Positions 1 through 64,000 of a stretch of 64,000 bases of DNA are shown piece by piece. A model generated the notes under the pieces. It was not told where the DNA came from, made no database searches, and saw nothing but the letters and a program-made list of their open reading frames with translations. Origin of the DNA: Methanosaeta sp. PtaU1.Bin112 (GTDB lineage Archaea; Halobacteriota; Methanosarcinia; Methanotrichales; Methanotrichaceae); NCBI GenBank assembly GCA_002067705.1, contig MVRL01000193.1, positions 1 through 64,000 on the forward strand. Reading direction: 5' to 3'. Made by a program: the position numbers and the translations under genes. Within the stretch, counting starts at the first letter, position 1. Every line of letters starts with the position of its first letter.

Positions 1-2
1 TC

Positions 3-1007
3 CTGGAGAGCGGCAAGGATGGATCCGGCACAAAGCTCTCTGGAAACGGCAGCGGCTCTGCGGACAATCTGCAGCAGATCGATATGGATGAGCAATATGC
101 AGGCGAGTTTAAGATCAACCGCAAGACTGCGCTCACTGGAGTTTCCAGGTACGACGTGCCTCATATCACCGTATGGAAGGATGGCCGCCTGACATATGGA
201 TTGGTCAAGACGGAGAATGCCACCATAGCCGAGTACACCATAACCATGATCAATGACGGCAGCCGATCTCTGGGACCAATTAATGTCCGCGATACCTTCC
301 CGGCGGGAACGCAGTATATCGACTCATCCCTGCGGCCGGCGGAGCTTACGGCAGAATATGCCAACTGGACAATTGTCTCCCTGGGCATAGGAAGCACCAA
401 CACCATCCGTCTCCGGCTGAATGTCACAGAGGAGGCAGGAGATCTGGTGAATGTGGTGGAGACCACGGGATGGCACAGCAGCGGCCTCACAGTGGGCAGG
501 AACATCTCTGCCATGGAGAGGGCATGGCTGCCATGCTGCCAGCCGCAGCTTCTGGCAGAGAAGACTGCTGCCCTGGACCCAGCAGATCCCACTCTGATCC
601 ACTACAAGATCAGCCTCAAGAATGCAGGGAGCGGTCCGATGGCCGTGCAGGTCATCGATTACATGCCTCCGGACCTGTCTATCGTCAACTCCTCCCAGAC
701 ACCATCTGATTACAGTGCTGACCAGACAACCTGGACCCTGACGGCTGTCCAGCCGGGCGAGGTCAAGGAGATATCCTACGGCGCTCGGGCAAAGAGAAAT
801 GGAGCCTATACCAATCAGGCTCATCTGCAGGCCTACAGCCTGGACGGATCCGGATCGGCCAGTGCCGATGTCAGCGCCTCGGTGGTGATTGGCGGTTTGG
901 ATCAGCCGGCGAAGACGCAGAGATATGGAGGAGACTGGCAGCCGCCGGCGGACGAATTCGGCTTGACGACCACCGATGAGGGGCTGGGGACCCTGGAAAA
1001 CTTCTGA
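3..1007 (+). CDS. DUF11-repeat surface protein, 3' part
   Basis: The reading frame is open from the left edge of the window, so the gene begins upstream; the first Met at 84 is internal. What remains (about 335 residues) carries two beta-rich DUF11-type (conserved repeat, TIGR01451-like) modules, each with the pattern Y-x-I-x-L/M-x-N-x-G followed by V-x-D-x-F/M-P and a downstream W-T-I/L. The modules are around residues 35-130 and 170-265 of the fragment. Such repeats are typical of secreted or cell-surface archaeal and bacterial proteins with an Ig-like fold. No C-terminal membrane anchor is visible; the protein ends in an acidic tail. Function beyond surface structure or adhesion is unknown. 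Confidence 0.75.
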   Translation: MESGKDGSGTKLSGNGSGSADNLQQIDMDEQYAGEFKINRKTALTGVSRYDVPHITVWKDGRLTYGLVKTENATIAEYTITMINDGSRSLGPINVRDTFPAGTQYIDSSLRPAELTAEYANWTIVSLGIGSTNTIRLRLNVTEEAGDLVNVVETTGWHSSGLTVGRNISAMERAWLPCCQPQLLAEKTAALDPADPTLIHYKISLKNAGSGPMAVQVIDYMPPDLSIVNSSQTPSDYSADQTTWTLTAVQPGEVKEISYGARAKRNGAYTNQAHLQAYSLDGSGSASADVSASVVIGGLDQPAKTQRYGGDWQPPADEFGLTTTDEGLGTLENF

Positions 1008-1082
1008 GATCGTCTGCGGGCTCTATCCGCCTGCATTTGCACTTTTTTCTCTTCTTTTACTTTCGCTCCGCAGGGGAATTGC

Positions 1083-1091
1083 TTTTAAATA
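1083..1091 (+). promoter_or_regulatory. TATA box of xseA, leaderless
   Basis: A TTTTAAATA element is centred about 27 nt before the TTG start of xseA. With the usual archaeal spacing the transcript would begin within a few bases of that TTG. The absence of any Shine-Dalgarno sequence in the intervening bases agrees with a leaderless mRNA. Confidence 0.5.
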
Positions 1092-1116
1092 TCGGGCCAG
1101 ATAAAATAACCTCGCT

Positions 1117-2313
1117 TTGACCCAGATATTCACAGTCACCGAGCTGAATCAGAGGATCGCAGACCGACTGGAGAACGATCCCCGCCTGCATGACCTCTGG
1201 GCGCGGGGCGAGGTCTCCAACTACATACATCACCGCTCGGGACACAGGTATTTTACCATCAAAGATCAGGGCTCATCCATCTCCTGCGTTCTCTTCAGGG
1301 GCAGTGGACTCTCCCTGAATTTTGAGCTGAAGGACGGCAAGAATGTGATGGTCTTCGGAGATGTTGCCGTCTACAGGCCCCAGGGCAGGGTGCAGCTCGT
1401 GGCCCGCGCTCTCCGGCAGGATGAGGGACTGGGATTTCGGCATCTACAATTGGAGGCGCTCAAGAAGAAGCTGGCAGCGGAGGGGTTATTCTCCCAGGAG
1501 CGAAAGAGGCCGCTGCCCCTTTACCCGGAGAGGATCGGCATTGTCACCTCTCCTCAGGGGGCAGCGCTGCGGGATGTGCTGCGCACTCTGGGCACCTATC
1601 CTGCAGGAGTCATCCTCTCCCCTGCCCAGGTGCAGGGAGAAGGAGCCGAGGAGAGCGTTGCCGCGGCGATAGCGGCCTTGCGAGGCCGAGCGGACGTAAT
1701 CGTAGTTTGCCGGGGAGGGGGATCGACTGAGGATCTGTGGTGCTTCAACTCCGAGATTGTGGCTCGCGCCATCTTCGCCTGCGATGTGCCGGTCATCTCT
1801 GCGGTGGGGCATGAAACGGATGTGACCATTGCCGATTTTGTGGCAGACGTGCGGGCGGCAACGCCTACGGCTGCCGCGAAGTTGGCTGTTCCGGATGTAG
1901 AGCAGATCAAAGAGGATCTGCGCTCTGCCCAGGTGAGGATCGTGCGCGCCCTCTGGACGGCGCTGGAGCGAAAAGAGGAGCGTCTGGAGTACCTCCAGCA
2001 GAATATTTCCGCGAAAAGGATGTATTCTCTGGCGCGGGACGCCCGTCAGAGGCTGGACTATCTCAGCCAGAGCCTGGACGCCGCCCAGGGCAGGAAAATG
2101 AGCGACCTTAAGGGCCGTCTGGAGGTGGCAGAGGGACGGCTGCTGGCCGTAGGCCCGCTGGCCACCCTGAAGCGGGGCTATGCCATCGCCCGCACCGGGA
2201 AGGGCCTGATCTTGCAGTCTCATGATGCGCAGCCTGGCGAGGAGATTGAGCTGATTGTCTGGAAGGGAAAGCTGCGCTGCCGGGTGCTGGAATGCAGTGA
2301 TGATGGAGAGTAA
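1117..2313 (+). CDS. xseA: Exodeoxyribonuclease VII large subunit
   Basis: Catalytic subunit of exonuclease VII, which degrades single-stranded DNA into oligonucleotides. The N-terminal ~95 residues form an OB-fold with the family pattern E-V-S-N-Y and Y-F-T-I-K-D. The catalytic domain shows R-I-G-I-V-T-S-P near residue 142, then V-C-R-G-G-G-S-x-E-D-L-W and S-A-V-G-H-E-T-D, followed by A-T-P-T-A-A-A. A coiled-coil region follows and then the conserved L-K-R-G-Y-A near the C-terminus. At 398 residues it is close to, slightly shorter than, bacterial XseA. The start is TTG, apparently leaderless. xseB follows after 5 nt. This is a bacterial-type repair enzyme; its presence in methanogens is probably an old lateral acquisition (inference). 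Confidence 0.95.
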   Translation: MTQIFTVTELNQRIADRLENDPRLHDLWARGEVSNYIHHRSGHRYFTIKDQGSSISCVLFRGSGLSLNFELKDGKNVMVFGDVAVYRPQGRVQLVARALRQDEGLGFRHLQLEALKKKLAAEGLFSQERKRPLPLYPERIGIVTSPQGAALRDVLRTLGTYPAGVILSPAQVQGEGAEESVAAAIAALRGRADVIVVCRGGGSTEDLWCFNSEIVARAIFACDVPVISAVGHETDVTIADFVADVRAATPTAAAKLAVPDVEQIKEDLRSAQVRIVRALWTALERKEERLEYLQQNISAKRMYSLARDARQRLDYLSQSLDAAQGRKMSDLKGRLEVAEGRLLAVGPLATLKRGYAIARTGKGLILQSHDAQPGEEIELIVWKGKLRCRVLECSDDGE

Positions 2314-2318
2314 GCAAC

Positions 2319-2528
2319 ATGAAGAAGGACGGGATGGGCCTGGAAGAGGCTCTGGACAGCCTGGAGGAGATTGTGCAGCTGCTGGAAGAGGGGAAGATGA
2401 CCCTGGAGGAGAGCCTGGACCTTTATGAGAAGGGCATGACGCTGGTCAAGCTATGCAATGCCAGATTGGAGAGCGCACAGAAAAGGATAGAGTGCCTGAC
2501 CGGAGAGCTGCCGCCCGATCTGAGCTGA
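2319..2528 (+). CDS. xseB: Exodeoxyribonuclease VII small subunit
   Basis: 69-residue helical protein with the XseB signature: L-E-E-A-L-x-x-L-E-E-I-V, then [12 protein letters not shown]-x-L-Y-E-K-G and a C-terminal C-x-x-x-L-x-x-A-x-x-R-I. It forms the multimeric helical sheath that regulates XseA. It starts 5 nt after xseA ends, so the two are cotranscribed and probably translationally coupled. Length is normal for the family. Confidence 0.95.
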
Positions 2529-2553
2529 GGCCGCGGGCGCCGCTGCGATAAAG

Positions 2554-2620
2554 TTTAAATACAATCATAAATGTACCTTTTCATACATCATAGTATCACT
2601 TAGTACATTCAAAGTACATA
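2554..2620 (+). promoter_or_regulatory. trpBA promoter with three GTAC candidate operator sites
   Basis: A TATA box TTTAAATA is at 2554-2561. Downstream there are three GTAC cores, at 2573-2576 (in TGTAC), 2603-2606 (AGTACAT) and 2614-2617 (AGTACATA), the last two 11 nt apart, roughly one helical turn. TrpY of Methanothermobacter binds TRP boxes with a TGTACA core at trp promoters, so these are candidate tryptophan-repressor sites. That is an analogy only; no trpY gene is seen in this window. Confidence 0.4.
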
Positions 2621-2634
2621 CAGCCGGTGATCCT

Positions 2635-3831
2635 TTGCAAACTCAAACATCCGATACATTCGCAGTCAAATTCGGCAGGTACGGAGGCCTCTTTGTCCCG
2701 GAGACGCTGGTGACGCCCCTTGTGCAGCTGGCCGATGCCTACCAGCGCCTGATGAAGAGCGACGATTTCAAAGAGGAGCTAAAGCAGGCCATGAAAAACT
2801 TTGCAGGCAGGCCGACGCCCCTCTACCACGCCAAGAACCTCAGCCGCAAGCTTGGTCGCAGGGTCTACCTGAAGAGAGAGGACCTGATGCACGGGGGGGC
2901 GCATAAGCTCAATAATACTCTGGGCCAGGCTCTCATAGCCAAGAGGATGGGCAAGACCAGGCTGATAGCCGAGACGGGCGCAGGCCAGCACGGCGTGGCC
3001 ACGGCTATCGTTGGAGCCAATCTGGGCTTTGAGACCCAGATCTACATGGGCGAGGTGGACATCGAAAGGCAGAAGATGAATGTCTACCGCATGCAGCTTA
3101 TGGGCGCGCAGGTCATACCGGTGAGATCCGGCTCCCGGACTCTTAAAGATGCTATCAACGAGGCGATGCGAGATTGGGCATCCAGCTTCGATCACACTCA
3201 TTATCTCCTGGGCACAGCTGCAGGCGCTCATCCTTTTCCCAGCATGGTGCGGGACTTTCAGAGCGTCATAGGCAGAGAAGCCCGCCGGCAGATAATGCAG
3301 GCGGAAGGCCGTCTGCCGGACAGCATCACCGCCTGCGTGGGTGGTGGAAGCAATGCCATGGGAATATTCGCTCCATTCCTGGAGGACAGAGAGGTGCGCC
3401 TTCTGGCGGTGGAAGCCGGCGGCAGAGGCACCGGCAAAACAGACAAGATCGCCGATCATGGAGCGAGCCTTGGCCTGGGCACGGACGGCATTTTGCATGG
3501 CGCTCTCACCAAGATTCTGCAGGATCCCTATGGCCAGATTCTGGAGTCCTATTCGGTTGCGGCAGGCCTGGACTATCCGGGCGTGGGCCCGGAGCTCGCG
3601 TACCTCGCTGAGAAGGGACGGGTCCTGACCAAGATCGCTGACGACAAGACGGCAATGAATGGTTTTCATGCCCTGTCAAAACTGGAGGGGATAATTCCCG
3701 CGCTCGAGTCGGCTCATGCGGTGGGCTATGCTCTGGAGGAGCCGCAGGCACTGGGCGATCTGGCGGTCATCAACATCTCGGGAAGGGGCGACAAAGATCT
3801 GGCAACGGTGATGGATTATGAAAATATCTGA
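2635..3831 (+). CDS. trpB: Tryptophan synthase beta chain
   Basis: Catalyses PLP-dependent condensation of indole with serine, the last step of tryptophan synthesis. 398 residues, matching the TrpB1 type. The PLP lysine lies in G-G-A-H-K-L-N-N (about residue 90). Also visible are the E-T-G-A-G-Q-H-G motif, the glycine-rich phosphate loop [10 protein letters not shown] and the C-terminal I-S-G-R-G-D-K-D. The start is TTG with GGTGAT just upstream; initiating there gives the usual N-terminus leading into F-G-R-Y-G-G-x-F-V-P-E-T. trpA begins 14 nt before this gene ends. GTAC motifs upstream may regulate it. Confidence 0.97.
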
Positions 3832-4600
3832 AGCATTCGAAAAAGCGCCCCTGCTCATCGTTTACATCTGCGCAGGAGACCCGACGCCCGCAGCCACGCC
3901 GCAGCTGGTGCGGCGGCTTGCAGCCGCCGGAGCGGACATCATAGAGCTGGGGCTGCCCCATTCCGACCCCATTGCGGACGGGCCCACCATCCAGGCGGCT
4001 GCACAAAGGGCTATAGCCGCCGGGATGAACACCGATGTCTACTTCCAGGCAGCTGCTCAGGCAGACGTTCCCGTTCCCAAGGTCTTCATGGGCTACTACA
4101 ATATGGTCTATGCCCGCGGCCTGGACAGGTTCGCCCAGGATTGCGCCCGCGCCGGCATTACGGGAATGATAGTGCCCGACCTGCCGCCGGAGGAAGCCGG
4201 ACCGCTCCACAAGGCATGCGTGAGCTCAGGCGTGGACCTGATCTTCCTGGCGGCTCCCAATACTCCGGCAGAGCGCCTGAAGATGATCGAAGAGAGCACA
4301 TCCGGATTTCTCTATCTGGTGGCCCGCACGGGTGTCACCGGCGCGAGAAGCGATCTTCTGCAGAGCACGCACGAGCTCATCGCTCGCGTGCCTGGGAATA
4401 AGCCCAAAGCAGTGGGATTTGGCATCTCCACACCCGCCCAGGCGGCGGAGGTCATCGCCGCAGGAGCAGACGGCGTCATTGTCGGTTCGGTCTGCGTGGA
4501 CCTGATCGCCCGGGGAGAGATTGAGAGGCTGGAGCAATTGATCAGAGAGATGAAGGGGGCGATTAAGGCTGTCAGGGGCAAAGGTACAATAGCCAGCTGA
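3818..4600 (+). CDS. trpA: Tryptophan synthase alpha chain
   Basis: Cleaves indole-3-glycerol phosphate to indole and glyceraldehyde 3-phosphate and channels indole to TrpB. 260-residue TIM barrel. Catalytic Glu and Asp are in the family motifs [14 protein letters not shown] (residues ~46-60). Later motifs G-V-T-G-A-R and G-F-G-I-S and the phosphate-binding G-A-D-G-V-I-V-G-S are present. It overlaps trpB by 14 nt, implying coupled translation. No other trp genes are in the window, so the rest of the pathway must lie elsewhere. Confidence 0.97.
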
Positions 4601-4615
4601 ACAAGGGCATCATCT

Positions 4616-5233
4616 ATGGATGAAGGGCAGAGAAAATTCTTAGAAAAGACCAGGGCGAGCCTGGAGGGCGGCTGCAATGTGACCATCGTCGCCTTTGGCG
4701 ACTCCATCACTGCCGGCTACTGTGTGCGGCGCGGCTTCCCCTCCTTTTGGAAGGAATTTCTCGGGGAAAAGTATCCTGAGGCAGTGGTGGAGATGATCAA
4801 CTCCGGAACCTCCGGGGACACGAGCATGGACGGCCTGGCCAGATTGGACTGGTCGGTCCTCTCCTACGAGCCAGACCTCGTCACCATCAACTTCGGCATC
4901 AATGATTGCGTCCTGGGCCTGGGGCTGGAGGAGTTTGAGATGAACTTCGTGGAGATGGTGCGAAGAATCCGCTCCGGACCGGATTCGGAGATCCTCCTGC
5001 TCTCCTCCCAGCCACTGGAGACGCCGCCCTACGACCGAATGGTTCTGGACTACTATCAAGCGGTGCACAGAGTGGCCAAGGAGATGGATGTGGGATTCGT
5101 CAATGTCTATGGGGCCTGGATGCGCGCCGTTAACGCGGGAACACCCCTGGGAAGATTGATCCTCTCGGGGCTGGATCATCCCAATGAGGCGGGCTATAAG
5201 ATCATAGCGGAAGAGTTGATGAGGCTGTTTTGA
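4616..5233 (+). CDS. SGNH/GDSL-family hydrolase
   Basis: 205-residue esterase/lipase-like protein. Block I is F-G-D-S-I-T-A-G (Ser30 nucleophile), block II is N-S-G-x-S-G-D, block III is F-G-I-N-D and block V is L-D-H-P-N-E-A-G-Y, giving the Ser-Gly-Asn-His set and the Asp-His pair. No signal peptide, so it acts in the cytoplasm on an unknown ester substrate. It begins 15 nt after trpA and probably rides on the trp transcript, although a functional link to tryptophan is not evident. Confidence 0.85.
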   Translation: MDEGQRKFLEKTRASLEGGCNVTIVAFGDSITAGYCVRRGFPSFWKEFLGEKYPEAVVEMINSGTSGDTSMDGLARLDWSVLSYEPDLVTINFGINDCVLGLGLEEFEMNFVEMVRRIRSGPDSEILLLSSQPLETPPYDRMVLDYYQAVHRVAKEMDVGFVNVYGAWMRAVNAGTPLGRLILSGLDHPNEAGYKIIAEELMRLF

Positions 5234-5334
5234 TTAACTGATATTTTTAATACTAATTAAAATAATCAATGCATTCAAATCTCGAAATTTTTAGATTTTA
5301 ATGTTTTAAAGTTTTAAAAATATAAAAATAGAGC
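5234..5334. terminator. AT-rich convergent terminator region
   Basis: About 100 bases of nearly pure A/T with several T-runs on both strands (for example five T at 5244-5248) separate the SGNH hydrolase from the convergent small secreted gene. Archaeal transcription terminates at oligo-T without need of a hairpin, so this stretch can serve both directions. Confidence 0.4.
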
Positions 5335-5595
5335 TTATCTCACGCTGGGCTTGCGGTTCTTGGCATCGGCAAACGGGTTGGAATCATTCTCAGATGCAGT
5401 TGCATTCCCAATCGTCTCATTGAGAAGAGTGCCATTTCCCAGTGTTGCATTGTTCAGCGTTGCATTCACGGTCCCATTTATCTGGGAAGCGTTGATCGAA
5501 TCATTGGCTGCCGCCTGGTCTTCTGCGAAAGCGAAACCCAGGGCAGAGACGGCGAACAGCAGGATCATTGATGCTATTGTTAATATTTTCTTCAT
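5335..5595 (-). CDS. Small secreted sequon-rich protein
   Basis: 86 residues. The N-terminus is a clear Sec signal peptide (basic M-K-K, hydrophobic 7-21, A-F-A cleavage region near residue 24). The mature ~60 residues are rich in Asn, Ala and Thr and contain about nine N-x-S/T sequons, so it may be densely N-glycosylated. There is no cysteine and no predicted fold. A good Shine-Dalgarno sequence (AGGTGG) precedes the ATG. It is convergent with the SGNH gene and divergent from the large secreted protein at 5760. No family recognised; a surface or secreted peptide of unknown role. Confidence 0.65.
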   Translation of the reverse strand: MKKILTIASMILLFAVSALGFAFAEDQAAANDSINASQINGTVNATLNNATLGNGTLLNETIGNATASENDSNPFADAKNRKPSVR

Positions 5596-5759
5596 GTTTA
5601 AACCCCACCTCTTCTATGTCTGTTCCGTTTTTCCTCCCCATCCCCCGGCCATAATATAAATTTTGCGATCATTTTACGGCAAAAGATGTATAAGTCCTGA
5701 ATGCAAGAAATCAACCGAAACCAGTTGGCAATTTCCAATCCGGTGTGGGCAGGACGACT

Positions 5760-7652
5760 ATGAAGCAGCAATATCGTTCAACAATAGCAGTATTATCACT
5801 ACTATCACTATGTGTGACCTTTTTTTGTGCAGCAGGAGCAGAGAACAACAGCACCCTCTCACTGGAGGGAGCGGCAATAAACGATAGCGGTTTTCGTCCT
5901 AGCGTCGACGGATTCAGCTTTCAAAACTATGGCGACGATCCGGTGACTGTCGACCTCACCTCTGCGGAGCTGCAGCGCATGTTCGGCGACAAGGTTTGCG
6001 CCAGCAATGAGAGCGGCAAGTGCATTCTCACCTATCCTGCCGAGCGATGGATGAATCAAGCCATCGCCGCCATGAAGAACGGACATTGCGAAGGCATTGC
6101 AGTCCTATCCAGCCTTATGTATTATAACGAGACGAGCCCCGGCATCTTCGGAGGCAGCAAAGTCATCGATCTATCCCTGAAAGAGGTCTTGCTGCAGCGC
6201 GAGATTGGCTACTGGTGGACCACTCAGGTCACAAGGCCCGGTGGATCCAAGAAGGTCCTCGACTCCCCCAGAGCGGTGCTGGATGCCCTGACTGCGGCCT
6301 TTGCCAATGGCTCGAGCGCCGGAGAATGGTGGGTAATGGGCATCTATCTGCCCAACGGCAGCGGAGGCCATGCCATTACGCCCTATGCAGTTGAGGACCT
6401 GGGCAATGGCACGGCCCGAATTATGGTATATGATAATAATTGGCCCAAGGACAGCAGGTTCGTGGAGGTGGACACGATCAACAATTCCTGGCGCTACCTG
6501 GCATCGGCAAATCCGGATGAGCCGGACAGCCTCTATTCCGGCAACGCCAGCACAAAGAATCTGGAGATCGTCTCCCTCTCCACCCGGTTAGGAAGGCAGG
6601 AATGCGATTTCTGCGAGGAGGAGAGCACTACGGGCGGCAGCTCCGGCCAGCAAACCGGTCCGGGCACAAAGAGCATCCAGATCTGGCAGAGCGGAAAAGC
6701 TCGTACCCTGGTCACAGATGATGATGGTAAGAGAGCTGGCATATTGGACTCGGGAGAGATGGTAAATGAGATCCCTGGAGCTGAGATTCGAAACCTTAAA
6801 TTCGGACTGAATGGCATAGGCCGCTCTTATCCGCCAGTGATCTTGCTTCCCCTTACCCTGATAACCGACTCTCAAATAACCATAGATATCAACAGCACCG
6901 CCAACGGCAGCGAGAAGAACCTGGCGAATACTACCATCATCGCTCCAGGATTTGCTCTGGCCTCCTCAATTGCCAATCTGGGGCGGGGCCAGAATCAGAG
7001 CATGGAACTCTTCTCGGAGAATGTTGCCTATAATGTCAGCCTGAGCAGCAGCAGCCAGATGTCCCCGACAATATCCATTGATACCGATCTTCAGAGAATC
7101 ACCCTTAGCGGCCTTGTTATCGATCCATCGGGAAGGATCAATATCTCCCTGGATCCATCTCTGGGCGCATTCAGCATGAGCACTCTGGGCAATCTCAAGC
7201 CGGGTACATTGCAGCTTCTCATGACCTCTTTGGACCCGGCGAGCGGGACGACCTCAACCTTTAAGAGCCTCGACCTGATGCTGAGAACCGACGATGCCAT
7301 CTCCATGGACCTTTCCGGAGGCTTTGGCGAAACCGGGTCGCCATCTATCGCCGTATACCGCAAGAACGGAGGGATGCAGGAGATGTCGCTGCAGACCGTC
7401 TCCAGGAATGTGCCTGTGGAGATTCCCGCGGGCATTTCTTTGGATATGCCGGAGGTCGCTGACTCAGGCAATTTGACCCGCTTAAATAGCACCAATAGCT
7501 CCAGCAGTTTGACTGCAGCCTCGTCTCCGGCGTCTTCTGCATCGATCCCGTTATCAAGCCCGACATCCGGTGGCGATATGGGCGGCAGCAGCATGAGCGT
7601 TCCAAGCATTCCCAGTCCGACCGGCATGCCCAGCATGGGAACGCCGATATAA
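5760..7652 (+). CDS. Secreted papain-fold (C-H-N) cysteine protease-like protein
   Basis: About 630 residues from ATG 5760, preceded by AGGA; a GTG at 5745 is in frame but lacks spacing to a ribosome site. Residues 1-26 form a signal peptide. A papain-like catalytic set is readable: Cys110 in N-G-H-C-E-G, His204 in G-G-H-A-I-T-P-Y, and Asp/Asn in V-Y-D-N-N-W-P (~225). The same G-H-C..G-H-A..Y-D-N-N arrangement is known to me from uncharacterised bacterial secreted proteins. After a linker there is a beta-rich domain and a Ser/Pro/Gly/Met-rich C-terminal tail without a hydrophobic anchor. Protease activity is inferred from the motif only; the substrate is unknown. Confidence 0.7.
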   Translation: MKQQYRSTIAVLSLLSLCVTFFCAAGAENNSTLSLEGAAINDSGFRPSVDGFSFQNYGDDPVTVDLTSAELQRMFGDKVCASNESGKCILTYPAERWMNQAIAAMKNGHCEGIAVLSSLMYYNETSPGIFGGSKVIDLSLKEVLLQREIGYWWTTQVTRPGGSKKVLDSPRAVLDALTAAFANGSSAGEWWVMGIYLPNGSGGHAITPYAVEDLGNGTARIMVYDNNWPKDSRFVEVDTINNSWRYLASANPDEPDSLYSGNASTKNLEIVSLSTRLGRQECDFCEEESTTGGSSGQQTGPGTKSIQIWQSGKARTLVTDDDGKRAGILDSGEMVNEIPGAEIRNLKFGLNGIGRSYPPVILLPLTLITDSQITIDINSTANGSEKNLANTTIIAPGFALASSIANLGRGQNQSMELFSENVAYNVSLSSSSQMSPTISIDTDLQRITLSGLVIDPSGRINISLDPSLGAFSMSTLGNLKPGTLQLLMTSLDPASGTTSTFKSLDLMLRTDDAISMDLSGGFGETGSPSIAVYRKNGGMQEMSLQTVSRNVPVEIPAGISLDMPEVADSGNLTRLNSTNSSSSLTAASSPASSASIPLSSPTSGGDMGGSSMSVPSIPSPTGMPSMGTPI

Positions 7653-7681
7653 CTTATAAATTATTTTTAACAAAATAGTTT

Positions 7682-8437
7682 CTAAAGGCCACACTTGGCT
7701 TTTATCTGTGAGATATCTGCGTCCATCCTGACCAGTCTCTCTTTCAGATCATCTTTTAAATCGGAGCGAAGCTCTTTGACTTCATTGAGGATCTCGTCTC
7801 TTGTATCGTCTATCTTCTCAGACAGAGCATTTCCGATATTATTGACCGCCTGGCAGACGTTCTGTACAGCGACATTTACACCCTTGATGTCTTCGCGTGC
7901 TCCTTTTACCTCGTCCCTGACTCCTTTGATGTCCTCACGAGCCCCTTTTACCTCGTCCCTGACTCCTTTGATGTCCTCACGAGCAGCCTTTACCTCGTCC
8001 CTGACTCCTTTGATGTCCTCGCGAGCCCCTTTTACCTCGTCCCTGACGCCCTTGATATCTTCGTGGGTGGCCTTCAGCTCCACTACAACCTCTTTGGTGA
8101 CCACAATGAGATCTTTAAGCAGATCCGCAGCTCGGTCTAGGCGCTGGTCGGTTTCACCGCTCGATACCATCTTTTCAAATCCGGTGAACTCACCAGTATC
8201 GGCCGAGATTTCATTCTCGACGCTCTGCACATCGATTAGAGCATCTCTTATGGTCAGGCAATTGAGAAAACGAATCAGATCGGTTTTCTCACCTTCTGCG
8301 ACTATCTTAACTTTGCCACTGGGAAGGTTCTGCACATATCCTGATAGTCCGAAGGCATTTGCCAGAATCACTACCCGTGATCTGTATCCGGTCTTCTGGA
8401 CCATGCCCGAGACAAAGGCGGTCAGTCTTGGCATCAA
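7682..8437 (-). CDS. Acylphosphatase domain fused to 14-residue-repeat coiled coil
   Basis: 251 residues. Residues 5-90 match acylphosphatase: V-S-G-M-V-Q-K-T-G-Y-R (the phosphate-loop Arg) and L-S-G-Y-V-Q-N-L-P-S-G-K-V (the catalytic Asn), then the A-E-G-E and L-I-D-V strands. Residues ~126-187 are four to five copies of a 14-residue unit (E-D-I-K-G-V-R-D-E-V-K-G-A-R), a two-heptad coiled coil, followed by further helix to the C-terminus. The start is TTG 8437 or ATG 8434; GAGGA upstream suits either. Acylphosphatases are normally ~90-residue single domains, so the coiled coil suggests oligomerisation or a binding role. Substrate unknown. Confidence 0.75.
   Translation of the reverse strand: MMPRLTAFVSGMVQKTGYRSRVVILANAFGLSGYVQNLPSGKVKIVAEGEKTDLIRFLNCLTIRDALIDVQSVENEISADTGEFTGFEKMVSSGETDQRLDRAADLLKDLIVVTKEVVVELKATHEDIKGVRDEVKGAREDIKGVRDEVKAAREDIKGVRDEVKGAREDIKGVRDEVKGAREDIKGVNVAVQNVCQAVNNIGNALSEKIDDTRDEILNEVKELRSDLKDDLKERLVRMDADISQIKAKCGL
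7877..8062 (-). repeat. Tandem 42-bp repeats within coiled-coil gene
   Basis: Four to five near-identical 42-bp units encode the 14-residue coiled-coil repeat. Units differ by only a few bases (for example GGA/GCT codons giving Gly or Ala), which indicates recent unit duplication or homogenisation and likely copy-number variation between strains. Confidence 0.85.
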
Positions 8438-8899
8438 TTACAATTAATCCTCTTCAATATATCTCTTTTTTCCTCAGCGCGATTTTTCCGAGCAGGCTTT
8501 TTGTTTCTGAGCGAGCCTGACCGTTGGCGTCCAGCTGAACGGGCGAAACCAAGCTGGCCTTTCACCCTGTGGCGGTGCTGATAGGGCGGGACCGAAAGGC
8601 CGGCAGATCTGCGGCGCAAGGGGGAACGAAGGCGGTCTCTGGTCATTGCCACGAAGAGGCAAGGAAGGTGCAGAGGGGAAAGAATGAGCGGGCAGACGAG
8701 CCACGATTCATTCTTCTATGACATCAATGAGGCCGCAGCGATATTCTTCAAGAATTCCTCATATAGCAATAACTTTCTGATAGCCTGGAATTTGCCCATT
8801 CATTTACAGCTCTGAAGTAGAGGGAATTGCTATGCTATTGTAAAAAATATGTGTGAAGTTAAACAAATACGAATTTATGTGGGGACTGAAAATAGAGCA
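8438..8899. other. Intergenic stretch with no recognisable gene
   Basis: About 460 bases. The first 270 are GC-rich with Arg-rich spurious frames on the minus strand; the remainder is AT-rich. I found no tRNA, no RNase P consensus elements, no inverted-repeat ends and no convincing reading frame. It could contain an unrecognised RNA or decayed sequence. Confidence 0.4.
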
Positions 8900-9115
8900 A
8901 TGGCCAAGAAGGCGTTGAGATGTGAAGGGATAAAAATCACGATTTCATAAGACCAAGAGAGATTGCAAAGCAGTTCTTTTCCCTTCTGGGCAGCGATGAG
9001 CGGCAAGCAGCAGATGAGATTGTGCGGCAGTTCGGCAAATTCAATACCACCGATCTCTCATTGATCGCAAACTCCCTGAGGCAGTCCACAACGCCAAGAA
9101 AAATACAGCCCTGAA
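8900..9115 (+). pseudogene. Possible small gene with frameshift at an A-run
   Basis: ATG at 8900 opens a short frame (M-A-K-K-A-L-R-C-E-G-I-K) that stops after 16 codons. Shifting frame at the A5 run (8932-8936) joins it to a protein-like stretch N-H-D-F-I-R-P-R-E-I-A-K-Q-F-F continuing for about 58 residues to a TGA at 9113-9115. The second part has natural amino-acid composition and helix-like patterning. No family recognised. It may be a decayed or frameshifted small protein, or chance. Confidence 0.25.
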
Positions 9116-9176
9116 TATATCGAGAAAAAATTGAGATCCGGCGGAATCCTGCAGAATCCGCAGCTATCAAGTTAAA

Positions 9177-9491
9177 TGGCGGGCGCGCCGCCGGTTGCCG
9201 CCGAGGCTGCATGCCAGTTAATCCCTTCGCCTTCTCCTCCCCATATACCTGTAAGCGATAGTTACCCGCGGTGGGTCTGCTCCCTTCCGGGCCTGAACCG
9301 GTTCCCGCAATTATGGTACACAGACTTTCCATCAGGAAGGTCCGTGGACCGGTGCCATCCCTGCAGGACGGAGAATCATTGTCGACGACTGGACTGAGCA
9401 CACAGCGCCCAGCGTCTTCCGTCAGCTTCGCCCCCCGCTTATCGACGATTTCGGGTTACAGGTGACGCCGAACCACCCGGACTGCCCGCCA
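9177..9491 (-). ncRNA. Signal recognition particle (7S) RNA
   Basis: About 315 nt, normal for archaeal SRP RNA. The 5' part (minus strand, ~9475-9430) has the Alu-domain signature GGTTCGGCG...CCTGTAACCCGAAA. The helix 8 S-domain core reads GGTTCAGGCCCGGAAGGGAGCAGACC at about 9303-9270, including the GGAAGG tetraloop region and AGCAG asymmetric loop bound by SRP54. The ends pair as helix 1: TGGCGGGC at the 5' end (9491-9484) with GCCCGCCA at the 3' end (9184-9177). The RNA scaffolds SRP19 and SRP54 for membrane targeting. Long open frames that overlap it on both strands are spurious. Exact ends are estimated from the terminal helix. Confidence 0.95.
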
Positions 9492-9513
9492 CTTTTAACA
9501 TTGAGGTGAACAG

Positions 9514-9521
9514 CTAATAAA
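9514..9521 (-). promoter_or_regulatory. TATA box of SRP RNA
   Basis: On the minus strand TTTATTAG lies 23-30 nt upstream of the predicted 5' end of the SRP RNA, the expected archaeal spacing. Confidence 0.5.
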
Positions 9522-9548
9522 GCTAACGCCGAAAAGAGGTAACAAAAT

Positions 9549-9803
9549 ATGCCAGAAGACTTAGCCGGTAATATGGGATTTGTCATGGGAAACAAGCATC
9601 GCGAGAGGATCGTCCAGGTCCTGGGTTCCAAGGGCAAGCTTTCCACTGAGAAGATTGGCAAGTTTGAGCGCATTCCTGCGCTATCCGTCAAGAAGATCCT
9701 GGGCGAACTCGCAGAGCGAAGCCTGGTCTTCGAGAATGACGGTATCTGGTGCCTCACCGAGGCCGGTCAGGAGATAGAGAGAGAGATGAAGAAGAGGGCC
9801 TGA
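9549..9803 (+). CDS. Small winged-helix protein
   Basis: 84 residues, one winged helix-turn-helix domain filling the chain: N-K-H-R-E-R-I-V-Q-V-L-G (helix 1), K-L-S-T-E-K-I-G-K-F (helix 2), P-A-L-S-V-K-K-I-L-G-E-L (recognition helix) and a wing L-V-F-E-N-D-G-I-W-C-L-T-E-A-G. The GAGGT ribosome site is 8 nt before ATG. The nitroreductase gene starts 6 nt after it, so the pair forms an operon; it could be the operon's own regulator. No ligand domain is present. Similar small wHTH proteins are common in methanogens and mostly uncharacterised. Confidence 0.75.
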   Translation: MPEDLAGNMGFVMGNKHRERIVQVLGSKGKLSTEKIGKFERIPALSVKKILGELAERSLVFENDGIWCLTEAGQEIEREMKKRA

Positions 9804-9809
9804 TCGTCT

Positions 9810-10316
9810 ATGGATCTGATGCAGGCCATCCGTGCCCGGCGGAGCATAAGAGCCTTTCAGGAAAGGCCCGTGGAGGAGGACAAGCTCCTCGCCGTCCTGG
9901 ATGCGGGCAGGCTCGCGCCCTCCGCCCGGAATATGCAGGACTGGAGGTTCATAGTAGTAAGGGATGCAGCTATGCGCCGCTGTCTGGCTGCAGCCGCCAG
10001 GGACCAGCAATTTGTTGGCCAGGCGCCGGTGGTCATAGTCGCCTGCGGGACATCGGACCTGGTCATGACGGGCGGCCAGCCGGCCTATGCCATCGATGTG
10101 GCCATTGCGCTCGATCACATGACCCTCGCCGCCCCAGCTCTTCAGCTGGGCACCTGCTGGATAGGCGCCTTCTACGAGGACAAGGTCAAGGAGATCTTGG
10201 GCATTCCCCCGGAGATAAGGGTCGTGGCCCTGCTGCCCCTTGGCTATCCGGCCCAGCAGCCCGAGCCCAGGCCCCGCAAAAAAATGGACGAAATTGTCGC
10301 CTGGGAGCACTGGTAG
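9810..10316 (+). CDS. Nitroreductase-family flavoprotein
   Basis: 168 residues. The N-terminus has the family motif R-R-S-I-R-A-F (FMN phosphate contact) and then A-P-S-A-R-N-M-Q-D-W-R-F-I-V-V. Later come A-I-D-V-A-I-A-L-D-H-M-T-L-A-A and the G-T-C-W-I-G-A-F strand, with L-P-L-G-Y-P near the end. It is an FMN-dependent NAD(P)H oxidoreductase; the physiological substrate cannot be assigned. It is cotranscribed with the winged-helix gene just upstream. Confidence 0.9.
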   Translation: MDLMQAIRARRSIRAFQERPVEEDKLLAVLDAGRLAPSARNMQDWRFIVVRDAAMRRCLAAAARDQQFVGQAPVVIVACGTSDLVMTGGQPAYAIDVAIALDHMTLAAPALQLGTCWIGAFYEDKVKEILGIPPEIRVVALLPLGYPAQQPEPRPRKKMDEIVAWEHW

Positions 10317-10457
10317 GCCCTCCTCTCGGCAGGGGGCTGAGCCACCCTCGCCGGAGTGGCGCCCGTTTCCGCAGTGCGTTCCAATGGCAGAGGGGCAGGT
10401 GGAAGGAAAAAGAAGGGAAAAATAGGATAATCCGGCCTTCTTTGGCCGTATCGGCAT

Positions 10458-11426
10458 CTATTTGCCGTTTCTCTGGAGATAATCAAGCTTCTCCAGGCAG
10501 CTCCAGGTCAGGATCAGCTGAGAGAGGCCGATGGCATTGACATACTGCTCCTGCCGGTCGCTGATGACTGCATAGGTTCCCAGGGAGTCGCACAGCTTCT
10601 TCTCCAGATCGGCAATCATGGACTGATGGATCTCACCATCTATGGTCATGATGCCCACTTTCTTGCCGTAATAGTCATCTCGCTGAAACTCGATGGAGAA
10701 ATTATGCTCCGAGCTTCTCAGAATCTTGCTCAAATCGATGGTCAAATCGACGTGGGAGACGGGCTGCTCCATCATCTGCTGAATCAGCCTCACTGAGTAC
10801 CAGTCCGGCGTCGCTCCCGTTTCTAAAAGCGAGGGATGAAACCTCGTATCCTGAATCTTGACCACGATCTCGGCATAGATCTTCTGGATGTCCACATAGA
10901 GCTTGTAGTCCGGCTCACGCTGCAGGATCTCAGCCATGACCTGATCGGGCTGATAGCCTCGTTCCCCCACATCCCGCCGCACCTTCCAGAGCCTTTTAAC
11001 CGATCGCGATGGGTCCACAAAGATCTTGAAATCGATGAGGCTGCGTAGCCTCGGAGTGAAAAAGGGATGCAAGCCCTCTACAATGACCACTGGGGCCGGT
11101 CCGAAGGGAACCGTGCCGCTGATCTCGCCAATGCTGTGATCGTAGACCGGCTTGTCTATGGCCTGACCGCGGCGAAGCATCTCCAGGTGATCGGCCAGCA
11201 TTTCCAGGTGGTTGGCCTCAGGATGCAGGGGCGTGATATTTCGTTCCTTTCTCGCTTTGCGGTCCAGGCTGTGGTAGTCATCCATGGAGAAGGAGCAGAC
11301 CATCTCCTCGCCCAGTATTCTCTTTATGCCGCGCGAAATAGTGGTCTTGCCGGAGCCGCTGTCCCCGGCAATCCCAAAAACGAAAACTCTGCCCGATTTC
11401 TTGATTCTGTCCATTATCGATTTCAT
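10458..11426 (-). CDS. prk: Archaeal phosphoribulokinase
   Basis: 322 residues. The P-loop is G-I-A-G-D-S-G-S-G-K-T-T (residues 18-29), followed by S-M-D-D-Y-H (catalytic Asp region), L-H-P-E-A-N-H-L, Y-D-H-S-I-G and the Walker B-like V-V-I-V-E-G-L-H-P-F-F. The chain is of the archaeal PRK type, which makes ribulose 1,5-bisphosphate for form III Rubisco in the reductive hexulose-phosphate pathway of some methanogens (Methanospirillum, Methanothrix). A uridine kinase function is the alternative but the length and motifs fit PRK better. A second ATG lies four codons inside. No Rubisco gene is in this window. It sits 6 nt downstream of the C39 peptidase gene on the same strand. Confidence 0.85.
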   Translation of the reverse strand: MKSIMDRIKKSGRVFVFGIAGDSGSGKTTISRGIKRILGEEMVCSFSMDDYHSLDRKARKERNITPLHPEANHLEMLADHLEMLRRGQAIDKPVYDHSIGEISGTVPFGPAPVVIVEGLHPFFTPRLRSLIDFKIFVDPSRSVKRLWKVRRDVGERGYQPDQVMAEILQREPDYKLYVDIQKIYAEIVVKIQDTRFHPSLLETGATPDWYSVRLIQQMMEQPVSHVDLTIDLSKILRSSEHNFSIEFQRDDYYGKKVGIMTIDGEIHQSMIADLEKKLCDSLGTYAVISDRQEQYVNAIGLSQLILTWSCLEKLDYLQRNGK

Positions 11427-11432
11427 GCCGTC

Positions 11433-12137
11433 TCAATCTACGTGCCTGAAGCCGGATGAATATGCCGGCCAGTATCCGCGAATGGCTATTCCCATGTGGA
11501 TCTGTTTTACTGTATCCGTCTCGTCCAGGCCGCGCACATTGTGCCAGCGGGCCTCAAACTCTTCCCGGGACATGGTGCCCCGGTCTCCCAGGATGTAAGG
11601 GTCCTCTAGGGTCACATTCCTCTCATCGATGCCGATTACTACCATCCAATGCCCATTGTGCCAGGTATCCGCCCAGGATTCGTTGCACTGCGAGACGCTC
11701 CTCCAGGCCTGGCAGTCCACTATCACAGGTATTCCCTGAGCCACATAGCCTGTCAGATCTGCGAGGGTCATGTTCTCATTATAATCGGCCTCTAGACCAA
11801 GAGCCTTAGCCACCCGGATAATGTCATCGGGATAGGTTCCAGACTCCTCATTGGTGTTAAGCATCTCTCTGATGTCCTCTTCACCGATGTCTCTTCCCCA
11901 GTATCCCAGGACCGCCTGCAAAGAGGCAGCGCCGCAGGAGTATTCTGTGCTCTGCCTGGTGTCAGGCATGCTGAAGAGGGCTAGGTTTGAAACCCCCAGA
12001 GAAGTGCTGGCATTAATGCTGGTGTTAATTCCTTCATCATTCGAACTGTTCGTGGGATTTGCCTGTTCAGCTGCTCCTCCCCAGGATACAGCAACCAAAA
12101 AAAAGCAGGTTACTAGCATTAATAAGTATGGTCTCAT
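11433..12137 (-). CDS. Secreted C39-like cysteine peptidase
   Basis: 234 residues with an N-terminal signal peptide (residues 1-23) and a sequon-rich linker. The peptidase C39-like domain shows Cys68 in Y-S-C-G-A-A-S-L-Q-A-V-L, His163 in N-G-H-W-M-V-V-I-G-I and Asp179 in L-E-D-P-Y-I-L-G, i.e. the papain-fold triad. C39 domains in ABC exporters cleave double-glycine leaders, but here the domain stands alone and is exported, so it probably acts on extracellular protein. It precedes prk by 6 nt; the link is probably positional only. Confidence 0.85.
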   Translation of the reverse strand: MRPYLLMLVTCFFLVAVSWGGAAEQANPTNSSNDEGINTSINASTSLGVSNLALFSMPDTRQSTEYSCGAASLQAVLGYWGRDIGEEDIREMLNTNEESGTYPDDIIRVAKALGLEADYNENMTLADLTGYVAQGIPVIVDCQAWRSVSQCNESWADTWHNGHWMVVIGIDERNVTLEDPYILGDRGTMSREEFEARWHNVRGLDETDTVKQIHMGIAIRGYWPAYSSGFRHVD

Positions 12138-12191
12138 GCCAGTAATCTGGGTTTTGTCTATATGATTTTTGTGATAGTTATCTTTATAGTC

Positions 12192-13121
12192 TCATTTATT
12201 CTGCTTTTCAGCCACCAGATCTTCGAATTCGCGAGTGCGGTCGATGCTCTCCAGCTCTCGCTTCTCGATGAGAGCGGTATCTTCGATGCACTCCAGCTTG
12301 GTTTCGCCGTCTACAATTACCACTGACTTGGTCCTGGCAACGGAAGATAGGCTGCTCATCAGCCGGGCCTTCTTAAGCATGCTCTGAGAAAATTTGCTGA
12401 CGCTGGTCAGCACCACCAGCTCCTCTGTGCTGGTAATGGCATTGAAAGGAGCCTGGGCGGTGGGAACTACCTCAAAGCCGATCTCCAGGAGCAGGCGAAG
12501 GATGTTGTCCGTCACCGGCCCTTTTTCAATCGCATCGTTTCCAGGAAGGAAGGGGTTCACGGGCTGGATCAGCTCCTGCTCGAAGATCTCTTCCAGCTTG
12601 ATTGCCACATCCACCGTCGTGTCCATGTCCTCAACCTCATACTTGCTTATGGTGCGACGAGAGACGCCAAGCTCAGCAGCCAACGCTCCAAGCGAGATGC
12701 CGCGCCCTAGCCTCAACTCCCTCATCCTGGTGCCGTCGATGCGCACATAGAGGCCGCCATGCGCGGCGTAGACCAGGGGAAGAGCATCATTCAAGAGGCA
12801 GTCAGCCAGTGTGTTGAGGCTGAGCGTAGGAATACCGTAGCGATAATATACCGCGCCCCTTTCTAAGTACTGATCTCGGGTCTTCTCGCCTACTAGTATG
12901 GGGCTGGCAAAGAGGTGCTTGGCCAGAAGGCGCACCTCCATGGCCGTCTGCTCATTCAGGCCATCGATGTTTGAGAGGATCTTGAGGAGCAGGAAGAGAT
13001 TTCCTTTTCGGGCGGCAAGATCGAAGCTCCTGGGACGGAGATAGCAGCGATCCGATGTGTTGAATCCGCCCTGCCTCAGAACCTCCTCCACGCGCTCGGC
13101 GAGAAGTTCTTTATCCATCAT
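12192..13121 (-). CDS. Conserved archaeal HTH transcriptional regulator
   Basis: 309 residues. Residues ~1-115 form a restriction-endonuclease-like alpha/beta domain (R-K-G-N-L-F-L-L-L-K-I-L-S-N is well conserved in the family). A Cro/C1-type HTH follows at ~130-190 (L-R-L-G-R-G-I-S-L-G-A-L-A-A-E-L-G-V-S-R-R-T-I-S-K-Y-E split across the turn), then a second alpha/beta domain. This is the archaeal family annotated as putative HTH-type transcriptional regulator (MJ0272-like). It is divergent from tiaS with only 36 nt between starts. Target genes unknown. Confidence 0.85.
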   Translation of the reverse strand: MMDKELLAERVEEVLRQGGFNTSDRCYLRPRSFDLAARKGNLFLLLKILSNIDGLNEQTAMEVRLLAKHLFASPILVGEKTRDQYLERGAVYYRYGIPTLSLNTLADCLLNDALPLVYAAHGGLYVRIDGTRMRELRLGRGISLGALAAELGVSRRTISKYEVEDMDTTVDVAIKLEEIFEQELIQPVNPFLPGNDAIEKGPVTDNILRLLLEIGFEVVPTAQAPFNAITSTEELVVLTSVSKFSQSMLKKARLMSSLSSVARTKSVVIVDGETKLECIEDTALIEKRELESIDRTREFEDLVAEKQNK

Positions 13122-13150
13122 TATATATCTCGGATTGACGGCTATTTAAG
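13121..13150. promoter_or_regulatory. Compact bidirectional promoter with crossed TATA boxes
   Basis: Between the divergent starts at 13121 (minus) and 13158 (plus) two TATA-like elements are readable. TTATATATCT (13121-13130) sits ~32 nt before the tiaS ATG, and CTTAAATA on the minus strand (13150-13143) sits ~26 nt before the regulator ATG. Each box lies beside the other gene's start, so both transcripts would be essentially leaderless. Confidence 0.45.
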
Positions 13151-13157
13151 GCTGACT

Positions 13158-14405
13158 ATGTTCATTGGAATAGATGATACCGATTCTGAAAGGGGGCTAT
13201 GTACCACCTACCTGGCAGCAGTGCTTATGGAGAGGCTCTTGCCACTGGGACAGTTGGTTGGCCTGCCCAAACTCATCCGCCTCAATCCCTGCGCCAGATA
13301 TAAAACGCGCGGCAATGCGGCCATAGCTATCGAGCTGGAAAGCGACCGCATTGAGGCTGTCAGGGATGTGGCCTTGCAGACCGTGCTGGATCTGTCGGAT
13401 TTTTCCGGGATGAACACCAACCCCGGCCTGGTGATCGCGCCGCAGCAAACGCCGCAGATGACTGCCTTCTACCAGCGTGCGGTGACACAGATCCTGGAGA
13501 TAAAAGATGCCAAAAAACTGCTGGATGAGCAAGGAATTTGGCACCGGGGCTTTAAGAAGGGGCGCGGCCTGATCGGAGCCCTGGCAGCCATTGGTGCTGT
13601 GTTTCCTGATTACACCTATGAGCTAATCACTTACCGGGAGCGTGCGCGCTGGGGCACGCCGCGCCTCATAGATGCAGCATCCGTCTGGGAAGCTGATGCT
13701 CTGACCTATCCACGCACCTGGGATACGGTGGATCATCATAATAATCGGATCGTCTTTTCTCCCCATTCGGCAGACCCGGTATTATTCGGGATAAGAGGCT
13801 CTGATCCCCAGGCGATCCGGGATGCATTGGATACTATAAAATCCGAGCCCATCGAGAGAAGCGTTCTCTATCAGACCAACCAGGGCACAGATGCGCATAT
13901 CCGTAGGGGCTTTGCTGCGCATGTGCGGGCCTGTGAGAGCTACAGGCTGCGCGGCATTGTAGCCGGACCGCCGCAGGCCATCGCCGGAGGTCACCTTTTC
14001 TTTCCGCTGCAAGATGTGTCCGGCCGGATTATCTGCGCCGCCTTCGAGCCCACCAAGAACTTTCGCGCTATAATCAAGCAGCTTATTGTGGGCGATGAGC
14101 TTGAGGTCTACGGCTCAGTGCAGGATAGAACCCTGAACCTGGAAAAGATCAATGTTCTCCATCTGGCGGACAAAGCTGAGACATCTGCACCCGTCTGCCC
14201 GCAATGCAATAAACGGATGAAGTCCGCAGGCAAGGGACAAGGCTACCGCTGCCGCAGCTGCAAGACTCATGCCGAGGGACAAGTGAGCCGGCTTCTTGCC
14301 CGAAACCTGCAGACGGGCTACTATGAGGTGCCCCCCTGTGCCCGCAGACATCTATCCAAGCCGCTGGTACGAATGATCGGAGAGAAGGCTCATTGCAGCA
14401 GATGA
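13158..14405 (+). CDS. tiaS: tRNA(Ile2) 2-agmatinylcytidine synthetase
   Basis: Modifies C34 of the archaeal AUA-decoding tRNA-Ile with agmatine and ATP so that it reads AUA only. 415 residues, typical of TiaS. The N-terminal kinase-like domain begins M-F-I-G-I-D-D-T-D-S, with C-T-T-Y-L-A and the R-L-N-P-x-x-R-Y-K-T-R-G-N motif. An OB-fold is near 280-330. A C-terminal zinc ribbon is formed by C-P-Q-C and C-R-S-C (residues ~345-370). Essential in most archaea. It is divergent from the HTH regulator and appears leaderless. Confidence 0.95.
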   Translation: MFIGIDDTDSERGLCTTYLAAVLMERLLPLGQLVGLPKLIRLNPCARYKTRGNAAIAIELESDRIEAVRDVALQTVLDLSDFSGMNTNPGLVIAPQQTPQMTAFYQRAVTQILEIKDAKKLLDEQGIWHRGFKKGRGLIGALAAIGAVFPDYTYELITYRERARWGTPRLIDAASVWEADALTYPRTWDTVDHHNNRIVFSPHSADPVLFGIRGSDPQAIRDALDTIKSEPIERSVLYQTNQGTDAHIRRGFAAHVRACESYRLRGIVAGPPQAIAGGHLFFPLQDVSGRIICAAFEPTKNFRAIIKQLIVGDELEVYGSVQDRTLNLEKINVLHLADKAETSAPVCPQCNKRMKSAGKGQGYRCRSCKTHAEGQVSRLLARNLQTGYYEVPPCARRHLSKPLVRMIGEKAHCSR

Positions 14406-14460
14406 AATCCCAAGGAAAAGACATGAAAGGCGGCCGTCGGGCCGCCAGTTCTCTTTGTGC

Positions 14461-15432
14461 TTATTTCTTAAATGCGCCTTCCAGGGGCGGTACAACCTGT
14501 TTTTTGCGAGAGAGGCACTTTTCCTTGTAGATGGAGTTATTGGCGAGCTTTCCGCCAAAAGCCTTCTCAAATCCTGCGGCAGCAGCATCATTTCCTACGA
14601 AGAGCAGATCGCTGGCTTCCTTCATGACATCGGTGAGCATGAGAACGACCATATCCAGCTTCTCGGCCTCTTTCATTTTGTTCATCTCCTCAAGAATGGC
14701 AGCTCTCTTGGGCGCGAGGTCCGCCAGGTCCATGACCTCAACCTGGCCCACGCCGGACTTGGTGCCTGAGAAGTCGAACTTCTTGAAGTCGCCCATGAGG
14801 ATCTCCTTTGCGGATTTAGCTGACATGTTGCTCTTGGCCTTTAAAAGCTCCATGCCGAATGCCATCGGGTCGACGCCCGCGATCTTGGCCAGCTTCTCAA
14901 CGGCAGTGCGGTCGCGAGGAGTGCAGGTCGGGGACTTAAAGAGCACGGTATCGGAGAGAATGGCAGCCATCATCAGGCCGGCCATCTCTTTGCTGATAGC
15001 GACATTGCTCTTCTCATAGAGGTTCGCGATGATGCCGCCGGTTGCGCCCACCGGTTCATTGAGGAAGAAGATGGGTTTGCCGGTAGCAAGGCCGCCGATC
15101 TTGTGGTGGTCTACGACCTCCACGATATTTTCCATATTCAGCTTGTCCACGGCCTGAGCCATCTCATTGTGATCTACCAGGATGACCTTCTTATCGGTAG
15201 CATCGGTGAGCTTCTCTGGATAGGCAACTTTGAAGTAATCCAGCAGGAACTTGGTCTCGCCGTTCAGGTCTCCTGCGGCAGCAGGGACGGCTTCCTTCAT
15301 TCCCAGGGCGTTCTTCAGATTAGCATAAGCTATTGCGGATGTTACAGAATCGGTATCTGGACTCTTGTGCCCAACTACGTAGATCTTGTCGGTCAAATCA
15401 AGCACCTCAGGATTGATAGTGTACAACTCCAA
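14461..15432 (-). CDS. ppaC: Manganese-dependent inorganic pyrophosphatase
   Basis: Family II (DHH) pyrophosphatase hydrolysing PPi to phosphate. Motifs: V-G-H-K-S-P-D-T-D-S (metal ligands), V-D-H-N-E and V-D-H-H-K (DHH motif), and C-terminal S-R-K-K-Q-V-V-P-P-L. The longest frame starts at TTG 15432 (323 residues). A more family-like start is TTG 15396, giving T-D-K-I-Y-V-V-G-H-K with GAGGTG six bases upstream and 311 residues; I favour that. Acetate activation by AMP-forming synthetases releases PPi, so this enzyme would matter in an acetate-using methanogen (inference). Confidence 0.95.
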   Translation of the reverse strand: MELYTINPEVLDLTDKIYVVGHKSPDTDSVTSAIAYANLKNALGMKEAVPAAAGDLNGETKFLLDYFKVAYPEKLTDATDKKVILVDHNEMAQAVDKLNMENIVEVVDHHKIGGLATGKPIFFLNEPVGATGGIIANLYEKSNVAISKEMAGLMMAAILSDTVLFKSPTCTPRDRTAVEKLAKIAGVDPMAFGMELLKAKSNMSAKSAKEILMGDFKKFDFSGTKSGVGQVEVMDLADLAPKRAAILEEMNKMKEAEKLDMVVLMLTDVMKEASDLLFVGNDAAAAGFEKAFGGKLANNSIYKEKCLSRKKQVVPPLEGAFKK

Positions 15433-15774
15433 CTTAAAGCTTACTGGGCAGAGGTTGTATTCTCAGGGAATTGTCAACTTGATAAGGGATAACTTTATGA
15501 ATTCCGGCCACATTCTATCAATGTCCCTTTAGAGGGCTGACACAAGCTGAGAATATATTCTGCTGTGAATGTTGGTGCAAGAAAGGGACTACAGGCCGCG
15601 TTGATAGGTCCTTATGGTAGGATACTGACGATCTGTCTACCTGTGACCATGAGACAACCCAAATGCGGTACAGACGCCCGCTACGAGGGTTACTGGGCTG
15701 ACTGCGGATACCCATCGGATGATGCGCCAGAGTTAGTATCGGGCGATAATTTAATCACTTTTCAGCTTAAAATC
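15433..15774. other. Intergenic region, nothing recognised
   Basis: About 340 bases between the divergent ppaC and tmk. The tmk frame stays open through part of it (from 15565) but that stretch lacks similarity to thymidylate kinases. I see no tRNA, riboswitch or terminator signature that I can name. Confidence 0.4.
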
Positions 15775-16428
15775 ATGCTTGTGAAGGGATTGCTTGTCAC
15801 CTTGGAGGGCATAGATGGCTCGGGAAAGGGCACCGTCGCGAAATATATTGCCGCAAAGTTTAAAGAGACGATGCCTGAGAGGAGGCTGGTTCTCACTGCC
15901 GAGCCTACCACCGGGCAGGCAGGCCGGATACTGAGGGCAGAATTGGCAAAATCCTGCGAGGAGGGGGGCGAGCCCTCAGTCGCAAGGCGCATGCAGGAGC
16001 TTTTTCTATTTATGGCCGATCACGCAAGCCATCTGGCTGAGACCGTTCTTCCCGCTCTGGAATCGGGCGCAATTGTCCTGTCTGATAGATATGCGGATTC
16101 CACCGCAGCTTATCAGGGAGTAACATTGAAAGGAATCGTTCCCGACCCGGTCAGCTGGATTCAGAGCATCAGCCATCCCTGGAATGTGCACCCTGAAATG
16201 ACATTGCTCCTTCTCTTAGACCCGCAGGTCGCCCTGCAGAGAATAGAGGCCCGTACAGGAAGAGAGAAGTTCGAGAGGCTCGAGTTTCTGCGAATGGTTG
16301 ACGGGAACTTCCGGCGCATGGCTGCCATCGAACCTGACCGATTCGTGCAGATAGACGCCGAACAGGATGCGGAGGTTGTGGGCAAAGCGGCAATGAACGC
16401 GATACTGAAGCTAATGAGCAATCGCTAG
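15775..16428 (+). CDS. tmk: Thymidylate kinase
   Basis: Phosphorylates dTMP to dTDP. 217 residues from ATG 15775. The P-loop is L-E-G-I-D-G-S-G-K-G-T-V (just after the start), then A-E-P-T-T-G-Q-A-G-R, D-R-Y-A-D-S-T-A-A-Y-Q-G and L-L-L-D-P. The open frame runs 70 codons further upstream, but family members start just before the first strand, so the downstream ATG (or GTG 15781) is chosen; no strong ribosome site precedes it. Standalone transcription unit, convergent with mptE. Confidence 0.92.
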   Translation: MLVKGLLVTLEGIDGSGKGTVAKYIAAKFKETMPERRLVLTAEPTTGQAGRILRAELAKSCEEGGEPSVARRMQELFLFMADHASHLAETVLPALESGAIVLSDRYADSTAAYQGVTLKGIVPDPVSWIQSISHPWNVHPEMTLLLLLDPQVALQRIEARTGREKFERLEFLRMVDGNFRRMAAIEPDRFVQIDAEQDAEVVGKAAMNAILKLMSNR

Positions 16429-16451
16429 CCTGGCAAAGAATGCCGGGATTC

Positions 16452-17078
16452 TCAGGCGAAGGCCAATTCTATCAGCTTCTGCGCCCACTCCAGTTTTCTC
16501 TTCTTGCGCGGTGTGACGCTCTCATCCTCGAAGTCAAAGCCCACCAGCTCTATACTCGCTGCGCCCAATTCTCTGGCCAGGAATACAGATCTGTCTCCAT
16601 CTGTAAACCCTCCGAAGTTGTGCAGGCCTGGAAGGGGACGGCATTGCACTGTGCCTATCACTCTCTGCAGCTCAGGAACATACCTCATTAAGGCATCCAG
16701 ATTGTCGCCGTGGGCATGTACTACCACGATCGAGCCCATCCTGTTGGCCTTTAAAATGGCTGGGAAAGGCCCATCCAGGTCGGTGACCACAATATCCGGC
16801 ACGATATCGTGCTCCAAAAGAACTGCCGTGGCTCCATCCGCAGCTAGAAAGACGACATCTCTATCCTGGAGCTCTTCGAGGTCCTCGTTGAGTTTTGGAG
16901 CATTGCCGCATACAACTGATTTGCGCCCGGCGACAATTGCCTTTGCGGCTGGCAGCATTGGCTCTCTTTCGCGAAGCAATCCTGCCAAGAGCTCTGCCGC
17001 TTCTTCGTCTCTTTCTAATGAAAAACCGAAGTCCTGCAATATGGATTGGTAAATTGGCTCCCAGGCTGCAAATTGCAT
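16452..17078 (-). CDS. mptE: 6-hydroxymethyl-7,8-dihydropterin pyrophosphokinase, MptE type
   Basis: Archaeal DUF115 enzyme that pyrophosphorylates 6-hydroxymethyl-dihydropterin in tetrahydromethanopterin (or sarcinapterin) biosynthesis. 208 residues. Conserved features: C-G-N-A-P (start of the Rossmann-like core), A-A-D-G-A-T, V-T-D-L-D-G (metal site), V-H-A-H-G-D-N and N-F-G-G-F-T-D-G-D-R. Its presence supports a methanogen. It lies between tmk (convergent) and the secreted protein at 17122, which follows on the same strand only further upstream. Confidence 0.9.
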   Translation of the reverse strand: MQFAAWEPIYQSILQDFGFSLERDEEAAELLAGLLREREPMLPAAKAIVAGRKSVVCGNAPKLNEDLEELQDRDVVFLAADGATAVLLEHDIVPDIVVTDLDGPFPAILKANRMGSIVVVHAHGDNLDALMRYVPELQRVIGTVQCRPLPGLHNFGGFTDGDRSVFLARELGAASIELVGFDFEDESVTPRKKRKLEWAQKLIELAFA

Positions 17079-17121
17079 GTTCGAGAAAAATGAAAAGAGA
17101 AAGGAAAATCCTTCCTCTTAG

Positions 17122-18108
17122 TTACTCATAGGTTCTTGGGAACTCTGCGACGGTAGGTGCCTTGAAGCAGGTGCAGTCAAAGACGCCCTTTGCGCCCTTG
17201 AGCCCGAGGTCTCCCCTGTAGGTTGTCGGCAGAGTGAGGTATCCACCGAAGCAGCAGGGCAGCCAGTCCTCCTTCTTCTGAATCAGATGGTAGGGTACTT
17301 CGAGAGTCATGTTCTTCTCGATGTGGTAGGTTCCCCAGTAATCCTCATCGATCTCGATGGAGGGCTTCTTCCAGGCGCTCTTGATATCCATGCCCAACTG
17401 GCTCAGTGTGTCCGGATTGGTTAAATCAGGCTGGGCGATGTTGGAATTATCCAGGTAATTCTCGTTTGCCTGCAGTACACCGATATGGGCTTTGCCGTCT
17501 GTTACATCCTCAACGATCTTCATCTGAGTGTAGCCAACGGATTCAAGCTCTGGGTCCCAGGTTATATTCCTCTTATCCTTGGCAACGATCTCCAACTCCT
17601 TATCCAGGGCATGAGCGTACTCTACCTCATGGTGCATGCTGGTACCGGCCAGATAGTTCTTTACCCAGGTCTTCTCCTTGAGCAGAGAGCTGTAGTCCAG
17701 TGGATTTGCTGCATAGTATCCATTGCCGACAGCGATCCTCATCGGCGCATAGACCATAGCTACATCCTCTTTGAACTGGATGCAATCCTGTGCGAAGTCG
17801 TTGTAATCGGAATATGCATAATGCGTCGAACGATCCAGGTTCTGGTAGGTGAGTGTGGACTCAGCGTTCAATGAGCCGGAGCCGTGAGCATAATTCTTGA
17901 CCGCGACGTTGCCAGCCTTGGCATACAGGTAGGTCATGAAGTAACCATTACCCTGTACACTCTGCTCAAAATCGAATGTCCTGTTGCTTTCCGCATATCC
18001 ATTCGGGTATGTCATGGTTGCAGGCCAAGTTGTAACTTGCTCAGGCCAAGCAGTTGAACATCCTATAAGAGCTACTAAAACCAATACTGTTAGTATAGCC
18101 TTCTTCAG
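17122..18108 (-). CDS. Secreted or lipid-anchored protein of unknown function, possible CTG start
   Basis: About 328 residues. The N-terminus M/L-K-K-A-I-L-T-V-L-V-L-V-A-L-I-G-C is a signal peptide ending in a lipobox-like L-I-G-C. The mature part is rich in Tyr, Asn and aromatic residues and ends with a Cys-containing segment (P-C-C-F-G-G, F-D-C-T-C). The longest frame uses GTG 18138, but a TATA box at 18143-18150 would place the transcript start near 18121, after that GTG. A strong GGAGGG at ~18118-18113 is followed six or seven bases later by CTG 18108, which begins a proper signal peptide. I recognise no family; it resembles lineage-specific secreted proteins of Methanothrix. Confidence 0.7.
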   Translation of the reverse strand: MKKAILTVLVLVALIGCSTAWPEQVTTWPATMTYPNGYAESNRTFDFEQSVQGNGYFMTYLYAKAGNVAVKNYAHGSGSLNAESTLTYQNLDRSTHYAYSDYNDFAQDCIQFKEDVAMVYAPMRIAVGNGYYAANPLDYSSLLKEKTWVKNYLAGTSMHHEVEYAHALDKELEIVAKDKRNITWDPELESVGYTQMKIVEDVTDGKAHIGVLQANENYLDNSNIAQPDLTNPDTLSQLGMDIKSAWKKPSIEIDEDYWGTYHIEKNMTLEVPYHLIQKKEDWLPCCFGGYLTLPTTYRGDLGLKGAKGVFDCTCFKAPTVAEFPRTYE

Positions 18109-18142
18109 ATCAATCCCTCCATCTAAAGCGAATGACACTATT

Positions 18143-18150
18143 CTTTAAAT
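18143..18150 (-). promoter_or_regulatory. TATA box of the secreted-protein gene
   Basis: Minus-strand ATTTAAAG. Typical spacing puts the RNA 5' end around 18121, leaving a short leader with GGAGGG before CTG 18108 and excluding the upstream in-frame GTG at 18138. Confidence 0.45.
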
Positions 18151-18302
18151 TATCCTGCTTTCCGTAAGTCAACGCACCTATTTTAATCTGTTGATTGCCT
18201 TTTTAAAAAAGCCGGCATAACATTCTCCTATTGGCAATCAGAATGCCTCAGAATCTCATAACCAAAAGGTTAATACGTGAGCGTTACTCGATAGGGAGTG
18301 GT

Positions 18303-18448
18303 ATGCTCGTTCCTATTGATCCTATGATCAGGTCATCTTTTGATCAAAATCATTTACAAGAGAGCCATGCCATCAGGCAGAGAATCAAATGGGATTAACT
18401 ATTATATATCTTGATTGATCTCGATCATATAATCCAAAAAACGAGCAT
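18303..18448. repeat. Noncoding inverted repeats and palindrome
   Basis: ATGCTCGTT at 18303-18311 is matched by its exact complement AACGAGCAT at 18440-18448. Inside lies the perfect palindrome TTTTGATCAAAA (18338-18349) and several further TGATC/GATC cores. A TATA-like ATTATATATC sits at 18401-18410. The arrangement looks like a regulatory region for the coiled-coil gene at 18581, whose leader would be about 150 nt. Confidence 0.4.
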
Positions 18449-18485
18449 GCAAGAGCCCCATAACGTATAGTGCAGTAAGAGAAGA

Positions 18486-18560
18486 CCCTTGCCGCTCAGG
18501 CAAGGGGTTTCCGGGTTTATTGGCCCCGATGAGGAAAGCCAAATCCCAGCCGCAGGCTGG
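18486..18560 (+). promoter_or_regulatory. Two hairpins in the leader of the coiled-coil gene
   Basis: CCCTTGCC (18486-18493) pairs perfectly with GGCAAGGG (18499-18506) around a 5-nt loop. CCAGCC (18546-18551) pairs with GGCTGG (18555-18560) around GCA. The second hairpin ends 4 nt before an AGGAGG (18564-18569), so it could affect ribosome access. No known riboswitch consensus recognised. Confidence 0.4.
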
Positions 18561-18580
18561 AACAGGAGGACAAACGGGGG

Positions 18581-19441
18581 ATGCTGGCAGAACTAGAAGA
18601 TAAGAGAGGCAAACTCAGACAGGAGTCCCTTGCCTTCAAGGATCGAAGAAGCCAACTGAATGCTGAAGCAAGCAAATGGGCTGCTAAGCGAAATGAGCTG
18701 AACAAAGCCACCAAAGAGCTAATAGACAAGGCCCAGGAACTTAAGAAGCTTCGAGATGAGAATAATAAGAATGTGGCTGATTCCAAGAAGGATCGGGATG
18801 AGTACAACGAGAAGACCAATCAGCTCTATGCAAGGATAGACGAGATCCGCAAGAAGTACAACCTCACTGGAGAGCGCTCCATAAGGGATCTGCGCCGCGA
18901 GATCGATCACCTGGAGTTCCGGCAGCAGACTGAGGTCTTAAGTCCAGACAAGGAGAAGCAGCTGGTCGACAAGATCGCTGCCTTGCATTCTGAGTTTAAA
19001 GGACGAAAAGAGCAGCTTGAGAAGAATGAGGAGCTTAGGAAGCTTCTCGATGAGGCCCAAGCCATGAGGGATCAGGCTTCTGAGCACCACGATAAGGTCA
19101 CAAAGTTCGCGGAGATGGCCCAGGAGTATCACGATCAGATGATTGCTACCTTCAAGGAAGCCGATCAGACTCGTGCTGAAGCCGATGCTGCTCACAAGGA
19201 GTTCGTGAAGGCCCAGGAGGCCGCAGATGAGCAACATAAGGAGTTCATCCGCACTCAGAGAGAGGTTCGCGACTTCGAAAAGGTCATTGTGGGCATGAAG
19301 AAGAAGAACCGGGACATCAAGGAAGATCGCGCCAAAGAGGTTGCCAAGCGCGAGGCCGAGGATATCCTTACTCACTTCAGGCAGGGCGAGAAGCTGAGCA
19401 CAGTCGACCTGCTAAGGTTGCAGCGTGCTGGCCTGGTTTGA
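18581..19441 (+). CDS. Conserved archaeal coiled-coil protein (DUF7121-like)
   Basis: 286 residues, almost entirely charged heptad coiled coil: L-E-D-K-R-G-K-L-R-Q-E at the start, repeated R-x-E-L-N-K/A units, a central non-coiled region (N-L-T-G-E-R-S-I-R-D-L-R-R-E-I-D-H-L-E-F split) and a C-terminal segment with D-I-L-T-H-F-R-Q-G-E-K-L-S-T-V-D-L-L. It matches the widespread euryarchaeal family sometimes mis-annotated as phosphoserine phosphatase. The frame stays open and heptad-like up to 18533 upstream, so the true start may be earlier at a non-ATG codon; AGGAGG at 18564 suits ATG 18581. Function unknown; possibly chromosome or ribosome associated. Confidence 0.8.
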   Translation: MLAELEDKRGKLRQESLAFKDRRSQLNAEASKWAAKRNELNKATKELIDKAQELKKLRDENNKNVADSKKDRDEYNEKTNQLYARIDEIRKKYNLTGERSIRDLRREIDHLEFRQQTEVLSPDKEKQLVDKIAALHSEFKGRKEQLEKNEELRKLLDEAQAMRDQASEHHDKVTKFAEMAQEYHDQMIATFKEADQTRAEADAAHKEFVKAQEAADEQHKEFIRTQREVRDFEKVIVGMKKKNRDIKEDRAKEVAKREAEDILTHFRQGEKLSTVDLLRLQRAGLV

Positions 19442-19552
19442 TTTGCGTTAAACTCAATATTTATGGGCAGAGGATCTGCCCCTCTTAGATTTTATAAGAT
19501 ACAGATTTTGCAGCCTATTTAGATGCTTCTGTAGGCCGATTATCTGCTTTAC

Positions 19553-20098
19553 ATGCAAGACCGCAACCTTTTAAGCCTTCTCATCAGATCGGAATTGATG
19601 AATGAGATTTCTCTGCTCTTCGGAAGGCCGGCGACAAGAGACAAAAGTCTCCTCATTTCAGCTATAAAGGATCTACAGTCCCGTCATGGCTGCATAGCGC
19701 AGGCCCTGGACGCAGATATGATCGCAAGTGAGCGGCACATTTGCTTTGCTGTCCAGAAGGCTTTAGCAGCTTTTTCCGAGCAGAGAAATATTGCAAAAGA
19801 TGCAGGGATGGAGATCATGCGTTACGCCTCTGGAGAGAGGCAGATTGAAAGGTGCCTATTCATGCGAGTATCCGAACGCACGGAGAGAATAGCTCTGGTC
19901 CTCGTTGGCTGCCGCCCCCTGCCGGATGACCGGGAGCTATCCATGATCATAGATCTGGATGGGAAAGGTTGTCTGCTCTGTGCCAAGGCCTTAATAGAGG
20001 CTTTTAATATCTCTTCAGAGGAGCTATCTGCCGTAGGGGAGGATAGGATCGAGGATCTGGTCATCGAAAGGGTGGCCCTGGTGGACACATACCGCTAA
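19553..20098 (+). CDS. cgi121: KEOPS complex subunit Cgi121
   Basis: 181 residues. The conserved core R-Y-A-S-G-E-R-Q-I-E (residues ~96-105), the following strand I-A-L-V-L-V-G and the Q-K-A-L-A-A-F helix identify Cgi121, which binds Bud32 and helps load tRNA in the KEOPS complex for t6A37 synthesis. Other KEOPS genes (kae1, bud32, pcc1) are not in the window. The next gene (DUF2150) follows after 28 nt on the same strand. Confidence 0.85.
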   Translation: MQDRNLLSLLIRSELMNEISLLFGRPATRDKSLLISAIKDLQSRHGCIAQALDADMIASERHICFAVQKALAAFSEQRNIAKDAGMEIMRYASGERQIERCLFMRVSERTERIALVLVGCRPLPDDRELSMIIDLDGKGCLLCAKALIEAFNISSEELSAVGEDRIEDLVIERVALVDTYR

Positions 20099-20126
20099 AA
20101 CTGAATAACTGAGGATGAGTTGTAAA

Positions 20127-20726
20127 ATGAAGGAAGAATTCTACACCGAGAAGCGATGGCTCAACTGGATGAATAAGGTTAAGGACAGCAACTTCAAGCT
20201 CACTGAGGCGGATGATAAGAACTCGGGTGCCGTCTTCATCTACATCATGGATGATGTGGTGCTGGCCTGCCTGAAGGTGATAGCCCGATGCGAGCGCACG
20301 ATCATATCGCCTGAAGAGGCTCTGGCCGAGATTGCCGCCATCAGATCGATTGTATTTTCCAAGGCCGAATCCATGGGAGAGGATGCCGATTTGATGCTTG
20401 AGTCTCTCAAGACCTCCCTTGCCGCTGTATTCGTCTCCAGCCAGCGCTATATCATTGGAGACTTCGATCGCGAAACACCCCTGGAAGAGATCGTGGCGAA
20501 GGCAGTTGCTGCTGAAAAAGAGGAGAACCTCGATGGCGCATTTGATCTGCTCAGTCAGGTAGGGGCAAGGGTGATAGGCGGAGAGAGCCTTCCTGAGATT
20601 GGCGAGATTCCCTATTGCATGACGGCAGAGCTTATGGATGGAATTGATGCCATATCTGCGGCAATGCTGGGCGATGATAGCTACAAAGATGATGATGGAT
20701 CGGAAGATGTGGGTGGGATTGACTAG
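20127..20726 (+). CDS. DUF2150 family protein
   Basis: 199 residues from ATG 20127. Family features are the N-terminal F-Y-T-E-K-R-W-L-N-W, the acidic linker, F-I-Y-I-M-D-D-V-V-L-A-C-L-K and the long helical C-terminal half with an Asp/Glu-rich tail. An earlier in-frame ATG (20115) is only 1 nt from the GAGGATGAG ribosome site, so the second ATG is preferred. DUF2150 is confined to euryarchaea and has no known function. It follows cgi121, possibly cotranscribed, and converges on map. Confidence 0.85.
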   Translation: MKEEFYTEKRWLNWMNKVKDSNFKLTEADDKNSGAVFIYIMDDVVLACLKVIARCERTIISPEEALAEIAAIRSIVFSKAESMGEDADLMLESLKTSLAAVFVSSQRYIIGDFDRETPLEEIVAKAVAAEKEENLDGAFDLLSQVGARVIGGESLPEIGEIPYCMTAELMDGIDAISAAMLGDDSYKDDDGSEDVGGID

Positions 20727-21604
20727 ATAGATCTGGTTATTACCTCGCATCCTTTATCGGAAACGATAACCGTGTGCTCGGCCTGGGAGACCAGGGCTCC
20801 TTCCACCTCCCAAAGTACCGGATATTTGTGCACGCTTCCACTACGCAGCAGCTGCATGAGCGCATATTCTGCTCTCTCGGCTTGCAGCCAGCGCCTGGCA
20901 AAGGGAAGTGTCTTGTATTCTTCTGAGATCTCTTTTAGAAGCGTTCTCGCTGCAGGGAGGCGAACTGGTCGCATGGCAGAAAGACCATAGATCTCGCAAT
21001 TCTGGGCCTCGCTGATCCTGCCTGAGCCGTTGGTGGCAAAGGGCTCAATGGCGATGACATCTCCTTCTTTCAAGACCGTTCCCTTCTCCATAGCTCTGTT
21101 GGGCACAGCAGGCTCGTCGTGGGCCAGATATCTGGATAGACCGTGGCCCGTCAAATTGTAAACCGGCTTGTAGCCGTAACCTGTTATGGCCTCTTCTATG
21201 ACCTTTCCGATTTGGGCAGTGTCTGTTCCAGGACCGATTATCTCCAAAGCCGCTTGCAGAGCGGAACGGGAGGCTTCGACCAGCTTATCATGGCCGCTCA
21301 GGTCAACGGTTATGGCGGAATCCGCGATATAGCCGTCCACATGAACACCTACATCAAGCTTGACCATGTTTTCTCCAAAGCGGGCGGTATCATTGGGCGA
21401 AGGCGTGTAATGAGCTGCGTTTCTGTCCAGAGATATATTGCAGGGAAAAGCAGGCTTTGCGCCTTTTGATCTGATTGAACCTTCAACGAAGTTTGCCACA
21501 TCGAGCAGAGACGCGCCCAGCTCAACTCGCGGACCCGCCTCAGCCAGCACCTCAGCCAGGATCCTGCCTGCCGTCCTGTACTTCTCCCGTATCTCCGTCT
21601 CCAT
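20723..21604 (-). CDS. map: Methionine aminopeptidase, type II
   Basis: Removes initiator methionine. 293 residues from ATG 21604, which has AGGTG six bases upstream; a TTG at 21613 is in frame but lacks such spacing. Metal ligands are readable: D in V-K-L-D-V-G-V-H, D in Y-I-A-D-S-A-I-T-V-D, H in L-T-G-H-G-L, E in I-A-I-E-P-F-A-T and E near the C-terminal S-Q-A-E-H-T-V-I-V. The insert typical of type II enzymes is present. Last gene of a minus-strand operon with pepQ, GGGPS and rpl40e; its end overlaps the DUF2150 gene by 4 nt. Confidence 0.95.
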   Translation of the reverse strand: METEIREKYRTAGRILAEVLAEAGPRVELGASLLDVANFVEGSIRSKGAKPAFPCNISLDRNAAHYTPSPNDTARFGENMVKLDVGVHVDGYIADSAITVDLSGHDKLVEASRSALQAALEIIGPGTDTAQIGKVIEEAITGYGYKPVYNLTGHGLSRYLAHDEPAVPNRAMEKGTVLKEGDVIAIEPFATNGSGRISEAQNCEIYGLSAMRPVRLPAARTLLKEISEEYKTLPFARRWLQAERAEYALMQLLRSGSVHKYPVLWEVEGALVSQAEHTVIVSDKGCEVITRSI

Positions 21605-21613
21605 TGATAACAC

Positions 21614-22759
21614 CTAAATGACAAGCTTTTTTTCAAATAACGTGAGGTTCTTACAGCCGTCTTTCTTTACGACGACCATATCCTCCATGCGCACGCCGCC
21701 GATATCGGGATAGTAAAGTCCGGGTTCTACGGTTACTACGCAGTTTTCCGGCAGAATCTCGCCCGCATCGCTCAGCGAGGGTTTCTCGTGCACATCCAGG
21801 CCCACGCCATGTCCGGTTGAATGGGTGAAACCCCGGCCCTCAGTCTCAGGAAATCCCTGATCACGAAAGACCTCTGATACCCGAGAGTGGACCTCCTTGC
21901 CCGAAACCCCGGCTCGGATCGCTCGCAGGCCCTCGGCCTGTGCCAGGCATACCGCCTCGTAGATCTCTTGGACATCGAGCGGTGCCTCTCCTTTGAGAAC
22001 CGTGCGGGTCATATCGGCAAAGTAGCGGCTGCTCTTGTTGCGCGGAAAGATATCTATTACTATGGGTGAATTGGCGGCCAACGGTCCGTTTCCTCGCGCA
22101 TGAGGATCTGCTGCCTGTGGGCCCCCGGCAACAATGGTGTCCAAGCTCTCGCAGCCATCCTCAAGCAAGGATATCTCAATGGCACTGCGAACTTTTTCCG
22201 AGGTGAGTGGCTGGCTATCGCTGTAGAGCCAATCCCTCTGGATCTTGCAGCTGTCGATCAGGCAAATTGCCTGAGCCATAGCTCTCTCGCAGGCCCTCTG
22301 TGCTTTCTCGATGGCTAAGAGCTCTTCCTGTGTCTTTGCTACTCGAGCAAGTGAGGCTGGGCTCTCCATTACAGTGACCGCGAAATCCTTGATCAGATGC
22401 TGGTATAGGCCGGCTGGAAACCGATACGGCACTCCCAGATGCTTTATGCCGCAATCCCGCAAAAGATCTGTCAGAACCCGGCCATAGGCCTCTTCTGAAT
22501 TCTCGCAAATCTTCAGCTTTTCTTTAATACGGTACTGTGATGTGCTCAAAATTCTGTCTGCAATGGACTCTTTGTCCGCTCTTCCTATTTCCATAGAAGA
22601 GACGAGCAGCGTGCTCTTCTCCTGAGCAAGAAAGGCAAATCGATCGCCTGCCAGGAAATGAGAGAGATAAAATATATCGGCATCGCAGATACTGTCGCCG
22701 ACAAAGAGAAAGCCGTCCAGATTATGCCGGTCTAGAAATGTCTGGATAGGAGAAGGCAC
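21614..22759 (-). CDS. pepQ: M24-family Xaa-Pro peptidase
   Basis: 381 residues. The N-terminal creatinase-like domain (~1-150) is followed by a pita-bread catalytic domain with metal ligands in I-D-I-F-P-R (Asp), F-A-D-M-T-R-T (Asp), S-T-G-H-G-V-G-L-D-V-H-E (His), V-T-V-E-P-G-L-Y (Glu) and G-V-R-M-E-D (Glu). It cleaves X-Pro bonds in small peptides. Start GTG 22759, with AAGGT upstream overlapping the stop of the GGGP synthase gene. Operon position next to map suggests joint peptide turnover. Confidence 0.9.
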   Translation of the reverse strand: MPSPIQTFLDRHNLDGFLFVGDSICDADIFYLSHFLAGDRFAFLAQEKSTLLVSSMEIGRADKESIADRILSTSQYRIKEKLKICENSEEAYGRVLTDLLRDCGIKHLGVPYRFPAGLYQHLIKDFAVTVMESPASLARVAKTQEELLAIEKAQRACERAMAQAICLIDSCKIQRDWLYSDSQPLTSEKVRSAIEISLLEDGCESLDTIVAGGPQAADPHARGNGPLAANSPIVIDIFPRNKSSRYFADMTRTVLKGEAPLDVQEIYEAVCLAQAEGLRAIRAGVSGKEVHSRVSEVFRDQGFPETEGRGFTHSTGHGVGLDVHEKPSLSDAGEILPENCVVTVEPGLYYPDIGGVRMEDMVVVKKDGCKNLTLFEKKLVI

Positions 22760-22765
22760 AAATAG

Positions 22766-23524
22766 CTACCTTCGAATGGATTTTGTCAGCCCGGATACGA
22801 ATGAGGCTACGTCCTGGCTCTTCTCTACCCCGGTTCCCGTGACGATCAGGTCGGCTCCGGCTGCGACCATCTCTGCTGCTGTCTCTCCGGAACGAATTCC
22901 TCCGCCGACAATGAGCATAACATCTCCCAGGAGCTTCTTGACCATGGCGACCATGCCGACCGGAACAGGAGAGTCTGCGCCTGACCCGGCTTCCAGGTAT
23001 ACGAGCCTCATGCCCATGTATTTGGCGGACAGGGCATAAGCGGCAGCCAGTTCCGGCTTCCTTCGCGGTATCAGGCGGGCATCGCCCACAAAGCCCACTG
23101 TTCCCCCCGGCTCAATTATGATGTATGCCATGGGTATGGGCTCAAGGCCGTAACGGAAGACAAGAGGAGCACCAAGCGCCTGGTTTTCCACGATGTAAGC
23201 AGGGGTGCGGGAGTTCAGCAGGCTCATAAAGAAGACTGCATCCGCATTTTCGCATAAGCCGGCCACGCTGCTGGGAAACAGAATTACAGGAAGATCTGTC
23301 TTCTCTTTGATCTCCCTCACAGTCTCGTGAAGCAGAAGGCCAGCCGCACCCACCGAGCCGCCTACCATGATGGCATCCGTGCCGCCGCGGGCAGCGGCCT
23401 GGGCCATGGACCCTGCCTGGGCCGGGCTCTGAGAATCCGGATCGATCAGCGTCAGATGTCCGGCTCCTCTGTCGGCGACCGCTCCGGCAAGCAGCAGCTC
23501 GACCTTTCCCCTCTTAAGAGTCAT
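22766..23524 (-). CDS. Geranylgeranylglyceryl phosphate synthase
   Basis: Forms the first ether bond of archaeal membrane lipids from sn-glycerol-1-phosphate and GGPP. 252-residue TIM barrel. Family motifs: L-T-L-I-D-P-D, D-A-I-M-V-G-G-S, L-F-P-S-S (in V-I-L-F-P-S-S-V-A-G), Y-L-E-A-G-S-G and I-V-G-G-G-I-R-S-G with a final A-D-L-I-V-T-G-T. ATG 23524 overlaps the stop of rpl40e (TGATGA), so the genes are coupled. Diagnostic for archaea. Confidence 0.95.
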   Translation of the reverse strand: MTLKRGKVELLLAGAVADRGAGHLTLIDPDSQSPAQAGSMAQAAARGGTDAIMVGGSVGAAGLLLHETVREIKEKTDLPVILFPSSVAGLCENADAVFFMSLLNSRTPAYIVENQALGAPLVFRYGLEPIPMAYIIIEPGGTVGFVGDARLIPRRKPELAAAYALSAKYMGMRLVYLEAGSGADSPVPVGMVAMVKKLLGDVMLIVGGGIRSGETAAEMVAAGADLIVTGTGVEKSQDVASFVSGLTKSIRR

Positions 23525-23673
23525 CAAGCGGTCTTATTTTCCTTGGATTTCATCCTCAGTCCTTTGTAGCCGCACTTGCGGCAGCGAGTTGCCCTTACTG
23601 GATTTCGTGCGTTGCAGTTCATGCATATCTTGAGATTCAATATTCGCTTTTCAGCTTCTGGAAATCTAGCCAT
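23524..23673 (-). CDS. rpl40e: 50S ribosomal protein L40e
   Basis: 49 residues. [10 protein letters not shown] start and a four-cysteine zinc ribbon C-M-N-C ... C-R-K-C-G-Y-K, then L-R-x-K, all characteristic of archaeal eL40. The gene is first in the minus-strand operon and overlaps the GGGP synthase start. The -CAT at 23671 is preceded (minus strand) by AAGGTT; a TATA-like AATTATAG is about 45 nt upstream. Confidence 0.95.
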
Positions 23674-23900
23674 AACCTTATCGCCTTTTTCTGTTTGGAT
23701 ATGAAGCTTTCTATAATTATTAGCGCCGGGGTTGGGATTTTCATGAGCAAGCTATTGCGCTTGCCGCATTTTGAACCCAAGCGTCCCAGGAAGGGACAAC
23801 AGGTCTCGAGCCTGCCGCGTATGAACTCCTGTGGCCTTGCCGCCTGCAGAAATTGTCCGCTCTGCCACCCCGGCCCTTGTAAATCTCCGTCTGACCCATG

Positions 23901-23909
23901 CTTTATATC
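23901..23909 (+). promoter_or_regulatory. TATA box of malic enzyme gene
   Basis: CTTTATATC lies ~50 nt before the ATG, giving a leader of about 25 nt that includes the AGGAG ribosome site. Confidence 0.45.
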
Positions 23910-23955
23910 TGTTGCTCCTCTCTATTAGCGGCAGGACCCTAAAACAGGAGTTGTT

Positions 23956-25197
23956 ATGTCTCTTAGAGATGATGCTTTAGCATTTCATAAAGAAGCCAGG
24001 GGCAAGATTGCCATCCACAGCAAGGTGCCCTGCACAACGGTGCGTGACCTTTCATTGGCTTATACTCCCGGGGTGGCAGAACCCTGTCGCGAGATCGAAC
24101 GCAATCCGGACGATGTTTATGAATATACCTCAAAGGGCAATATCGTCGCCGTGGTAACTGATGGAACCGCTGTTCTGGGTTTGGGTGATATCGGGTCGCT
24201 GGCATCCATACCGGTGATGGAAGGAAAGGCCATTTTATTCAAGAATTTCGCGGGCATAGATGCTTTTCCCATTGCGGTGGGCAGCAAGGACCCATCGGTC
24301 ATCGTGGAGACTGTGGCCAGGATTGAGGGGGTCTTCGGCGGGATCAACCTGGAGGACATCAGTGCCCCTCGATGCTTCGAGGTGGAGGGGCGCCTCAAGA
24401 AGCTCCTCTCGATACCCGTGTTTCACGATGATCAGCATGGCACCGCCGTGGTCGCCCTGGCGGCACTCATCAATGCCCTGAAGGTTGTCGGCAAGAGCTT
24501 CGACCAGGTGAAGGTCGCCGTGAGCGGCGCTGGCGCAGCTGGAATCGCAGTCACCAAATTCCTCTACAGCTTCGGGGTAAAGGATGCCATACTCTGCGAT
24601 AGCCGGGGCGTTATCCACCAGGGCAGGTCCGACCTGAATCCTGCCAAGCAGGAGATTGCCCGCATGACCAATCCGAGAAATGTCACGGGCAGTCTGGCCG
24701 ATGCCATAAAGGGGGCTGACGTCTTCTTGGGCCTTTCAGTGGCAGGCATTGTGACGCCTGATATGGTCGAGAGCATGGCTGAGGATGCCATAGTCTTTGC
24801 CATGGCCAATCCAGTGCCAGAGATCATGCCGGAAAATGCCTTGCAGGCGGGAGCGCGAGTGGTTGCCACCGGCAGGTCTGATTTCCCCAATCAGGTCAAC
24901 AATGTCCTGGGCTTTCCAGGGATCTTTCGCGGTGCTCTGGATGTGAGGGCATCGGACATCAATGAGGCTATGAAGGTCGCAGCCTCGCGAGCTATCGCCG
25001 GACTGGTGGAGAGCGTCTCCGAAAGGTGCATCATTCCCTCGCCACTGGATCGAAGGGTAGTCCCGGCGGTGGCTGCAGCCGTTGCTCGCGCGGCCATAGA
25101 GACGGGCGTGGCCCGCGCCCCTATGGACCCCTCCGAGGTGGCAAAAAAGGCAGAGGCGATGGTGGCCTGCCTGGAAAAGAGCCCTTGCCATTCATGA
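23956..25197 (+). CDS. Malic enzyme (decarboxylating malate dehydrogenase)
   Basis: Oxidatively decarboxylates malate to pyruvate with NAD(P). 413 residues, the short (bacterial/archaeal) form without the phosphotransacetylase tail. Tyr and Lys region: L-A-Y-T-P-G-V-A-E-P-C and V-M-E-G-K-A-I-L-F-K; metal site E-D-I-S-A-P-R-C-F and H-D-D-Q-H-G-T-A; Rossmann motif S-G-A-G-A-A-G-I-A. AGGAG precedes the ATG. It may supply pyruvate or NADPH. Its stop overlaps the end of the convergent C1A peptidase gene by 6 nt. Confidence 0.93.
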   Translation: MSLRDDALAFHKEARGKIAIHSKVPCTTVRDLSLAYTPGVAEPCREIERNPDDVYEYTSKGNIVAVVTDGTAVLGLGDIGSLASIPVMEGKAILFKNFAGIDAFPIAVGSKDPSVIVETVARIEGVFGGINLEDISAPRCFEVEGRLKKLLSIPVFHDDQHGTAVVALAALINALKVVGKSFDQVKVAVSGAGAAGIAVTKFLYSFGVKDAILCDSRGVIHQGRSDLNPAKQEIARMTNPRNVTGSLADAIKGADVFLGLSVAGIVTPDMVESMAEDAIVFAMANPVPEIMPENALQAGARVVATGRSDFPNQVNNVLGFPGIFRGALDVRASDINEAMKVAASRAIAGLVESVSERCIIPSPLDRRVVPAVAAAVARAAIETGVARAPMDPSEVAKKAEAMVACLEKSPCHS

Positions 25198-27195
25198 CTT
25201 CTTAGAGCAGGGACAGACTCCTTTGTCCTGCCCCTGTCCTGCCTTTTTCGTTTCTGGCCCGGCAGCAGTCCGGATCTTGGTGCGAGCGGTTGCAGCATAG
25301 ATCTTCACCGCTTTGCCATCGGACCAGGGAGATTCTGCACCATTTTTGTCCCTGGCCATGACCCTAATATGGTAGGTTCCGGCCTGGCTCCAGGTATGCG
25401 GCATCTGCACTACCGTTCCAGAACCTAAGAGTTCGCTCTGCGAGGTGCTGCCGTCTCCCCAATCGAAGATGATCTGGAGGTCATCGCCATCCGGATCGAT
25501 CGCCGAGGCGGCATAATTATAGGATTTCTCCGATGTGCCGGACCTGCTGCCCTGGGGCTTTTCAGGCTTTTCGGGCTGCTGATTGGCCCCGGCAATGGCG
25601 ACCGCAAGAGCTTGAGACGGTTCGGAGGATGCTCCTTTGTCATCTATGGCCCTGACAGTTATCTGATAGCTTCCTGCCTCTTTCCAGGCATGCGAGGCTT
25701 CAGCCTGGCCGGAGCTGGTTGTCTCCGTCTCGGTGGTGGTGCCGTCACCCCAGTCGAAGGAAAAGCGCACAGGATCACTTTCCGGATCGCTGGCTACAGC
25801 TGTGTAACTGAGCGAATTCGAAGCGGTACCCTGTGCAGGTCCTTGGGGCGGAGTGGGCGTTTGGGGGGCAAGGTTCTCTTTTTCCGGGTAGCTCATGTCC
25901 AAAGTCATCCAGTAGAAGGCATATCCGAGATCCGTGTAGCTGCAATCGTAGTTCATGTCCATGCTCATGCGGAAGAGGCCTGACGGTCGCCCGGCGGTCT
26001 CGCCCCAGCTATTGAGCATGATCCAGTAGCGGTTATTGGGATCGCTCTCGTCGTATCCCACACAGAGGACAGCATGACCGCCTCCGTTATTGTAATCAAA
26101 GGTCCTGCCGCTGGCCCCGTCCGGCTGCCAGACGGCGCTCTCCTGAGCAGAGCCCCAGAAGGCAAAGAAGTCATCCCAGGCGCTCTTGTCAGGCAAGAAG
26201 TAGCCAAACCAGATGCCTTTGCCCTGGAGCAGGACGTTTTTGATGTTGGAGATGGCCTGTTCTTTGGGAATATTGTTAGTGGGAATGGTATTGACGGAGA
26301 TGGCGGAAAGGTCGTAATGCGGCTGGGCAGATATGAATGAAGCGGGAATTGATGTACACGGGCCGCAATCACCTTTTCCATCTCGATAGAGGGCATTGCT
26401 GTTCGACCATGGGACCATCATTTTTTTGTCCTGGTAGAAGCCGGCCAGGTCTGAGAGCCAGCCGCCGCAGCAAGCCCCGGAGTCGCCGCATCCGCCGTTG
26501 TAGTTGGAGACCAGGTACTGCACGGATAGGCGATCGGAGATGCCTTTCTGGCGAGCATAATCCAGCTCCATCACTCCCGTTCCTGCCCAGGCCCAGCAAT
26601 TGCCGCAGGTGCCCTGGTTGCGCTCTTTGGAAGAGTACTTTAGCCGATCGAGCAGATTAAAGGCGGTCACGGGTGCGGAAGCCATTTTGCCCTCGATATC
26701 AGGGCTGAGGTAGGCTCTGGCGGAAGCGTTGTACTGTCCTGCCCAGAGGCTTGCCTCTTCCTGCGTGGGGTGCATGATCGGATATGTGCGCGGCGCCAGA
26801 GAGGCAGAGGCATTTCCTGGCAGGAAAAAGCCCCAGTCCAGGCCGGAGGCGCTCATGTCGGAGAGAGTCACCTCATAGCGGCCAGATCCCGGCGCGGTCA
26901 GGCTCTCGCCGGAAATGGGCTGCACCGTCAGTTCATAGCGGCCTGAAGATAGTTTATCGAAAGAGTACTGTCCTGATTCGTTTGTGGTCGCTGAGGTTAT
27001 GGCATTTCCTTCCTGAGAAAGTTCGATGTGCACATTTGCCACAGTTTGCTCGTCCGGCGAGTAGAAGCCGTCGCCATTGGCATCCTGGAAGGCGGTGCCG
27101 CTCAGGGAGAGGGCTGCGCAGGCAGGTAGCGAGAATGATAATAGGAATAATAGCATGGTCATGCAGAAGAGATGTTTATGGGATTGGGACATCAT
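25192..27195 (-). CDS. Secreted C1A papain-like peptidase with SdrD-B and two PKD domains
   Basis: 667 residues. Signal peptide 1-28; SdrD B-like/carboxypeptidase-regulatory-like domain ~30-125 (F-x-D-A-N-G-D-G at the Ca site); papain-fold catalytic domain ~175-435 with Q194/Cys200 in Q-G-T-C-G-N-C-W, His374 in G-G-H-A-V-L-C-V-G-Y and Asn395 in L-N-S-W-G; then two PKD domains (~450-535 and ~545-635), each with F-D-W-G-D-G. It ends in a Lys-rich, Cys-containing tail without membrane anchor. Several extra cysteines (G-A-C-C-G-G) suggest disulfides. Likely an extracellular protease for protein degradation or cell-surface turnover. Confidence 0.92.
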   Translation of the reverse strand: MMSQSHKHLFCMTMLLFLLSFSLPACAALSLSGTAFQDANGDGFYSPDEQTVANVHIELSQEGNAITSATTNESGQYSFDKLSSGRYELTVQPISGESLTAPGSGRYEVTLSDMSASGLDWGFFLPGNASASLAPRTYPIMHPTQEEASLWAGQYNASARAYLSPDIEGKMASAPVTAFNLLDRLKYSSKERNQGTCGNCWAWAGTGVMELDYARQKGISDRLSVQYLVSNYNGGCGDSGACCGGWLSDLAGFYQDKKMMVPWSNSNALYRDGKGDCGPCTSIPASFISAQPHYDLSAISVNTIPTNNIPKEQAISNIKNVLLQGKGIWFGYFLPDKSAWDDFFAFWGSAQESAVWQPDGASGRTFDYNNGGGHAVLCVGYDESDPNNRYWIMLNSWGETAGRPSGLFRMSMDMNYDCSYTDLGYAFYWMTLDMSYPEKENLAPQTPTPPQGPAQGTASNSLSYTAVASDPESDPVRFSFDWGDGTTTETETTSSGQAEASHAWKEAGSYQITVRAIDDKGASSEPSQALAVAIAGANQQPEKPEKPQGSRSGTSEKSYNYAASAIDPDGDDLQIIFDWGDGSTSQSELLGSGTVVQMPHTWSQAGTYHIRVMARDKNGAESPWSDGKAVKIYAATARTKIRTAAGPETKKAGQGQDKGVCPCSKKS

Positions 27196-27304
27196 ATTAA
27201 CACACCATATATATTTAGACTGAATTAAGATATAAAGTTTTGCTGGAGGTTAAGCCAGCCCGTTAGGTATATGGCTTCAGCAAGAGAAAATAATAGGTGA
27301 TTTT

Positions 27305-27427
27305 ATGAAGAAGATAAAAGCGAGTCAGAAAATGAGAGAGGAGGCGATAAGACAGAGGCTGAAGAAGAGCCTGCCGTGGAGCCTGTCTCGGTGGTTGGCG
27401 AGGGTGCTGCGAGGAAATACAAAATAA
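27305..27427 (+). CDS. Possible 40-residue basic protein
   Basis: ATG 27305 preceded by GGTGA opens a 40-codon frame rich in Lys/Arg with W-S-L-S-R-W in its C-terminal half, so a cationic amphipathic helix. Alternatively another frame of the same DNA is acidic (E-A-E-E-E-P-A-V-E-P) and coding-like but has no start. No family recognised; it lies beside decayed sequence, so chance is possible. Confidence 0.25.
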   Translation: MKKIKASQKMREEAIRQRLKKSLPWSLSRWLARVLRGNTK

Positions 27428-27434
27428 TTATATC

Positions 27435-27590
27435 TCAATTTCCGTCCAATCGAGCCACAACCGCCTCAATCACCTCTGCTATCCCACAGCTCCCCCCAGG
27501 TCGGGCGCCCCACCACCTGCTGGCCGGCGCCTTCTGCACCGCCGCCTAGATCCTGCCTACCTTATCGCGCTCGCTTGGCCACTCTCTGAT
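27435..27590 (-). pseudogene. Decayed 3' end of an isocitrate/isopropylmalate dehydrogenase-like gene
   Basis: Minus-strand translation gives W-P-S-E-R-D-K-V-G-R-I, an in-frame TAG, then A-A-V-Q-K-A-P-A-S and G-G-S-C-G-I-A-E-V-I-E-A-V-V, ending in TGA. This matches the C-terminal 45 residues of the pseudogene at 28165-28777 (D-R-I-E-A-A-V-Q-K-A-L-A-S; G-G-S-C-G-T-A-E-V-T-Q-A-V-V). DNA identity to that copy is high by eye over ~130 bases. No upstream part of the gene remains. Confidence 0.7.
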
Positions 27591-27640
27591 TAATTTAACC
27601 GTTTCAGATGATGCTCCCAGCTTTCTCATTTAGGATGAAA

Positions 27641-27649
27641 GATATATAA
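27641..27649 (+). promoter_or_regulatory. TATA box of hicBA, leaderless
   Basis: GATATATAA lies 25-33 nt before the hicB ATG at 27674, and no Shine-Dalgarno sequence intervenes, which points to a leaderless or nearly leaderless transcript. Confidence 0.5.
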
Positions 27650-27673
27650 CTCAAGCAGTGTCAAATAAATGCT

Positions 27674-27940
27674 ATGTTCGCGGAATACATAGCTGCAGCG
27701 CTCCGGCGGGCAGAATACAAGATCATCGAAAGTGATGAACCCGTTTTCGTATCTGTTCCAGGATTAAATGGTGCATGGGCGACAGGCAAAACCATTGAAG
27801 AGGCCAGGGCCGAGCTAATCGAAGTTATTGAAGAATGGTTGGTCCTCGGCATCAAGTTGGGACACACTATCCCTGCTATTGATGGCGCTATGATCAACGT
27901 GCCTGCAATTAATGAGGAGCCGGTTTCCGTTGTCGAATAG
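27674..27940 (+). CDS. hicB: HicB-family antitoxin
   Basis: 88 residues of the HicB partial RNase H-like fold: Y-K-I-I-E-S-D-E-P-V-F-V-S-V-P-G-L-N-G-A-W-A-T-G-K-T-I-E-E-A-R-A-E-L (read across strands 1-3 and helix 1), ending with a beta strand. It has no added DNA-binding domain. It neutralises HicA and probably represses its own operon. The hicB gene precedes hicA and overlaps it, as in many archaeal pairs. Flanked on both sides by remnants of dehydrogenase genes. Confidence 0.85.
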   Translation: MFAEYIAAALRRAEYKIIESDEPVFVSVPGLNGAWATGKTIEEARAELIEVIEEWLVLGIKLGHTIPAIDGAMINVPAINEEPVSVVE

Positions 27941-28148
27941 GCTCGTTCCTGTTTCCCGCAAAGAACTGATAAAGAGGCTACGAAAATTGGGATTTAGTGG
28001 ACCATTCAAAGGAAAGAAGCACCAGTTCATGTTCCGGGGAGACATCAAGCTCAGATTGCCCAATCCACATAATCAAGATATAGATTCCAATTTGCTTGCC
28101 CAGATATTGCAGCAAGCCCAAATCACACACAAGGAGTGGCTGGAATAG
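27912..28148 (+). CDS. hicA: HicA-family mRNA interferase toxin
   Basis: 78 residues with the double-stranded-RNA-binding-like HicA fold: S-R-K-E-L-I-K-R-L-R-K-L-G-F, then K-G-K-K-H-Q-F-M-F with the catalytic His, L-R-L-P-N-P-H and a C-terminal L-L-A-Q-I-L-Q-Q-A. HicA cleaves mRNA independently of ribosomes. ATG 27912 overlaps hicB by 29 nt; TTG 27930, with GAGGAG ten bases upstream, would give the more usual N-terminus and an 11-nt overlap. Confidence 0.87.
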   Translation: MRSRFPLSNRLVPVSRKELIKRLRKLGFSGPFKGKKHQFMFRGDIKLRLPNPHNQDIDSNLLAQILQQAQITHKEWLE

Positions 28149-28164
28149 GAGCCACATAACTCAC

Positions 28165-28807
28165 TTATTTGCCTTCCACCTCATTGAGGTATACAACCAC
28201 CGCCTGCGTCACCTCCGCCGTCCCACAGCTCCCGCCCAGGTCCGGCGTCTTCGCCCCGCTGGCCAGCGCCTTCTGCACCGCCGCCTCGATTCGGTCTGCT
28301 TTCTCTGGCTCGCCCAGCCAGCGCATCATCATCGCTGCACTCCGGATGGATGGATTCGAAGAGCGCGTGGTCGGTGCCGATGTTGGCGCTGGCGCACAGG
28401 CCCAGGCTGCCGATCACTCCTGCCGCCTCATCGCTCAGGATGTCGCCGAAGAGGTTGGTTGTGACCAGCACATCAAACCTGCCGGGATTGGTCACAAGAT
28501 TGTAGGCGGCGACCAGCATCTCATCGCAGGGCACGGCCCGCCTTGCCGCTACCTCCTGGCAGGTCTTCAGAAAGATCCAGTCGCCCTTCAGCACATTGGA
28601 CATGTGGGCGATGATCAGCGTTCTTCGGCCTGCTGCCAGATCGCAGGCCATCTCTGCAATCCTCTCGCTGCCCAGGCGAGTCATGACTCGCATGGTATGT
28701 GCCTGCTCCGCATCCATCACATCTTGGCCTGAGTGGAGACCTTCCGTGTTCTCCCGCGCAACGACAAAATCGAGGCTTTGAGACTGAAAAGGCCAGTCCT
28801 CTTCCAT
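28165..28807 (-). pseudogene. Truncated isocitrate/3-isopropylmalate dehydrogenase-family gene
   Basis: The first ~100 codons are missing: recognisable sequence begins at D-F-V-V-A-R-E-N-T-E-G-L (about 28774) and continues with the family motifs R-x-x-T-R-L-G-S-E-R-I-A, N-V-L-K-G-D, V-T-T-N-L-F-G-D-I-L-S-D-E-A-A and A-N-I-G-T-D-H-A-L-F-E-S-I-H. There a deletion of about 20-25 codons joins, out of frame, to M-M-M-R-W-L-G-E-P-E-K-A-D and the normal C-terminus ending at TAA 28165. The parent could be leuB, aksF or a homoisocitrate dehydrogenase. Both the 5' truncation and the frame-breaking deletion mark it as nonfunctional. Confidence 0.85.
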
Positions 28808-28977
28808 CGGACCAGGCCAATTTCCACAAACAAGGGCTCAAAAACCCCATGCCCAGGGAACTGGCTGAGGTGATATAAGGGCTGATATATGCATGCCGTT
28901 TGCCCCACTCCGGGAGACTGTCTGCCATCAGGGCAAAAAGTAAATACTCTTGCCACCCATTAAAAATGAGGAATTTT

Positions 28978-30207
28978 ATGAAGCTATCTGTAGCTATTCT
29001 AGTGCTGTTGTTATGCGCACCGGCCCTGGCTCTCTCCGATGAAGTGAAAGGGGTCGAGGCCACCACCGCTATCACCCTGCCGGTAGACTCCGTAACCATC
29101 TATCCGGACGGGCTGATGACAGTGAAACGCACCGGAAACCTTGATGTGACCGACGGCGTGCATAAATTTGTGATCAATGTTCCAGAAATGGCAGATCAGA
29201 GCTCAGTGCTCCTAACTGTAAGCAATGCCACCCAGGAGCGAGTGGTCTACGATGCCAATCCGGTCTACACCCTGAACATCTCCACGCCGGGATCGCAGAG
29301 CTTTGACCTCTCTTATCTCATGTACGATGCAGCCACCTGGAAGCCGGTCTACGACCTGCACCTTCTTCGCGACTCCGTACTGGTGAAAGCCAACGCTGTA
29401 CTCCGCAATCGCGGCGGAGAAGACCTCAAGAATGTGCGCCTCAAGCTGGTAGCAGGCCTGCCGCAAGCTGTAGAGCCCTATTTGGCCAAAGCCGCTCCTC
29501 AGATCAACCAGCGGTATGCCGAGGCTCCTGCCATGACAGAGTTATTTGACTATGTAGCTGAACCTGCTCCCGCCTCTGGAGAGCTGGAGACATTCTATAT
29601 CTTCGAGCTGGATGGGCGAAAGGACCTGGTCATGGACAAAGAGATCGGATTTCCCCTCTTTGAGGAAGAAGCACCCCTGGTGAGGGTCTACACCTGGGAC
29701 GCCTACCGCCAGGAGGAAGGACCGGCCAAAGAGGAGATTCGGGCCAACAATACCCTCACCAATCCCTGGCCGACGGGAAAGGCGCTGCTCTACAGAAATG
29801 ACGAGTACGTCTCCACCATCGAGATGCCCTACACCCCTGCAGGAACCAATGCCTCTGTAGTAGTCGGCCCCTCTGCTGATCTCAAGGTGGAACGAAAGCT
29901 CTCCGACTACAATAAGACCGAGAACATTAAAGTGATCGGATCGGGTCAGGGAAATCATACCGTGAAAGAGACCATTGAGGCCTGGACCTACAATCTTAAG
30001 ATCAAGAGCAACCTGGACCGGGCTGCGGCGCTGGAGGTAACGGACAGCAAACCCCAGGAGGCAGTAGTAATCGCCGTCACGCCGAGGCCAGCGGAGAGCA
30101 CAGCCACCAGCCTCAAGTGGAAGCTGGCGCTTGCTCCGCGGCAGAAGATGGCCATCAATTACACCTACCAGACGACGACCACGGAGAGCCTCGATGCAAA
30201 GAATTGA
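28978..30207 (+). CDS. Secreted DUF4139-type protein
   Basis: 409 residues from ATG 28978, preceded by GAGG; the longer frame from 28900 would put 26 residues before the signal peptide. The signal peptide is residues 1-19 (M-K-L-S-V-A-I-L-V-L-L-L-C-A-P-A-L-A). The core is the DUF4139 beta domain: S-Y-L-M-Y-D-A-A-T-W-K-P-V-Y-D-L (family motif W-x-P-x-Y), N-R-G-G-E-D-L-K-N-V-R-L-K-L-V-A-G split, Y-N-K-T-E-N-I-K-V-I-G and a C-terminal P-x-x-x-M-A-I-N-Y-T-Y. Members (MuiA-like) are extracytoplasmic proteins of unknown function. Confidence 0.82.
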   Translation: MKLSVAILVLLLCAPALALSDEVKGVEATTAITLPVDSVTIYPDGLMTVKRTGNLDVTDGVHKFVINVPEMADQSSVLLTVSNATQERVVYDANPVYTLNISTPGSQSFDLSYLMYDAATWKPVYDLHLLRDSVLVKANAVLRNRGGEDLKNVRLKLVAGLPQAVEPYLAKAAPQINQRYAEAPAMTELFDYVAEPAPASGELETFYIFELDGRKDLVMDKEIGFPLFEEEAPLVRVYTWDAYRQEEGPAKEEIRANNTLTNPWPTGKALLYRNDEYVSTIEMPYTPAGTNASVVVGPSADLKVERKLSDYNKTENIKVIGSGQGNHTVKETIEAWTYNLKIKSNLDRAAALEVTDSKPQEAVVIAVTPRPAESTATSLKWKLALAPRQKMAINYTYQTTTTESLDAKN

Positions 30208-30223
30208 ATGAGAATTTTCATCA

Positions 30224-30229
30224 TTTTTT
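30224..30229 (+). terminator. Oligo-T terminator after DUF4139 gene
   Basis: A T6 run 17 nt after the stop codon, within AT-rich DNA ahead of the atp promoter, fits an archaeal oligo-T terminator. Confidence 0.35.
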
Positions 30230-30251
30230 GCATTGATTTTATGCGTTATTA

Positions 30252-30262
30252 TTTTTATAAAG
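30252..30262 (+). promoter_or_regulatory. Candidate TATA box of atp operon
   Basis: TTTTTATAAAG ~70 nt before atpD. A second candidate, AAATATATATC (30282-30292), is nearer (~40 nt). Either gives a short leader with AGGGGTG before the TTG start. Confidence 0.4.
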
Positions 30263-30313
30263 CACACCGACTATGATAATGAAATATATATCAATTAAAA
30301 AAGACAGTAGTAG

Positions 30314-32069
<1,756 letters not shown>

Positions 32070-32073
<4 letters not shown>

Positions 32074-32402
32074 ACCTAGAGATGATGCAATTAATGGACG
32101 AACATCATAAGAGCTTTGAAGATGAAATCGCAGCAAAAGAAGCGCGCAAGATCAAAGCCATCCGCAGGAGAGACAAAGGCATATGGTTTGGTCTGGGCAT
32201 GATGGGCGTTATCGGATGGTCTGTAGCAGTACCAACTCTTGTTGGCGTCCTTTTAGGTGTTTGGATAGACCTAAATTATGATGGAATCATATCCTGGACG
32301 CTTACTTTATTATTCCTGGGTCTGGCTGTGGGCTGCGCAAATGCCTGGTATTGGGTGAAAAAAGGACAGAGAGAGATTGGAGAGGACATCATTGATGAGT
32401 AG
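32070..32402 (+). CDS. atpQ: N-ATPase accessory membrane protein AtpQ
   Basis: 110 residues with a charged N-terminal helix (E-A-R-K-I-K-A-I-R-R-R-D-K) and two transmembrane helices (~48-70 and ~76-97), the second containing G-V-W-I-D-L. AtpQ is AtpI-like and is specific to N-ATPase operons. It may help c-ring assembly or Mg/Ca uptake. It overlaps atpC by 4 nt and atpR by 8 nt. Confidence 0.85.
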
Positions 32403-32703
32403 CTTAATTTTGCCTGCGGTAAGCTTTTTCATGGGCGTCTTCCTGGGAGCTTTCTACTTTGGAGGATTGTGGCTGACAATTAAACGCCTGCCTGGCTGCC
32501 AACAGCCTACGTTATTGAGCCTAGGAAGCTTCTTTGCCAGATCCTTGGTTTGCATCCTCGGATTCTATGTAATTATCGGCAGCGGCATGCAATCGTTATT
32601 GCTCTGTCTGGCAGGCTTTGTTCTGACTAAGATCGCATTGATTCGCAGGCTATCTCTAGAGCCGAGAATGGAGGCGTGCGGAAATGGTCCAGATAAATCC
32701 TGA
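32395..32703 (+). CDS. atpR: N-ATPase accessory membrane protein AtpR
   Basis: 102 residues from ATG 32395 (the ATGAGTAG overlap with atpQ); three predicted membrane helices (~4-28, ~42-60, ~62-80). It has the AtpR-type positively charged residue after G-G-L-W-L-T-I-K-R. AtpR is unique to N-ATPases and is proposed to assist the c-ring, perhaps by contacting its carboxylates. Ends 20 nt inside atpB. Confidence 0.85.
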   Translation: MSSLILPAVSFFMGVFLGAFYFGGLWLTIKRLPGCQQPTLLSLGSFFARSLVCILGFYVIIGSGMQSLLLCLAGFVLTKIALIRRLSLEPRMEACGNGPDKS

Positions 32704-33397
32704 TGAAGTTATTTATTGGAGCTTGGGAGAGACCTTCTCAATTAATGAAACGATAGTCAACACCTGGATAGTGATGGCGCTTCTGATACTTCTCACCTGG
32801 ATTTCAACACGCCATCTCTCTATTGACCCGCCGCTCTCACATATGCAGGTCTTCATGGAGACCATAGTCAGTTTCATGAAAAGCGAGATTGAGGAAATTT
32901 CCCGCAAATCTCCGGAACGATACATCCACTTTTCCGGAACTCTGTTTTTATTCATCTCCGTGGCCAGTCTGCTTTCTATTGTTCCTGGATATCGTTCTCC
33001 TGCCAGCTCCCTCTCAACAACCCTGGCAATGGCGATATGCGTCTTTTTTGCCGTTCCCATCTATGGCATTGCCGAGAGAGGAGCATCTGATTATTTCGCT
33101 CGCTACGTCCAGCCGTCTATCATTATGCTTCCTTTCAATATCATCGGAGAAGTCTCTCGGACTATGGCACTAGCCCTAAGGCTTTTTGGCAATATGATGA
33201 GTCAGAATTTGCTGGTTGCAGTACTGCTTTCCATCGTGCCCCTATTCTTGCCCTCGGTCATGGACCTTTTTGGTTTGTTGATCGGACAGGTACAGGCTTA
33301 CATATTTTCAGTCCTGGCCACAGTCTATATAATATCTGGGAGTTTTGCGGATGAAGACCAAAAGGAGAAATTGTCGCCAAGAGGTGTTCGAGAATGA
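32684..33397 (+). CDS. atpB: N-ATPase Fo subunit a
   Basis: 237 residues, five to six membrane helices. The stator arginine is in the motif M-A-L-A-L-R-L-F-G-N-M-M (residues ~165-176), and the following helix contains G-L-L-I-G-Q-V-Q-A-Y-I-F. It forms the ion half-channels against the c-ring. Overlaps atpR by 20 nt; the next gene atpE starts at its stop codon (ATGA overlap). Confidence 0.95.
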   Translation: MVQINPDEVIYWSLGETFSINETIVNTWIVMALLILLTWISTRHLSIDPPLSHMQVFMETIVSFMKSEIEEISRKSPERYIHFSGTLFLFISVASLLSIVPGYRSPASSLSTTLAMAICVFFAVPIYGIAERGASDYFARYVQPSIIMLPFNIIGEVSRTMALALRLFGNMMSQNLLVAVLLSIVPLFLPSVMDLFGLLIGQVQAYIFSVLATVYIISGSFADEDQKEKLSPRGVRE

Positions 33398-33660
33398 CTG
33401 CTATTGAGACGATAGGTGTTGCATCGATTATTGTCTCAGGACTTACCATTGCTATTGGTTCAATTGGGCCGGCGATAGGCGAAGCTTGGGCACTCTCCCG
33501 GGCACTAAACGCCATTGCACAGCAGCCCGATGAGGCCAATACTATCACAAGGACACTATTTGTAGGCCTCGCCATGGTGGAATCAACTGCGATTTACTGT
33601 TTTGTCATATCAATAATTCTGATATTCTCTAATCCATTCTGGAATTATGTAACTCGTTAG
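33394..33660 (+). CDS. atpE: N-ATPase Fo subunit c
   Basis: 88-residue hairpin of two membrane helices. Helix 1 has the glycine repeat G-S-I-G-P-A-I-G-E with Glu30; helix 2 has V62-E63-S64-T65-x-x-Y68. E63, S64, T65 and Y68 correspond to the Na+ ligands E65, S66, T67 and Y70 of Ilyobacter tartaricus, and Glu30 takes the place of its Gln32. So the site has Na+-type ligands but two carboxylates, a feature reported for N-type c subunits. Whether it moves Na+ or H+ cannot be settled from sequence. Confidence 0.95.
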   Translation: MTAIETIGVASIIVSGLTIAIGSIGPAIGEAWALSRALNAIAQQPDEANTITRTLFVGLAMVESTAIYCFVISIILIFSNPFWNYVTR

Positions 33661-33669
33661 GAGGATGTC

Positions 33670-34434
33670 TTGCAGATTGATTATTTTACAACCGTCGCCC
33701 AAATCATCAATTTTGCACTGCTAGTGCTCATCCTGAAGCACTTCTTTTACAGCCCGCTGCTAAAATTGATGGATGAAAGAGAGATGAAGATAATCTCCCG
33801 CCAAAATGAGGCAGAAGATGCCAAGAGAGAAGCGATGAGGGAGGCTCAGTCATATCAAAAGAAGAGAGAAGAGCTATCATCCGAGCATGAAGAGCTTCTT
33901 GTCAAAGCAAAAGAGGATGCAAGAGAATTTAAAGAAGATATGATGAAAAAAGCAATAGAAGAGATTGAAGAGATGAAGATAGAGTGGCAAAAGGATTTGC
34001 TGCGCCAGAGATCTGATTTTGTTGCCGATTTGAAAAAATATAGTGGACTGCAGCTTTATGCCATCACCAGAAGGGCTTTGCGGGACCTCGCCAACGAAGA
34101 TCTGGAGCGACAGATAATAATTACCTTTGTCAATCGACTAAAAAATTTAGAGGATTCTGAAAGAGAGTCAATTGAGAGTTTCTTTAGAGATCCCAAGCAG
34201 ATAATTACAATACGCAGCGCCTTTGATATTCCCGAAGAGACTCAAAGAGAGATTAAGCGAGAACTTGCAGCTTATGCCGACGCGGATGTGAGGGTTCAAT
34301 TCGTTATAGACGATGATTTGATCTCAGGAATGGTAATGAGCGCGAAGAATGCAGAAATTGGGTGGAGCGTCTCCGGATATCTTGATTCGCTTGAAGCAGA
34401 TTTTTCCCACTGGCTTGAGAAGAGAGCATTGTAA
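33670..34434 (+). CDS. atpF: N-ATPase subunit b fused to a delta-like C-terminal domain
   Basis: 254 residues, far longer than a normal ~160-residue b subunit. Residues ~5-25 are the membrane helix; ~30-130 is a charged coiled coil. The C-terminal ~100 residues resemble the delta subunit C-terminus: V-Q-F-V-I-D-D-D-L-I-S-G-M-V followed by I-G-W-S-V-S-G-Y-L-D-S-L matches the delta pattern D-x-x-L-I-G-G ... D-x-S-V-x-G-x-L. The operon has no atpH, so this fusion probably replaces delta. TTG start with GAGGATG five bases... close upstream. Confidence 0.88.
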   Translation: MQIDYFTTVAQIINFALLVLILKHFFYSPLLKLMDEREMKIISRQNEAEDAKREAMREAQSYQKKREELSSEHEELLVKAKEDAREFKEDMMKKAIEEIEEMKIEWQKDLLRQRSDFVADLKKYSGLQLYAITRRALRDLANEDLERQIIITFVNRLKNLEDSERESIESFFRDPKQIITIRSAFDIPEETQREIKRELAAYADADVRVQFVIDDDLISGMVMSAKNAEIGWSVSGYLDSLEADFSHWLEKRAL

Positions 34435-34489
34435 CAGCATAAATTGAAGCAGCATAAATTGTAACAGCATAATGATTGCAGCAGCATAA
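34435..34489 (+). repeat. Four short CAGCATAA direct repeats between atpF and atpA
   Basis: CAGCATAA occurs at 34435, 34450, 34465 and 34482, spaced 15, 15 and 17 nt; the first three lie in a nearly perfect 15-bp tandem repeat. They fill the only real gap of the operon. Confidence 0.8.
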
Positions 34490-34499
34490 GGGCAGTGAT

Positions 34500-36011
34500 A
34501 TGATAAGAGATGAATCCGGAGTCAGAGGGGTTCTGGCCGACACTTTTGCGGCAATTGAGCAAGATCTTGCAGTCTACAGGCCAAAGCTGAAGATTGAAGA
34601 GATTGGCGTAGTCTCATTTGTAGGCAAAGGCATCGTTCGCATAAAAGGACTGCCCAATGCCAAATCAGAGGAACTGATACGATTTTCCGGAGACAATTAT
34701 GGCATAGTCTTCAACCTTGATCCAGAAGAGGTTGCCGTTATAATGCTCAGTGAGAATAAAAGCATCAAAGCCAAACAGATCGCACACAGAACAGGAAGAA
34801 TTATGGAAGTTCCCGTGGGCGAAGAGCTCTTGGGAAGAATCATCGACGGCATGGGTCGGCCACTGGACGATGGGGGAAGCATCCAGACCTCACAAAAAAT
34901 GCCCATCGAGAAGGAGGCTCCTGCGATAATGGAGCGAGCGGCAGTTAATGCTCCGCTGCAGACAGGAATCATGGTAGTAGACAGCATGATTCCCATAGGT
35001 CGCGGACAGCGCGAGCTGATACTGGGTGACAAGCAAACCGGCAAGACGGCTTTGGCCATTGATACTATTATTAATCAAAAAGACAAGGATGTAATCTGCA
35101 TCTATTGCTCTATTGGGCAGGAAAAATCAGAAGTATCCCATATCGCTGCACAGCTTCGCGATAATGATGCCTTGGAAAATTGCATAATAGTCGCAGCTAC
35201 TGGAGAAGACACGCCTGCCTTAAATTTTATTGCCCCATATTCCGCGACCACTATAGGAGAATTCTTTGTCGAGAAAGGGCAGGATGTCTTGGTCGTCTAC
35301 GATGATTTGACCCGGCATGCTCGAGCCTATCGTGAGCTGTCGCTGCTATTGCGCCGTCCCCCGGGAAGAGAAGCTTTTCCAGGCGACATATTCTATGTTC
35401 ATTCCAGGCTATTGGAAAGGGCAACACGTTATCGCCATGGCGGATCTCTCACTGCATTGCCCATCATTGAGACAGAAGCCCAGGACATTTCCGCTTATAT
35501 ACCGACCAATCTCATATCCATTACAGACGGCCAGATTTACCTCTCACCAGAGCTTTTCAGAAAAGGAATTTTGCCGGCAATTGATGTGGGCCTGTCGGTA
35601 TCCCGTGTTGGTGGCAAAAGCCAGCTGCCTGCCTTCGCTGAGGTTTCCGGTGCTTTGCGCCTCACATATTCGCAATTTCAGAGTCTTGAGATCTACACCA
35701 GGTTTGGCACCAGGCTTGATCCAAAGACTCAAGAGATCCTGCAGCGCGGCCAGCGAATACGCGAGATCTTGAAACAATCGCAATTTGATCCTATGTCCGC
35801 CCCGGTGCAGGTTGCAATCCTACTGGCGGTAACGGAAGGAGTACTTGACAAGCATCATTTGAATGAGGTGGCATCTGCTAAGGTCGAGTTAGCAAAAGCG
35901 TTTTGCGAGAGATTGCCGCACTTAAATGATTTGATTGCATCAGGGCAAAAGCTGAGCCACCAGGATCGCGAATTAATATTAAAGACATTTGCAGAAGTAC
36001 TTCAGAAATAG
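34500..36011 (+). CDS. atpA: N-ATPase F1 subunit alpha
   Basis: 503 residues from ATG 34500; an in-frame TTG at 34476 lies within the short repeats and would add eight residues. Walker A G-D-K-Q-T-G-K-T-A (residues ~170), the alpha-specific Gln in place of catalytic Glu (C-S-I-G-Q-E-K-S), Walker B V-L-V-V-Y-D-D-L-T-R and the arginine-finger region I-S-V/L-S-R-V-G-G (L-S-V-S-R-V-G-G). A normal bacterial-type alpha subunit. atpG follows after 8 nt. Confidence 0.95.
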   Translation: MIRDESGVRGVLADTFAAIEQDLAVYRPKLKIEEIGVVSFVGKGIVRIKGLPNAKSEELIRFSGDNYGIVFNLDPEEVAVIMLSENKSIKAKQIAHRTGRIMEVPVGEELLGRIIDGMGRPLDDGGSIQTSQKMPIEKEAPAIMERAAVNAPLQTGIMVVDSMIPIGRGQRELILGDKQTGKTALAIDTIINQKDKDVICIYCSIGQEKSEVSHIAAQLRDNDALENCIIVAATGEDTPALNFIAPYSATTIGEFFVEKGQDVLVVYDDLTRHARAYRELSLLLRRPPGREAFPGDIFYVHSRLLERATRYRHGGSLTALPIIETEAQDISAYIPTNLISITDGQIYLSPELFRKGILPAIDVGLSVSRVGGKSQLPAFAEVSGALRLTYSQFQSLEIYTRFGTRLDPKTQEILQRGQRIREILKQSQFDPMSAPVQVAILLAVTEGVLDKHHLNEVASAKVELAKAFCERLPHLNDLIASGQKLSHQDRELILKTFAEVLQK

Positions 36012-36019
36012 GCGGCAAT

Positions 36020-36916
36020 ATGGTTGAGCTTGAAAGAACAAGTAGACGGATTAGAAATACTATAGAACTGCAATCCGTAGTCAAGATCATGAAGGCCATT
36101 TCTTCAGCAAATATTCGAGAGTATGAAACGTCTGTACGATCCCTCGCTGAATACAATAAAACTATAGAATTCGGCCTGCAAATTATGCTGCAAAATAATA
36201 ATAGACTGATGACAGCCAAGAAAGCAGAAGAAAAAGGAAGCCTGGGTGCAATAGTCTTCGGCTCGGAGCAGGGGCTATGCGGCAATTTCAATGACATAAT
36301 TGCCAGATATGCATTAGAACGAATTGCAGAGATGAATCATGATGAACGGAGGATTCTGGCGGTAGGAAGTCGCGTTCTTGCCCGTCTCGAAGACGCAGGT
36401 CAGCCCGTCGAGATTTGCTTTTCTTTTTCAGGGGACTTTTTGGGCATAACTGATGTTATGGGAAAAGTGCTTGACAGAATTGATGAGTGGCGCCTGGAAA
36501 ACAATGCCGCACAAATTGTCCTCTTTTACAATCGTCCCACTGCAGCCACCGCAAGAGCATTCAGTCCCAAAATGGCCCGAATATTCCCCATCGACCCTGT
36601 CTGGTTTGCGAGCCTTGGGAAAAGAGAATGGCATAGCCATTGTCTGCCAACTTATTCCATGAACAAAGAGATGCTCTTCACTGCCCTGATTCGCGAGCAT
36701 CTGTTTTTCTCCCTTTATCGCGCATTCGTAGAATCGCTTGCCAGCGAGAATTCCAGCAGGCTCGTATCCATGCAGGCTGCAGAGAAAAATATAGAGGAAC
36801 ACCTCACTGAGCTCTTAGCCCATTACCGAAAGCAGCGTCAAGAGGCCATCTCTTCAGAACTGCTTGACATCTTGACGGGATATGAAGCGCTAGAGCGTTG
36901 GCCCCCTAGTGACTAG
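36020..36916 (+). CDS. atpG: N-ATPase F1 subunit gamma
   Basis: 298 residues. N-terminal helix T-R-R-I-R-N-T-I-E-L-Q-S-V-V-K-I-M-K-A-I-S-S (read with breaks) is the gamma signature; G-S-E-Q-G-L-C-G-N-F-N is the conserved core strand; the C-terminal helix has S-R-L-V-S-M-Q-A-A-E-K-N-I. The central stalk subunit that couples rotation. Last gene of the operon; its stop overlaps the convergent hsp20 stop by 4 nt. Confidence 0.93.
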   Translation: MVELERTSRRIRNTIELQSVVKIMKAISSANIREYETSVRSLAEYNKTIEFGLQIMLQNNNRLMTAKKAEEKGSLGAIVFGSEQGLCGNFNDIIARYALERIAEMNHDERRILAVGSRVLARLEDAGQPVEICFSFSGDFLGITDVMGKVLDRIDEWRLENNAAQIVLFYNRPTAATARAFSPKMARIFPIDPVWFASLGKREWHSHCLPTYSMNKEMLFTALIREHLFFSLYRAFVESLASENSSRLVSMQAAEKNIEEHLTELLAHYRKQRQEAISSELLDILTGYEALERWPPSD

Positions 36917-37398
36917 TCCACCTGCACCCTCTGGGCGTTTACTACCACGAGTTTGGGAAGATGAACCTCCAGTATTCCGTCCTTGAAGGTGGCCTTCACC
37001 TGCTCCGGCTTGACCTCGATGGGCAGTTTGATGTCCCGCTTGCGGCCCATTGTGCCCAGCTCCCGGCGCAGATATTTTCCCTCTCGGGGAGCAATCTTAG
37101 CATCGACATAGAGGCTATCTTCCGTCACCCGCAGATCGATCTTCTCTTTGCTCGCGCCCGGCAGAGCTACCAGAACGATCAGCTCGTCGTCCTCCTCAAT
37201 GAGGTCAATGGGGGCAAGATCGCTGCTCTTGACCTCGCCAATCTCGCTGCTCACATCTCCCAGGATCTTCTTGGCCGCCTGGCTTGCTTGGCTGGACATC
37301 CTGGCAGCCTCAACCGCCGCCCTGCCGATCACGCGCTCCAGATCGCTGCTTCCAGATGAATCGGATTTCATGATCAAAATAGTTGTCTTTGCAATCAT
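36913..37398 (-). CDS. Hsp20/alpha-crystallin small heat-shock protein
   Basis: 161 residues. A helical N-terminal arm (~1-55) is followed by the alpha-crystallin domain: P-I-D-L-I-E-E-D-D-E-L-I-V-L-V-A-L-P-G split, I-D-L-R-V-T-E-D-S-L-Y-V-D-A, then R-K-R-D-I-K-L-P-I-E-V and F-K-D-G-I-L-E-V-H-L-P-K. No C-terminal I-x-I motif. ATG 37398 overlaps the pyrC stop (ATGA), favouring coupled translation from it; ATG 37371 is the alternative. Holdase chaperone. Confidence 0.88.
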   Translation of the reverse strand: MIAKTTILIMKSDSSGSSDLERVIGRAAVEAARMSSQASQAAKKILGDVSSEIGEVKSSDLAPIDLIEEDDELIVLVALPGASKEKIDLRVTEDSLYVDAKIAPREGKYLRRELGTMGRKRDIKLPIEVKPEQVKATFKDGILEVHLPKLVVVNAQRVQVD

Positions 37399-38696
37399 AA
37401 AACCTTTTGCTTTATCTTCGGCTTTCCCAAAAAGCGGCCATATCCCGGCTGAACGAGCAACTCTCCATCATAGACCACATTGCCCCGCACGAGCGTCATC
37501 TGAGGAAAGATGGCATCCCTTCCCTGAAAAGGCGTCCAGTCCGCCCGGCTGTGCAGACGATCGGAATTTATCTGCGAGATGGACCTGGTATCGACGATCA
37601 CCAGATCTGCATCCTTTCCCTTCTCTATAGCGCCCTTTCCGGCCAGGCCGAAGATGCGAGCAGGCCTGGAGGCCAAGGCGTCCACCAGCCTCACCAGGCT
37701 GATAAGATTTCGTTTCACAGCGATGAGCATCAAGGGCAGCATGGTCTCCACCCCCGGCACCCCTGCGGGCGCCTCCCAGATGTCCTCCCTCTTCTCCTCG
37801 GGCAGGTGGGGGGCATGATCCGAAGCCAGGATGTCAATTTCACCCGTGCGGAGGCCCTGCCAGAGAGCATCATTGTCCTCCTGGCTTCTCAGGGGCGGAT
37901 TCATCTTCAGGTATGAGCCCTGGCTTTTGTAGTCCTTTGTGTTGAGGAAGAGATGATGAGGCGCGACCTCGCTTGTCACTTTTTTTCCTTCCCTCTTTGC
38001 CCGGGCAACCTTTTCCAGCCCCTGAGCAGAGCTGAGATGGCAGATGTGCAGACGGTTGGCCCAGCCCAGGCACTTTTCTATGGCCTGCGCCTCAGCAGCC
38101 GCAGGCCGGGCCTGGGAATATACCTCTGCATCATGCCTGTGCTGCAGCAATGCAGCCAGCTCTTTGATGATAAGCCCGTCCTCGGCATGAAGGGTCGCAA
38201 GCATTCCTGCTGCCTCAGCCTGCCCAAGGATCTTTTGAAGCTGCTCATCGCTATGCTCATAGGAGAAGATCTCCCCAATGGCCGTGGCTCCGGCTGCCGC
38301 CAGCTCATCGATCTCTCCAGCCCCGCCGTTAAGGCAGAAGTCCACCAGAGAGCGATGGCTGGCTATGTCCAGCTTCTCTGCAAAAGACCTGGCGTCCAGT
38401 GTTCGGGGAGTGGTGTTGGGCTGGTCGATTACCGTGGTCACGCCGCCTGCTGCCGCTGCCGCCGATCCGCTCGCCCAGTCTTCTTTGTAATTTGGCCCAG
38501 GGTCACGAAAGTGCACATGGGCATCAATTGCACCGGGCAGAACCAGCATGCTACTGGCATCAATTGTCTCTTCGGCCCGGTGGTCCCCGCCCAGGGCTGC
38601 TATTCGCCCATCTTTGATCCAGAGGTCCAGGCTCATCAGGCCATTGGCGATAAAAACCCGGCCGTTCAAAACTCCCAGATCAAAGTTTATATCCAA
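37395..38696 (-). CDS. pyrC: Dihydroorotase
   Basis: Cyclises carbamoyl aspartate in pyrimidine synthesis. 433 residues from TTG 38696. Amidohydrolase motifs: G-A-I-D-A-H-V-H-F-R-D-P-G (two His metal ligands and substrate Arg), C-H-L-S-S (His), S-E-V-A-P-H-H-L and I-L-A-S-D-H-A-P-H (catalytic Asp). The frame remains open 23 codons upstream inside the preceding gene. TTG 38696 is only 1-2 nt from GGAGG, so the exact start is uncertain, but family members begin here. Overlaps the adenosine-kinase-like gene by 17 nt. Confidence 0.93.
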   Translation of the reverse strand: MDINFDLGVLNGRVFIANGLMSLDLWIKDGRIAALGGDHRAEETIDASSMLVLPGAIDAHVHFRDPGPNYKEDWASGSAAAAAGGVTTVIDQPNTTPRTLDARSFAEKLDIASHRSLVDFCLNGGAGEIDELAAAGATAIGEIFSYEHSDEQLQKILGQAEAAGMLATLHAEDGLIIKELAALLQHRHDAEVYSQARPAAAEAQAIEKCLGWANRLHICHLSSAQGLEKVARAKREGKKVTSEVAPHHLFLNTKDYKSQGSYLKMNPPLRSQEDNDALWQGLRTGEIDILASDHAPHLPEEKREDIWEAPAGVPGVETMLPLMLIAVKRNLISLVRLVDALASRPARIFGLAGKGAIEKGKDADLVIVDTRSISQINSDRLHSRADWTPFQGRDAIFPQMTLVRGNVVYDGELLVQPGYGRFLGKPKIKQKVL

Positions 38697-39162
38697 ACCT
38701 CCGCAGCAGCTTGCGCCGATCCTCGACCTGAGCGGGGGTCTCCGACCCTTTCGGCGAGAAGCCATCGATAACGCCCATAATGCCCCGTCCCAGTTCAGTC
38801 TCGGCTACGACCACCTGCAAGGGATTGGCTGTGGCGCAGAAGATGCCGCAGACCTCCTGCACGGCTTTGATGGCATTCAGGACGTTAATGGGAAATGCCC
38901 CTTTCATCAGCACCACAAAGGTATGCCCGCAGCCGAGTGCCAGGGAATTCTCTCTGGCAGTCTCGATGAGGCCCTCATCGTTGCCTTCAGAACGCACCAG
39001 ACAGTCTCCGCTTGCCTCGGAAAAGGCGATGGCGAATTTCGCGAATGGGACGGTGCCTGCCATGACCTCATAGATGTCTTCAGCCGTCTTGATAAAGTGA
39101 CTTTGCCCTAGAATCAGATTCGCTCCCTCAGGAATTTTCATCTCTACGATCTTTAGCTCCAT
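38680..39162 (-). CDS. Adenosine-specific kinase family protein (DUF355)
   Basis: 160 residues from ATG 39162 (two TTG codons precede it). Family motifs: I-P-E-G-A-N-L-I-L-G-Q-S-H-F-I-K-T read as two blocks, A-F-S-E-A-S-G-D-C-L-V-R, L-G-C-G-H-T-F-V-V and F-C-A-T-A-N-P-L-Q-V-V. Structural-genomics work describes adenosine binding for this family; the physiological reaction is not established. Upstream gene of pyrC with 17-nt overlap, so a nucleotide-metabolism operon is plausible. Confidence 0.85.
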   Translation of the reverse strand: MELKIVEMKIPEGANLILGQSHFIKTAEDIYEVMAGTVPFAKFAIAFSEASGDCLVRSEGNDEGLIETARENSLALGCGHTFVVLMKGAFPINVLNAIKAVQEVCGIFCATANPLQVVVAETELGRGIMGVIDGFSPKGSETPAQVEDRRKLLRRFGYKL

Positions 39163-39229
39163 CAACAATACCCTCGTAGTAGAAATGTGTGCGGGCTGCG
39201 GACTTATACTTTAGGGAGAAGAGGACGCA

Positions 39230-39508
39230 TCACCTATTGCGAAGTCCCTTCTTCGGCCCAACAGATTGCTTTGCCAACTGCTGGCTCTTCTTCATAATAA
39301 TCGAAGATGTTACATAATACACCGCTATAAACAAGATTGCAGAATATATCGCCATACTGATGGATTCTACGATATTGAGTCTTAATAAAAAGTAGGAATA
39401 TGGGATATAAATCAGTAGTACTATCATGCCGGCAATGGCTGCCTGTTGCATCAGTGTATACCGCCGAAAGCGCAGAATAAGCTCTGCATAGCTTGGAAAA
39501 TTCACCAC
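39230..39508 (-). CDS. Small two-helix membrane protein
   Basis: 92 residues with two hydrophobic helices (~23-43 and ~48-70), a short N-terminal helix and a basic C-terminal tail. No family recognised. It overlaps the larger membrane protein gene upstream by 7 nt, so the two probably form a unit. Confidence 0.65.
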   Translation of the reverse strand: MVNFPSYAELILRFRRYTLMQQAAIAGMIVLLIYIPYSYFLLRLNIVESISMAIYSAILFIAVYYVTSSIIMKKSQQLAKQSVGPKKGLRNR

Positions 39509-40395
39509 GGATCTCTCACCTCATCAATTCTCAACAATCCTTTTCTGTTCATATATAGCCTTGTCCACCATAGATTGGATAGAGGCGCTAAGACCAGCAG
39601 GTTCACCAGGCCATTGATCGCTGAGAGCTGGGCGCCATTTGCTTCTCCTGAGGTGATTGCGCCTCCGATCATCTGCAGGCCCAAAGATAGAGCGGCCACT
39701 ACCAGCCAGAGGATTGTCACATCAAACTTGTTGTACCGGAAGAAATTGAGCGATGCCAGAACGGCTTGTACAGGACCCAGCTCCTGTATCACAAGGGCAT
39801 AGGGCATGGTTACCAGGACCACGGAGAGGACCAGAGCATAGAGGATGAAGAGGAGCAGGCCCACTGCTGCTAGTCCGATGGCCTGAGAATCCGACTGAAA
39901 AGAGGTCGCCCCATGAGCCAGTGCCGGCAGAATGAAGATCAGACCCGCCAGCGTCAGCAAGCCGAGCAGCAGATTTGCCAGGAACATATTAAAAAAATGC
40001 CTTTTTCCGACTGCCCACATGGCACCGGTATCTGATTTTCCTATGTCCAGAGCTTGCCTGGCCATGCCTATGGCTCCGGCTGTAAAGAATGCGTTAATCA
40101 GATAGAACACTATGATCAGAACCAGGAAGAGAGCTACCATTGGCAGGATCATGTCCTCCTCCAAGCGATCCAAAGATCCTTGCATCTGGGCGATCAGCTC
40201 CTGCATATCTTCTTCGTTTTGCAGCAGCGTGGAATTCATGCCCGTCTCGGGCATGGAGGTCACAAAGAAGGCAGCGAGTACGGGCATGGCGAGGATCATA
40301 GAAAGAATGATGCTGAGCAGGAAGGGGATACATAGATTCAGGTTGCTTCGCCAGATACCGAATCCCTTGCCGATCAGCTCCCCAATCTCTTCCAT
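39502..40395 (-). CDS. Multi-pass membrane protein, DUF7847-like
   Basis: 297 residues with about six membrane helices (~22-45, ~86-110, ~132-155, ~170-200, ~225-245, ~258-275) and an amphipathic N-terminus (G-K-G-F-G-I-W-R-S-N-L). An extracytoplasmic loop (~48-80) is acidic and Met/Gln-rich. It resembles the archaeal glycerophosphoryl-diester-type/DUF7847 membrane family with W-R-x-N/W repeats near helix starts. Function unknown. In an operon with the PUA-domain gene (3-nt gap) and the two-helix protein. Confidence 0.7.
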   Translation of the reverse strand: MEEIGELIGKGFGIWRSNLNLCIPFLLSIILSMILAMPVLAAFFVTSMPETGMNSTLLQNEEDMQELIAQMQGSLDRLEEDMILPMVALFLVLIIVFYLINAFFTAGAIGMARQALDIGKSDTGAMWAVGKRHFFNMFLANLLLGLLTLAGLIFILPALAHGATSFQSDSQAIGLAAVGLLLFILYALVLSVVLVTMPYALVIQELGPVQAVLASLNFFRYNKFDVTILWLVVAALSLGLQMIGGAITSGEANGAQLSAINGLVNLLVLAPLSNLWWTRLYMNRKGLLRIDEVRDPW

Positions 40396-40398
40396 CCT

Positions 40399-40881
40399 TT
40401 ATTCCTCCAGCTCATTCCAGATCGCATCGCCCACATGGTGCAGCGACTTGACCGCCTTTCCTTCGCCTTTCATATCCGTTCCCGCTACCAGGGCCCGGCC
40501 GATAGCCAGCGGCTTTTTATAACGCTCCTCTACGATTACCACCAGGTCGCCGACGGCTATATCCGGATCGGAGGAGACGATGCCAGGCTTCATGATATCC
40601 GCACCATTCACCACAAAACGCACGGCTCCTGAATCCACTATCACCAGCCTTTTCTTGGGGCTGAGTTCAATAGCGCCGAGAACGGTGAAGAAGGGTTGAT
40701 CCTCCACAACCATCATCAAAGGCCGACCATCTACGAAGATGAGATCTACACCCTCATCGCTTATCGCCATCTCCAAGGATGAGCGACGTAGGCTAGAAGT
40801 GTCGTCCAGCAGCGGCTCAATCTTTGCAATTACCTTCCGAGCGTCGCTCCCCTTGAGGTGATGCCTGGATTTTATCTTCAT
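40399..40881 (-). CDS. MCT-1-like PUA-domain RNA-binding protein
   Basis: 160 residues from ATG 40881 (the frame extends 14 codons further). The N-terminal pre-PUA domain starts M-K-I-K-S-R-H-H-L-K and is followed at ~75-155 by a PUA domain: K-R-L-V-I-V-D-S-G-A-V-R-F-V, G-A-D-I-M-K-P-G-I, V-G-D-L-V-V-I-V and A-I-G-R-A-L. This is the COG2016 family related to eukaryotic MCT-1, which works with DENR in translation initiation and ribosome recycling. Divergent from LSm. Confidence 0.85.
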   Translation of the reverse strand: MKIKSRHHLKGSDARKVIAKIEPLLDDTSSLRRSSLEMAISDEGVDLIFVDGRPLMMVVEDQPFFTVLGAIELSPKKRLVIVDSGAVRFVVNGADIMKPGIVSSDPDIAVGDLVVIVEERYKKPLAIGRALVAGTDMKGEGKAVKSLHHVGDAIWNELEE

Positions 40882-40908
40882 GCAGAGTGAATATCCCGAT
40901 AGGTTTAA

Positions 40909-41190
<282 letters not shown>

Positions 41191-41202
41191 GGTGCTTTAG
41201 AG

Positions 41203-41379
41203 ATGACAAAAGGTACTCCTTCTATGGGCAGGCGCCACAAGAGTTCGCATATCCGATGCAGGCGCTGTGGCAGCATATCATTCAATTTCAAAAGAAAAGT
41301 CTGTGTCCACTGCGGTTTTGGCAGTTCTGCCAAGCTGCGCATGAAGAGCCACAAGTGGATGAGAAAAGCGGATTACTAG
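41203..41379 (+). CDS. rpl37e: 50S ribosomal protein L37e
   Basis: 58 residues. [13 protein letters not shown] start, zinc ribbon C-R-R-C-G ... C-V-H-C-G-F-G, and the basic tail K-L-R-M-K-S-H-K-W identify eL37. It lies between LSm and purF; its TAG overlaps the GAGG ribosome site of purF. Confidence 0.96.
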
Positions 41380-41389
41380 AGGCGCAAAG

Positions 41390-42808
41390 TTGCACGATGC
41401 CTGCGGCGTTGTAGGTATTTCCTTCAATGAGACGGGCAATAATGTAGCCAAATCCATTTATTATGCCCTCTATGCTCTGCAGCACAGAGGGCAGGAGGCA
41501 GCTGGCATCTCGGTCCATGACGGCAAGGCCATACGCACCCATCGGGGCATGGGCCTTGTCTCAGAGGTATTCGATGATGCCCAGATCGCCCTATTGCGCG
41601 GCCAGGTAGGAATCGGCCATGTTCGATATCCCACATCCGGCCGGTCGTGCATAGAAAATAGCCAGCCTTTGCTGGTGAAATACAAAGATGGAGCTATTGC
41701 CATAGCTCATAATGGCAATCTAGTGAATTCCTGCCAGCTCCGGGAGCAGTTGGAGCAGGCGGGCGACATATTCTATTCTACCTCGGACACCGAGGTTATC
41801 GCTCACATTTTTGTAAAGGAGCTCCTGCGCTATGATCTGCAGGAAGCAGTGCGGGCCGTGATGCGCAAGATCGTAGGCTCCTATTCGCTGGTCTTTCTCT
41901 GGGGAGAGACCGTCCTCGCCATTCGCGACCCTCTGGGCATAAAGCCGCTCTGCATCGGTGAGGTCGATTCCGGCATAATGGTGGCATCAGAGAGCGCCGC
42001 CATCGATACACTTAATGGTAAGCTTATTCGCGATGTGTTGCCCGGTGAGCTGGTCGTCATCAAACACGGCGAAATGAAGTCTTATCAACTGGCTCGCCTT
42101 CCCCATCGGTCGCACTGCATATTCGAGTATATATACTTCGCAAGGCCGGACAGCATTATGGACGGCCGCTTAATTTACGATGTGCGGGTGAACATCGGAG
42201 CCAATTTAGCCCGTGAGCATCCCGCCAATGCGGATACCGTTACACCTATTCCCGACTCAGGAATCACTCTGGCTGTAGGCTACCATCAGAATTCCGGGAT
42301 CAGCTACAGGGAGTGCTTGATGAAGAACCGCTACATAGGCAGGACATTCATTATGCCAGACCAGAGCATGCGAGAGACCGCGGTGCGTTTGAAGATGAAT
42401 ACCATAAGGCCCAATATTGAGGGCCATAAGCTGGTCCTCGTGGACGACTCAATAGTGCGCGGAACCACCAGCCGCAGGATCGTGGACATGGTCCGCAGGG
42501 CCGGGGCGGAAGAGGTTCACGTGCGCATCGGCAGCCCGCCCATCCTAGCGCCCTGCTACCTGGGTATTGATATGGCCAGCCGCGAAGAGCTCATTGCCGC
42601 CCACAAAACCGTGGCGGGAGTGGAAGCGGTGATCAACGCCGACTCCTTGGGCTACGTCAGCCACCAGGGCCTGGTGAATGCTGTGGGCATACCAAAGGAG
42701 AACCTGTGCATGGGCTGTTTGACTGGCCTGTATCCCGTCGAGATTCCTGGCGAAAAGTGCATAGCTGCTCAGACGAAACTATCGGAGTATCTGGATCAGA
42801 CGACTTAA
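41390..42808 (+). CDS. purF: Amidophosphoribosyltransferase
   Basis: First committed step of purine synthesis. 472 residues. After a four-residue propeptide the N-terminal nucleophile is Cys5 (D-A-C-G-V-V-G-I). Glutaminase motifs: L-Q-H-R-G-Q-E-A-A-G-I and H-N-G-N-L-V-N. The phosphoribosyltransferase domain has L-V-L-V-D-D-S-I-V-R-G-T-T. C-terminal Cys residues (C-M-G-C-L-T-G) may ligate an Fe-S cluster as in Bacillus PurF. TTG start with GAGG eight bases upstream. Confidence 0.95.
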   Translation: MHDACGVVGISFNETGNNVAKSIYYALYALQHRGQEAAGISVHDGKAIRTHRGMGLVSEVFDDAQIALLRGQVGIGHVRYPTSGRSCIENSQPLLVKYKDGAIAIAHNGNLVNSCQLREQLEQAGDIFYSTSDTEVIAHIFVKELLRYDLQEAVRAVMRKIVGSYSLVFLWGETVLAIRDPLGIKPLCIGEVDSGIMVASESAAIDTLNGKLIRDVLPGELVVIKHGEMKSYQLARLPHRSHCIFEYIYFARPDSIMDGRLIYDVRVNIGANLAREHPANADTVTPIPDSGITLAVGYHQNSGISYRECLMKNRYIGRTFIMPDQSMRETAVRLKMNTIRPNIEGHKLVLVDDSIVRGTTSRRIVDMVRRAGAEEVHVRIGSPPILAPCYLGIDMASREELIAAHKTVAGVEAVINADSLGYVSHQGLVNAVGIPKENLCMGCLTGLYPVEIPGEKCIAAQTKLSEYLDQTT

Positions 42809-42861
42809 AAGCCTCGGCTGAGTGTGCCCTCCTTCAGCTCTCACAAAGGCCTACGAACCTT

Positions 42862-44620
42862 TTATATTGCAGAGCACTGCATTCTGGTCACGTCATCTAA
42901 AGCCAGCAATCCAAGGATCCTATCCGGACACTCTCTCTGCACAACCGGCAACTGGCTGATGTGGTTTACGATCATCTTATTCATGGCGTCAAAGAGAGAC
43001 TCATCCGGATAGGTTACTATCAGGTTACGGCTCATGATATCCATTACCCTTGCCTGGGAATGATCATCGTGGGTGTGTCTTAAGGCGTCCTGTTTTGCCA
43101 CAATTCCCACCATCCTGCCATCCTCTACCACCGGCACGGCGTGAACCTCATATCTTTCCAGCAGTTTAGTCACTTCATCAAGCGTCGAGCCGGGACCGAT
43201 GGCAGGCACATCCCTGACCATGGCCGCACTTACTTTGAGCGATTTAAGGAGCATGAGAGAATAATCGTGTCGATGGGCAGGCGACTCGGCCCTCACGTTC
43301 ACCTGCTTCTCGTAGATATAATAGTCACCGGTAACGAAATAGGCAATGGAGCAGGCCAGCATGCTGGGAATCAATAGGGTGTAATCCATGGTCATCTCGC
43401 TCACCATGATGATAACTGCAAGAGGAACTTTAGCTATACCGCCGAAGAGGGCCATCATACCCACAATGACAAAGGCCGACGGAGAGCTGGGTGTGATTGC
43501 CGGAAAGCTGTGAAGCAGGTTCCAGAGAGTGCCGCCCACCATTCCGCCTATCACCAAACCGGGTGCGAAGACGCCACCACTTCCACCCGAGCCAATGGTC
43601 AGCCCGGTGGTCAGGATCTTGAAGACCACCACCGCCAGCATGACCGCCGCCGGCAGGGCGATGAAGTCTCCATTGATGGCAAACTGCAGCCAGCCGTAGC
43701 TGGTTCCCAGGACCTGCGGCAAGAAGACGCCGATCAGGCCCACCATGAGCCCGCCGATGGCGGGCTTTATCCAGGCAGCAATGCACGCGCTCTTGAAAAG
43801 GTCTCTCAGATAGTAGAAGCTGCGACCGTATACTATGCCGGCCAGGCCGCAGACCAGGCCGAGGAGGCTGTAAGAGACGAGCTCAGAGGCCCGGCTGAAC
43901 GGCGGGACTATGCCGCTGCCCAATACAGGAGCCCATCCGCTCCAGGAGGCGAATATGCTGTAGCCCACAACGGAGGCGATAAAGGACGGCAGAAGGGCCT
44001 CGTACTCGAAATCGCGTCGATAGAGAACCTCCATGCTGAGGATGGCACCACCCAGAGGGGCCTTGAAGATGGAGCCGATTCCGGCACCGATCCCGGTGGC
44101 TACGGCGATGCGCCGGTCGGAATCGGAGAGATGAAACAGATCTGCGAGAGCGGAGGCAATTCCTGCTGCTATTTGGGCAGTCGGCCCCTCTCTTCCGGCA
44201 CTGCCGCCCGAGCCTATGGTGATGGCCGATGCTATGGCTTTGACCACCGGCACCCGACGACGAATAGCTCCCCCTTTGTTGTGAAAGGCATCAATTGCAG
44301 CATCCGTGCCATGACCTTCTGCCTCCGGTGCGAAGTGAAAGACAATAAGCCCGCTTAGAAGCCCCCCGGCAGCGGTGAGAAGAGGAAGTATCCAAGGTCT
44401 GGCTATTCCGGTAAAAACCGTCATTCCCTCCCCGGTAGAGGTGGGGGGAGTGTACCCGGCAACAAATCCCGAGAAGGATCTCTGTGGCGGTTGTTAAAGA
44501 CCAGTAGAAGACTATCGAGCCTAGTCCCGCAGCAATTCCTATCAATATGCTCAGTGAAACCCATTTTCGGGTATAGCTTGCCGATGCTAGATCCCAAAAA
44601 ATCTTGGGTGAAGATATCAT
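42862..44620 (-). pseudogene. ClC chloride channel/antiporter with CBS domains, frameshifted
   Basis: The main frame (42862-44424) encodes the ClC core: G-S-G-G-S-A-G-R-E-G-P (anion filter), G-I-G-S-I-F-K-A-P-L-G-G-A, G-S-G-G-S-G-G-V-F-A-P-G, and a C-terminal pair of CBS domains (~390-515). Its first helix is in another frame: from ATG 44620, M-I-S-S-P-K-I-F-W-D through T-E-I-L-L; then a single-base shift near 44478 is needed to join S-G-F-V-A-G-Y-T-P-P-T-S-T-G-E-G-M, which is typical ClC sequence. Either a sequencing error or a recent inactivating mutation; everything downstream is intact. Confidence 0.85.
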
Positions 44621-44695
44621 ATTATTTCAGAATAGCAAATCGCTGAGGGGAACATCAATCTATCGGTCACTACAAGAGGCAGTCAATGCAAATGC

Positions 44696-44703
44696 TATTT
44701 AAG
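44696..44703 (+). promoter_or_regulatory. TATA box of membrane-anchored protein gene
   Basis: TATTTAAG, 24-31 nt before ATG 44727 with no ribosome site between, suggesting a leaderless transcript. Confidence 0.45.
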
Positions 44704-44726
44704 AAATCGGCTTTGATATTGCTCTT

Positions 44727-45491
44727 ATGAGAGAGATGAGAGAGTTCAACCTGAGGCATGGCCTGCTTGGAGCGGCGATAATTGCTATGATAATTAATCT
44801 GGCAATAATCTCCATCAATTCCGCCCAGACCTTTCCCCTGTATGGCGACAACGAAATAACCAATGCGACGGTATACGGTATTATGAAATATGAATACGGC
44901 GACGGATTGTATGTAGATATCTCTGCCGATGATTCAGATCGATATGATGTGGAGCTGATCGATAGCGAGAATAGAACATATAATGGCAACAGCGGCCCAT
45001 ACAGATCCGAACTACATGGTTTTCCTACTGAGACTGATTATAAAGGATCAATCAGAGATATGCTATTATTCGATGTTCCAGATGAGACCATCATCAAGGG
45101 AATAAGAATCGTGCCGTCTCAATCAGCTCCATTCTACATAAACTGGACCGAAATGCCTGAAATCACAGGAGAAAATGCAACGCTCAGGTTCTATGGGGCA
45201 ACGTTCGAGCCCAATGGGATGAGATGGCGTCAGGGAAACTGGAACCTGGATATCAGCATCAACAATATCGGCAACCATACCGCCAAGTACAACAGCTCAA
45301 GCTTCGCGCTGATGGATCAGTTCGGCTGGATTTATTCGGGCGAAGAAGGTGAAGAATTGAAGGAAATTCCGGCGGGAGAGTCGTTGCGTTTTACTGTCAA
45401 GGTGCCCTTTGTATCGGAACTGTCCGATCCCATAGCCATACTATTCAAAGGTTTGAATTTGGATATATCGGCATGGACGATAAGACGATGA
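44727..45491 (+). CDS. Membrane-anchored extracytoplasmic protein with C-terminal beta domain
   Basis: 254 residues. An N-terminal hydrophobic segment (~12-32) acts as anchor or uncleaved signal. The exported part contains several N-x-S/T sequons and a C-terminal Ig-like domain (~150-245) resembling DUF4352-type domains: W-N-L-D-I-S-I-N-N-I-G-N-H-T-A, S-S-S-F-A-L-M-D-Q-F-G and I-P-A-G-E-S-L-R-F-T-V-K-V-P-F. Function unknown. ATG 44727 or 44736. Confidence 0.65.
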   Translation: MREMREFNLRHGLLGAAIIAMIINLAIISINSAQTFPLYGDNEITNATVYGIMKYEYGDGLYVDISADDSDRYDVELIDSENRTYNGNSGPYRSELHGFPTETDYKGSIRDMLLFDVPDETIIKGIRIVPSQSAPFYINWTEMPEITGENATLRFYGATFEPNGMRWRQGNWNLDISINNIGNHTAKYNSSSFALMDQFGWIYSGEEGEELKEIPAGESLRFTVKVPFVSELSDPIAILFKGLNLDISAWTIRR

Positions 45492-45564
45492 TGCAGCGAT
45501 GAAAATGATTTTTGATTCCATAATTTTACAGGATAATAAAAAAGAGGAGATTTTAAAAAATCAT

Positions 45565-46857
45565 TCAGGTGGGTTTCGGCGGTTTTACCATTACAAAGGC
45601 TACAACTATGCCGAGTGCCGCGAGGACAGCCACATACGGGAAGACATTGACATATCCGCCCAGCATGTCCTTGGCTGCGCCGGCCATCAGATTGCCGATG
45701 ATGGCGCCAACACCGTAGGCGGTAAAGACCAGGCCGTAGTTTCGGGCATAGTCCTTAGTGCCGAAGTAGGTAGCTGTTGCTGCCGGTGCAATGGCCAGCC
45801 AGCCGCCCAGGCACAGCCAGAGCGCGGCGAAGGCAATTGTGTACATCTCGATTGAAGCCGGATTTGTGTACATCAGCACGGAAGCGACGATAATTATCAC
45901 GTAGGATAGAATGGCCGTCCTTGGGGGCGTGAGCTTATCGGTCAGAGTACCGAAGATGGGTCTGCCCACCGCATTGCAGAAGGCGAAGGGAAGCACCAGA
46001 TTTGTCAAGGCAACCGTGATATCCGCCTCGGCAATTCCTGCGTTTGCCGCCACTTCCAGACCGGCTGGTTTGGCAACACCTATGGCCATCAGTCCAGCCA
46101 GGGCCCCGATCACATAGCAGATCCATAGGCCATAGAATGACCGGTTCTTGGCCATCTCATCCCTCGTGTAATCGCTCTTCTTTCCGCCGGCTGCAGCTGC
46201 TGGGGCTTTCCATCCCGCAGGACACCATCCGACGGGCGGGAAGACCAGGGTCATGGAAAGGACTACGATGAGAATAAGAAACGCTATGCCCAGGATCTTC
46301 ATGGACGCGAATACCCCGCCAAAGCTCGCGGAGAGAATATCAGACATCTTGCCGGTAATGAATGCAGAGAAGCCGAAGCCGAGAAGGGTCAATCCCACAG
46401 CCAGGCCACGCTTGTCCGGGAACCATCTGGCTGCGGTGGTGATAGGACAGTTGTAAGCTATGCCCACACCGATGCCCGCGATAACACCATACAATATCAT
46501 GAGCATCATCGGAGATGTGGCGGTGGACCCCAGTATCCAGCCCAAGCCTACGATGACCCCGCCTAGCATTCCCACTTTTCTAGGCCCATATTTCTCAATG
46601 TACTTGCCTACCAATGGCATGGTTATAGCAAAGAACGCCAGAGATGCGATGTAAGGAAGAGACATCTCCATGGCGCTTACAGTTAATCCATAGCCCCCAT
46701 CAGCAACGGGTGTGGTAAATATCTTTTTCAGAGGAACGCTAATTATACTATAAGCATACACTGCACCAAGACAAAGCTCGATAATTGTTCCGATAATAAT
46801 CAGCAGCCATCGCCCAGATTCCGCTGGCATGCCAAATATCTTCACATCATCTGCCAT
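45565..46857 (-). CDS. MFS transporter, oxalate/formate antiporter (OFA) family
   Basis: 430 residues, 12 membrane helices with a central cytoplasmic loop (~215-240). OFA features: L-C-L-G-A-V-Y-A-Y-S-I in helix 1, G-K-Y-I-E-K-Y-G-P-R-K-V loop, Y-N-C-P-I-T-T-A-A-R-W-F-P-D-K-R-G-L-A-V-G-L across helices 4-5, and F-G-T-K-D-Y-A-R-N-Y-G later. Probably moves a small carboxylate such as acetate, formate or oxalate; substrate not determinable. AGGTG precedes ATG. Divergent from a gamma carbonic anhydrase gene. Confidence 0.88.
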   Translation of the reverse strand: MADDVKIFGMPAESGRWLLIIIGTIIELCLGAVYAYSIISVPLKKIFTTPVADGGYGLTVSAMEMSLPYIASLAFFAITMPLVGKYIEKYGPRKVGMLGGVIVGLGWILGSTATSPMMLMILYGVIAGIGVGIAYNCPITTAARWFPDKRGLAVGLTLLGFGFSAFITGKMSDILSASFGGVFASMKILGIAFLILIVVLSMTLVFPPVGWCPAGWKAPAAAAGGKKSDYTRDEMAKNRSFYGLWICYVIGALAGLMAIGVAKPAGLEVAANAGIAEADITVALTNLVLPFAFCNAVGRPIFGTLTDKLTPPRTAILSYVIIIVASVLMYTNPASIEMYTIAFAALWLCLGGWLAIAPAATATYFGTKDYARNYGLVFTAYGVGAIIGNLMAGAAKDMLGGYVNVFPYVAVLAALGIVVAFVMVKPPKPT

Positions 46858-47257
46858 AAGTTACACCTTTCTATTACAGAGTGTTCTCATTCAATACATA
46901 CAATTGATAAATATAAAGTGAACAAAAATTTTAGTCGGTGAATTCTATTAATCCCTCCTTATCCCCTCCCTAACCTATGAAGATAATTCAATGGCTTGGG
47001 ACTAATTTTGTCTCTCATATATTTAAATTTGGCGGCAATTATCGGGATTATAGATTATAATATTGCACATATCGTAAAAATAGTTTGCTCTGTCTAATAT
47101 TGCATTCGATGTCGGCATCTCCAATTCAGGAAGAGAGCCATTATTCGGATAAATGATCTATCGCTATCGACAATAGCCAATAGATGGATTTGCAAACCAT
47201 CGTTAATGGCAATCTCTTTTAAGGTGAATGGAGAATAACCGAAGAGGTGGTGCTAAT
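46858..47257. other. Long AT-rich divergent intergenic region
   Basis: About 400 bases between the MFS and carbonic anhydrase genes. It holds a minus-strand TATA (CTTTATATTT, complement of ~46908-46917) ~55 nt before the transporter ATG, and a plus-strand TATATTTAAAT (47018-47028) that would leave a ~200-nt leader for the anhydrase. No gene seen. Confidence 0.45.
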
Positions 47258-47827
47258 ATGCTAAAGCCCAATCCCAGGACATCATGGAACAGCAAAGAAT
47301 GCATGCCAACGGTTGCAGCAACAGCTTACGTGGATGAGTCCGCAGTGATCATAGGCGACGTGCGGATCGGCGAAGAGGTTTATGTGGGCCCGGTCGTATC
47401 CCTGAGAGCAGATGAGGCTAACCCCATCATCATTGGTGATAGGTGCAATATCCAGGATGGTGTGATCTTCCACGGCCTCATGGGAAGCTCCATAAATCTG
47501 GGAAAGCAGATCTCAATCGCCCACGGTGCCGTAATTCACGGACCGATGAAGATCGGGGATGAGAGCTTTGTGGGATTCAACTCCGTAGTTCATGCCTCAA
47601 CACTCGGGAAAAAATGCTTTGTAGGCCACGCTGCGGCGGTCATAGGCGTTACCCTGGCGGACGGCAAGTTCGTGCCGCACGGCTCCCTGGTTGACACTCA
47701 GGAGAAGGCAGATGCGCTGGGACCGGTTCCCGATACCTTAAAGCACTTCAATGAGGAAGTTGTCGAGGTAAACTGCGAGTTTGCCAGGAGCTACAGGGTC
47801 ATGAAGAAATCCTGCGCAGGTAATTGA
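47258..47827 (+). CDS. Gamma-class carbonic anhydrase
   Basis: 189 residues from ATG 47258, chosen because AGAGGTGG lies just upstream; ATG 47228 is an in-frame alternative. Left-handed beta-helix hexapeptide repeats. Active-site residues by comparison with Methanosarcina Cam: Arg50, Asp52, Glu53 (S-L-R-A-D-E), Gln66 (N-I-Q-D-G), and zinc/iron ligands His72, His89 and His94. The acidic loop with the Cam proton-shuttle Glu84 is absent (F-H-G-L-M-G-S-S), as in CamH-type enzymes. No signal peptide, so cytoplasmic. Interconverts CO2 and bicarbonate. Confidence 0.9.
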   Translation: MLKPNPRTSWNSKECMPTVAATAYVDESAVIIGDVRIGEEVYVGPVVSLRADEANPIIIGDRCNIQDGVIFHGLMGSSINLGKQISIAHGAVIHGPMKIGDESFVGFNSVVHASTLGKKCFVGHAAAVIGVTLADGKFVPHGSLVDTQEKADALGPVPDTLKHFNEEVVEVNCEFARSYRVMKKSCAGN

Positions 47828-47954
47828 TCACTGCGGAGTTCTTCCCGGATTATAGTAGACCCACCATCTCCCGTTCATTTTTTATCCGTGCCCATCGGAC
47901 AAGGAATATATACATCCCTATCCCTAAGCCCACCCTAGCTTTAGGTGATTGATA

Positions 47955-48983
47955 ATGGCAAAGATCAAAGCTGGCGTCTTGGGTGCCACCGGTGCCGTGG
48001 GGCAGCGCTTCATTGAAGGACTGAAGAACCATCCCTGGTTTGAGCTGACCAGCCTTGCCGCTTCGGAAAGAAGCGCGGGCAAGAAGTACAAGGAAGCTGC
48101 AAAGTGGCGCCTGGAGAGCGAGCTTCCCGACGATATCGCGGAGATGACTGTGGTCAACGTCGATCCGCGAGAGGTAGATGCGGATATTGTCTTTTCCGCG
48201 CTTCCCGCCTCTGATGCCCTTACGGTTGAGCCCGCCTTCGCCGCTGCAGGTTGCGCCGTGGCCAGCAACACCAGCTCATACCGAATGGTGGAAGATGTGC
48301 CTCTGCTTATACCGGAGTGCAATCATGAACACCTGGATATCATCAAGGTTCAGCGCGAGAAGCGGGGATGGGATGGATACCTTACCACAAATCCCAACTG
48401 CACGACGGTCATGTTCACATTGCCACTCAAGCCGCTCATGAAGTTCGGCATAGAGACGGTTCATGTGGCCTCCATGCAGGCAGTCTCTGGAGCAGGATAT
48501 GAGGGCGTGCCATCCATGGCCATCCTGGGCAACGTCATTCCCTACATCGGCGGAGAGGAGGAGAAGGTGGAGACTGAGCCGCAGAAGATCCTGGGGCACT
48601 TTGATGGCGAGAAAATAGTGAATGCAGAATTCAGCGTGAGCGCCAGCTGCCACCGCGTACCGGTCATGGACGGACACACGGAAGCCATCTGGGTGACCAT
48701 GAGGGACAACCCCACGCCAGAGGAGGTCAAAAAAGCCATGCAGAACTTCGATGCAGGTCTGGCAGACCTGCCAACCTCGCCCAAGAAAGCGATCATCGTC
48801 AAAGATGAGCCTGATCGGCCTCAGCCAAGGCTCGATCGCGGCCGCGGAAACGGCATGGCGGTCTCTGTAGGACGGATCAGATCGGGAATCAGGTTCGTCT
48901 GCATGGGTCACAACACCGTGCGCGGTGCAGCGGGAGCCAGCATTCTCAATGCCGAACTGCTGGTGAAGAAAGGCCTGCTGTGA
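47955..48983 (+). CDS. asd: Aspartate-semialdehyde dehydrogenase
   Basis: 342 residues from ATG 47955 (AGGTGA six bases upstream). N-terminal NADP motif [13 protein letters not shown], catalytic Cys in T-N-P-N-C-T-T, and [13 protein letters not shown]. Belongs to the archaeal/fungal-type ASADH. Feeds threonine, methionine and lysine synthesis; lysA is also in this window (61632). The next gene starts at its stop codon (4-nt overlap). Confidence 0.94.
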
Positions 48984-49945
48984 TGCTGATCATTGCCTGG
49001 GAGGTGACGGCAGCCTGCAACCTGTCTTGCGGCTACTGCCGAGCCTCCGCTTCCCATCTTCCGGATGCCGATGAGCTGTCCACCCAGGAGGCTTTCTCTT
49101 TTTTGGATAGCGTTGCTCCCCTGAAGCCCATGCTGATTTTAAGTGGCGGCGAGCCCTTGCTGCGGCCTGACATCTTCCGGATAGCGCGCCATGCAAAGGA
49201 GTTGGGGATGCGTGTCTCCCTGGCCAGCAATGGAACCACAATCACTCCACTGCTGGCAGATGAAATTGCTGCCAGCGGCATCTCGCGAGTCAGCATCAGC
49301 CTGGATGGCGCTTCGCCCGAAAGGCATGATGCCTCCCGCGGAAAGGGAAGCTTTAAGGCGGCTATGCGGGGAATAGAGAATCTGCGCGGCAAGGTCGACT
49401 TTCAGATCAATAACACTCTCACCAACAAAAATGAGGCCGATGTAGCTGACGTCTTCGATCTGGCCCAGAGGGTGGGAGCCTGTGCTCTGCACTTCTTTTT
49501 CCTGGTGGCCACCGGTCGGGGAAGGGAAGCTGCCCTAATATCTCCGGAGCGGCAGGAGCAGCTTCTGCGGGAGATCGATAAGATGCGAGCGATTTGGCCC
49601 CTGGAGGTCCAGGTCACCTGTGCGCCTCAGTATGCTCGCATAAAAAGGCCAGAAAGAGGCCGAGCAGGGGGCTGCCTGGCAGGCAAAAGCTTCGTTTTTG
49701 TCTCCCGAAAGGGCGATGTCTATCCCTGCGGATATCTTCCTCTGCAAGTTGGAAACATCCGGGAGAAGAATTTTATAGAGATATGGGAGAATGCTCCTGA
49801 GCTGATGGCACTGAGAGAGAGAAGACTCAAAGGCAAATGTGGTAGATGCAGCTATTCCTCCACCTGCGGAGGGTGCCGGGCGCGGGCCTACGCAAATACG
49901 GGTGATTTCCTGGATCAAGATCCTGCCTGCTTCATGGAAGTGTAG
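48980..49945 (+). CDS. Radical SAM protein of the alternative heme pathway (AhbC/AhbD type)
   Basis: 321 residues. The SAM cluster motif C-N-L-S-C-G-Y-C is at residues ~13-20, with S-G-G-E-P-L-L and S-I-S-L-D-G. The C-terminal part has Cys residues for auxiliary clusters: [26 protein letters not shown] and a final D-P-A-C. The next gene is AhbB, so this is AhbC (12,18-didecarboxysiroheme to Fe-coproporphyrin) or AhbD (to heme); sequence alone does not separate them for me. Overlaps asd by 4 nt. Confidence 0.82.
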
Positions 49946-49947
49946 AC

Positions 49948-50397
49948 GTGGATGAGATCGACTTAGAGCTGCTCTCGGCCGTGCAGGACGGTTTTCCCAT
50001 AACGCCAAGGCCGTTCCGGGATTTGGGAGCGGCCTTGGGCCTCGATGAAGATGAGGTAATGCTGCGTATGGCCGGCCTGCAGAAGGAAGGGCTGGTTCGC
50101 AGGATCGGGCCGATTCTCGATCTGCGCAAATTGGGCCGCAGCGGAATGCTGGCCGCTCTGAAGGTATCACGAACGGAGGCTGACCGCGCCGCCCAGATCA
50201 TTAATGGGTATCCTGAGGTTTCGCATAACTACCTGCGGCCCGATGAGAGCGGCTACAACCTCTGGTTTACCGTTTCCGCTTCCGAAGTGAGGATCCAGGA
50301 GATATTGCAGGAGATCAGGGCGAAGACCGGTCTGAAGATGCTGGTGCTGCCCACTCTGCGCATCTTCAAGATCGGCGTCAAATTCGACATAATTTGA
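49948..50397 (+). CDS. ahbB: Siroheme decarboxylase subunit (AhbB-type)
   Basis: 149 residues of the Lrp/AsnC-like fold: N-terminal HTH-like region (D-L-E-L-L-S-A-V-Q-D-G-F-P at 5-17), then R-I-G-P-I-L-D and a ferredoxin-like domain with P-E-V-S-H-N-Y-L-R and Y-N-L-W-F-T, whose His/Tyr pattern is typical of AhbA/AhbB siroheme decarboxylase. GTG start 2 nt after the radical SAM gene. AhbA is not adjacent. It decarboxylates siroheme at C12 and C18. Confidence 0.82.
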   Translation: MDEIDLELLSAVQDGFPITPRPFRDLGAALGLDEDEVMLRMAGLQKEGLVRRIGPILDLRKLGRSGMLAALKVSRTEADRAAQIINGYPEVSHNYLRPDESGYNLWFTVSASEVRIQEILQEIRAKTGLKMLVLPTLRIFKIGVKFDII

Positions 50398-50488
50398 TAA
50401 TTTGATATACCTGGAAGAACGTCGATTGCATTGGCACCTTGCCCGGGCAGCAGCCGGGTGAGGCGGATAATCAAGGAGCGGATATACC

Positions 50489-50761
50489 ACGGCTAAACCG
50501 ATTCTGATGGACTTTTATGCTGACTGGTGCGGACCATGCAGGCTGCAGGCCCCCATCTTCGAGGAACTGGCCAGAGACCACGGCGATAAGGCAGAGTTTA
50601 AGGAGATCAATGTGGACAAAGAGGGTGACCTGGCGATTGAGAAGGGCATCATGGTCGTTCCCACCATCATTTTGGAGAAAGACGGCAAGGAAATACAGAG
50701 GTGGATGGGCGTCACTGCCAAGGAAGAGCTGATCAAAGCCATCAACAAGGCCCAGGATTGA
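50489..50761 (+). CDS. Thioredoxin-like protein, apparent ACG (or late ATG) start
   Basis: A short thioredoxin with W-C-G-P-C-R active site and the cis-Pro in M-V-V-P-T-I-I. ATG 50507 gives M-D-F-Y-A-D-W-C, which would cut off the first beta strand. Upstream in-frame codons ACG-GCT-AAA-CCG-ATT-CTG would supply the usual (M)-T-A-K-P-I-L. There is no ATG, GTG or TTG between the in-frame stop at 50468 and 50507. AAGGAG (50473-50478) is 10 nt before ACG 50489 but 28 nt before ATG 50507. I therefore mark ACG as the likely start, about 90 residues in total. Confidence 0.8.
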   Translation, partial: TAKPILMDFYADWCGPCRLQAPIFEELARDHGDKAEFKEINVDKEGDLAIEKGIMVVPTIILEKDGKEIQRWMGVTAKEELIKAINKAQD

Positions 50762-51771
50762 GTGAGAAGAAGCAGGTAGTGGCGCATAGGAACGGGTGGC
50801 AGAAGCAAATGGCAGATCACGATCTGGAGGCGGTGCGAAGGATCAACAGCCGGGGGGGCATCGCCCCTCATCTCTCCCTGCGCTTTGACTCTCACCTCTT
50901 TTCCATTGATACCAGCCGCGCCCCTAAGGGCAGTTTTCAGCCGAATGCCTATTTTATCACTCACGCCCACAGCGATCATTATGGAAAATCTGCCATGAAC
51001 TCTCCGCAGGCCGTTGCCTCAGTGGAGACGGCACGGGCTCTAGAGATTCGCTATGATCGGGAGTACAAAGGCCGCACCTTCAAAGTGGGGCAGAGCATCG
51101 TCATCGATGATGTAAAAGTGAGCACCCATGCCACAGGCCATACCATTGGCTCGGCTGCGTTCTCCTGGCAGACGGAGGCCGGAGAGAGGGTGCTGGTGAC
51201 CGGAGATGTAAAAGATTACCGGCATCTGCCAAAATGCGATTTTCTCGTCACTGAGGCCAACTACGGGGATCCCTATGATCCGTCCTGCATCTTTGAGGAC
51301 GACCTGGCCGGTTTTTCCGATGCCCTGGAAGACGGGGCGAGCTTTGGAGCCTATGCCTTCGGCAAAGCCCAGAGGGCGGTGGCTCTGATGAGGGCCATGG
51401 GCTACAAAGAAGAGATCGGCATGGATGAGAAGAGCCTGGTCCTGACCCGAGAGCTGATGGGAGACGCTGCCGGGTCGCTCACCGAGGTGCATGGCGGCAT
51501 ATCCAATGTGGTCACTCCCTGGAATCTGCACCAGGTGCACTGCCGCAGCAAGTACTTCCTAACGGGGAGAAGGGACACGTCTTATCCCACCATCCAGCTT
51601 TCCGATCACCTGGATTTTCGCGGATTGATGAGGATGATCGAGCATGTCTCTCCCAGAGAGGTGCTGGTCTACCATCCGGAGGGGATGAGAGCGAGCCTTC
51701 TGGCGCACCACCTGCAGGACTGCGGCCTGGAGACGACATCATTGGACATGATTGATAGGTTCGTGCGATAA
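50758..51771 (+). CDS. Metallo-beta-lactamase fold nuclease-like protein
   Basis: About 337 residues from TTG 50758, which overlaps the thioredoxin stop; ATG 50809 is another candidate. The metal motif T-H-A-H-S-D-H-Y-G, then A-T-G-H-T-I-G-S-A, V-T-G-D-V-K-D-Y and a C-terminal S-D-H-L-D-F and Y-H-P-E-G. This pattern fits the RNA/DNA-processing MBL (mRNA 3'-end processing factor-like / SNM1-like) families rather than glyoxalases, though a full beta-CASP domain is not obvious. Substrate unknown. In a cluster with thioredoxin and a Vms1-like gene, overlapping the latter's longest frame. Confidence 0.72.
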   Translation: MSEKKQVVAHRNGWQKQMADHDLEAVRRINSRGGIAPHLSLRFDSHLFSIDTSRAPKGSFQPNAYFITHAHSDHYGKSAMNSPQAVASVETARALEIRYDREYKGRTFKVGQSIVIDDVKVSTHATGHTIGSAAFSWQTEAGERVLVTGDVKDYRHLPKCDFLVTEANYGDPYDPSCIFEDDLAGFSDALEDGASFGAYAFGKAQRAVALMRAMGYKEEIGMDEKSLVLTRELMGDAAGSLTEVHGGISNVVTPWNLHQVHCRSKYFLTGRRDTSYPTIQLSDHLDFRGLMRMIEHVSPREVLVYHPEGMRASLLAHHLQDCGLETTSLDMIDRFVR

Positions 51772-51790
51772 CCGGTTGGAGGCTAAGCTT

Positions 51791-52753
51791 TTGGTGGACC
51801 TTTTCGGCAAGAAGAAGCTGGAAGATCGCATAGCAGAGCTGCAGGCATCGCTGGCAAAGCTGCAAGGCGAAAAGGAGCAGCTCCTGAGCACCCTGGAGAA
51901 GAGGGACGAGAAGATATCCAAACTCGCCGCTGCCAATCAGCAGGCCAATTTAGCCCTGAAAGCAGCCGAGCAGAGGGCCGCTGCCGCAGCCACGGCTGCC
52001 ACAACCCAGGCCCCAGTGCAGGCTGCGCCGGAGACAGAGGCATGCGAAGGGCAGAAGCCGAAGGCAAGGATCTTGAGCATGCGAGATGTGGATGGGCTAG
52101 TAGAGAGGCTCAAGGTTTGCCGCTCCCCCAGAGACGATCTTGTCGCTGCATACTACACCGGTCCAGCTGCGGAGGATGAGTCACTCTCCCCGGCGATCAG
52201 AAAAGCCACTTGTGCCATCAAGTCTCAGCGGGGGGGAATAGTTCTGCACAGCCCCCAGCTCTTCACCCTGCTGCTAGTGCCGCCTTTTCCCGTCCAGGAG
52301 AGCCTTGTCAGAGAGGGGAGCGCCTTTGCCCTTGATCCGCTGGAGGAGATGATGGAGACGCCCGTGCTCGTCCTCTTCGTTCATGCCGGTGAGACCTTCC
52401 TGGGGGTGGCTTTAAGCCGGGAGAGATTTGAGGTCGAAGAACGGGTGGAAAGCTCGGTAATGGGAAAGCACTCTAAAGGGGGATGGAGCCAGAAGAGGTT
52501 TGAGAGGCTGCGTGAGGAGGAGGTCAGGGGTCATGCCGATCTTGTGGCGGAAAGGCTGGCCGGCCTGATGGGCCGGTACAAGACCCTCCTCAAGTATGCT
52601 GTTGTTTCCGGCGACGAGGGCCTCATTCGCCAGATTGCTCCTGCAATCGGCCTGCCGCTGGTAGAACGGAAACTGTCCCGGCTGGAGGGACGAAAGGCAA
52701 AGGAACTGTTGGATGAGGTTTATGGCTTTTTCTGCTACAGAATTGATGTGTAG
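51791..52753 (+). CDS. Vms1/Ankzf1-like release-factor-fold protein
   Basis: 320 residues from TTG 51791 (GGAGG eight bases upstream). Residues ~5-75 are coiled coil, followed by an Ala/Pro linker. The C-terminal ~220 residues are eRF1 domain 2-like: R-G-G-I-V-L-H-S-P, L-V-L-F-V-H-A-G-E-T-F-L-G-V, then G-K-H-S-K-G-G-W-S-Q-K-R-F-E-R-L-R (read as K-G-G plus S-Q-K-R-F-x-R-L-R-E), the loop occupying the position of the catalytic GGQ. This is the VLRF1 pattern of Vms1, which releases nascent chains from peptidyl-tRNA on stalled 60S subunits. In archaea it is a likely ribosome-rescue factor. Confidence 0.78.
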   Translation: MVDLFGKKKLEDRIAELQASLAKLQGEKEQLLSTLEKRDEKISKLAAANQQANLALKAAEQRAAAAATAATTQAPVQAAPETEACEGQKPKARILSMRDVDGLVERLKVCRSPRDDLVAAYYTGPAAEDESLSPAIRKATCAIKSQRGGIVLHSPQLFTLLLVPPFPVQESLVREGSAFALDPLEEMMETPVLVLFVHAGETFLGVALSRERFEVEERVESSVMGKHSKGGWSQKRFERLREEEVRGHADLVAERLAGLMGRYKTLLKYAVVSGDEGLIRQIAPAIGLPLVERKLSRLEGRKAKELLDEVYGFFCYRIDV

Positions 52754-52777
52754 ACCCGATTTTGAGAAGGGCGGAAG

Positions 52778-53623
52778 ATGAGCGAGCAGTCCGCGGAAAA
52801 AAAAGAGAAAGAAGAAAACGATCCTGAGGAGCTTGCCCGCGCCTGGGACTGGCATGTGCGAAGAAAGGCCGCCTGGAGCGGAGCGACGCCGGAGAAGGTC
52901 CTGGATCAGCTATCCAGAGACGGGGTGCAATGGGTGAGGGAAGCGGTTGCTGGCAATGCCCGCGCATCAGCGTCATCTCTGGCCCGCCTGGCCGAGGACA
53001 GCTCAGGATATGTACGGGCGGCAGTGGCCTTGAACAGCCGGGTCACAGAGCAGATTTTAGAGATGCTGGCCGCAGACGAGATGGTGGACTACGACAGCAC
53101 TCTTCACAAGAACCGCTATCTTGTGAAGGAGGCGGCGGCAAAGAGCCCCAATATCAACTCCCGGACCCTGGCCTATCTCGCCAGCGATGCCGATGATCAT
53201 GTTCGAGCGGCAGCGGCGAGCAATCCCCTCTTGCCGGCAGAATCGATGAGCAGAATGGTCAAGGACATCTTCTGGGAGGTGCGAAACAACATCGCCAAAA
53301 ACCCATCCACCCCGGAGGATCTGCTCATTTACCTCTCCGCAGACAGGATCATGGATGTGCGGATGACGGCTGCACAGAACCCCCGCACGCCTGCGCAGGC
53401 GCTGGCCGCGCTGTCGTCAGACAGGAGCTGGGAGGTCAGGGAGGCTTTAGCCCGCAATGGCAGCCTCGACGGCCGGATACTGGATGAGCTTGCCGGGCAC
53501 TGGTCCTGGATGGTGCGGGCGGCGGTGGCGGAAAATCCCAACACGCCTGCCGGGACTCTGAAGCGGCTGGCCGGAGACCAGGATCAGAGCGTGCAGAAGG
53601 CGGCGCTGAAGAGATTGGGGTAG
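52778..53623 (+). CDS. LRV/HEAT-like repeat protein
   Basis: 281 residues with an acidic/basic N-terminal tail and about nine ~23-residue helical repeats of the leucine-rich-repeat-variant type: L-x-x-L-A-x-D-x-x-x-x-V-R-x-A-V/A-A-x-N-P-x-T-P. In bacterial LRV proteins the repeats stack into a scaffold, sometimes with a 4Fe-4S cluster; here no N-terminal cysteine cluster is visible. Likely a protein-binding scaffold. Follows the Vms1-like gene by 24 nt in the same direction. Confidence 0.78.
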   Translation: MSEQSAEKKEKEENDPEELARAWDWHVRRKAAWSGATPEKVLDQLSRDGVQWVREAVAGNARASASSLARLAEDSSGYVRAAVALNSRVTEQILEMLAADEMVDYDSTLHKNRYLVKEAAAKSPNINSRTLAYLASDADDHVRAAAASNPLLPAESMSRMVKDIFWEVRNNIAKNPSTPEDLLIYLSADRIMDVRMTAAQNPRTPAQALAALSSDRSWEVREALARNGSLDGRILDELAGHWSWMVRAAVAENPNTPAGTLKRLAGDQDQSVQKAALKRLG

Positions 53624-54077
53624 AGGGATTGTGATGCAGATTCATCTATGGAGCTGGCTGGCTGTTCGTAGCGACTCCGGGTGTTGGATTCATATTGATG
53701 ATCTGCTAATCATTCCTTCTGAGCAGCAATTTTTATTGACTGGGAGACTTTGAGCAGACCTGGCTTGAAAGGATTTTCTTAAGACGAATCCAGGAAATGG
53801 ATTTTTCATTCGACATACCTGGGAATGCTATTTCAATATTCAATCAAAAAAATTAGTTATTATTATCTTTTTTAAATTATTCTTTTTTAATCATTTCTAA
53901 TTAAATCTAAATGCAAGGCTAATGGGCTGCATTCAAATCATCTGCGTCTCTGAGTTTCTAGATGAAGTGGCCGATCTCTCTTTGGACTGCATCTGCTCCT
54001 GTCCGCCAAGCAAGTGAAGCCAACGCTTTCCATCCGAAGGATAGAAGCTTTATGTTATCATCACTATCCACATTACT
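53624..54077. other. Intergenic region with AT-rich terminator-like core
   Basis: About 450 bases. T6 runs around 53867-53888 follow the LRV gene and are suitable for termination. Toward the nnr gene there is AGCTTTATGTTA (~54047-54058), a possible TATA box ~25 nt before ATG 54078. No gene seen. Confidence 0.4.
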
Positions 54078-55490
54078 ATGACAATTATTTCTGTAGAAGA
54101 GATGGTAGCAATCGATTCCAATTGCCGCTATTTCGGCCTCTTGCCCTTGCAGCTCATGGAGAATGCAGGCGCAGCTCTCGCTCGGGAGATCGCAGCCCGG
54201 GCGAAGGGCAAGAGAATCGCTATCGTGGCCGGTCGGGGAAACAACGGCGGCGATGCCTTTGTGGCCGCCCGGCACCTGTCGGGTTTCGATTCGGGCTTTG
54301 AGGTAACCGTCTATCTCCTGGGCAGGAGCAGAGATATCGCCACTGAGGAGGCAGAGAGAAACTGGCAGATTCTGGAGCATCTGGGCTATGACCTGCGCAC
54401 GATTGCCGATAGCTCCGACCTTTCTCTGGATAAATGCGACCTGATAGTCGATGCCATCTTCGGCACAGGAATCCGGGGCAGCATCAAGGGTCTGGAGGGC
54501 CAGGCGATAGATGCCATCAACGCCTCAGGAAAGCCGGTGATCTCGGTTGACGTTCCCAGCGGGCTGGGAGCCAACAAGGCTGTACTGGCGGATGCAACCG
54601 TCACCTTCCACCGCAAAAAACCGGGCATGTCCGGCGAGATCGTGGTGGCGGATATCGGCATTCCCTCCGCAGCAGAGTTTTTCGTGGGCGAGGGCGACCT
54701 GTGGCTGGTGGGAAGAAGGTCGCTGGAGAGCCACAAGGGAGACTCCGGCCGGATACTGGTGATCGGCGGCGGGCCATATACCGGAGCTCCGGCGCTCTCG
54801 GCAATGGCTGCTCTGCGAGCGGGAGCGGACATCGTCACCGTGGCCGCGCCGAAGACTGCAGCCCGGACCATCTCCGGTTACTCTCCCAACCTGATAGTTC
54901 AGCCCCTCTCCGTGGATCACCTCTGCCCGGCTGATATTCCGGTCCTCAAGGAGCAGATTGCCAGACACGATGTGGTGGTCATGGGCATGGGACTGGGAAG
55001 GCATGCGGAGACGATGGACGTACTGGCGGAGATCATTCCCCTCTGCAAGAAGACGGTCATCGATGCTGATGCCCTGCAGCCAGATCTTCCCTTGAAGGGC
55101 ATTGTCACTCCCCATGCAGGCGAGTTCAAAAGGATCAGCGGCATTGGGCTGGTCGAGTTGGACTACAGACAGAGGGCTGAGCCCCTCAAAGAGTTTGCCC
55201 GGCAAAAGGGTCTGGTGGTCCTGCTCAAAGGAAAGGTCGACCTGATCTCCGACGGCCAGGTGGTCCGGGCCAATACCACCGGAAATCCGGGAATGACCGT
55301 GGGCGGCACAGGAGACGTCCTGGCAGGAGTTACGGGGGCACTCTTCGCCCGCACCTCGGCTTTGCGGGCGGCGACCGCTGCCGCATTCATCAACGGCAGG
55401 GCTGGAGATCTGGCCTATCCTGAGAAGGATTTCGGCATGACTGCTACGGATGTGATTGAAAAGATCCCCCAGGCGATGAAGCTGCAATAG
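54078..55490 (+). CDS. nnr: Bifunctional NAD(P)H-hydrate epimerase / ADP-dependent dehydratase
   Basis: Repairs hydrated NADH and NADPH. 470 residues. Epimerase (YjeF N) domain ~1-205: E-E-M-V-A-I-D, L-M-E-N-A-G, G-R-G-N-N-G-G-D-A-F-V-A, D-A-I-F-G-T-G-I. Dehydratase (carbohydrate-kinase-like) domain ~225-465: G-D-S-G-R-I-L-V-I-G-G-G, T-P-H-A-G-E-F-K-R, L-K-G-K-V-D-L-I and N-P-G-M-T-V-G-G-T-G-D-V-L-A-G split. moaC follows closely and is probably cotranscribed. Confidence 0.95.
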   Translation: MTIISVEEMVAIDSNCRYFGLLPLQLMENAGAALAREIAARAKGKRIAIVAGRGNNGGDAFVAARHLSGFDSGFEVTVYLLGRSRDIATEEAERNWQILEHLGYDLRTIADSSDLSLDKCDLIVDAIFGTGIRGSIKGLEGQAIDAINASGKPVISVDVPSGLGANKAVLADATVTFHRKKPGMSGEIVVADIGIPSAAEFFVGEGDLWLVGRRSLESHKGDSGRILVIGGGPYTGAPALSAMAALRAGADIVTVAAPKTAARTISGYSPNLIVQPLSVDHLCPADIPVLKEQIARHDVVVMGMGLGRHAETMDVLAEIIPLCKKTVIDADALQPDLPLKGIVTPHAGEFKRISGIGLVELDYRQRAEPLKEFARQKGLVVLLKGKVDLISDGQVVRANTTGNPGMTVGGTGDVLAGVTGALFARTSALRAATAAAFINGRAGDLAYPEKDFGMTATDVIEKIPQAMKLQ

Positions 55491-55503
55491 GACGTGAAGA
55501 GAC

Positions 55504-55974
55504 TTGCCAGGAGAGAAAAAGCTGTCCGGGATGGTGGATATCACAGAAAAGCCGCCCGTCTTCAGAAAGGCCACTGCCTCAGGATCTATCCATCTGAAAG
55601 AAGCCACAGTAGAGGCCATAAAATCAGGCCAGGTCAAGAAGGGAGATGTTCTCACCACCGCCAGGCTGGCGGCCATCCTGGCGGTCAAGGACACACCCCG
55701 ATTGATCCCTCTCTGCCACCCCATTCCCATAACCGGGCTGGATATGGACTTTGAGATTGATCGGGAGTCTGTCCGAGCAACAGTCACTGTGACATCTGTG
55801 GGCAAGACTGGTGTGGAGATGGAGGCTTTGTCTGGGGTCTCAGCGGCGCTGCTCAATGTCTGGGATATGGTTAAGTACCTGGAAAAGGACGAAACGGGAA
55901 ACTATCCGGAGACGGAGATCAGCGGGATCATGGTATGCGAGAAAAAGAAAGGAAGTGATGAGACTGCCCGGTGA
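55504..55974 (+). CDS. moaC: Cyclic pyranopterin monophosphate synthase
   Basis: Second step of molybdopterin (here also tungstopterin) synthesis. 156 residues. Motifs M-V-D-I-T-E-K (N-term), K-K-G-D-V-L-T-T-A-R-L-A-A-I, I-P-L-C-H-P-I-P-I-T (catalytic loop) and G-K-T-G-V-E-M-E-A-L. TTG start 55504, 13 nt after nnr. Needed for formylmethanofuran dehydrogenase cofactor in methanogens. Confidence 0.95.
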   Translation: MPGEKKLSGMVDITEKPPVFRKATASGSIHLKEATVEAIKSGQVKKGDVLTTARLAAILAVKDTPRLIPLCHPIPITGLDMDFEIDRESVRATVTVTSVGKTGVEMEALSGVSAALLNVWDMVKYLEKDETGNYPETEISGIMVCEKKKGSDETAR

Positions 55975-56062
55975 CGCATAATTTTTAGGACGCTGCCATT
56001 GATTCAGAGTAGGCTCTATCCAACCTATTTTCTCCCATCCGGCCAAAACTCTGGCTGAAACC

Positions 56063-57403
56063 TTAGCCCAGATTTTTGATCCCGAACTCCGGCAGCCTCT
56101 CCCTGGCCGCCTCGCGAGCCTGTTGGTGCTCACGCAGGAACCTCTCTATCCTTTCAGCCACATCCTTCTTGCAGGTTCCACACATCCTTCTCCCCGATCG
56201 GCATTCGGCATCCAGCTCCAGTAGTTCCCTGTCATCCTGGGAGAGATGAAACACCAGAAACTCGTAGATGGAACACTTATCCGGCTCTCCTCCCAACTTC
56301 TTCTGCTCAGCCAGGCTCTGCCTTCCGCCGGTGATGGCCCGCATGATCTTCTTGCCAGCCTCTTTGGGATCTTCTGTGAGGGCGATGTGGCTCTCTGGCT
56401 TGGAGGAGGACATCTTGCCGCCCGTAAGTCCGGTCATGAAACGGTGGTAAATAGAAGCCGGCGGGATGAATCCGTAATGCCCGTGCTCAATTTCCAGATT
56501 TATTATGATCCGGTCGATCTCCTCCAATAGAGCAGCAGGGCCGCGGCCTAAGCCATCTTGAATCTCGGTGAGATCGATATGCTCCTCATATCTCTTCACC
56601 CGTCCCAGTCCCGTCTCCAGGAGAGCTTCTTCAGCGGCTGCCATCAGCTCCTGGTCAGCTGCCTTGCCCCGGATGCTGATGTAGCCCTCCCGCTGCTCCA
56701 CCAGAAACTTTCTCATGCGGTAGGCCAAATCGCGCGTTAGTTTGATATGCGGGTCCTGGTCCGCGCCCACCGGTATGACAACAGGCTTTGGCCCGCCAAA
56801 TTCCTTAAGCTGAGGGTGGAGGATGTCTGCGCTCTGGGCCATGACGCTCTCCATGTGGGAGATATGTGTCTCTCCGGAAAATCCGTAGATGCTACTAACC
56901 TCGGAGAAGTTTGCTTCCCTGCCAAGCTCAAAGGCCAGATTTCTCATCTTGTAGTTTTTGGACTGGAAGTAGATATGGCTCTTCTCATTGGGCTCAAAGC
57001 CCAGGGCTATGAGGCTGAGGATGTACTCATTTATGCCCAGGCTTCTGCACCTCTCCCAGCTTATGCCTCGCACGGCATGAGCCTCCATATCGGCGACTGC
57101 AGCAAAAGCATCTCCCCCCTGCTGCTGGTGCCAGATGATCTCATTCATGACCATCATGTGGCCGAAATGAGCTCTTCCGGTGGGCATGAATCCGCTCATG
57201 ACTCCGAAGGGCTCATGCTTCTGCATGGCCCGTAGGACTGCGTCGTAGTTTCTGTGACCGAAGATGATCTTGCGTGCCATGTATTGATGAGGCTCTTTAA
57301 GCTGGGGAAGTATTTCCTCAAAGCTTGATATGCCAAACTCCAGAAAGAGCTTGTTGTAATCATCGACATGCACTGCACCCCAGGGATCGAGCTTCAGTTC
57401 CAT
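56063..57403 (-). CDS. trpS: Tryptophanyl-tRNA synthetase
   Basis: 446 residues from ATG 57403; the frame is open 34 codons further but those residues are not family-like. Start M-E-L-K-L-D-P-W-G-x-V with archaeal-type N-terminal extension. HIGH-like motif G-R-A-H-F-G-H, A-V-R-G-I-S specificity region, G-A-D-Q-D-P-H and KMSKS as G-K-M-S-S-S-K-P. C-terminal Cys residues (C-G-T-C-K-K-D) typical of archaeal TrpRS. Convergent with moaC; divergent from the zinc-ribbon gene. Confidence 0.95.
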   Translation of the reverse strand: MELKLDPWGAVHVDDYNKLFLEFGISSFEEILPQLKEPHQYMARKIIFGHRNYDAVLRAMQKHEPFGVMSGFMPTGRAHFGHMMVMNEIIWHQQQGGDAFAAVADMEAHAVRGISWERCRSLGINEYILSLIALGFEPNEKSHIYFQSKNYKMRNLAFELGREANFSEVSSIYGFSGETHISHMESVMAQSADILHPQLKEFGGPKPVVIPVGADQDPHIKLTRDLAYRMRKFLVEQREGYISIRGKAADQELMAAAEEALLETGLGRVKRYEEHIDLTEIQDGLGRGPAALLEEIDRIIINLEIEHGHYGFIPPASIYHRFMTGLTGGKMSSSKPESHIALTEDPKEAGKKIMRAITGGRQSLAEQKKLGGEPDKCSIYEFLVFHLSQDDRELLELDAECRSGRRMCGTCKKDVAERIERFLREHQQAREAARERLPEFGIKNLG

Positions 57404-57514
57404 GATCCAAGGGAGTGAAAACGGGGATATATCTATCTTCTCATTGCGGGCAGGTGCTGGCAGATCACTGCTCCCTGCAAAGAGATAACTTCTTGGCGGT
57501 TTCATGGTACTGTC

Positions 57515-57718
57515 ATGAAGCCAGAAATTATTCAGGAGGTCTGCCCGGTCTGCGGCAGTTCAGATCTTTACCTGGAAGCAGGCGGCTACACCGGCAAGAT
57601 CTACCATTGCAAGAACTGCGACTACATTGGCGCTTTGCTGGTGGAGGCGGACGGAGAGATGGCCAGAGCAATTAGAGAGGACTATGAGCAGAAAAATAGG
57701 TCAAGCAGATCGACTTAG
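57515..57718 (+). CDS. Small zinc-ribbon protein
   Basis: 67 residues with one zinc ribbon, C-P-V-C-G at 10-14 and C-K-N-C-D at 32-36, followed by a helical acidic tail. Such small archaeal zinc ribbons are often transcription- or translation-associated but are mostly uncharacterised. Divergent from trpS with ~110 nt between starts; convergent with the YihY gene. Confidence 0.72.
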   Translation: MKPEIIQEVCPVCGSSDLYLEAGGYTGKIYHCKNCDYIGALLVEADGEMARAIREDYEQKNRSSRST

Positions 57719-57735
57719 ATGATTTGCTATTTTGC

Positions 57736-58593
57736 CTATTGCACTTTTGCATTCCGCTCCATTTCTCTTTTCATCTTCTGCACCTTGATCACCTCTGCAC
57801 CAAAGAGGAAGATCTGAGCGGAGTAGTAGATCCAGAAGAGAAAGATCACCAGCGATCCCGCTGCTCCGTAGGCTGAGCCAACGTTGACGATGCTCACGTA
57901 GGTCTCAATGCAGAAGTTTCCTGTTGCAAACAGAAGTGCGGCCAGTGCTGAGCCGGGGAGCACCTCTCGCCACTGCAGATTCACCTCGATCAGGGTCTTG
58001 TAGGAGGCGGCAAAGAGCATGGATACAAAGGAGATGGAGACCAGGAAGGTGATTATCCGGAGCAGCCCCATGTGAATGGGCAGGGACTCTTCTATCTGCT
58101 TTCCCACCGGCAGGAGAAGGGTGGTGAATATGGAGGTGACCAGCAGCAAGAAGGCGACCAGGGCGATGAGCAGGTATGAGTGCAGGTAATTGATGATAGT
58201 ATTCATGAGCGGCACATCCATTTCCGGGACTCTCCAGATGATGCGAAAGGCTCTCCTGGTATGAACGAAGAGGCCGGCGGCACCGAAGATCAATAGACCG
58301 ATGTTAATCAATGTGAAGCTGAAGGATGAGGCCTGATCGGTGGCCTGGTCGATCAGGTCGTCTGCTGCATTTGGCATCTGCTGACCAACCAGATCCTGGG
58401 AAGCGGCGACTACCTGGCTTGCAAGAGGGCCGTGCTGGAATAGCAGGTTAAAAAGCATCAATGTTAATATGACCAGGGGCACAAAGGAGAAAAGGCCGTA
58501 GTAGGCAAGGGCAGCCGCAAGGAGCGAGGCGTCGTCCTTGAGCCATTCCTGAATTGCATCCTTAAGTATGCGATATGCATCAAACAATCTCAT
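57736..58593 (-). CDS. YihY/BrkB-family membrane protein
   Basis: 285 residues, six membrane helices. Family signatures: L-L-A-A-A-L-A-Y-Y-G-L-F-S-F-V-P-L (helix 1), an extracytoplasmic Gln/Ala-rich loop, the R-R-A-F-R-I-I-W-R segment, W-R-E-V-L-P-G-S-A-L-A-A-L, and G-S-A-Y-G-A-A-G-S-L-V-I-F-L-F-W-I-Y-Y-S-A-Q-I-F-L-F-G-A-E split by helix 6. Formerly called ribonuclease BN in error; an integral membrane transporter-like protein of unknown substrate. Confidence 0.87.
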   Translation of the reverse strand: MRLFDAYRILKDAIQEWLKDDASLLAAALAYYGLFSFVPLVILTLMLFNLLFQHGPLASQVVAASQDLVGQQMPNAADDLIDQATDQASSFSFTLINIGLLIFGAAGLFVHTRRAFRIIWRVPEMDVPLMNTIINYLHSYLLIALVAFLLLVTSIFTTLLLPVGKQIEESLPIHMGLLRIITFLVSISFVSMLFAASYKTLIEVNLQWREVLPGSALAALLFATGNFCIETYVSIVNVGSAYGAAGSLVIFLFWIYYSAQIFLFGAEVIKVQKMKREMERNAKVQ

Positions 58594-58743
58594 AGTGATA
58601 TCATTATGATGTATTCTGTTCGTGTGATTATATAGACAAAAATTCTACAATTATCACAATTTCATATCTTTTTCTATAATCTGGTTCAGCATGGAATTGA
58701 ATTGCACTATGGCTGCCAGAGATTAAAAAAGAGAGCCCTGAGC

Positions 58744-59961
58744 TTACGGCGCTCCCTTCAGATCCTCTCTCTGGGTGATGTTCTTGATCTCCTGCTTCAG
58801 GTCCTCGGGCAGTCCTTTGATCTCCACATCCAAGAAGCCCCGCACGATAACGCTTGTGGCTTCCTCCGAGGTTAAGCCGCGAGCCATGAGATACTCCAGC
58901 TCCTCCTCGGAGATGCGGCCCACTGCCGCTTCATGGGACATGTCCAGATCCCGGCTCTGTCCGTCCAGCTCCGGTATGGAATAGATTCTGCCTTTTTCGG
59001 ATAGCAGAAGCCCGACGCATTCCAGATGGGCTCGTGCTCCTGGAACTCTGCCGGTCATTCTTCCCCGAGCGATGACCTCACCGCCTACGGAGACCACTCT
59101 GGAGATGGACTCGGCACTTGTTTCAGGCGCGTCCAGGAATACATTGCTGCCTATATCGATGTTGCCCATGCTGGAATAGATCACGCTGTTGAAGCTGGCC
59201 ACTGCGCCGCGTCCTGCAAGTGTGGCTGTGGGGAAGGTCTGAATGGTCTTGACCGGTTTTAGGAGGATGTAGTTGTTGGAGAGAGAGCCGCCTTCAGCGA
59301 TGGTGATCCCCGTCCTCGGCCTCACTTCTACCTCCTTTCCCCAGCTATGGATCATGGTGAAGCTTACTCTCGCATTCTTCTGGATGTAGAACTCCGAGAC
59401 GCCAATGTGCAGGCCGCGCTGCACATGGGTCGGCGTGGTGCAGCCGGTGATGACATGCAGCTCTGAGCCTTCCTCGGCGATGACAAGGTTGTGCACGCGC
59501 TGATTGAGATTCGATGACCCCAGATACAGGCAGCTCTTGACTGGAAATGTGGTCTTCATGCCCTTCTTGGCGCGGATGAAGTAGCCGGCGGGCGGCGCGG
59601 CTGCAGCATCGGCCGTGTACTTGTCGGCATCTGCAGCCACCAGCTTGAACCAGTAATCCTGCAGAAAGTCGTACTTTTCCAGAGCAGTAGCGATGTCCAT
59701 GATCTCCACGCCTTCGTAGAGTGACTTGGCGATCACTGGTGTCTGGTCCATCTGAACAAAAGAGCCTGAGGATTCAGCGTCCAGCTTCACGCCCACATCC
59801 AGGGCCGCTTTCGTGACAATGTCTGGCAGATCTTCGGCACTGGCTACCATCTCCTGGGGCTTGGCCTCAGACTCGTAGCTCTCCAGGTCCACATCTGTGC
59901 CGTATAATGCCTTCTTGTCCCGTGCCTTTCTGGCTTTTTCCTCTATACTGGACACGTGCAT
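58744..59961 (-). CDS. sufB: Fe-S scaffold SufB/SufD-family protein
   Basis: About 405 residues; start at ATG 59961 or GTG 59955 within the end of sufC. SUF-scaffold beta-helix with I-Q-K-N-A-R-V-S-F-T-M-I-H-S-W-G, N-S-V-I-Y-S-S-M-G-N-I-D-I-G-S, S-E-K-G-R-I-Y-S-I-P-E-L (conserved acidic region) and M-S-H-E-A-A-V-G-R-I-S-E-E-E-L-E-Y-L-M-A-R-G-L split. With sufC it makes the two-gene SufBC (SMS) system regarded as the minimal, ancestral form of SUF, common in methanogens. Confidence 0.92.
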   Translation of the reverse strand: MHVSSIEEKARKARDKKALYGTDVDLESYESEAKPQEMVASAEDLPDIVTKAALDVGVKLDAESSGSFVQMDQTPVIAKSLYEGVEIMDIATALEKYDFLQDYWFKLVAADADKYTADAAAAPPAGYFIRAKKGMKTTFPVKSCLYLGSSNLNQRVHNLVIAEEGSELHVITGCTTPTHVQRGLHIGVSEFYIQKNARVSFTMIHSWGKEVEVRPRTGITIAEGGSLSNNYILLKPVKTIQTFPTATLAGRGAVASFNSVIYSSMGNIDIGSNVFLDAPETSAESISRVVSVGGEVIARGRMTGRVPGARAHLECVGLLLSEKGRIYSIPELDGQSRDLDMSHEAAVGRISEEELEYLMARGLTSEEATSVIVRGFLDVEIKGLPEDLKQEIKNITQREDLKGAP

Positions 59962-60677
59962 CCTGCACACCCCTCATATCCGCTTCTCTTGATCTGCTCC
60001 AGGATCTCGCCCGGATTGCCGCTGCATACGATCGATCCTCCCAGCATAACATGGGCCCTGTCTGCTTTCATGTAATCCAGAATATGACCGAAGTGGGTGA
60101 TGATCACGCCGGATTTTGTCCTCAGGCTGGGACGCAGGTCCTTTTGCGTAAGAGAATTGATGGCCTCACCGATGAGCTTGATGTTCTCCAGATCCACGCC
60201 TGAGTCAGGCTCATCGAGCATGACGAAATCAGGCTGTTGCGCCAGGAGCTGAACCATCTCGGAGCGCTTTACCTCGCCACCCGAAAAGCCCCGATTAACG
60301 TCTCTCTCTGCAAAGGCCTCAAAGTCCATCTTCCGCAGTATCGAAAGTGCATCTGCCTCTGGATTGATGATCTTGATGAGGTCTTGCAGCCTCAGGCCGC
60401 GAATGGCGGGAGGGCGCTGAAAGGCCATGCCGATGCCCAGGCGTGCCCTTTCATCCATAGACATGTGTGTGATATCTTTTCCTTTGAATACAATGCGTCC
60501 CCCATCGATGGTGTATCTGGGAATTCCGGCGATGACATTGAGCAGAGTTGTCTTGCCGGTGCCGTTGGGGCCAAATAGGGCATGGGTCTCGCCCTTACTT
60601 ATTCTTAGGTTAAAGTCCTTCAGAACTTGCTTTCCGCCGATGCTGACTGACAGATCTTCAATCTCCAGCAGCCTCAT
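59943..60677 (-). CDS. sufC: Fe-S assembly ATPase SufC
   Basis: 244 residues from ATG 60677, preceded by GGAGGTG; 37 codons further upstream are open but not family-like. Walker A G-P-N-G-T-G-K-T-T, Q-loop G-M-A-F-Q-R-P-P, ABC signature F-S-G-G-E-V-K-R-S-E, Walker B F-V-M-L-D-E-P-D-S-G-V-D, and switch I-T-H-F-G. The C-terminus has G-C-A-G-C-T-C-P-V, an extra three-cysteine tail that is unusual for SufC. Overlaps sufB. Confidence 0.94.
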   Translation of the reverse strand: MRLLEIEDLSVSIGGKQVLKDFNLRISKGETHALFGPNGTGKTTLLNVIAGIPRYTIDGGRIVFKGKDITHMSMDERARLGIGMAFQRPPAIRGLRLQDLIKIINPEADALSILRKMDFEAFAERDVNRGFSGGEVKRSEMVQLLAQQPDFVMLDEPDSGVDLENIKLIGEAINSLTQKDLRPSLRTKSGVIITHFGHILDYMKADRAHVMLGGSIVCSGNPGEILEQIKRSGYEGCAGCTCPV

Positions 60678-61025
60678 CACCTCCAACCATATTATCCATT
60701 TATGCCCTGGCAATATAATATCTTTTGCGGCGATCAGGGCGGATTCGATGAAGCATCTCAATAGCATGGTCAGCGGATCCAATAGCAAATCCTAATTGCG
60801 AGATTGCCCCTGGCAATCGAATGCAAGTAACCAGGCCGCCAAGAGAGGCTGCGGTGCGGTGGGAGAGAGCAAAGAGGTCTGTGGCAGGAAATTCTGGCAT
60901 CAGGAATCAAAGACCGCACCGTTCGCCGGTGGCAGATGGCGTGATATGAGAAACGAAAAAGTCAAAGCGCCAGTATCATGAACGCATGCGCGTCTTTATC
61001 AAGCATGGGGAATGTGACGCATCAG

Positions 61026-61601
61026 TCAGAGTCCAGTTCTAGCTAGCTTTTCCATCTCACCAATCGCCCTTCTTATCCCGGCATAGGCAAGCATCATCCT
61101 GCCAGCCGGGCTCTCGCCGCAGCCCAGCATCTCGACCAGCTCCCGGTCGAACTGCTCAATGTCCGCTCCGCGCTTCTTGAGATACTCGTGCCCCCAGGGT
61201 CCGGCAACCAAAAATTTGTTGAGCGGGTCGGATGAGGAGCGATAGTGCTCCAGCATGCTGGCCGCCGGATCGTCGATGCGGTCGAAGGTCTTCTGCAGGG
61301 CGGTGGCCTTCTTCAGCTCGTCGCTCTTGCTGGCCAGGCGCGGCCTGAAGACCGCCGTCTCCAGCGCCTTTGCAAGCGCCCCATCCAGGTTCAGATGGGC
61401 AAAGCGAATGAAGTTGCTCGCCTGCTTTGCATCCTTCGCCTTGGCTGCGGACTGGATATAAACCAGGGCTTTTCCAAGCTTATCAGACAGCTCGCCCGTC
61501 TTCAGCGGCTCAATCATCTCTTGGATCGCTTTTGCCGCCTCAGCCATCTCAGCATTCTGCTGCCGTCCCGGCTCTTTTTCGTCAGGGCTTCCTTCTGCCA
61601 T
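61026..61601 (-). CDS. Uncharacterised helical protein
   Basis: 191 residues, largely alpha-helical and Ala/Glu/Lys-rich, with an acidic disordered N-terminus and conserved-looking segments F-L-V-A-G-P-W-G-H-E-Y-L and R-M-M-L-A-Y-A-G-I-R-R. One Cys. No family recognised. It is 30 nt downstream of lysA on the same strand and probably in the same transcript. Confidence 0.6.
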   Translation of the reverse strand: MAEGSPDEKEPGRQQNAEMAEAAKAIQEMIEPLKTGELSDKLGKALVYIQSAAKAKDAKQASNFIRFAHLNLDGALAKALETAVFRPRLASKSDELKKATALQKTFDRIDDPAASMLEHYRSSSDPLNKFLVAGPWGHEYLKKRGADIEQFDRELVEMLGCGESPAGRMMLAYAGIRRAIGEMEKLARTGL

Positions 61602-61631
61602 CTCCTCTCGCTCCTCGCCTTCTCCCGGCGC

Positions 61632-62915
61632 TTATTTCATGAGCCTGGGCAGGATCCTCTGGCCGGTCAGAAGGCAGCTGGCATCCTCCGCCCGGCGGGT
61701 GATCTCGGCCCGGCTGCCGGACACAAGAACCTCCGCCGGTCTGGGCTGGCCGTTGTACTGGGAGGCCATTGAGAAGCCATAGGCTCCGGCGTCCAGGAAG
61801 GCCAACACGTCGCCCCTGGCAAGGTGCGGCACCTTGCGGTCCTTGGCCAGAATGTCTCCGGTCTCGCAGATGGGGCCTACCACGGTTACCGTCTCTTCCG
61901 CCTTCTCATCGGAATGATTGGCAGCGACCACATGATGATAGGAGTCGTAGAGCATGGGCCTGGCCAGGACGTTGAAGCCGGCATCAGTGGCAACGAAGCT
62001 CACATGGGCTCTTTTGACCACGTTCACTGAGGCGAGCATGACCGTTGTATCTGCCACGATGCTTCTTCCCGGCTCCAAAATGAGCTTTGGCGATATTCCC
62101 AGATCCCGGCAGCGGTCCTTGAATATCGGCAGGACTGCGGCGGCAAGATCCGCGGGCGTGGGCGCAGGGCTGTCCGGATGATACTGAATGCCTAGACCCC
62201 CTCCCAGATCGATTCTCTCGATGGCCCCGCCTGCGGCTGTGACTGCTGCGGCTATGTCCATCATCTTGCCAGCCGCCTCGGCAAAGGGCGCGGTATCCAG
62301 AATCTGCGAGCCTATGTGGCAGTGGAGGCCCACTGGCTTTACTCCCTCAAGCTCCATCGCCCTCTGGTAGGTCGCAGCCACCTGCTCTGCAGGGATGCCG
62401 AACTTGGAGGATCGCAGTCCTGTGGCTATCTTGGGATGGGTCTTGGGGGAGACATCGGGATTTACCCGGAAGAGTATCTCTCCTTGCAGGCCTGACTTCT
62501 GGGCGGTCTGGGAGAGGTGCTCCAGCTCCTCGCGTGAGTCCACGGACATTCTCACTCCTGCCTGCATGATCAGCTCGTGGTCCTTGCTGCTCTTGGAGTT
62601 TCCATTAAAAAGGATCATGTCTCTGGCGATTCCAGCCATGCGAACAACAGACAGCTCTCCTGCTGAGAAGACATCTGCTCCCATGCCCTCCTGGGCAGCG
62701 ATGCGCAGCAAGGATAGGTTGCCGTTGGCCTTCACGGCGAAGTATTTGTCTGCACCGGGAAAAGCGCGGTGGTAGGCGCGAATGTTCTCGCGCAGGCGGC
62801 TCTCTGAAGTAACATAAAGAGGCGTGCCGAGCTTTTGCGCCAGAGCGAAGCAATCCACATCTTCCATAAAGAGGTGACTGTCGCGAGAGGTGAGATGAGA
62901 TTTAGGTCCGAACAT
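61632..62915 (-). CDS. lysA: Diaminopimelate decarboxylase
   Basis: PLP enzyme of fold type III making lysine. 427 residues. The PLP lysine is in Y-F-A-V-K-A-N-G; others are H-C-H-I-G-S-Q-I, I-D-L-G-G-G-L-G-I, E-P-G-R-S-I-V-A, and G-P-I-C-E-T-G-D-I with G-A-Y-G-F-S-M-A-S-Q-Y-N near the C-terminus. ATG start; divergent from the ATP-grasp gene. Together with asd it belongs to the aspartate-family pathway. Confidence 0.95.
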   Translation of the reverse strand: MFGPKSHLTSRDSHLFMEDVDCFALAQKLGTPLYVTSESRLRENIRAYHRAFPGADKYFAVKANGNLSLLRIAAQEGMGADVFSAGELSVVRMAGIARDMILFNGNSKSSKDHELIMQAGVRMSVDSREELEHLSQTAQKSGLQGEILFRVNPDVSPKTHPKIATGLRSSKFGIPAEQVAATYQRAMELEGVKPVGLHCHIGSQILDTAPFAEAAGKMMDIAAAVTAAGGAIERIDLGGGLGIQYHPDSPAPTPADLAAAVLPIFKDRCRDLGISPKLILEPGRSIVADTTVMLASVNVVKRAHVSFVATDAGFNVLARPMLYDSYHHVVAANHSDEKAEETVTVVGPICETGDILAKDRKVPHLARGDVLAFLDAGAYGFSMASQYNGQPRPAEVLVSGSRAEITRRAEDASCLLTGQRILPRLMK

Positions 62916-62993
62916 GATTAGAGCAGATCGCTCAGGGATTACTAAATGATTTCCATTAAGTTCATCCGCTCAGCAATTGCCACCTGACCTATC

Positions 62994-63920
62994 ATGAAGA
63001 TTCTTATTGCTGAGTACGCTTCTGCTCTTGGCCTGGGCGGCACATGCGAGCTTGAGGGCCGGGCCATGCTCGCCACCCTGGCAAGAAGCTTTGAGCGAGC
63101 CGGGAATGAGGTGGTCTATCCCACGCCCGGGCCGGGAATTGAAGCGGGCAGGCCAATTATCGTGAAGGATGTGTCGGAGTTTGAGGGCGCTCTGGAGAGC
63201 AAAGCGGACGCAGGGCTTCTTATTGCCCCAGACGGCATGCAGCCCCGCCTCCTGGAGATGCTGGAAAAAAACATGCTCAACCTGGGGTCCAGTCCCGACG
63301 CTGCCAGTCTGGCTGCAGACAAGCTGCTGTGCACCCGGGCGCTGGCGCAAGCGGGCCTTGCAGTTGCCGAGATAGTGGAAAAGCCCGATTCAGTGGAGAT
63401 GGGCTGCCATCGCTATGTGGTAAAGCCGCGTACGGGCTGCGGCTCTGAGGGGGTGCGGATCACCTCTTTTGCCAGGGCCGGTCCCGGCGAAATAGTGACC
63501 CGCTACTGCGAGGGGCTGCATCTGTCTGCCAGCTTCATCGCTGGCGAGAGCAGCATTCTGCCGCTCACGATCAACCGCCAGCTCATCGACTTTGAGGGCG
63601 ACGGCATGAGCTACCAGGGAAGCCAGGTTCCCTACGGCACGCCTCGCGCAGATGAACTCTGGGCCCAGGCGAAGGCTGCAGCAGAAGTTCTTTCTCTTTC
63701 CGGGTATGCAGGAATTGATTTTGTTCTGGGGGAGAGGCCCTGGATCGTGGATGTCAATGCCCGGCCTACAACCTCAATCATCGGCATTGCCAGGGTCATG
63801 AAGGAGGAGATCGGCGAGCTGATACTGAATGCGAAGCTGGGACGGCCAGCTAAGAGCGTGACAATAATGGGGTCATGCACATTTCGCAAGGAGGATCTTG
63901 GCCATCTCCTGATCATGTAG
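62994..63920 (+). CDS. mfnD: ATP-grasp ligase, probable tyramine-glutamate ligase (MfnD)
   Basis: 308 residues. N-terminal pre-ATP-grasp domain with K-I-L-I-A-E-Y-A-S and E-L-E-G-R-A-M-L; then A-A-D-K-L-L-C-T-R-A-L, Y-V-V-K-P-R-T-G-C-G-S-E-G-V glycine-rich loop, S-A-S-F-I-A-G, I-D-F-V-L-G-E-R-P-W-I-V-D-V-N-A-R-P-T-T-S split with the metal Glu/Asp/Asn. This is the COG1821 family that includes MfnD, which adds glutamate to tyramine in methanofuran synthesis. Assignment rests on family pattern; another ATP-grasp amide ligase remains possible. Confidence 0.65.
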   Translation: MKILIAEYASALGLGGTCELEGRAMLATLARSFERAGNEVVYPTPGPGIEAGRPIIVKDVSEFEGALESKADAGLLIAPDGMQPRLLEMLEKNMLNLGSSPDAASLAADKLLCTRALAQAGLAVAEIVEKPDSVEMGCHRYVVKPRTGCGSEGVRITSFARAGPGEIVTRYCEGLHLSASFIAGESSILPLTINRQLIDFEGDGMSYQGSQVPYGTPRADELWAQAKAAAEVLSLSGYAGIDFVLGERPWIVDVNARPTTSIIGIARVMKEEIGELILNAKLGRPAKSVTIMGSCTFRKEDLGHLLIM

Positions 63921-64000
63921 GCATTGGGTCTGCCTACATAAGATCCATATGAACGTACGTCTTTTTATTTGTTTGATCACATGCAATCTCCTGTGGAGGA

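Follow-up and report, generated by a model that had tools for sequence, protein, structure and literature searches.

A gene in the 64,000-nucleotide stretch of contig MVRL01000193.1 analysed here (the window) encodes a protein that sequence comparisons support as a member of the published archaeal VLRF-1 (aVLRF-1) family. We consider it probable, at about 0.65, that aVLRF-1 is a stop-codon-independent release factor, which would hydrolyse peptidyl-tRNA and so rescue ribosomes or large subunits that have stalled. As both the family and the activity predicted for it have been published before, the window gene alone changes little. The additions made here are a corrected register of the catalytic loop, the observation that the NIKS hairpin has been lost and an LRV-repeat gene that is tied to aVLRF-1 in one archaeal family.

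Gene and family assignment

The open reading frame was present as originally predicted, running from a TTG codon to a stop codon (Table 1). TTG 51791 was judged to be the best start because it is preceded by a GGAGG motif and because orthologues share the same start residue; GTG 51794 is a possible alternative and TTG 51752 a less likely one. The host belongs to the Methanotrichaceae, and a contig scan showed relatives at 85–61% identity to be Methanothrix-type genomes. Comparison with three relatives yielded dN/dS values of 0.14–0.20, indicating purifying selection. Together with the invariance of the loop across all 89 distinct orthologues, these values argue against a chance reading.

Table 1 Features of the aVLRF-1 gene and its neighbours (positions refer to the window)
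Feature	Position	Strand	Basis or remark
Metallo-beta-lactamase-fold gene, upstream of aVLRF-1	50701..51771	+	True start probably downstream of 50701
GGAGG ribosome-binding site of the TTG 51791 start	51778..51782	+	Read directly in the sequence, 8 nt before the start
aVLRF-1 gene, 320 aa	51791..52753	+	Open reading frame; TTG start; PF18859 63.1 bits
N-terminal coiled coil, residues 3–70	51797..52000	+	Single predicted helix; coiled-coil profile matches
N-domain, stop-codon-domain remnant	52058..52279	+	aRF1 profile alignment with a 26–28-residue deletion covering NIKS
Catalytic domain, eRF1 domain-2 / VLRF type, RNase H-like fold	52280..52615	+	Profile and structure matches
Catalytic loop K-G-G-W-S-Q, family motif GGxSQ	52475..52492	+	Read in the sequence; GG, S and Q fixed in 89/89
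First residues K-R-F-E-R-L-R-E of the basic helix behind the loop	52493..52516	+	R and F invariant in 89/89
LRV helical-repeat protein, 281 aa, probable operon partner	52778..53623	+	PF01816 116 bits

The aVLRF-1 family was described in 2019 by Burroughs and Aravind as archaeal proteins that carry a coiled coil ahead of the stop-codon-binding domain, have no Pelota domain, contain the motif GGxSQ and are predicted to be peptidyl hydrolases (PMC6514570). Every published structural feature was found in the window protein: the coiled coil, a stop-codon-domain remnant, an eRF1-type catalytic domain, GGxSQ, the lack of a Pelota domain (domain 3) and archaeal origin. Nothing in the protein itself sets it apart from the family. 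The best family match was PF18859 (VLRF1) with 63.1 bits (cut-off 27.1); PF03464 (eRF1_2) gave 31.8 bits and PF18854 (baeRF10) just 27.3 bits. In a tree with two long outgroup branches, 25 aVLRF sequences made up a single clade (100/99 support) that excluded baeRF10 as well as the aRF1s and Pelota encoded in the genome. The original prediction of a Vms1-like release factor is in line with these results. A search of the open-licence literature found no experiments or biochemistry on any archaeal VLRF-1 member.

With the eukaryotic VLRF-1 proteins (eVLRF-1; yeast Vms1, human ANKZF1) the window protein shares the VLRF catalytic domain and a glutamine that lies past the site of GGQ (motif GxxQ, with GGSQ in yeast). 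However, eVLRF-1 has a Rei1-type zinc finger and ankyrin repeats, neither of which was matched in the window protein by Pfam profiles. The latter instead features a coiled coil and GGxSQ rather than GGSQ. The VIM motif, by which eVLRF-1 binds Cdc48/p97, also gave no match to Pfam profiles. According to the published analysis, aVLRF-1 and eVLRF-1 are just distantly related (PMC6514570). For acVLRF-1 of Actinobacteria and Chloroflexi (PF18859, NF041024), GGxSQ is a shared feature (PMC6514570) and the window protein passes the PF18859 cut-off, but NF041024 yielded only 43.1 bits against a cut-off of 125. In addition, acVLRF-1 has no stop-codon domain and its N-terminal extension is short, whereas the window protein has an N-domain remnant and a coiled coil. 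The fold and the loop-helix frame KHxxGG...R[FY]xRL are shared with aRF1/eRF1. These factors possess the catalytic glutamine, NIKS, YxCxxxF and domain 3, while in the window protein tryptophan replaces the glutamine, a glutamine follows two residues later and the other elements are lost.

Domain architecture and catalytic loop

The original prediction that a coiled coil is joined to an eRF1-domain-2/VLRF1-like fold was borne out by the predicted helix, by the PF18859 and PF03464 matches and by the structure matches. In the first full-length model, the coiled coil kept global TM-scores low, and the core was therefore remodelled alone. This core (residues 90–320) consists of two parts and was modelled with confidence (pLDDT 87.7, pTM 0.84), although the catalytic loop is among its least confident parts, with block means of 64–70 pLDDT. 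Residues 71–88 are of low confidence in the model and probably disordered. TM-scores of the core remained modest, since its two domains are oriented unlike those of aRF1.

Comparison with VLRF1 and Vms1 by profile and structure, a check proposed along with the prediction, returned no unrelated best fold; the matches were aRF1/eRF1, Balon, Pelota and Vms1. Within the first 50 hits obtained with the core, yeast Vms1 on the 60S subunit (6R84) gave the best whole-core superposition and the top query TM-score (0.45, 5.0 Å over 203 columns), compared to about 0.39 and 13–16 Å for aRF1/eRF1. By E-value, aRF1/eRF1 and not Vms1 head the same 50 matches. Vms1 was absent from the list of a sequence-only PDB search and was found by the fold search alone.

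The span between the two strands flanking the NIKS region of the N-domain is 25–44 residues long in 23 aVLRF-1 sequences, as opposed to 58 in the two aRF1s of the genome. NIKS is present in both of these aRF1s and absent from the window protein, and YxCxxxF is likewise gone from its N-domain when compared with them. Domain 3 (eRF1_3, the C-terminal Pelota domain) had no match in a Pfam profile search. Judged from the loss of the NIKS hairpin and of the YxCxxxF motif, stop-codon reading by aVLRF-1 is very unlikely. The two aRF1 genes themselves (G000:C127 and G000:C190; L003 and L002) are closely similar and both encode NIKS and GGQ. Either the gene is genuinely duplicated or the bin, for which a contamination of 3.7% is given, contains a second strain.

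The loop K-G-G-W-S-Q and the following K-R-F-E-R-L-R-E are encoded as predicted, and the expected conservation of GG and Q among orthologues holds: H-x-K-G-G-[WFMY]-S-Q-x-R-F is fixed in all 89 distinct sequences. At the classical glutamine position these orthologues have W (63), F (19), M (6) or Y (1), while Q does not occur there. When aligned by HMM to aRF1 and eRF1 of solved structure, the loop shows no gap (KH-xx-GGQ-S-x-x-R-[FY] versus KH-SK-GGW-S-Q-K-R-F), and the window loop GGWSQKRFERLR aligns without gaps with GGQSQRRYERI of 3AGK and GGQSALRFARLR of 3E20. The loop of aVLRF-1 is thus as long as that of aRF1, with tryptophan at the position of the GGQ glutamine and the fixed glutamine two residues downstream. 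The proposed insertion of a residue between GG and SQ, in comparison with GGQ, has to be abandoned, because the loop is in register with aRF1 and W simply replaces Q. In the aRF1 of 3AGK both positions are occupied by glutamine, so that a single loss could give rise to the VLRF loop.

When read from its second glycine, GGWSQ corresponds to G-W-S-Q and hence to the GxuQ/GxxQ motif of Vms1. In yeast Vms1, release is strongly impaired by Q295L and G292A, and deletion of S294, which creates GGQ, abolishes function (PMC5989216). As all three changes damage function, VLRF loops need the spaced glutamine. The arginines of the basic helix behind the loop have been proposed to contact large-subunit rRNA (PMC6514570). 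Catalysis by the shifted glutamine is assumed here, as this residue lies two positions off the GGQ glutamine in the ungapped alignment.

Predicted function and alternative readings

Pelota, ABCE1 and NFACT are known from archaea, whereas we know of no experimentally known step that releases the nascent chain from split, stalled large subunits. aVLRF-1 is a natural candidate for this step. The invariant loop and helix, combined with the loss of the decoding parts, fit best with hydrolysis that is independent of a stop codon. Peptidyl-tRNA hydrolysis is a sound prediction, and from the loss of the decoding elements we infer a specificity for split large subunits, i.e. for 50S rather than 70S. 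aVLRF-1 would enter the A-site region of a stalled ribosome while the peptidyl-tRNA is still in the P site; its likeliest target would be the large subunit left by aPelota/aABCE1 splitting. The basic helix would grip 23S rRNA and the GGxSQ loop would reach the peptidyl-transferase centre, where the shifted glutamine could place a water molecule and thereby hydrolyse the peptidyl-tRNA ester. The coiled coil may recruit or position the protein in place of the decoding domain and a GTPase, a role to which the LRV-repeat protein may also contribute in Methanotrichaceae. If this holds true, aVLRF-1 shows an eRF1-type loop working with its glutamine moved by two residues.

The position of Balon structures among the top fold matches raises the question whether aVLRF-1 is instead a non-catalytic A-site occupier, which protects idle ribosomes in the manner of this bacterial hibernation factor. 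Both proteins belong to the aeRF1 superfamily, as do the baeRF families, and in both NIKS and GGQ are missing; moreover, potential archaeal Balons were reported from Methanosarcinia (PMC13324472). However, Balon is devoid of a GGQ-type glutamine and keeps its EF-Tu-binding domain 3 (PMC10901736), whereas G, G, S and Q are invariant in aVLRF-1 and domain 3 is missing. Such invariance is also at odds with the poor loop conservation of inactive baeRF families (PMC6514570), and the Methanosarcinaceae paralogue that was examined turned out to be a separate baeRF10-type protein. A Balon-like role is regarded as unlikely in view of the glutamine and domain 3 differences. Release of the nascent chain by cutting of the tRNA near its CCA end, in place of ester hydrolysis, has a precedent in human ANKZF1, which cleaves tRNA. 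The eukaryotic VLRF domain has been claimed to act as an RNase (discussed in PMC6514570) and the catalytic fold of aVLRF-1 is RNase H-like, but the acidic residue on strand 1 of the RNase H active site is reported to be missing across the aeRF1 superfamily (PMC6514570). The GGxSQ loop also fits hydrolysis rather than tRNA cutting, which leaves a nuclease mechanism improbable.

Membership in the same superfamily as aRF1 and a partial match to the aRF1 profile TIGR03676 could be taken to indicate an ordinary, stop-codon-dependent class-1 release factor, i.e. a second or third aRF1. This match reached 52.5 bits, far below the cut-off of 234.7. Since NIKS, YxCxxxF and domain 3 are missing, and since the genome encodes two NIKS- and GGQ-bearing aRF1s of its own, ordinary termination is excluded in practice.

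Some Methanosarcinaceae carry an additional three-domain relative of aeRF1 of about 389 aa with cysteine pairs (L114, G022:C1:956500-959500; L115, G252:C129). It matches baeRF family 10 with 79.8 bits and has the loop GGWSQMRF. Absence of GGQ was the criterion by which the 'potential archaeal Balon' proteins were selected (PMC13324472), and this relative may be one of them. Its shifted glutamine suggests that it is possibly an active release factor.

Distribution and gene neighbourhood

The distribution was determined in 295 genomes of the phylum to which the window belongs, with a contig scan providing a wider view. An aVLRF match of at least 72 bits was obtained in 108 of the 295 genomes (counted from the rows of the search). 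Carriers comprise all 11 Methanotrichaceae, most Methanosarcinaceae, part of the other groups and many haloarchaea; further haloarchaeal matches were split into two pieces. The contig scan revealed aVLRF-1 on one Altiarchaeales contig as well. Since the gene is missing from many archaea of this phylum, aVLRF-1 is not a universal rescue step.

Pelota is present in the genome of the window, as is NFACT (NEMF/Rqc2). The expected co-occurrence with NFACT is real but uninformative as support and was dropped, because 283 of the 295 genomes encode NFACT. By the same row count, 106 of the 108 genomes that match aVLRF strongly encode it, as do 177 of the 187 that do not, and the two aVLRF carriers lacking it are incomplete genomes.

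The LRV gene lies on the same strand as aVLRF-1 and begins 24 nt past the stop codon of the latter. The same arrangement was found in 45 Methanotrichaceae loci, some of which are duplicates of one genome, with a spacing that ranges from a slight overlap to about 200 nt. No Methanotrichaceae locus that had room for the LRV gene was without it. In a protein search, each of the 11 Methanotrichaceae genomes had one copy of the LRV protein, and none of the 284 other genomes had any. The protein is thus a candidate for a lineage-specific partner of aVLRF-1. Repeat domains of eukaryotic RQC include the ankyrin repeats fused to Vms1 and the HEAT repeats of Ltn1. We tentatively suggest that aVLRF-1 and the LRV protein form a two-protein machine in Methanotrichaceae, a possible but not favoured arrangement in which the LRV protein would replace such domains as an adaptor to stalled large subunits or the nascent chain. 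If true, this partner offers a concrete handle on recruitment. The adjacency of both genes in Methanotrichaceae is apparently a new finding; no mention of it was found in PMC6514570. At one locus (L036), more LRV-repeat matches follow the first one downstream of aVLRF-1, which looks like a tandem duplication of the partner gene.

Synteny of the upstream genes, including the metallo-beta-lactamase gene, is limited to the nearest Methanothrix and lost beyond close relatives, ruling out this gene as a partner. A neighbourhood common to all aVLRF-1 lineages was not found; instead, the lineages differ. In Methanosarcinaceae (L094, L095, L113), aVLRF-1 is followed in the same direction by DUF7109 and an FtsJ/RlmE-type rRNA methyltransferase with a TRAM domain, and L104 and L110 have an FtsJ/RlmE-type methyltransferase near aVLRF-1 with no DUF7109 detected. 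The Methanomicrobiaceae group (L066, L068, L069, L070, L096, L097) shows the order PUA, SepF, ZPR1, aVLRF-1, with aVLRF-1 as the last gene. Several of the neighbouring genes in these lineages are linked to translation, which weakly supports a ribosomal role of aVLRF-1.

Elsewhere in the window, an isocitrate/isopropylmalate dehydrogenase-like frame (28181-28807, minus strand) has a low-complexity C-terminus, as if frameshifted. Judged from translations alone, genes at 30326-36916 (plus strand) resemble a bacterial F-type (N-ATPase-like) ATP synthase operon. At 48980-50397 (plus strand), a radical SAM gene adjoins a gene of the siroheme decarboxylase AhbA type, which suggests the alternative haem route.
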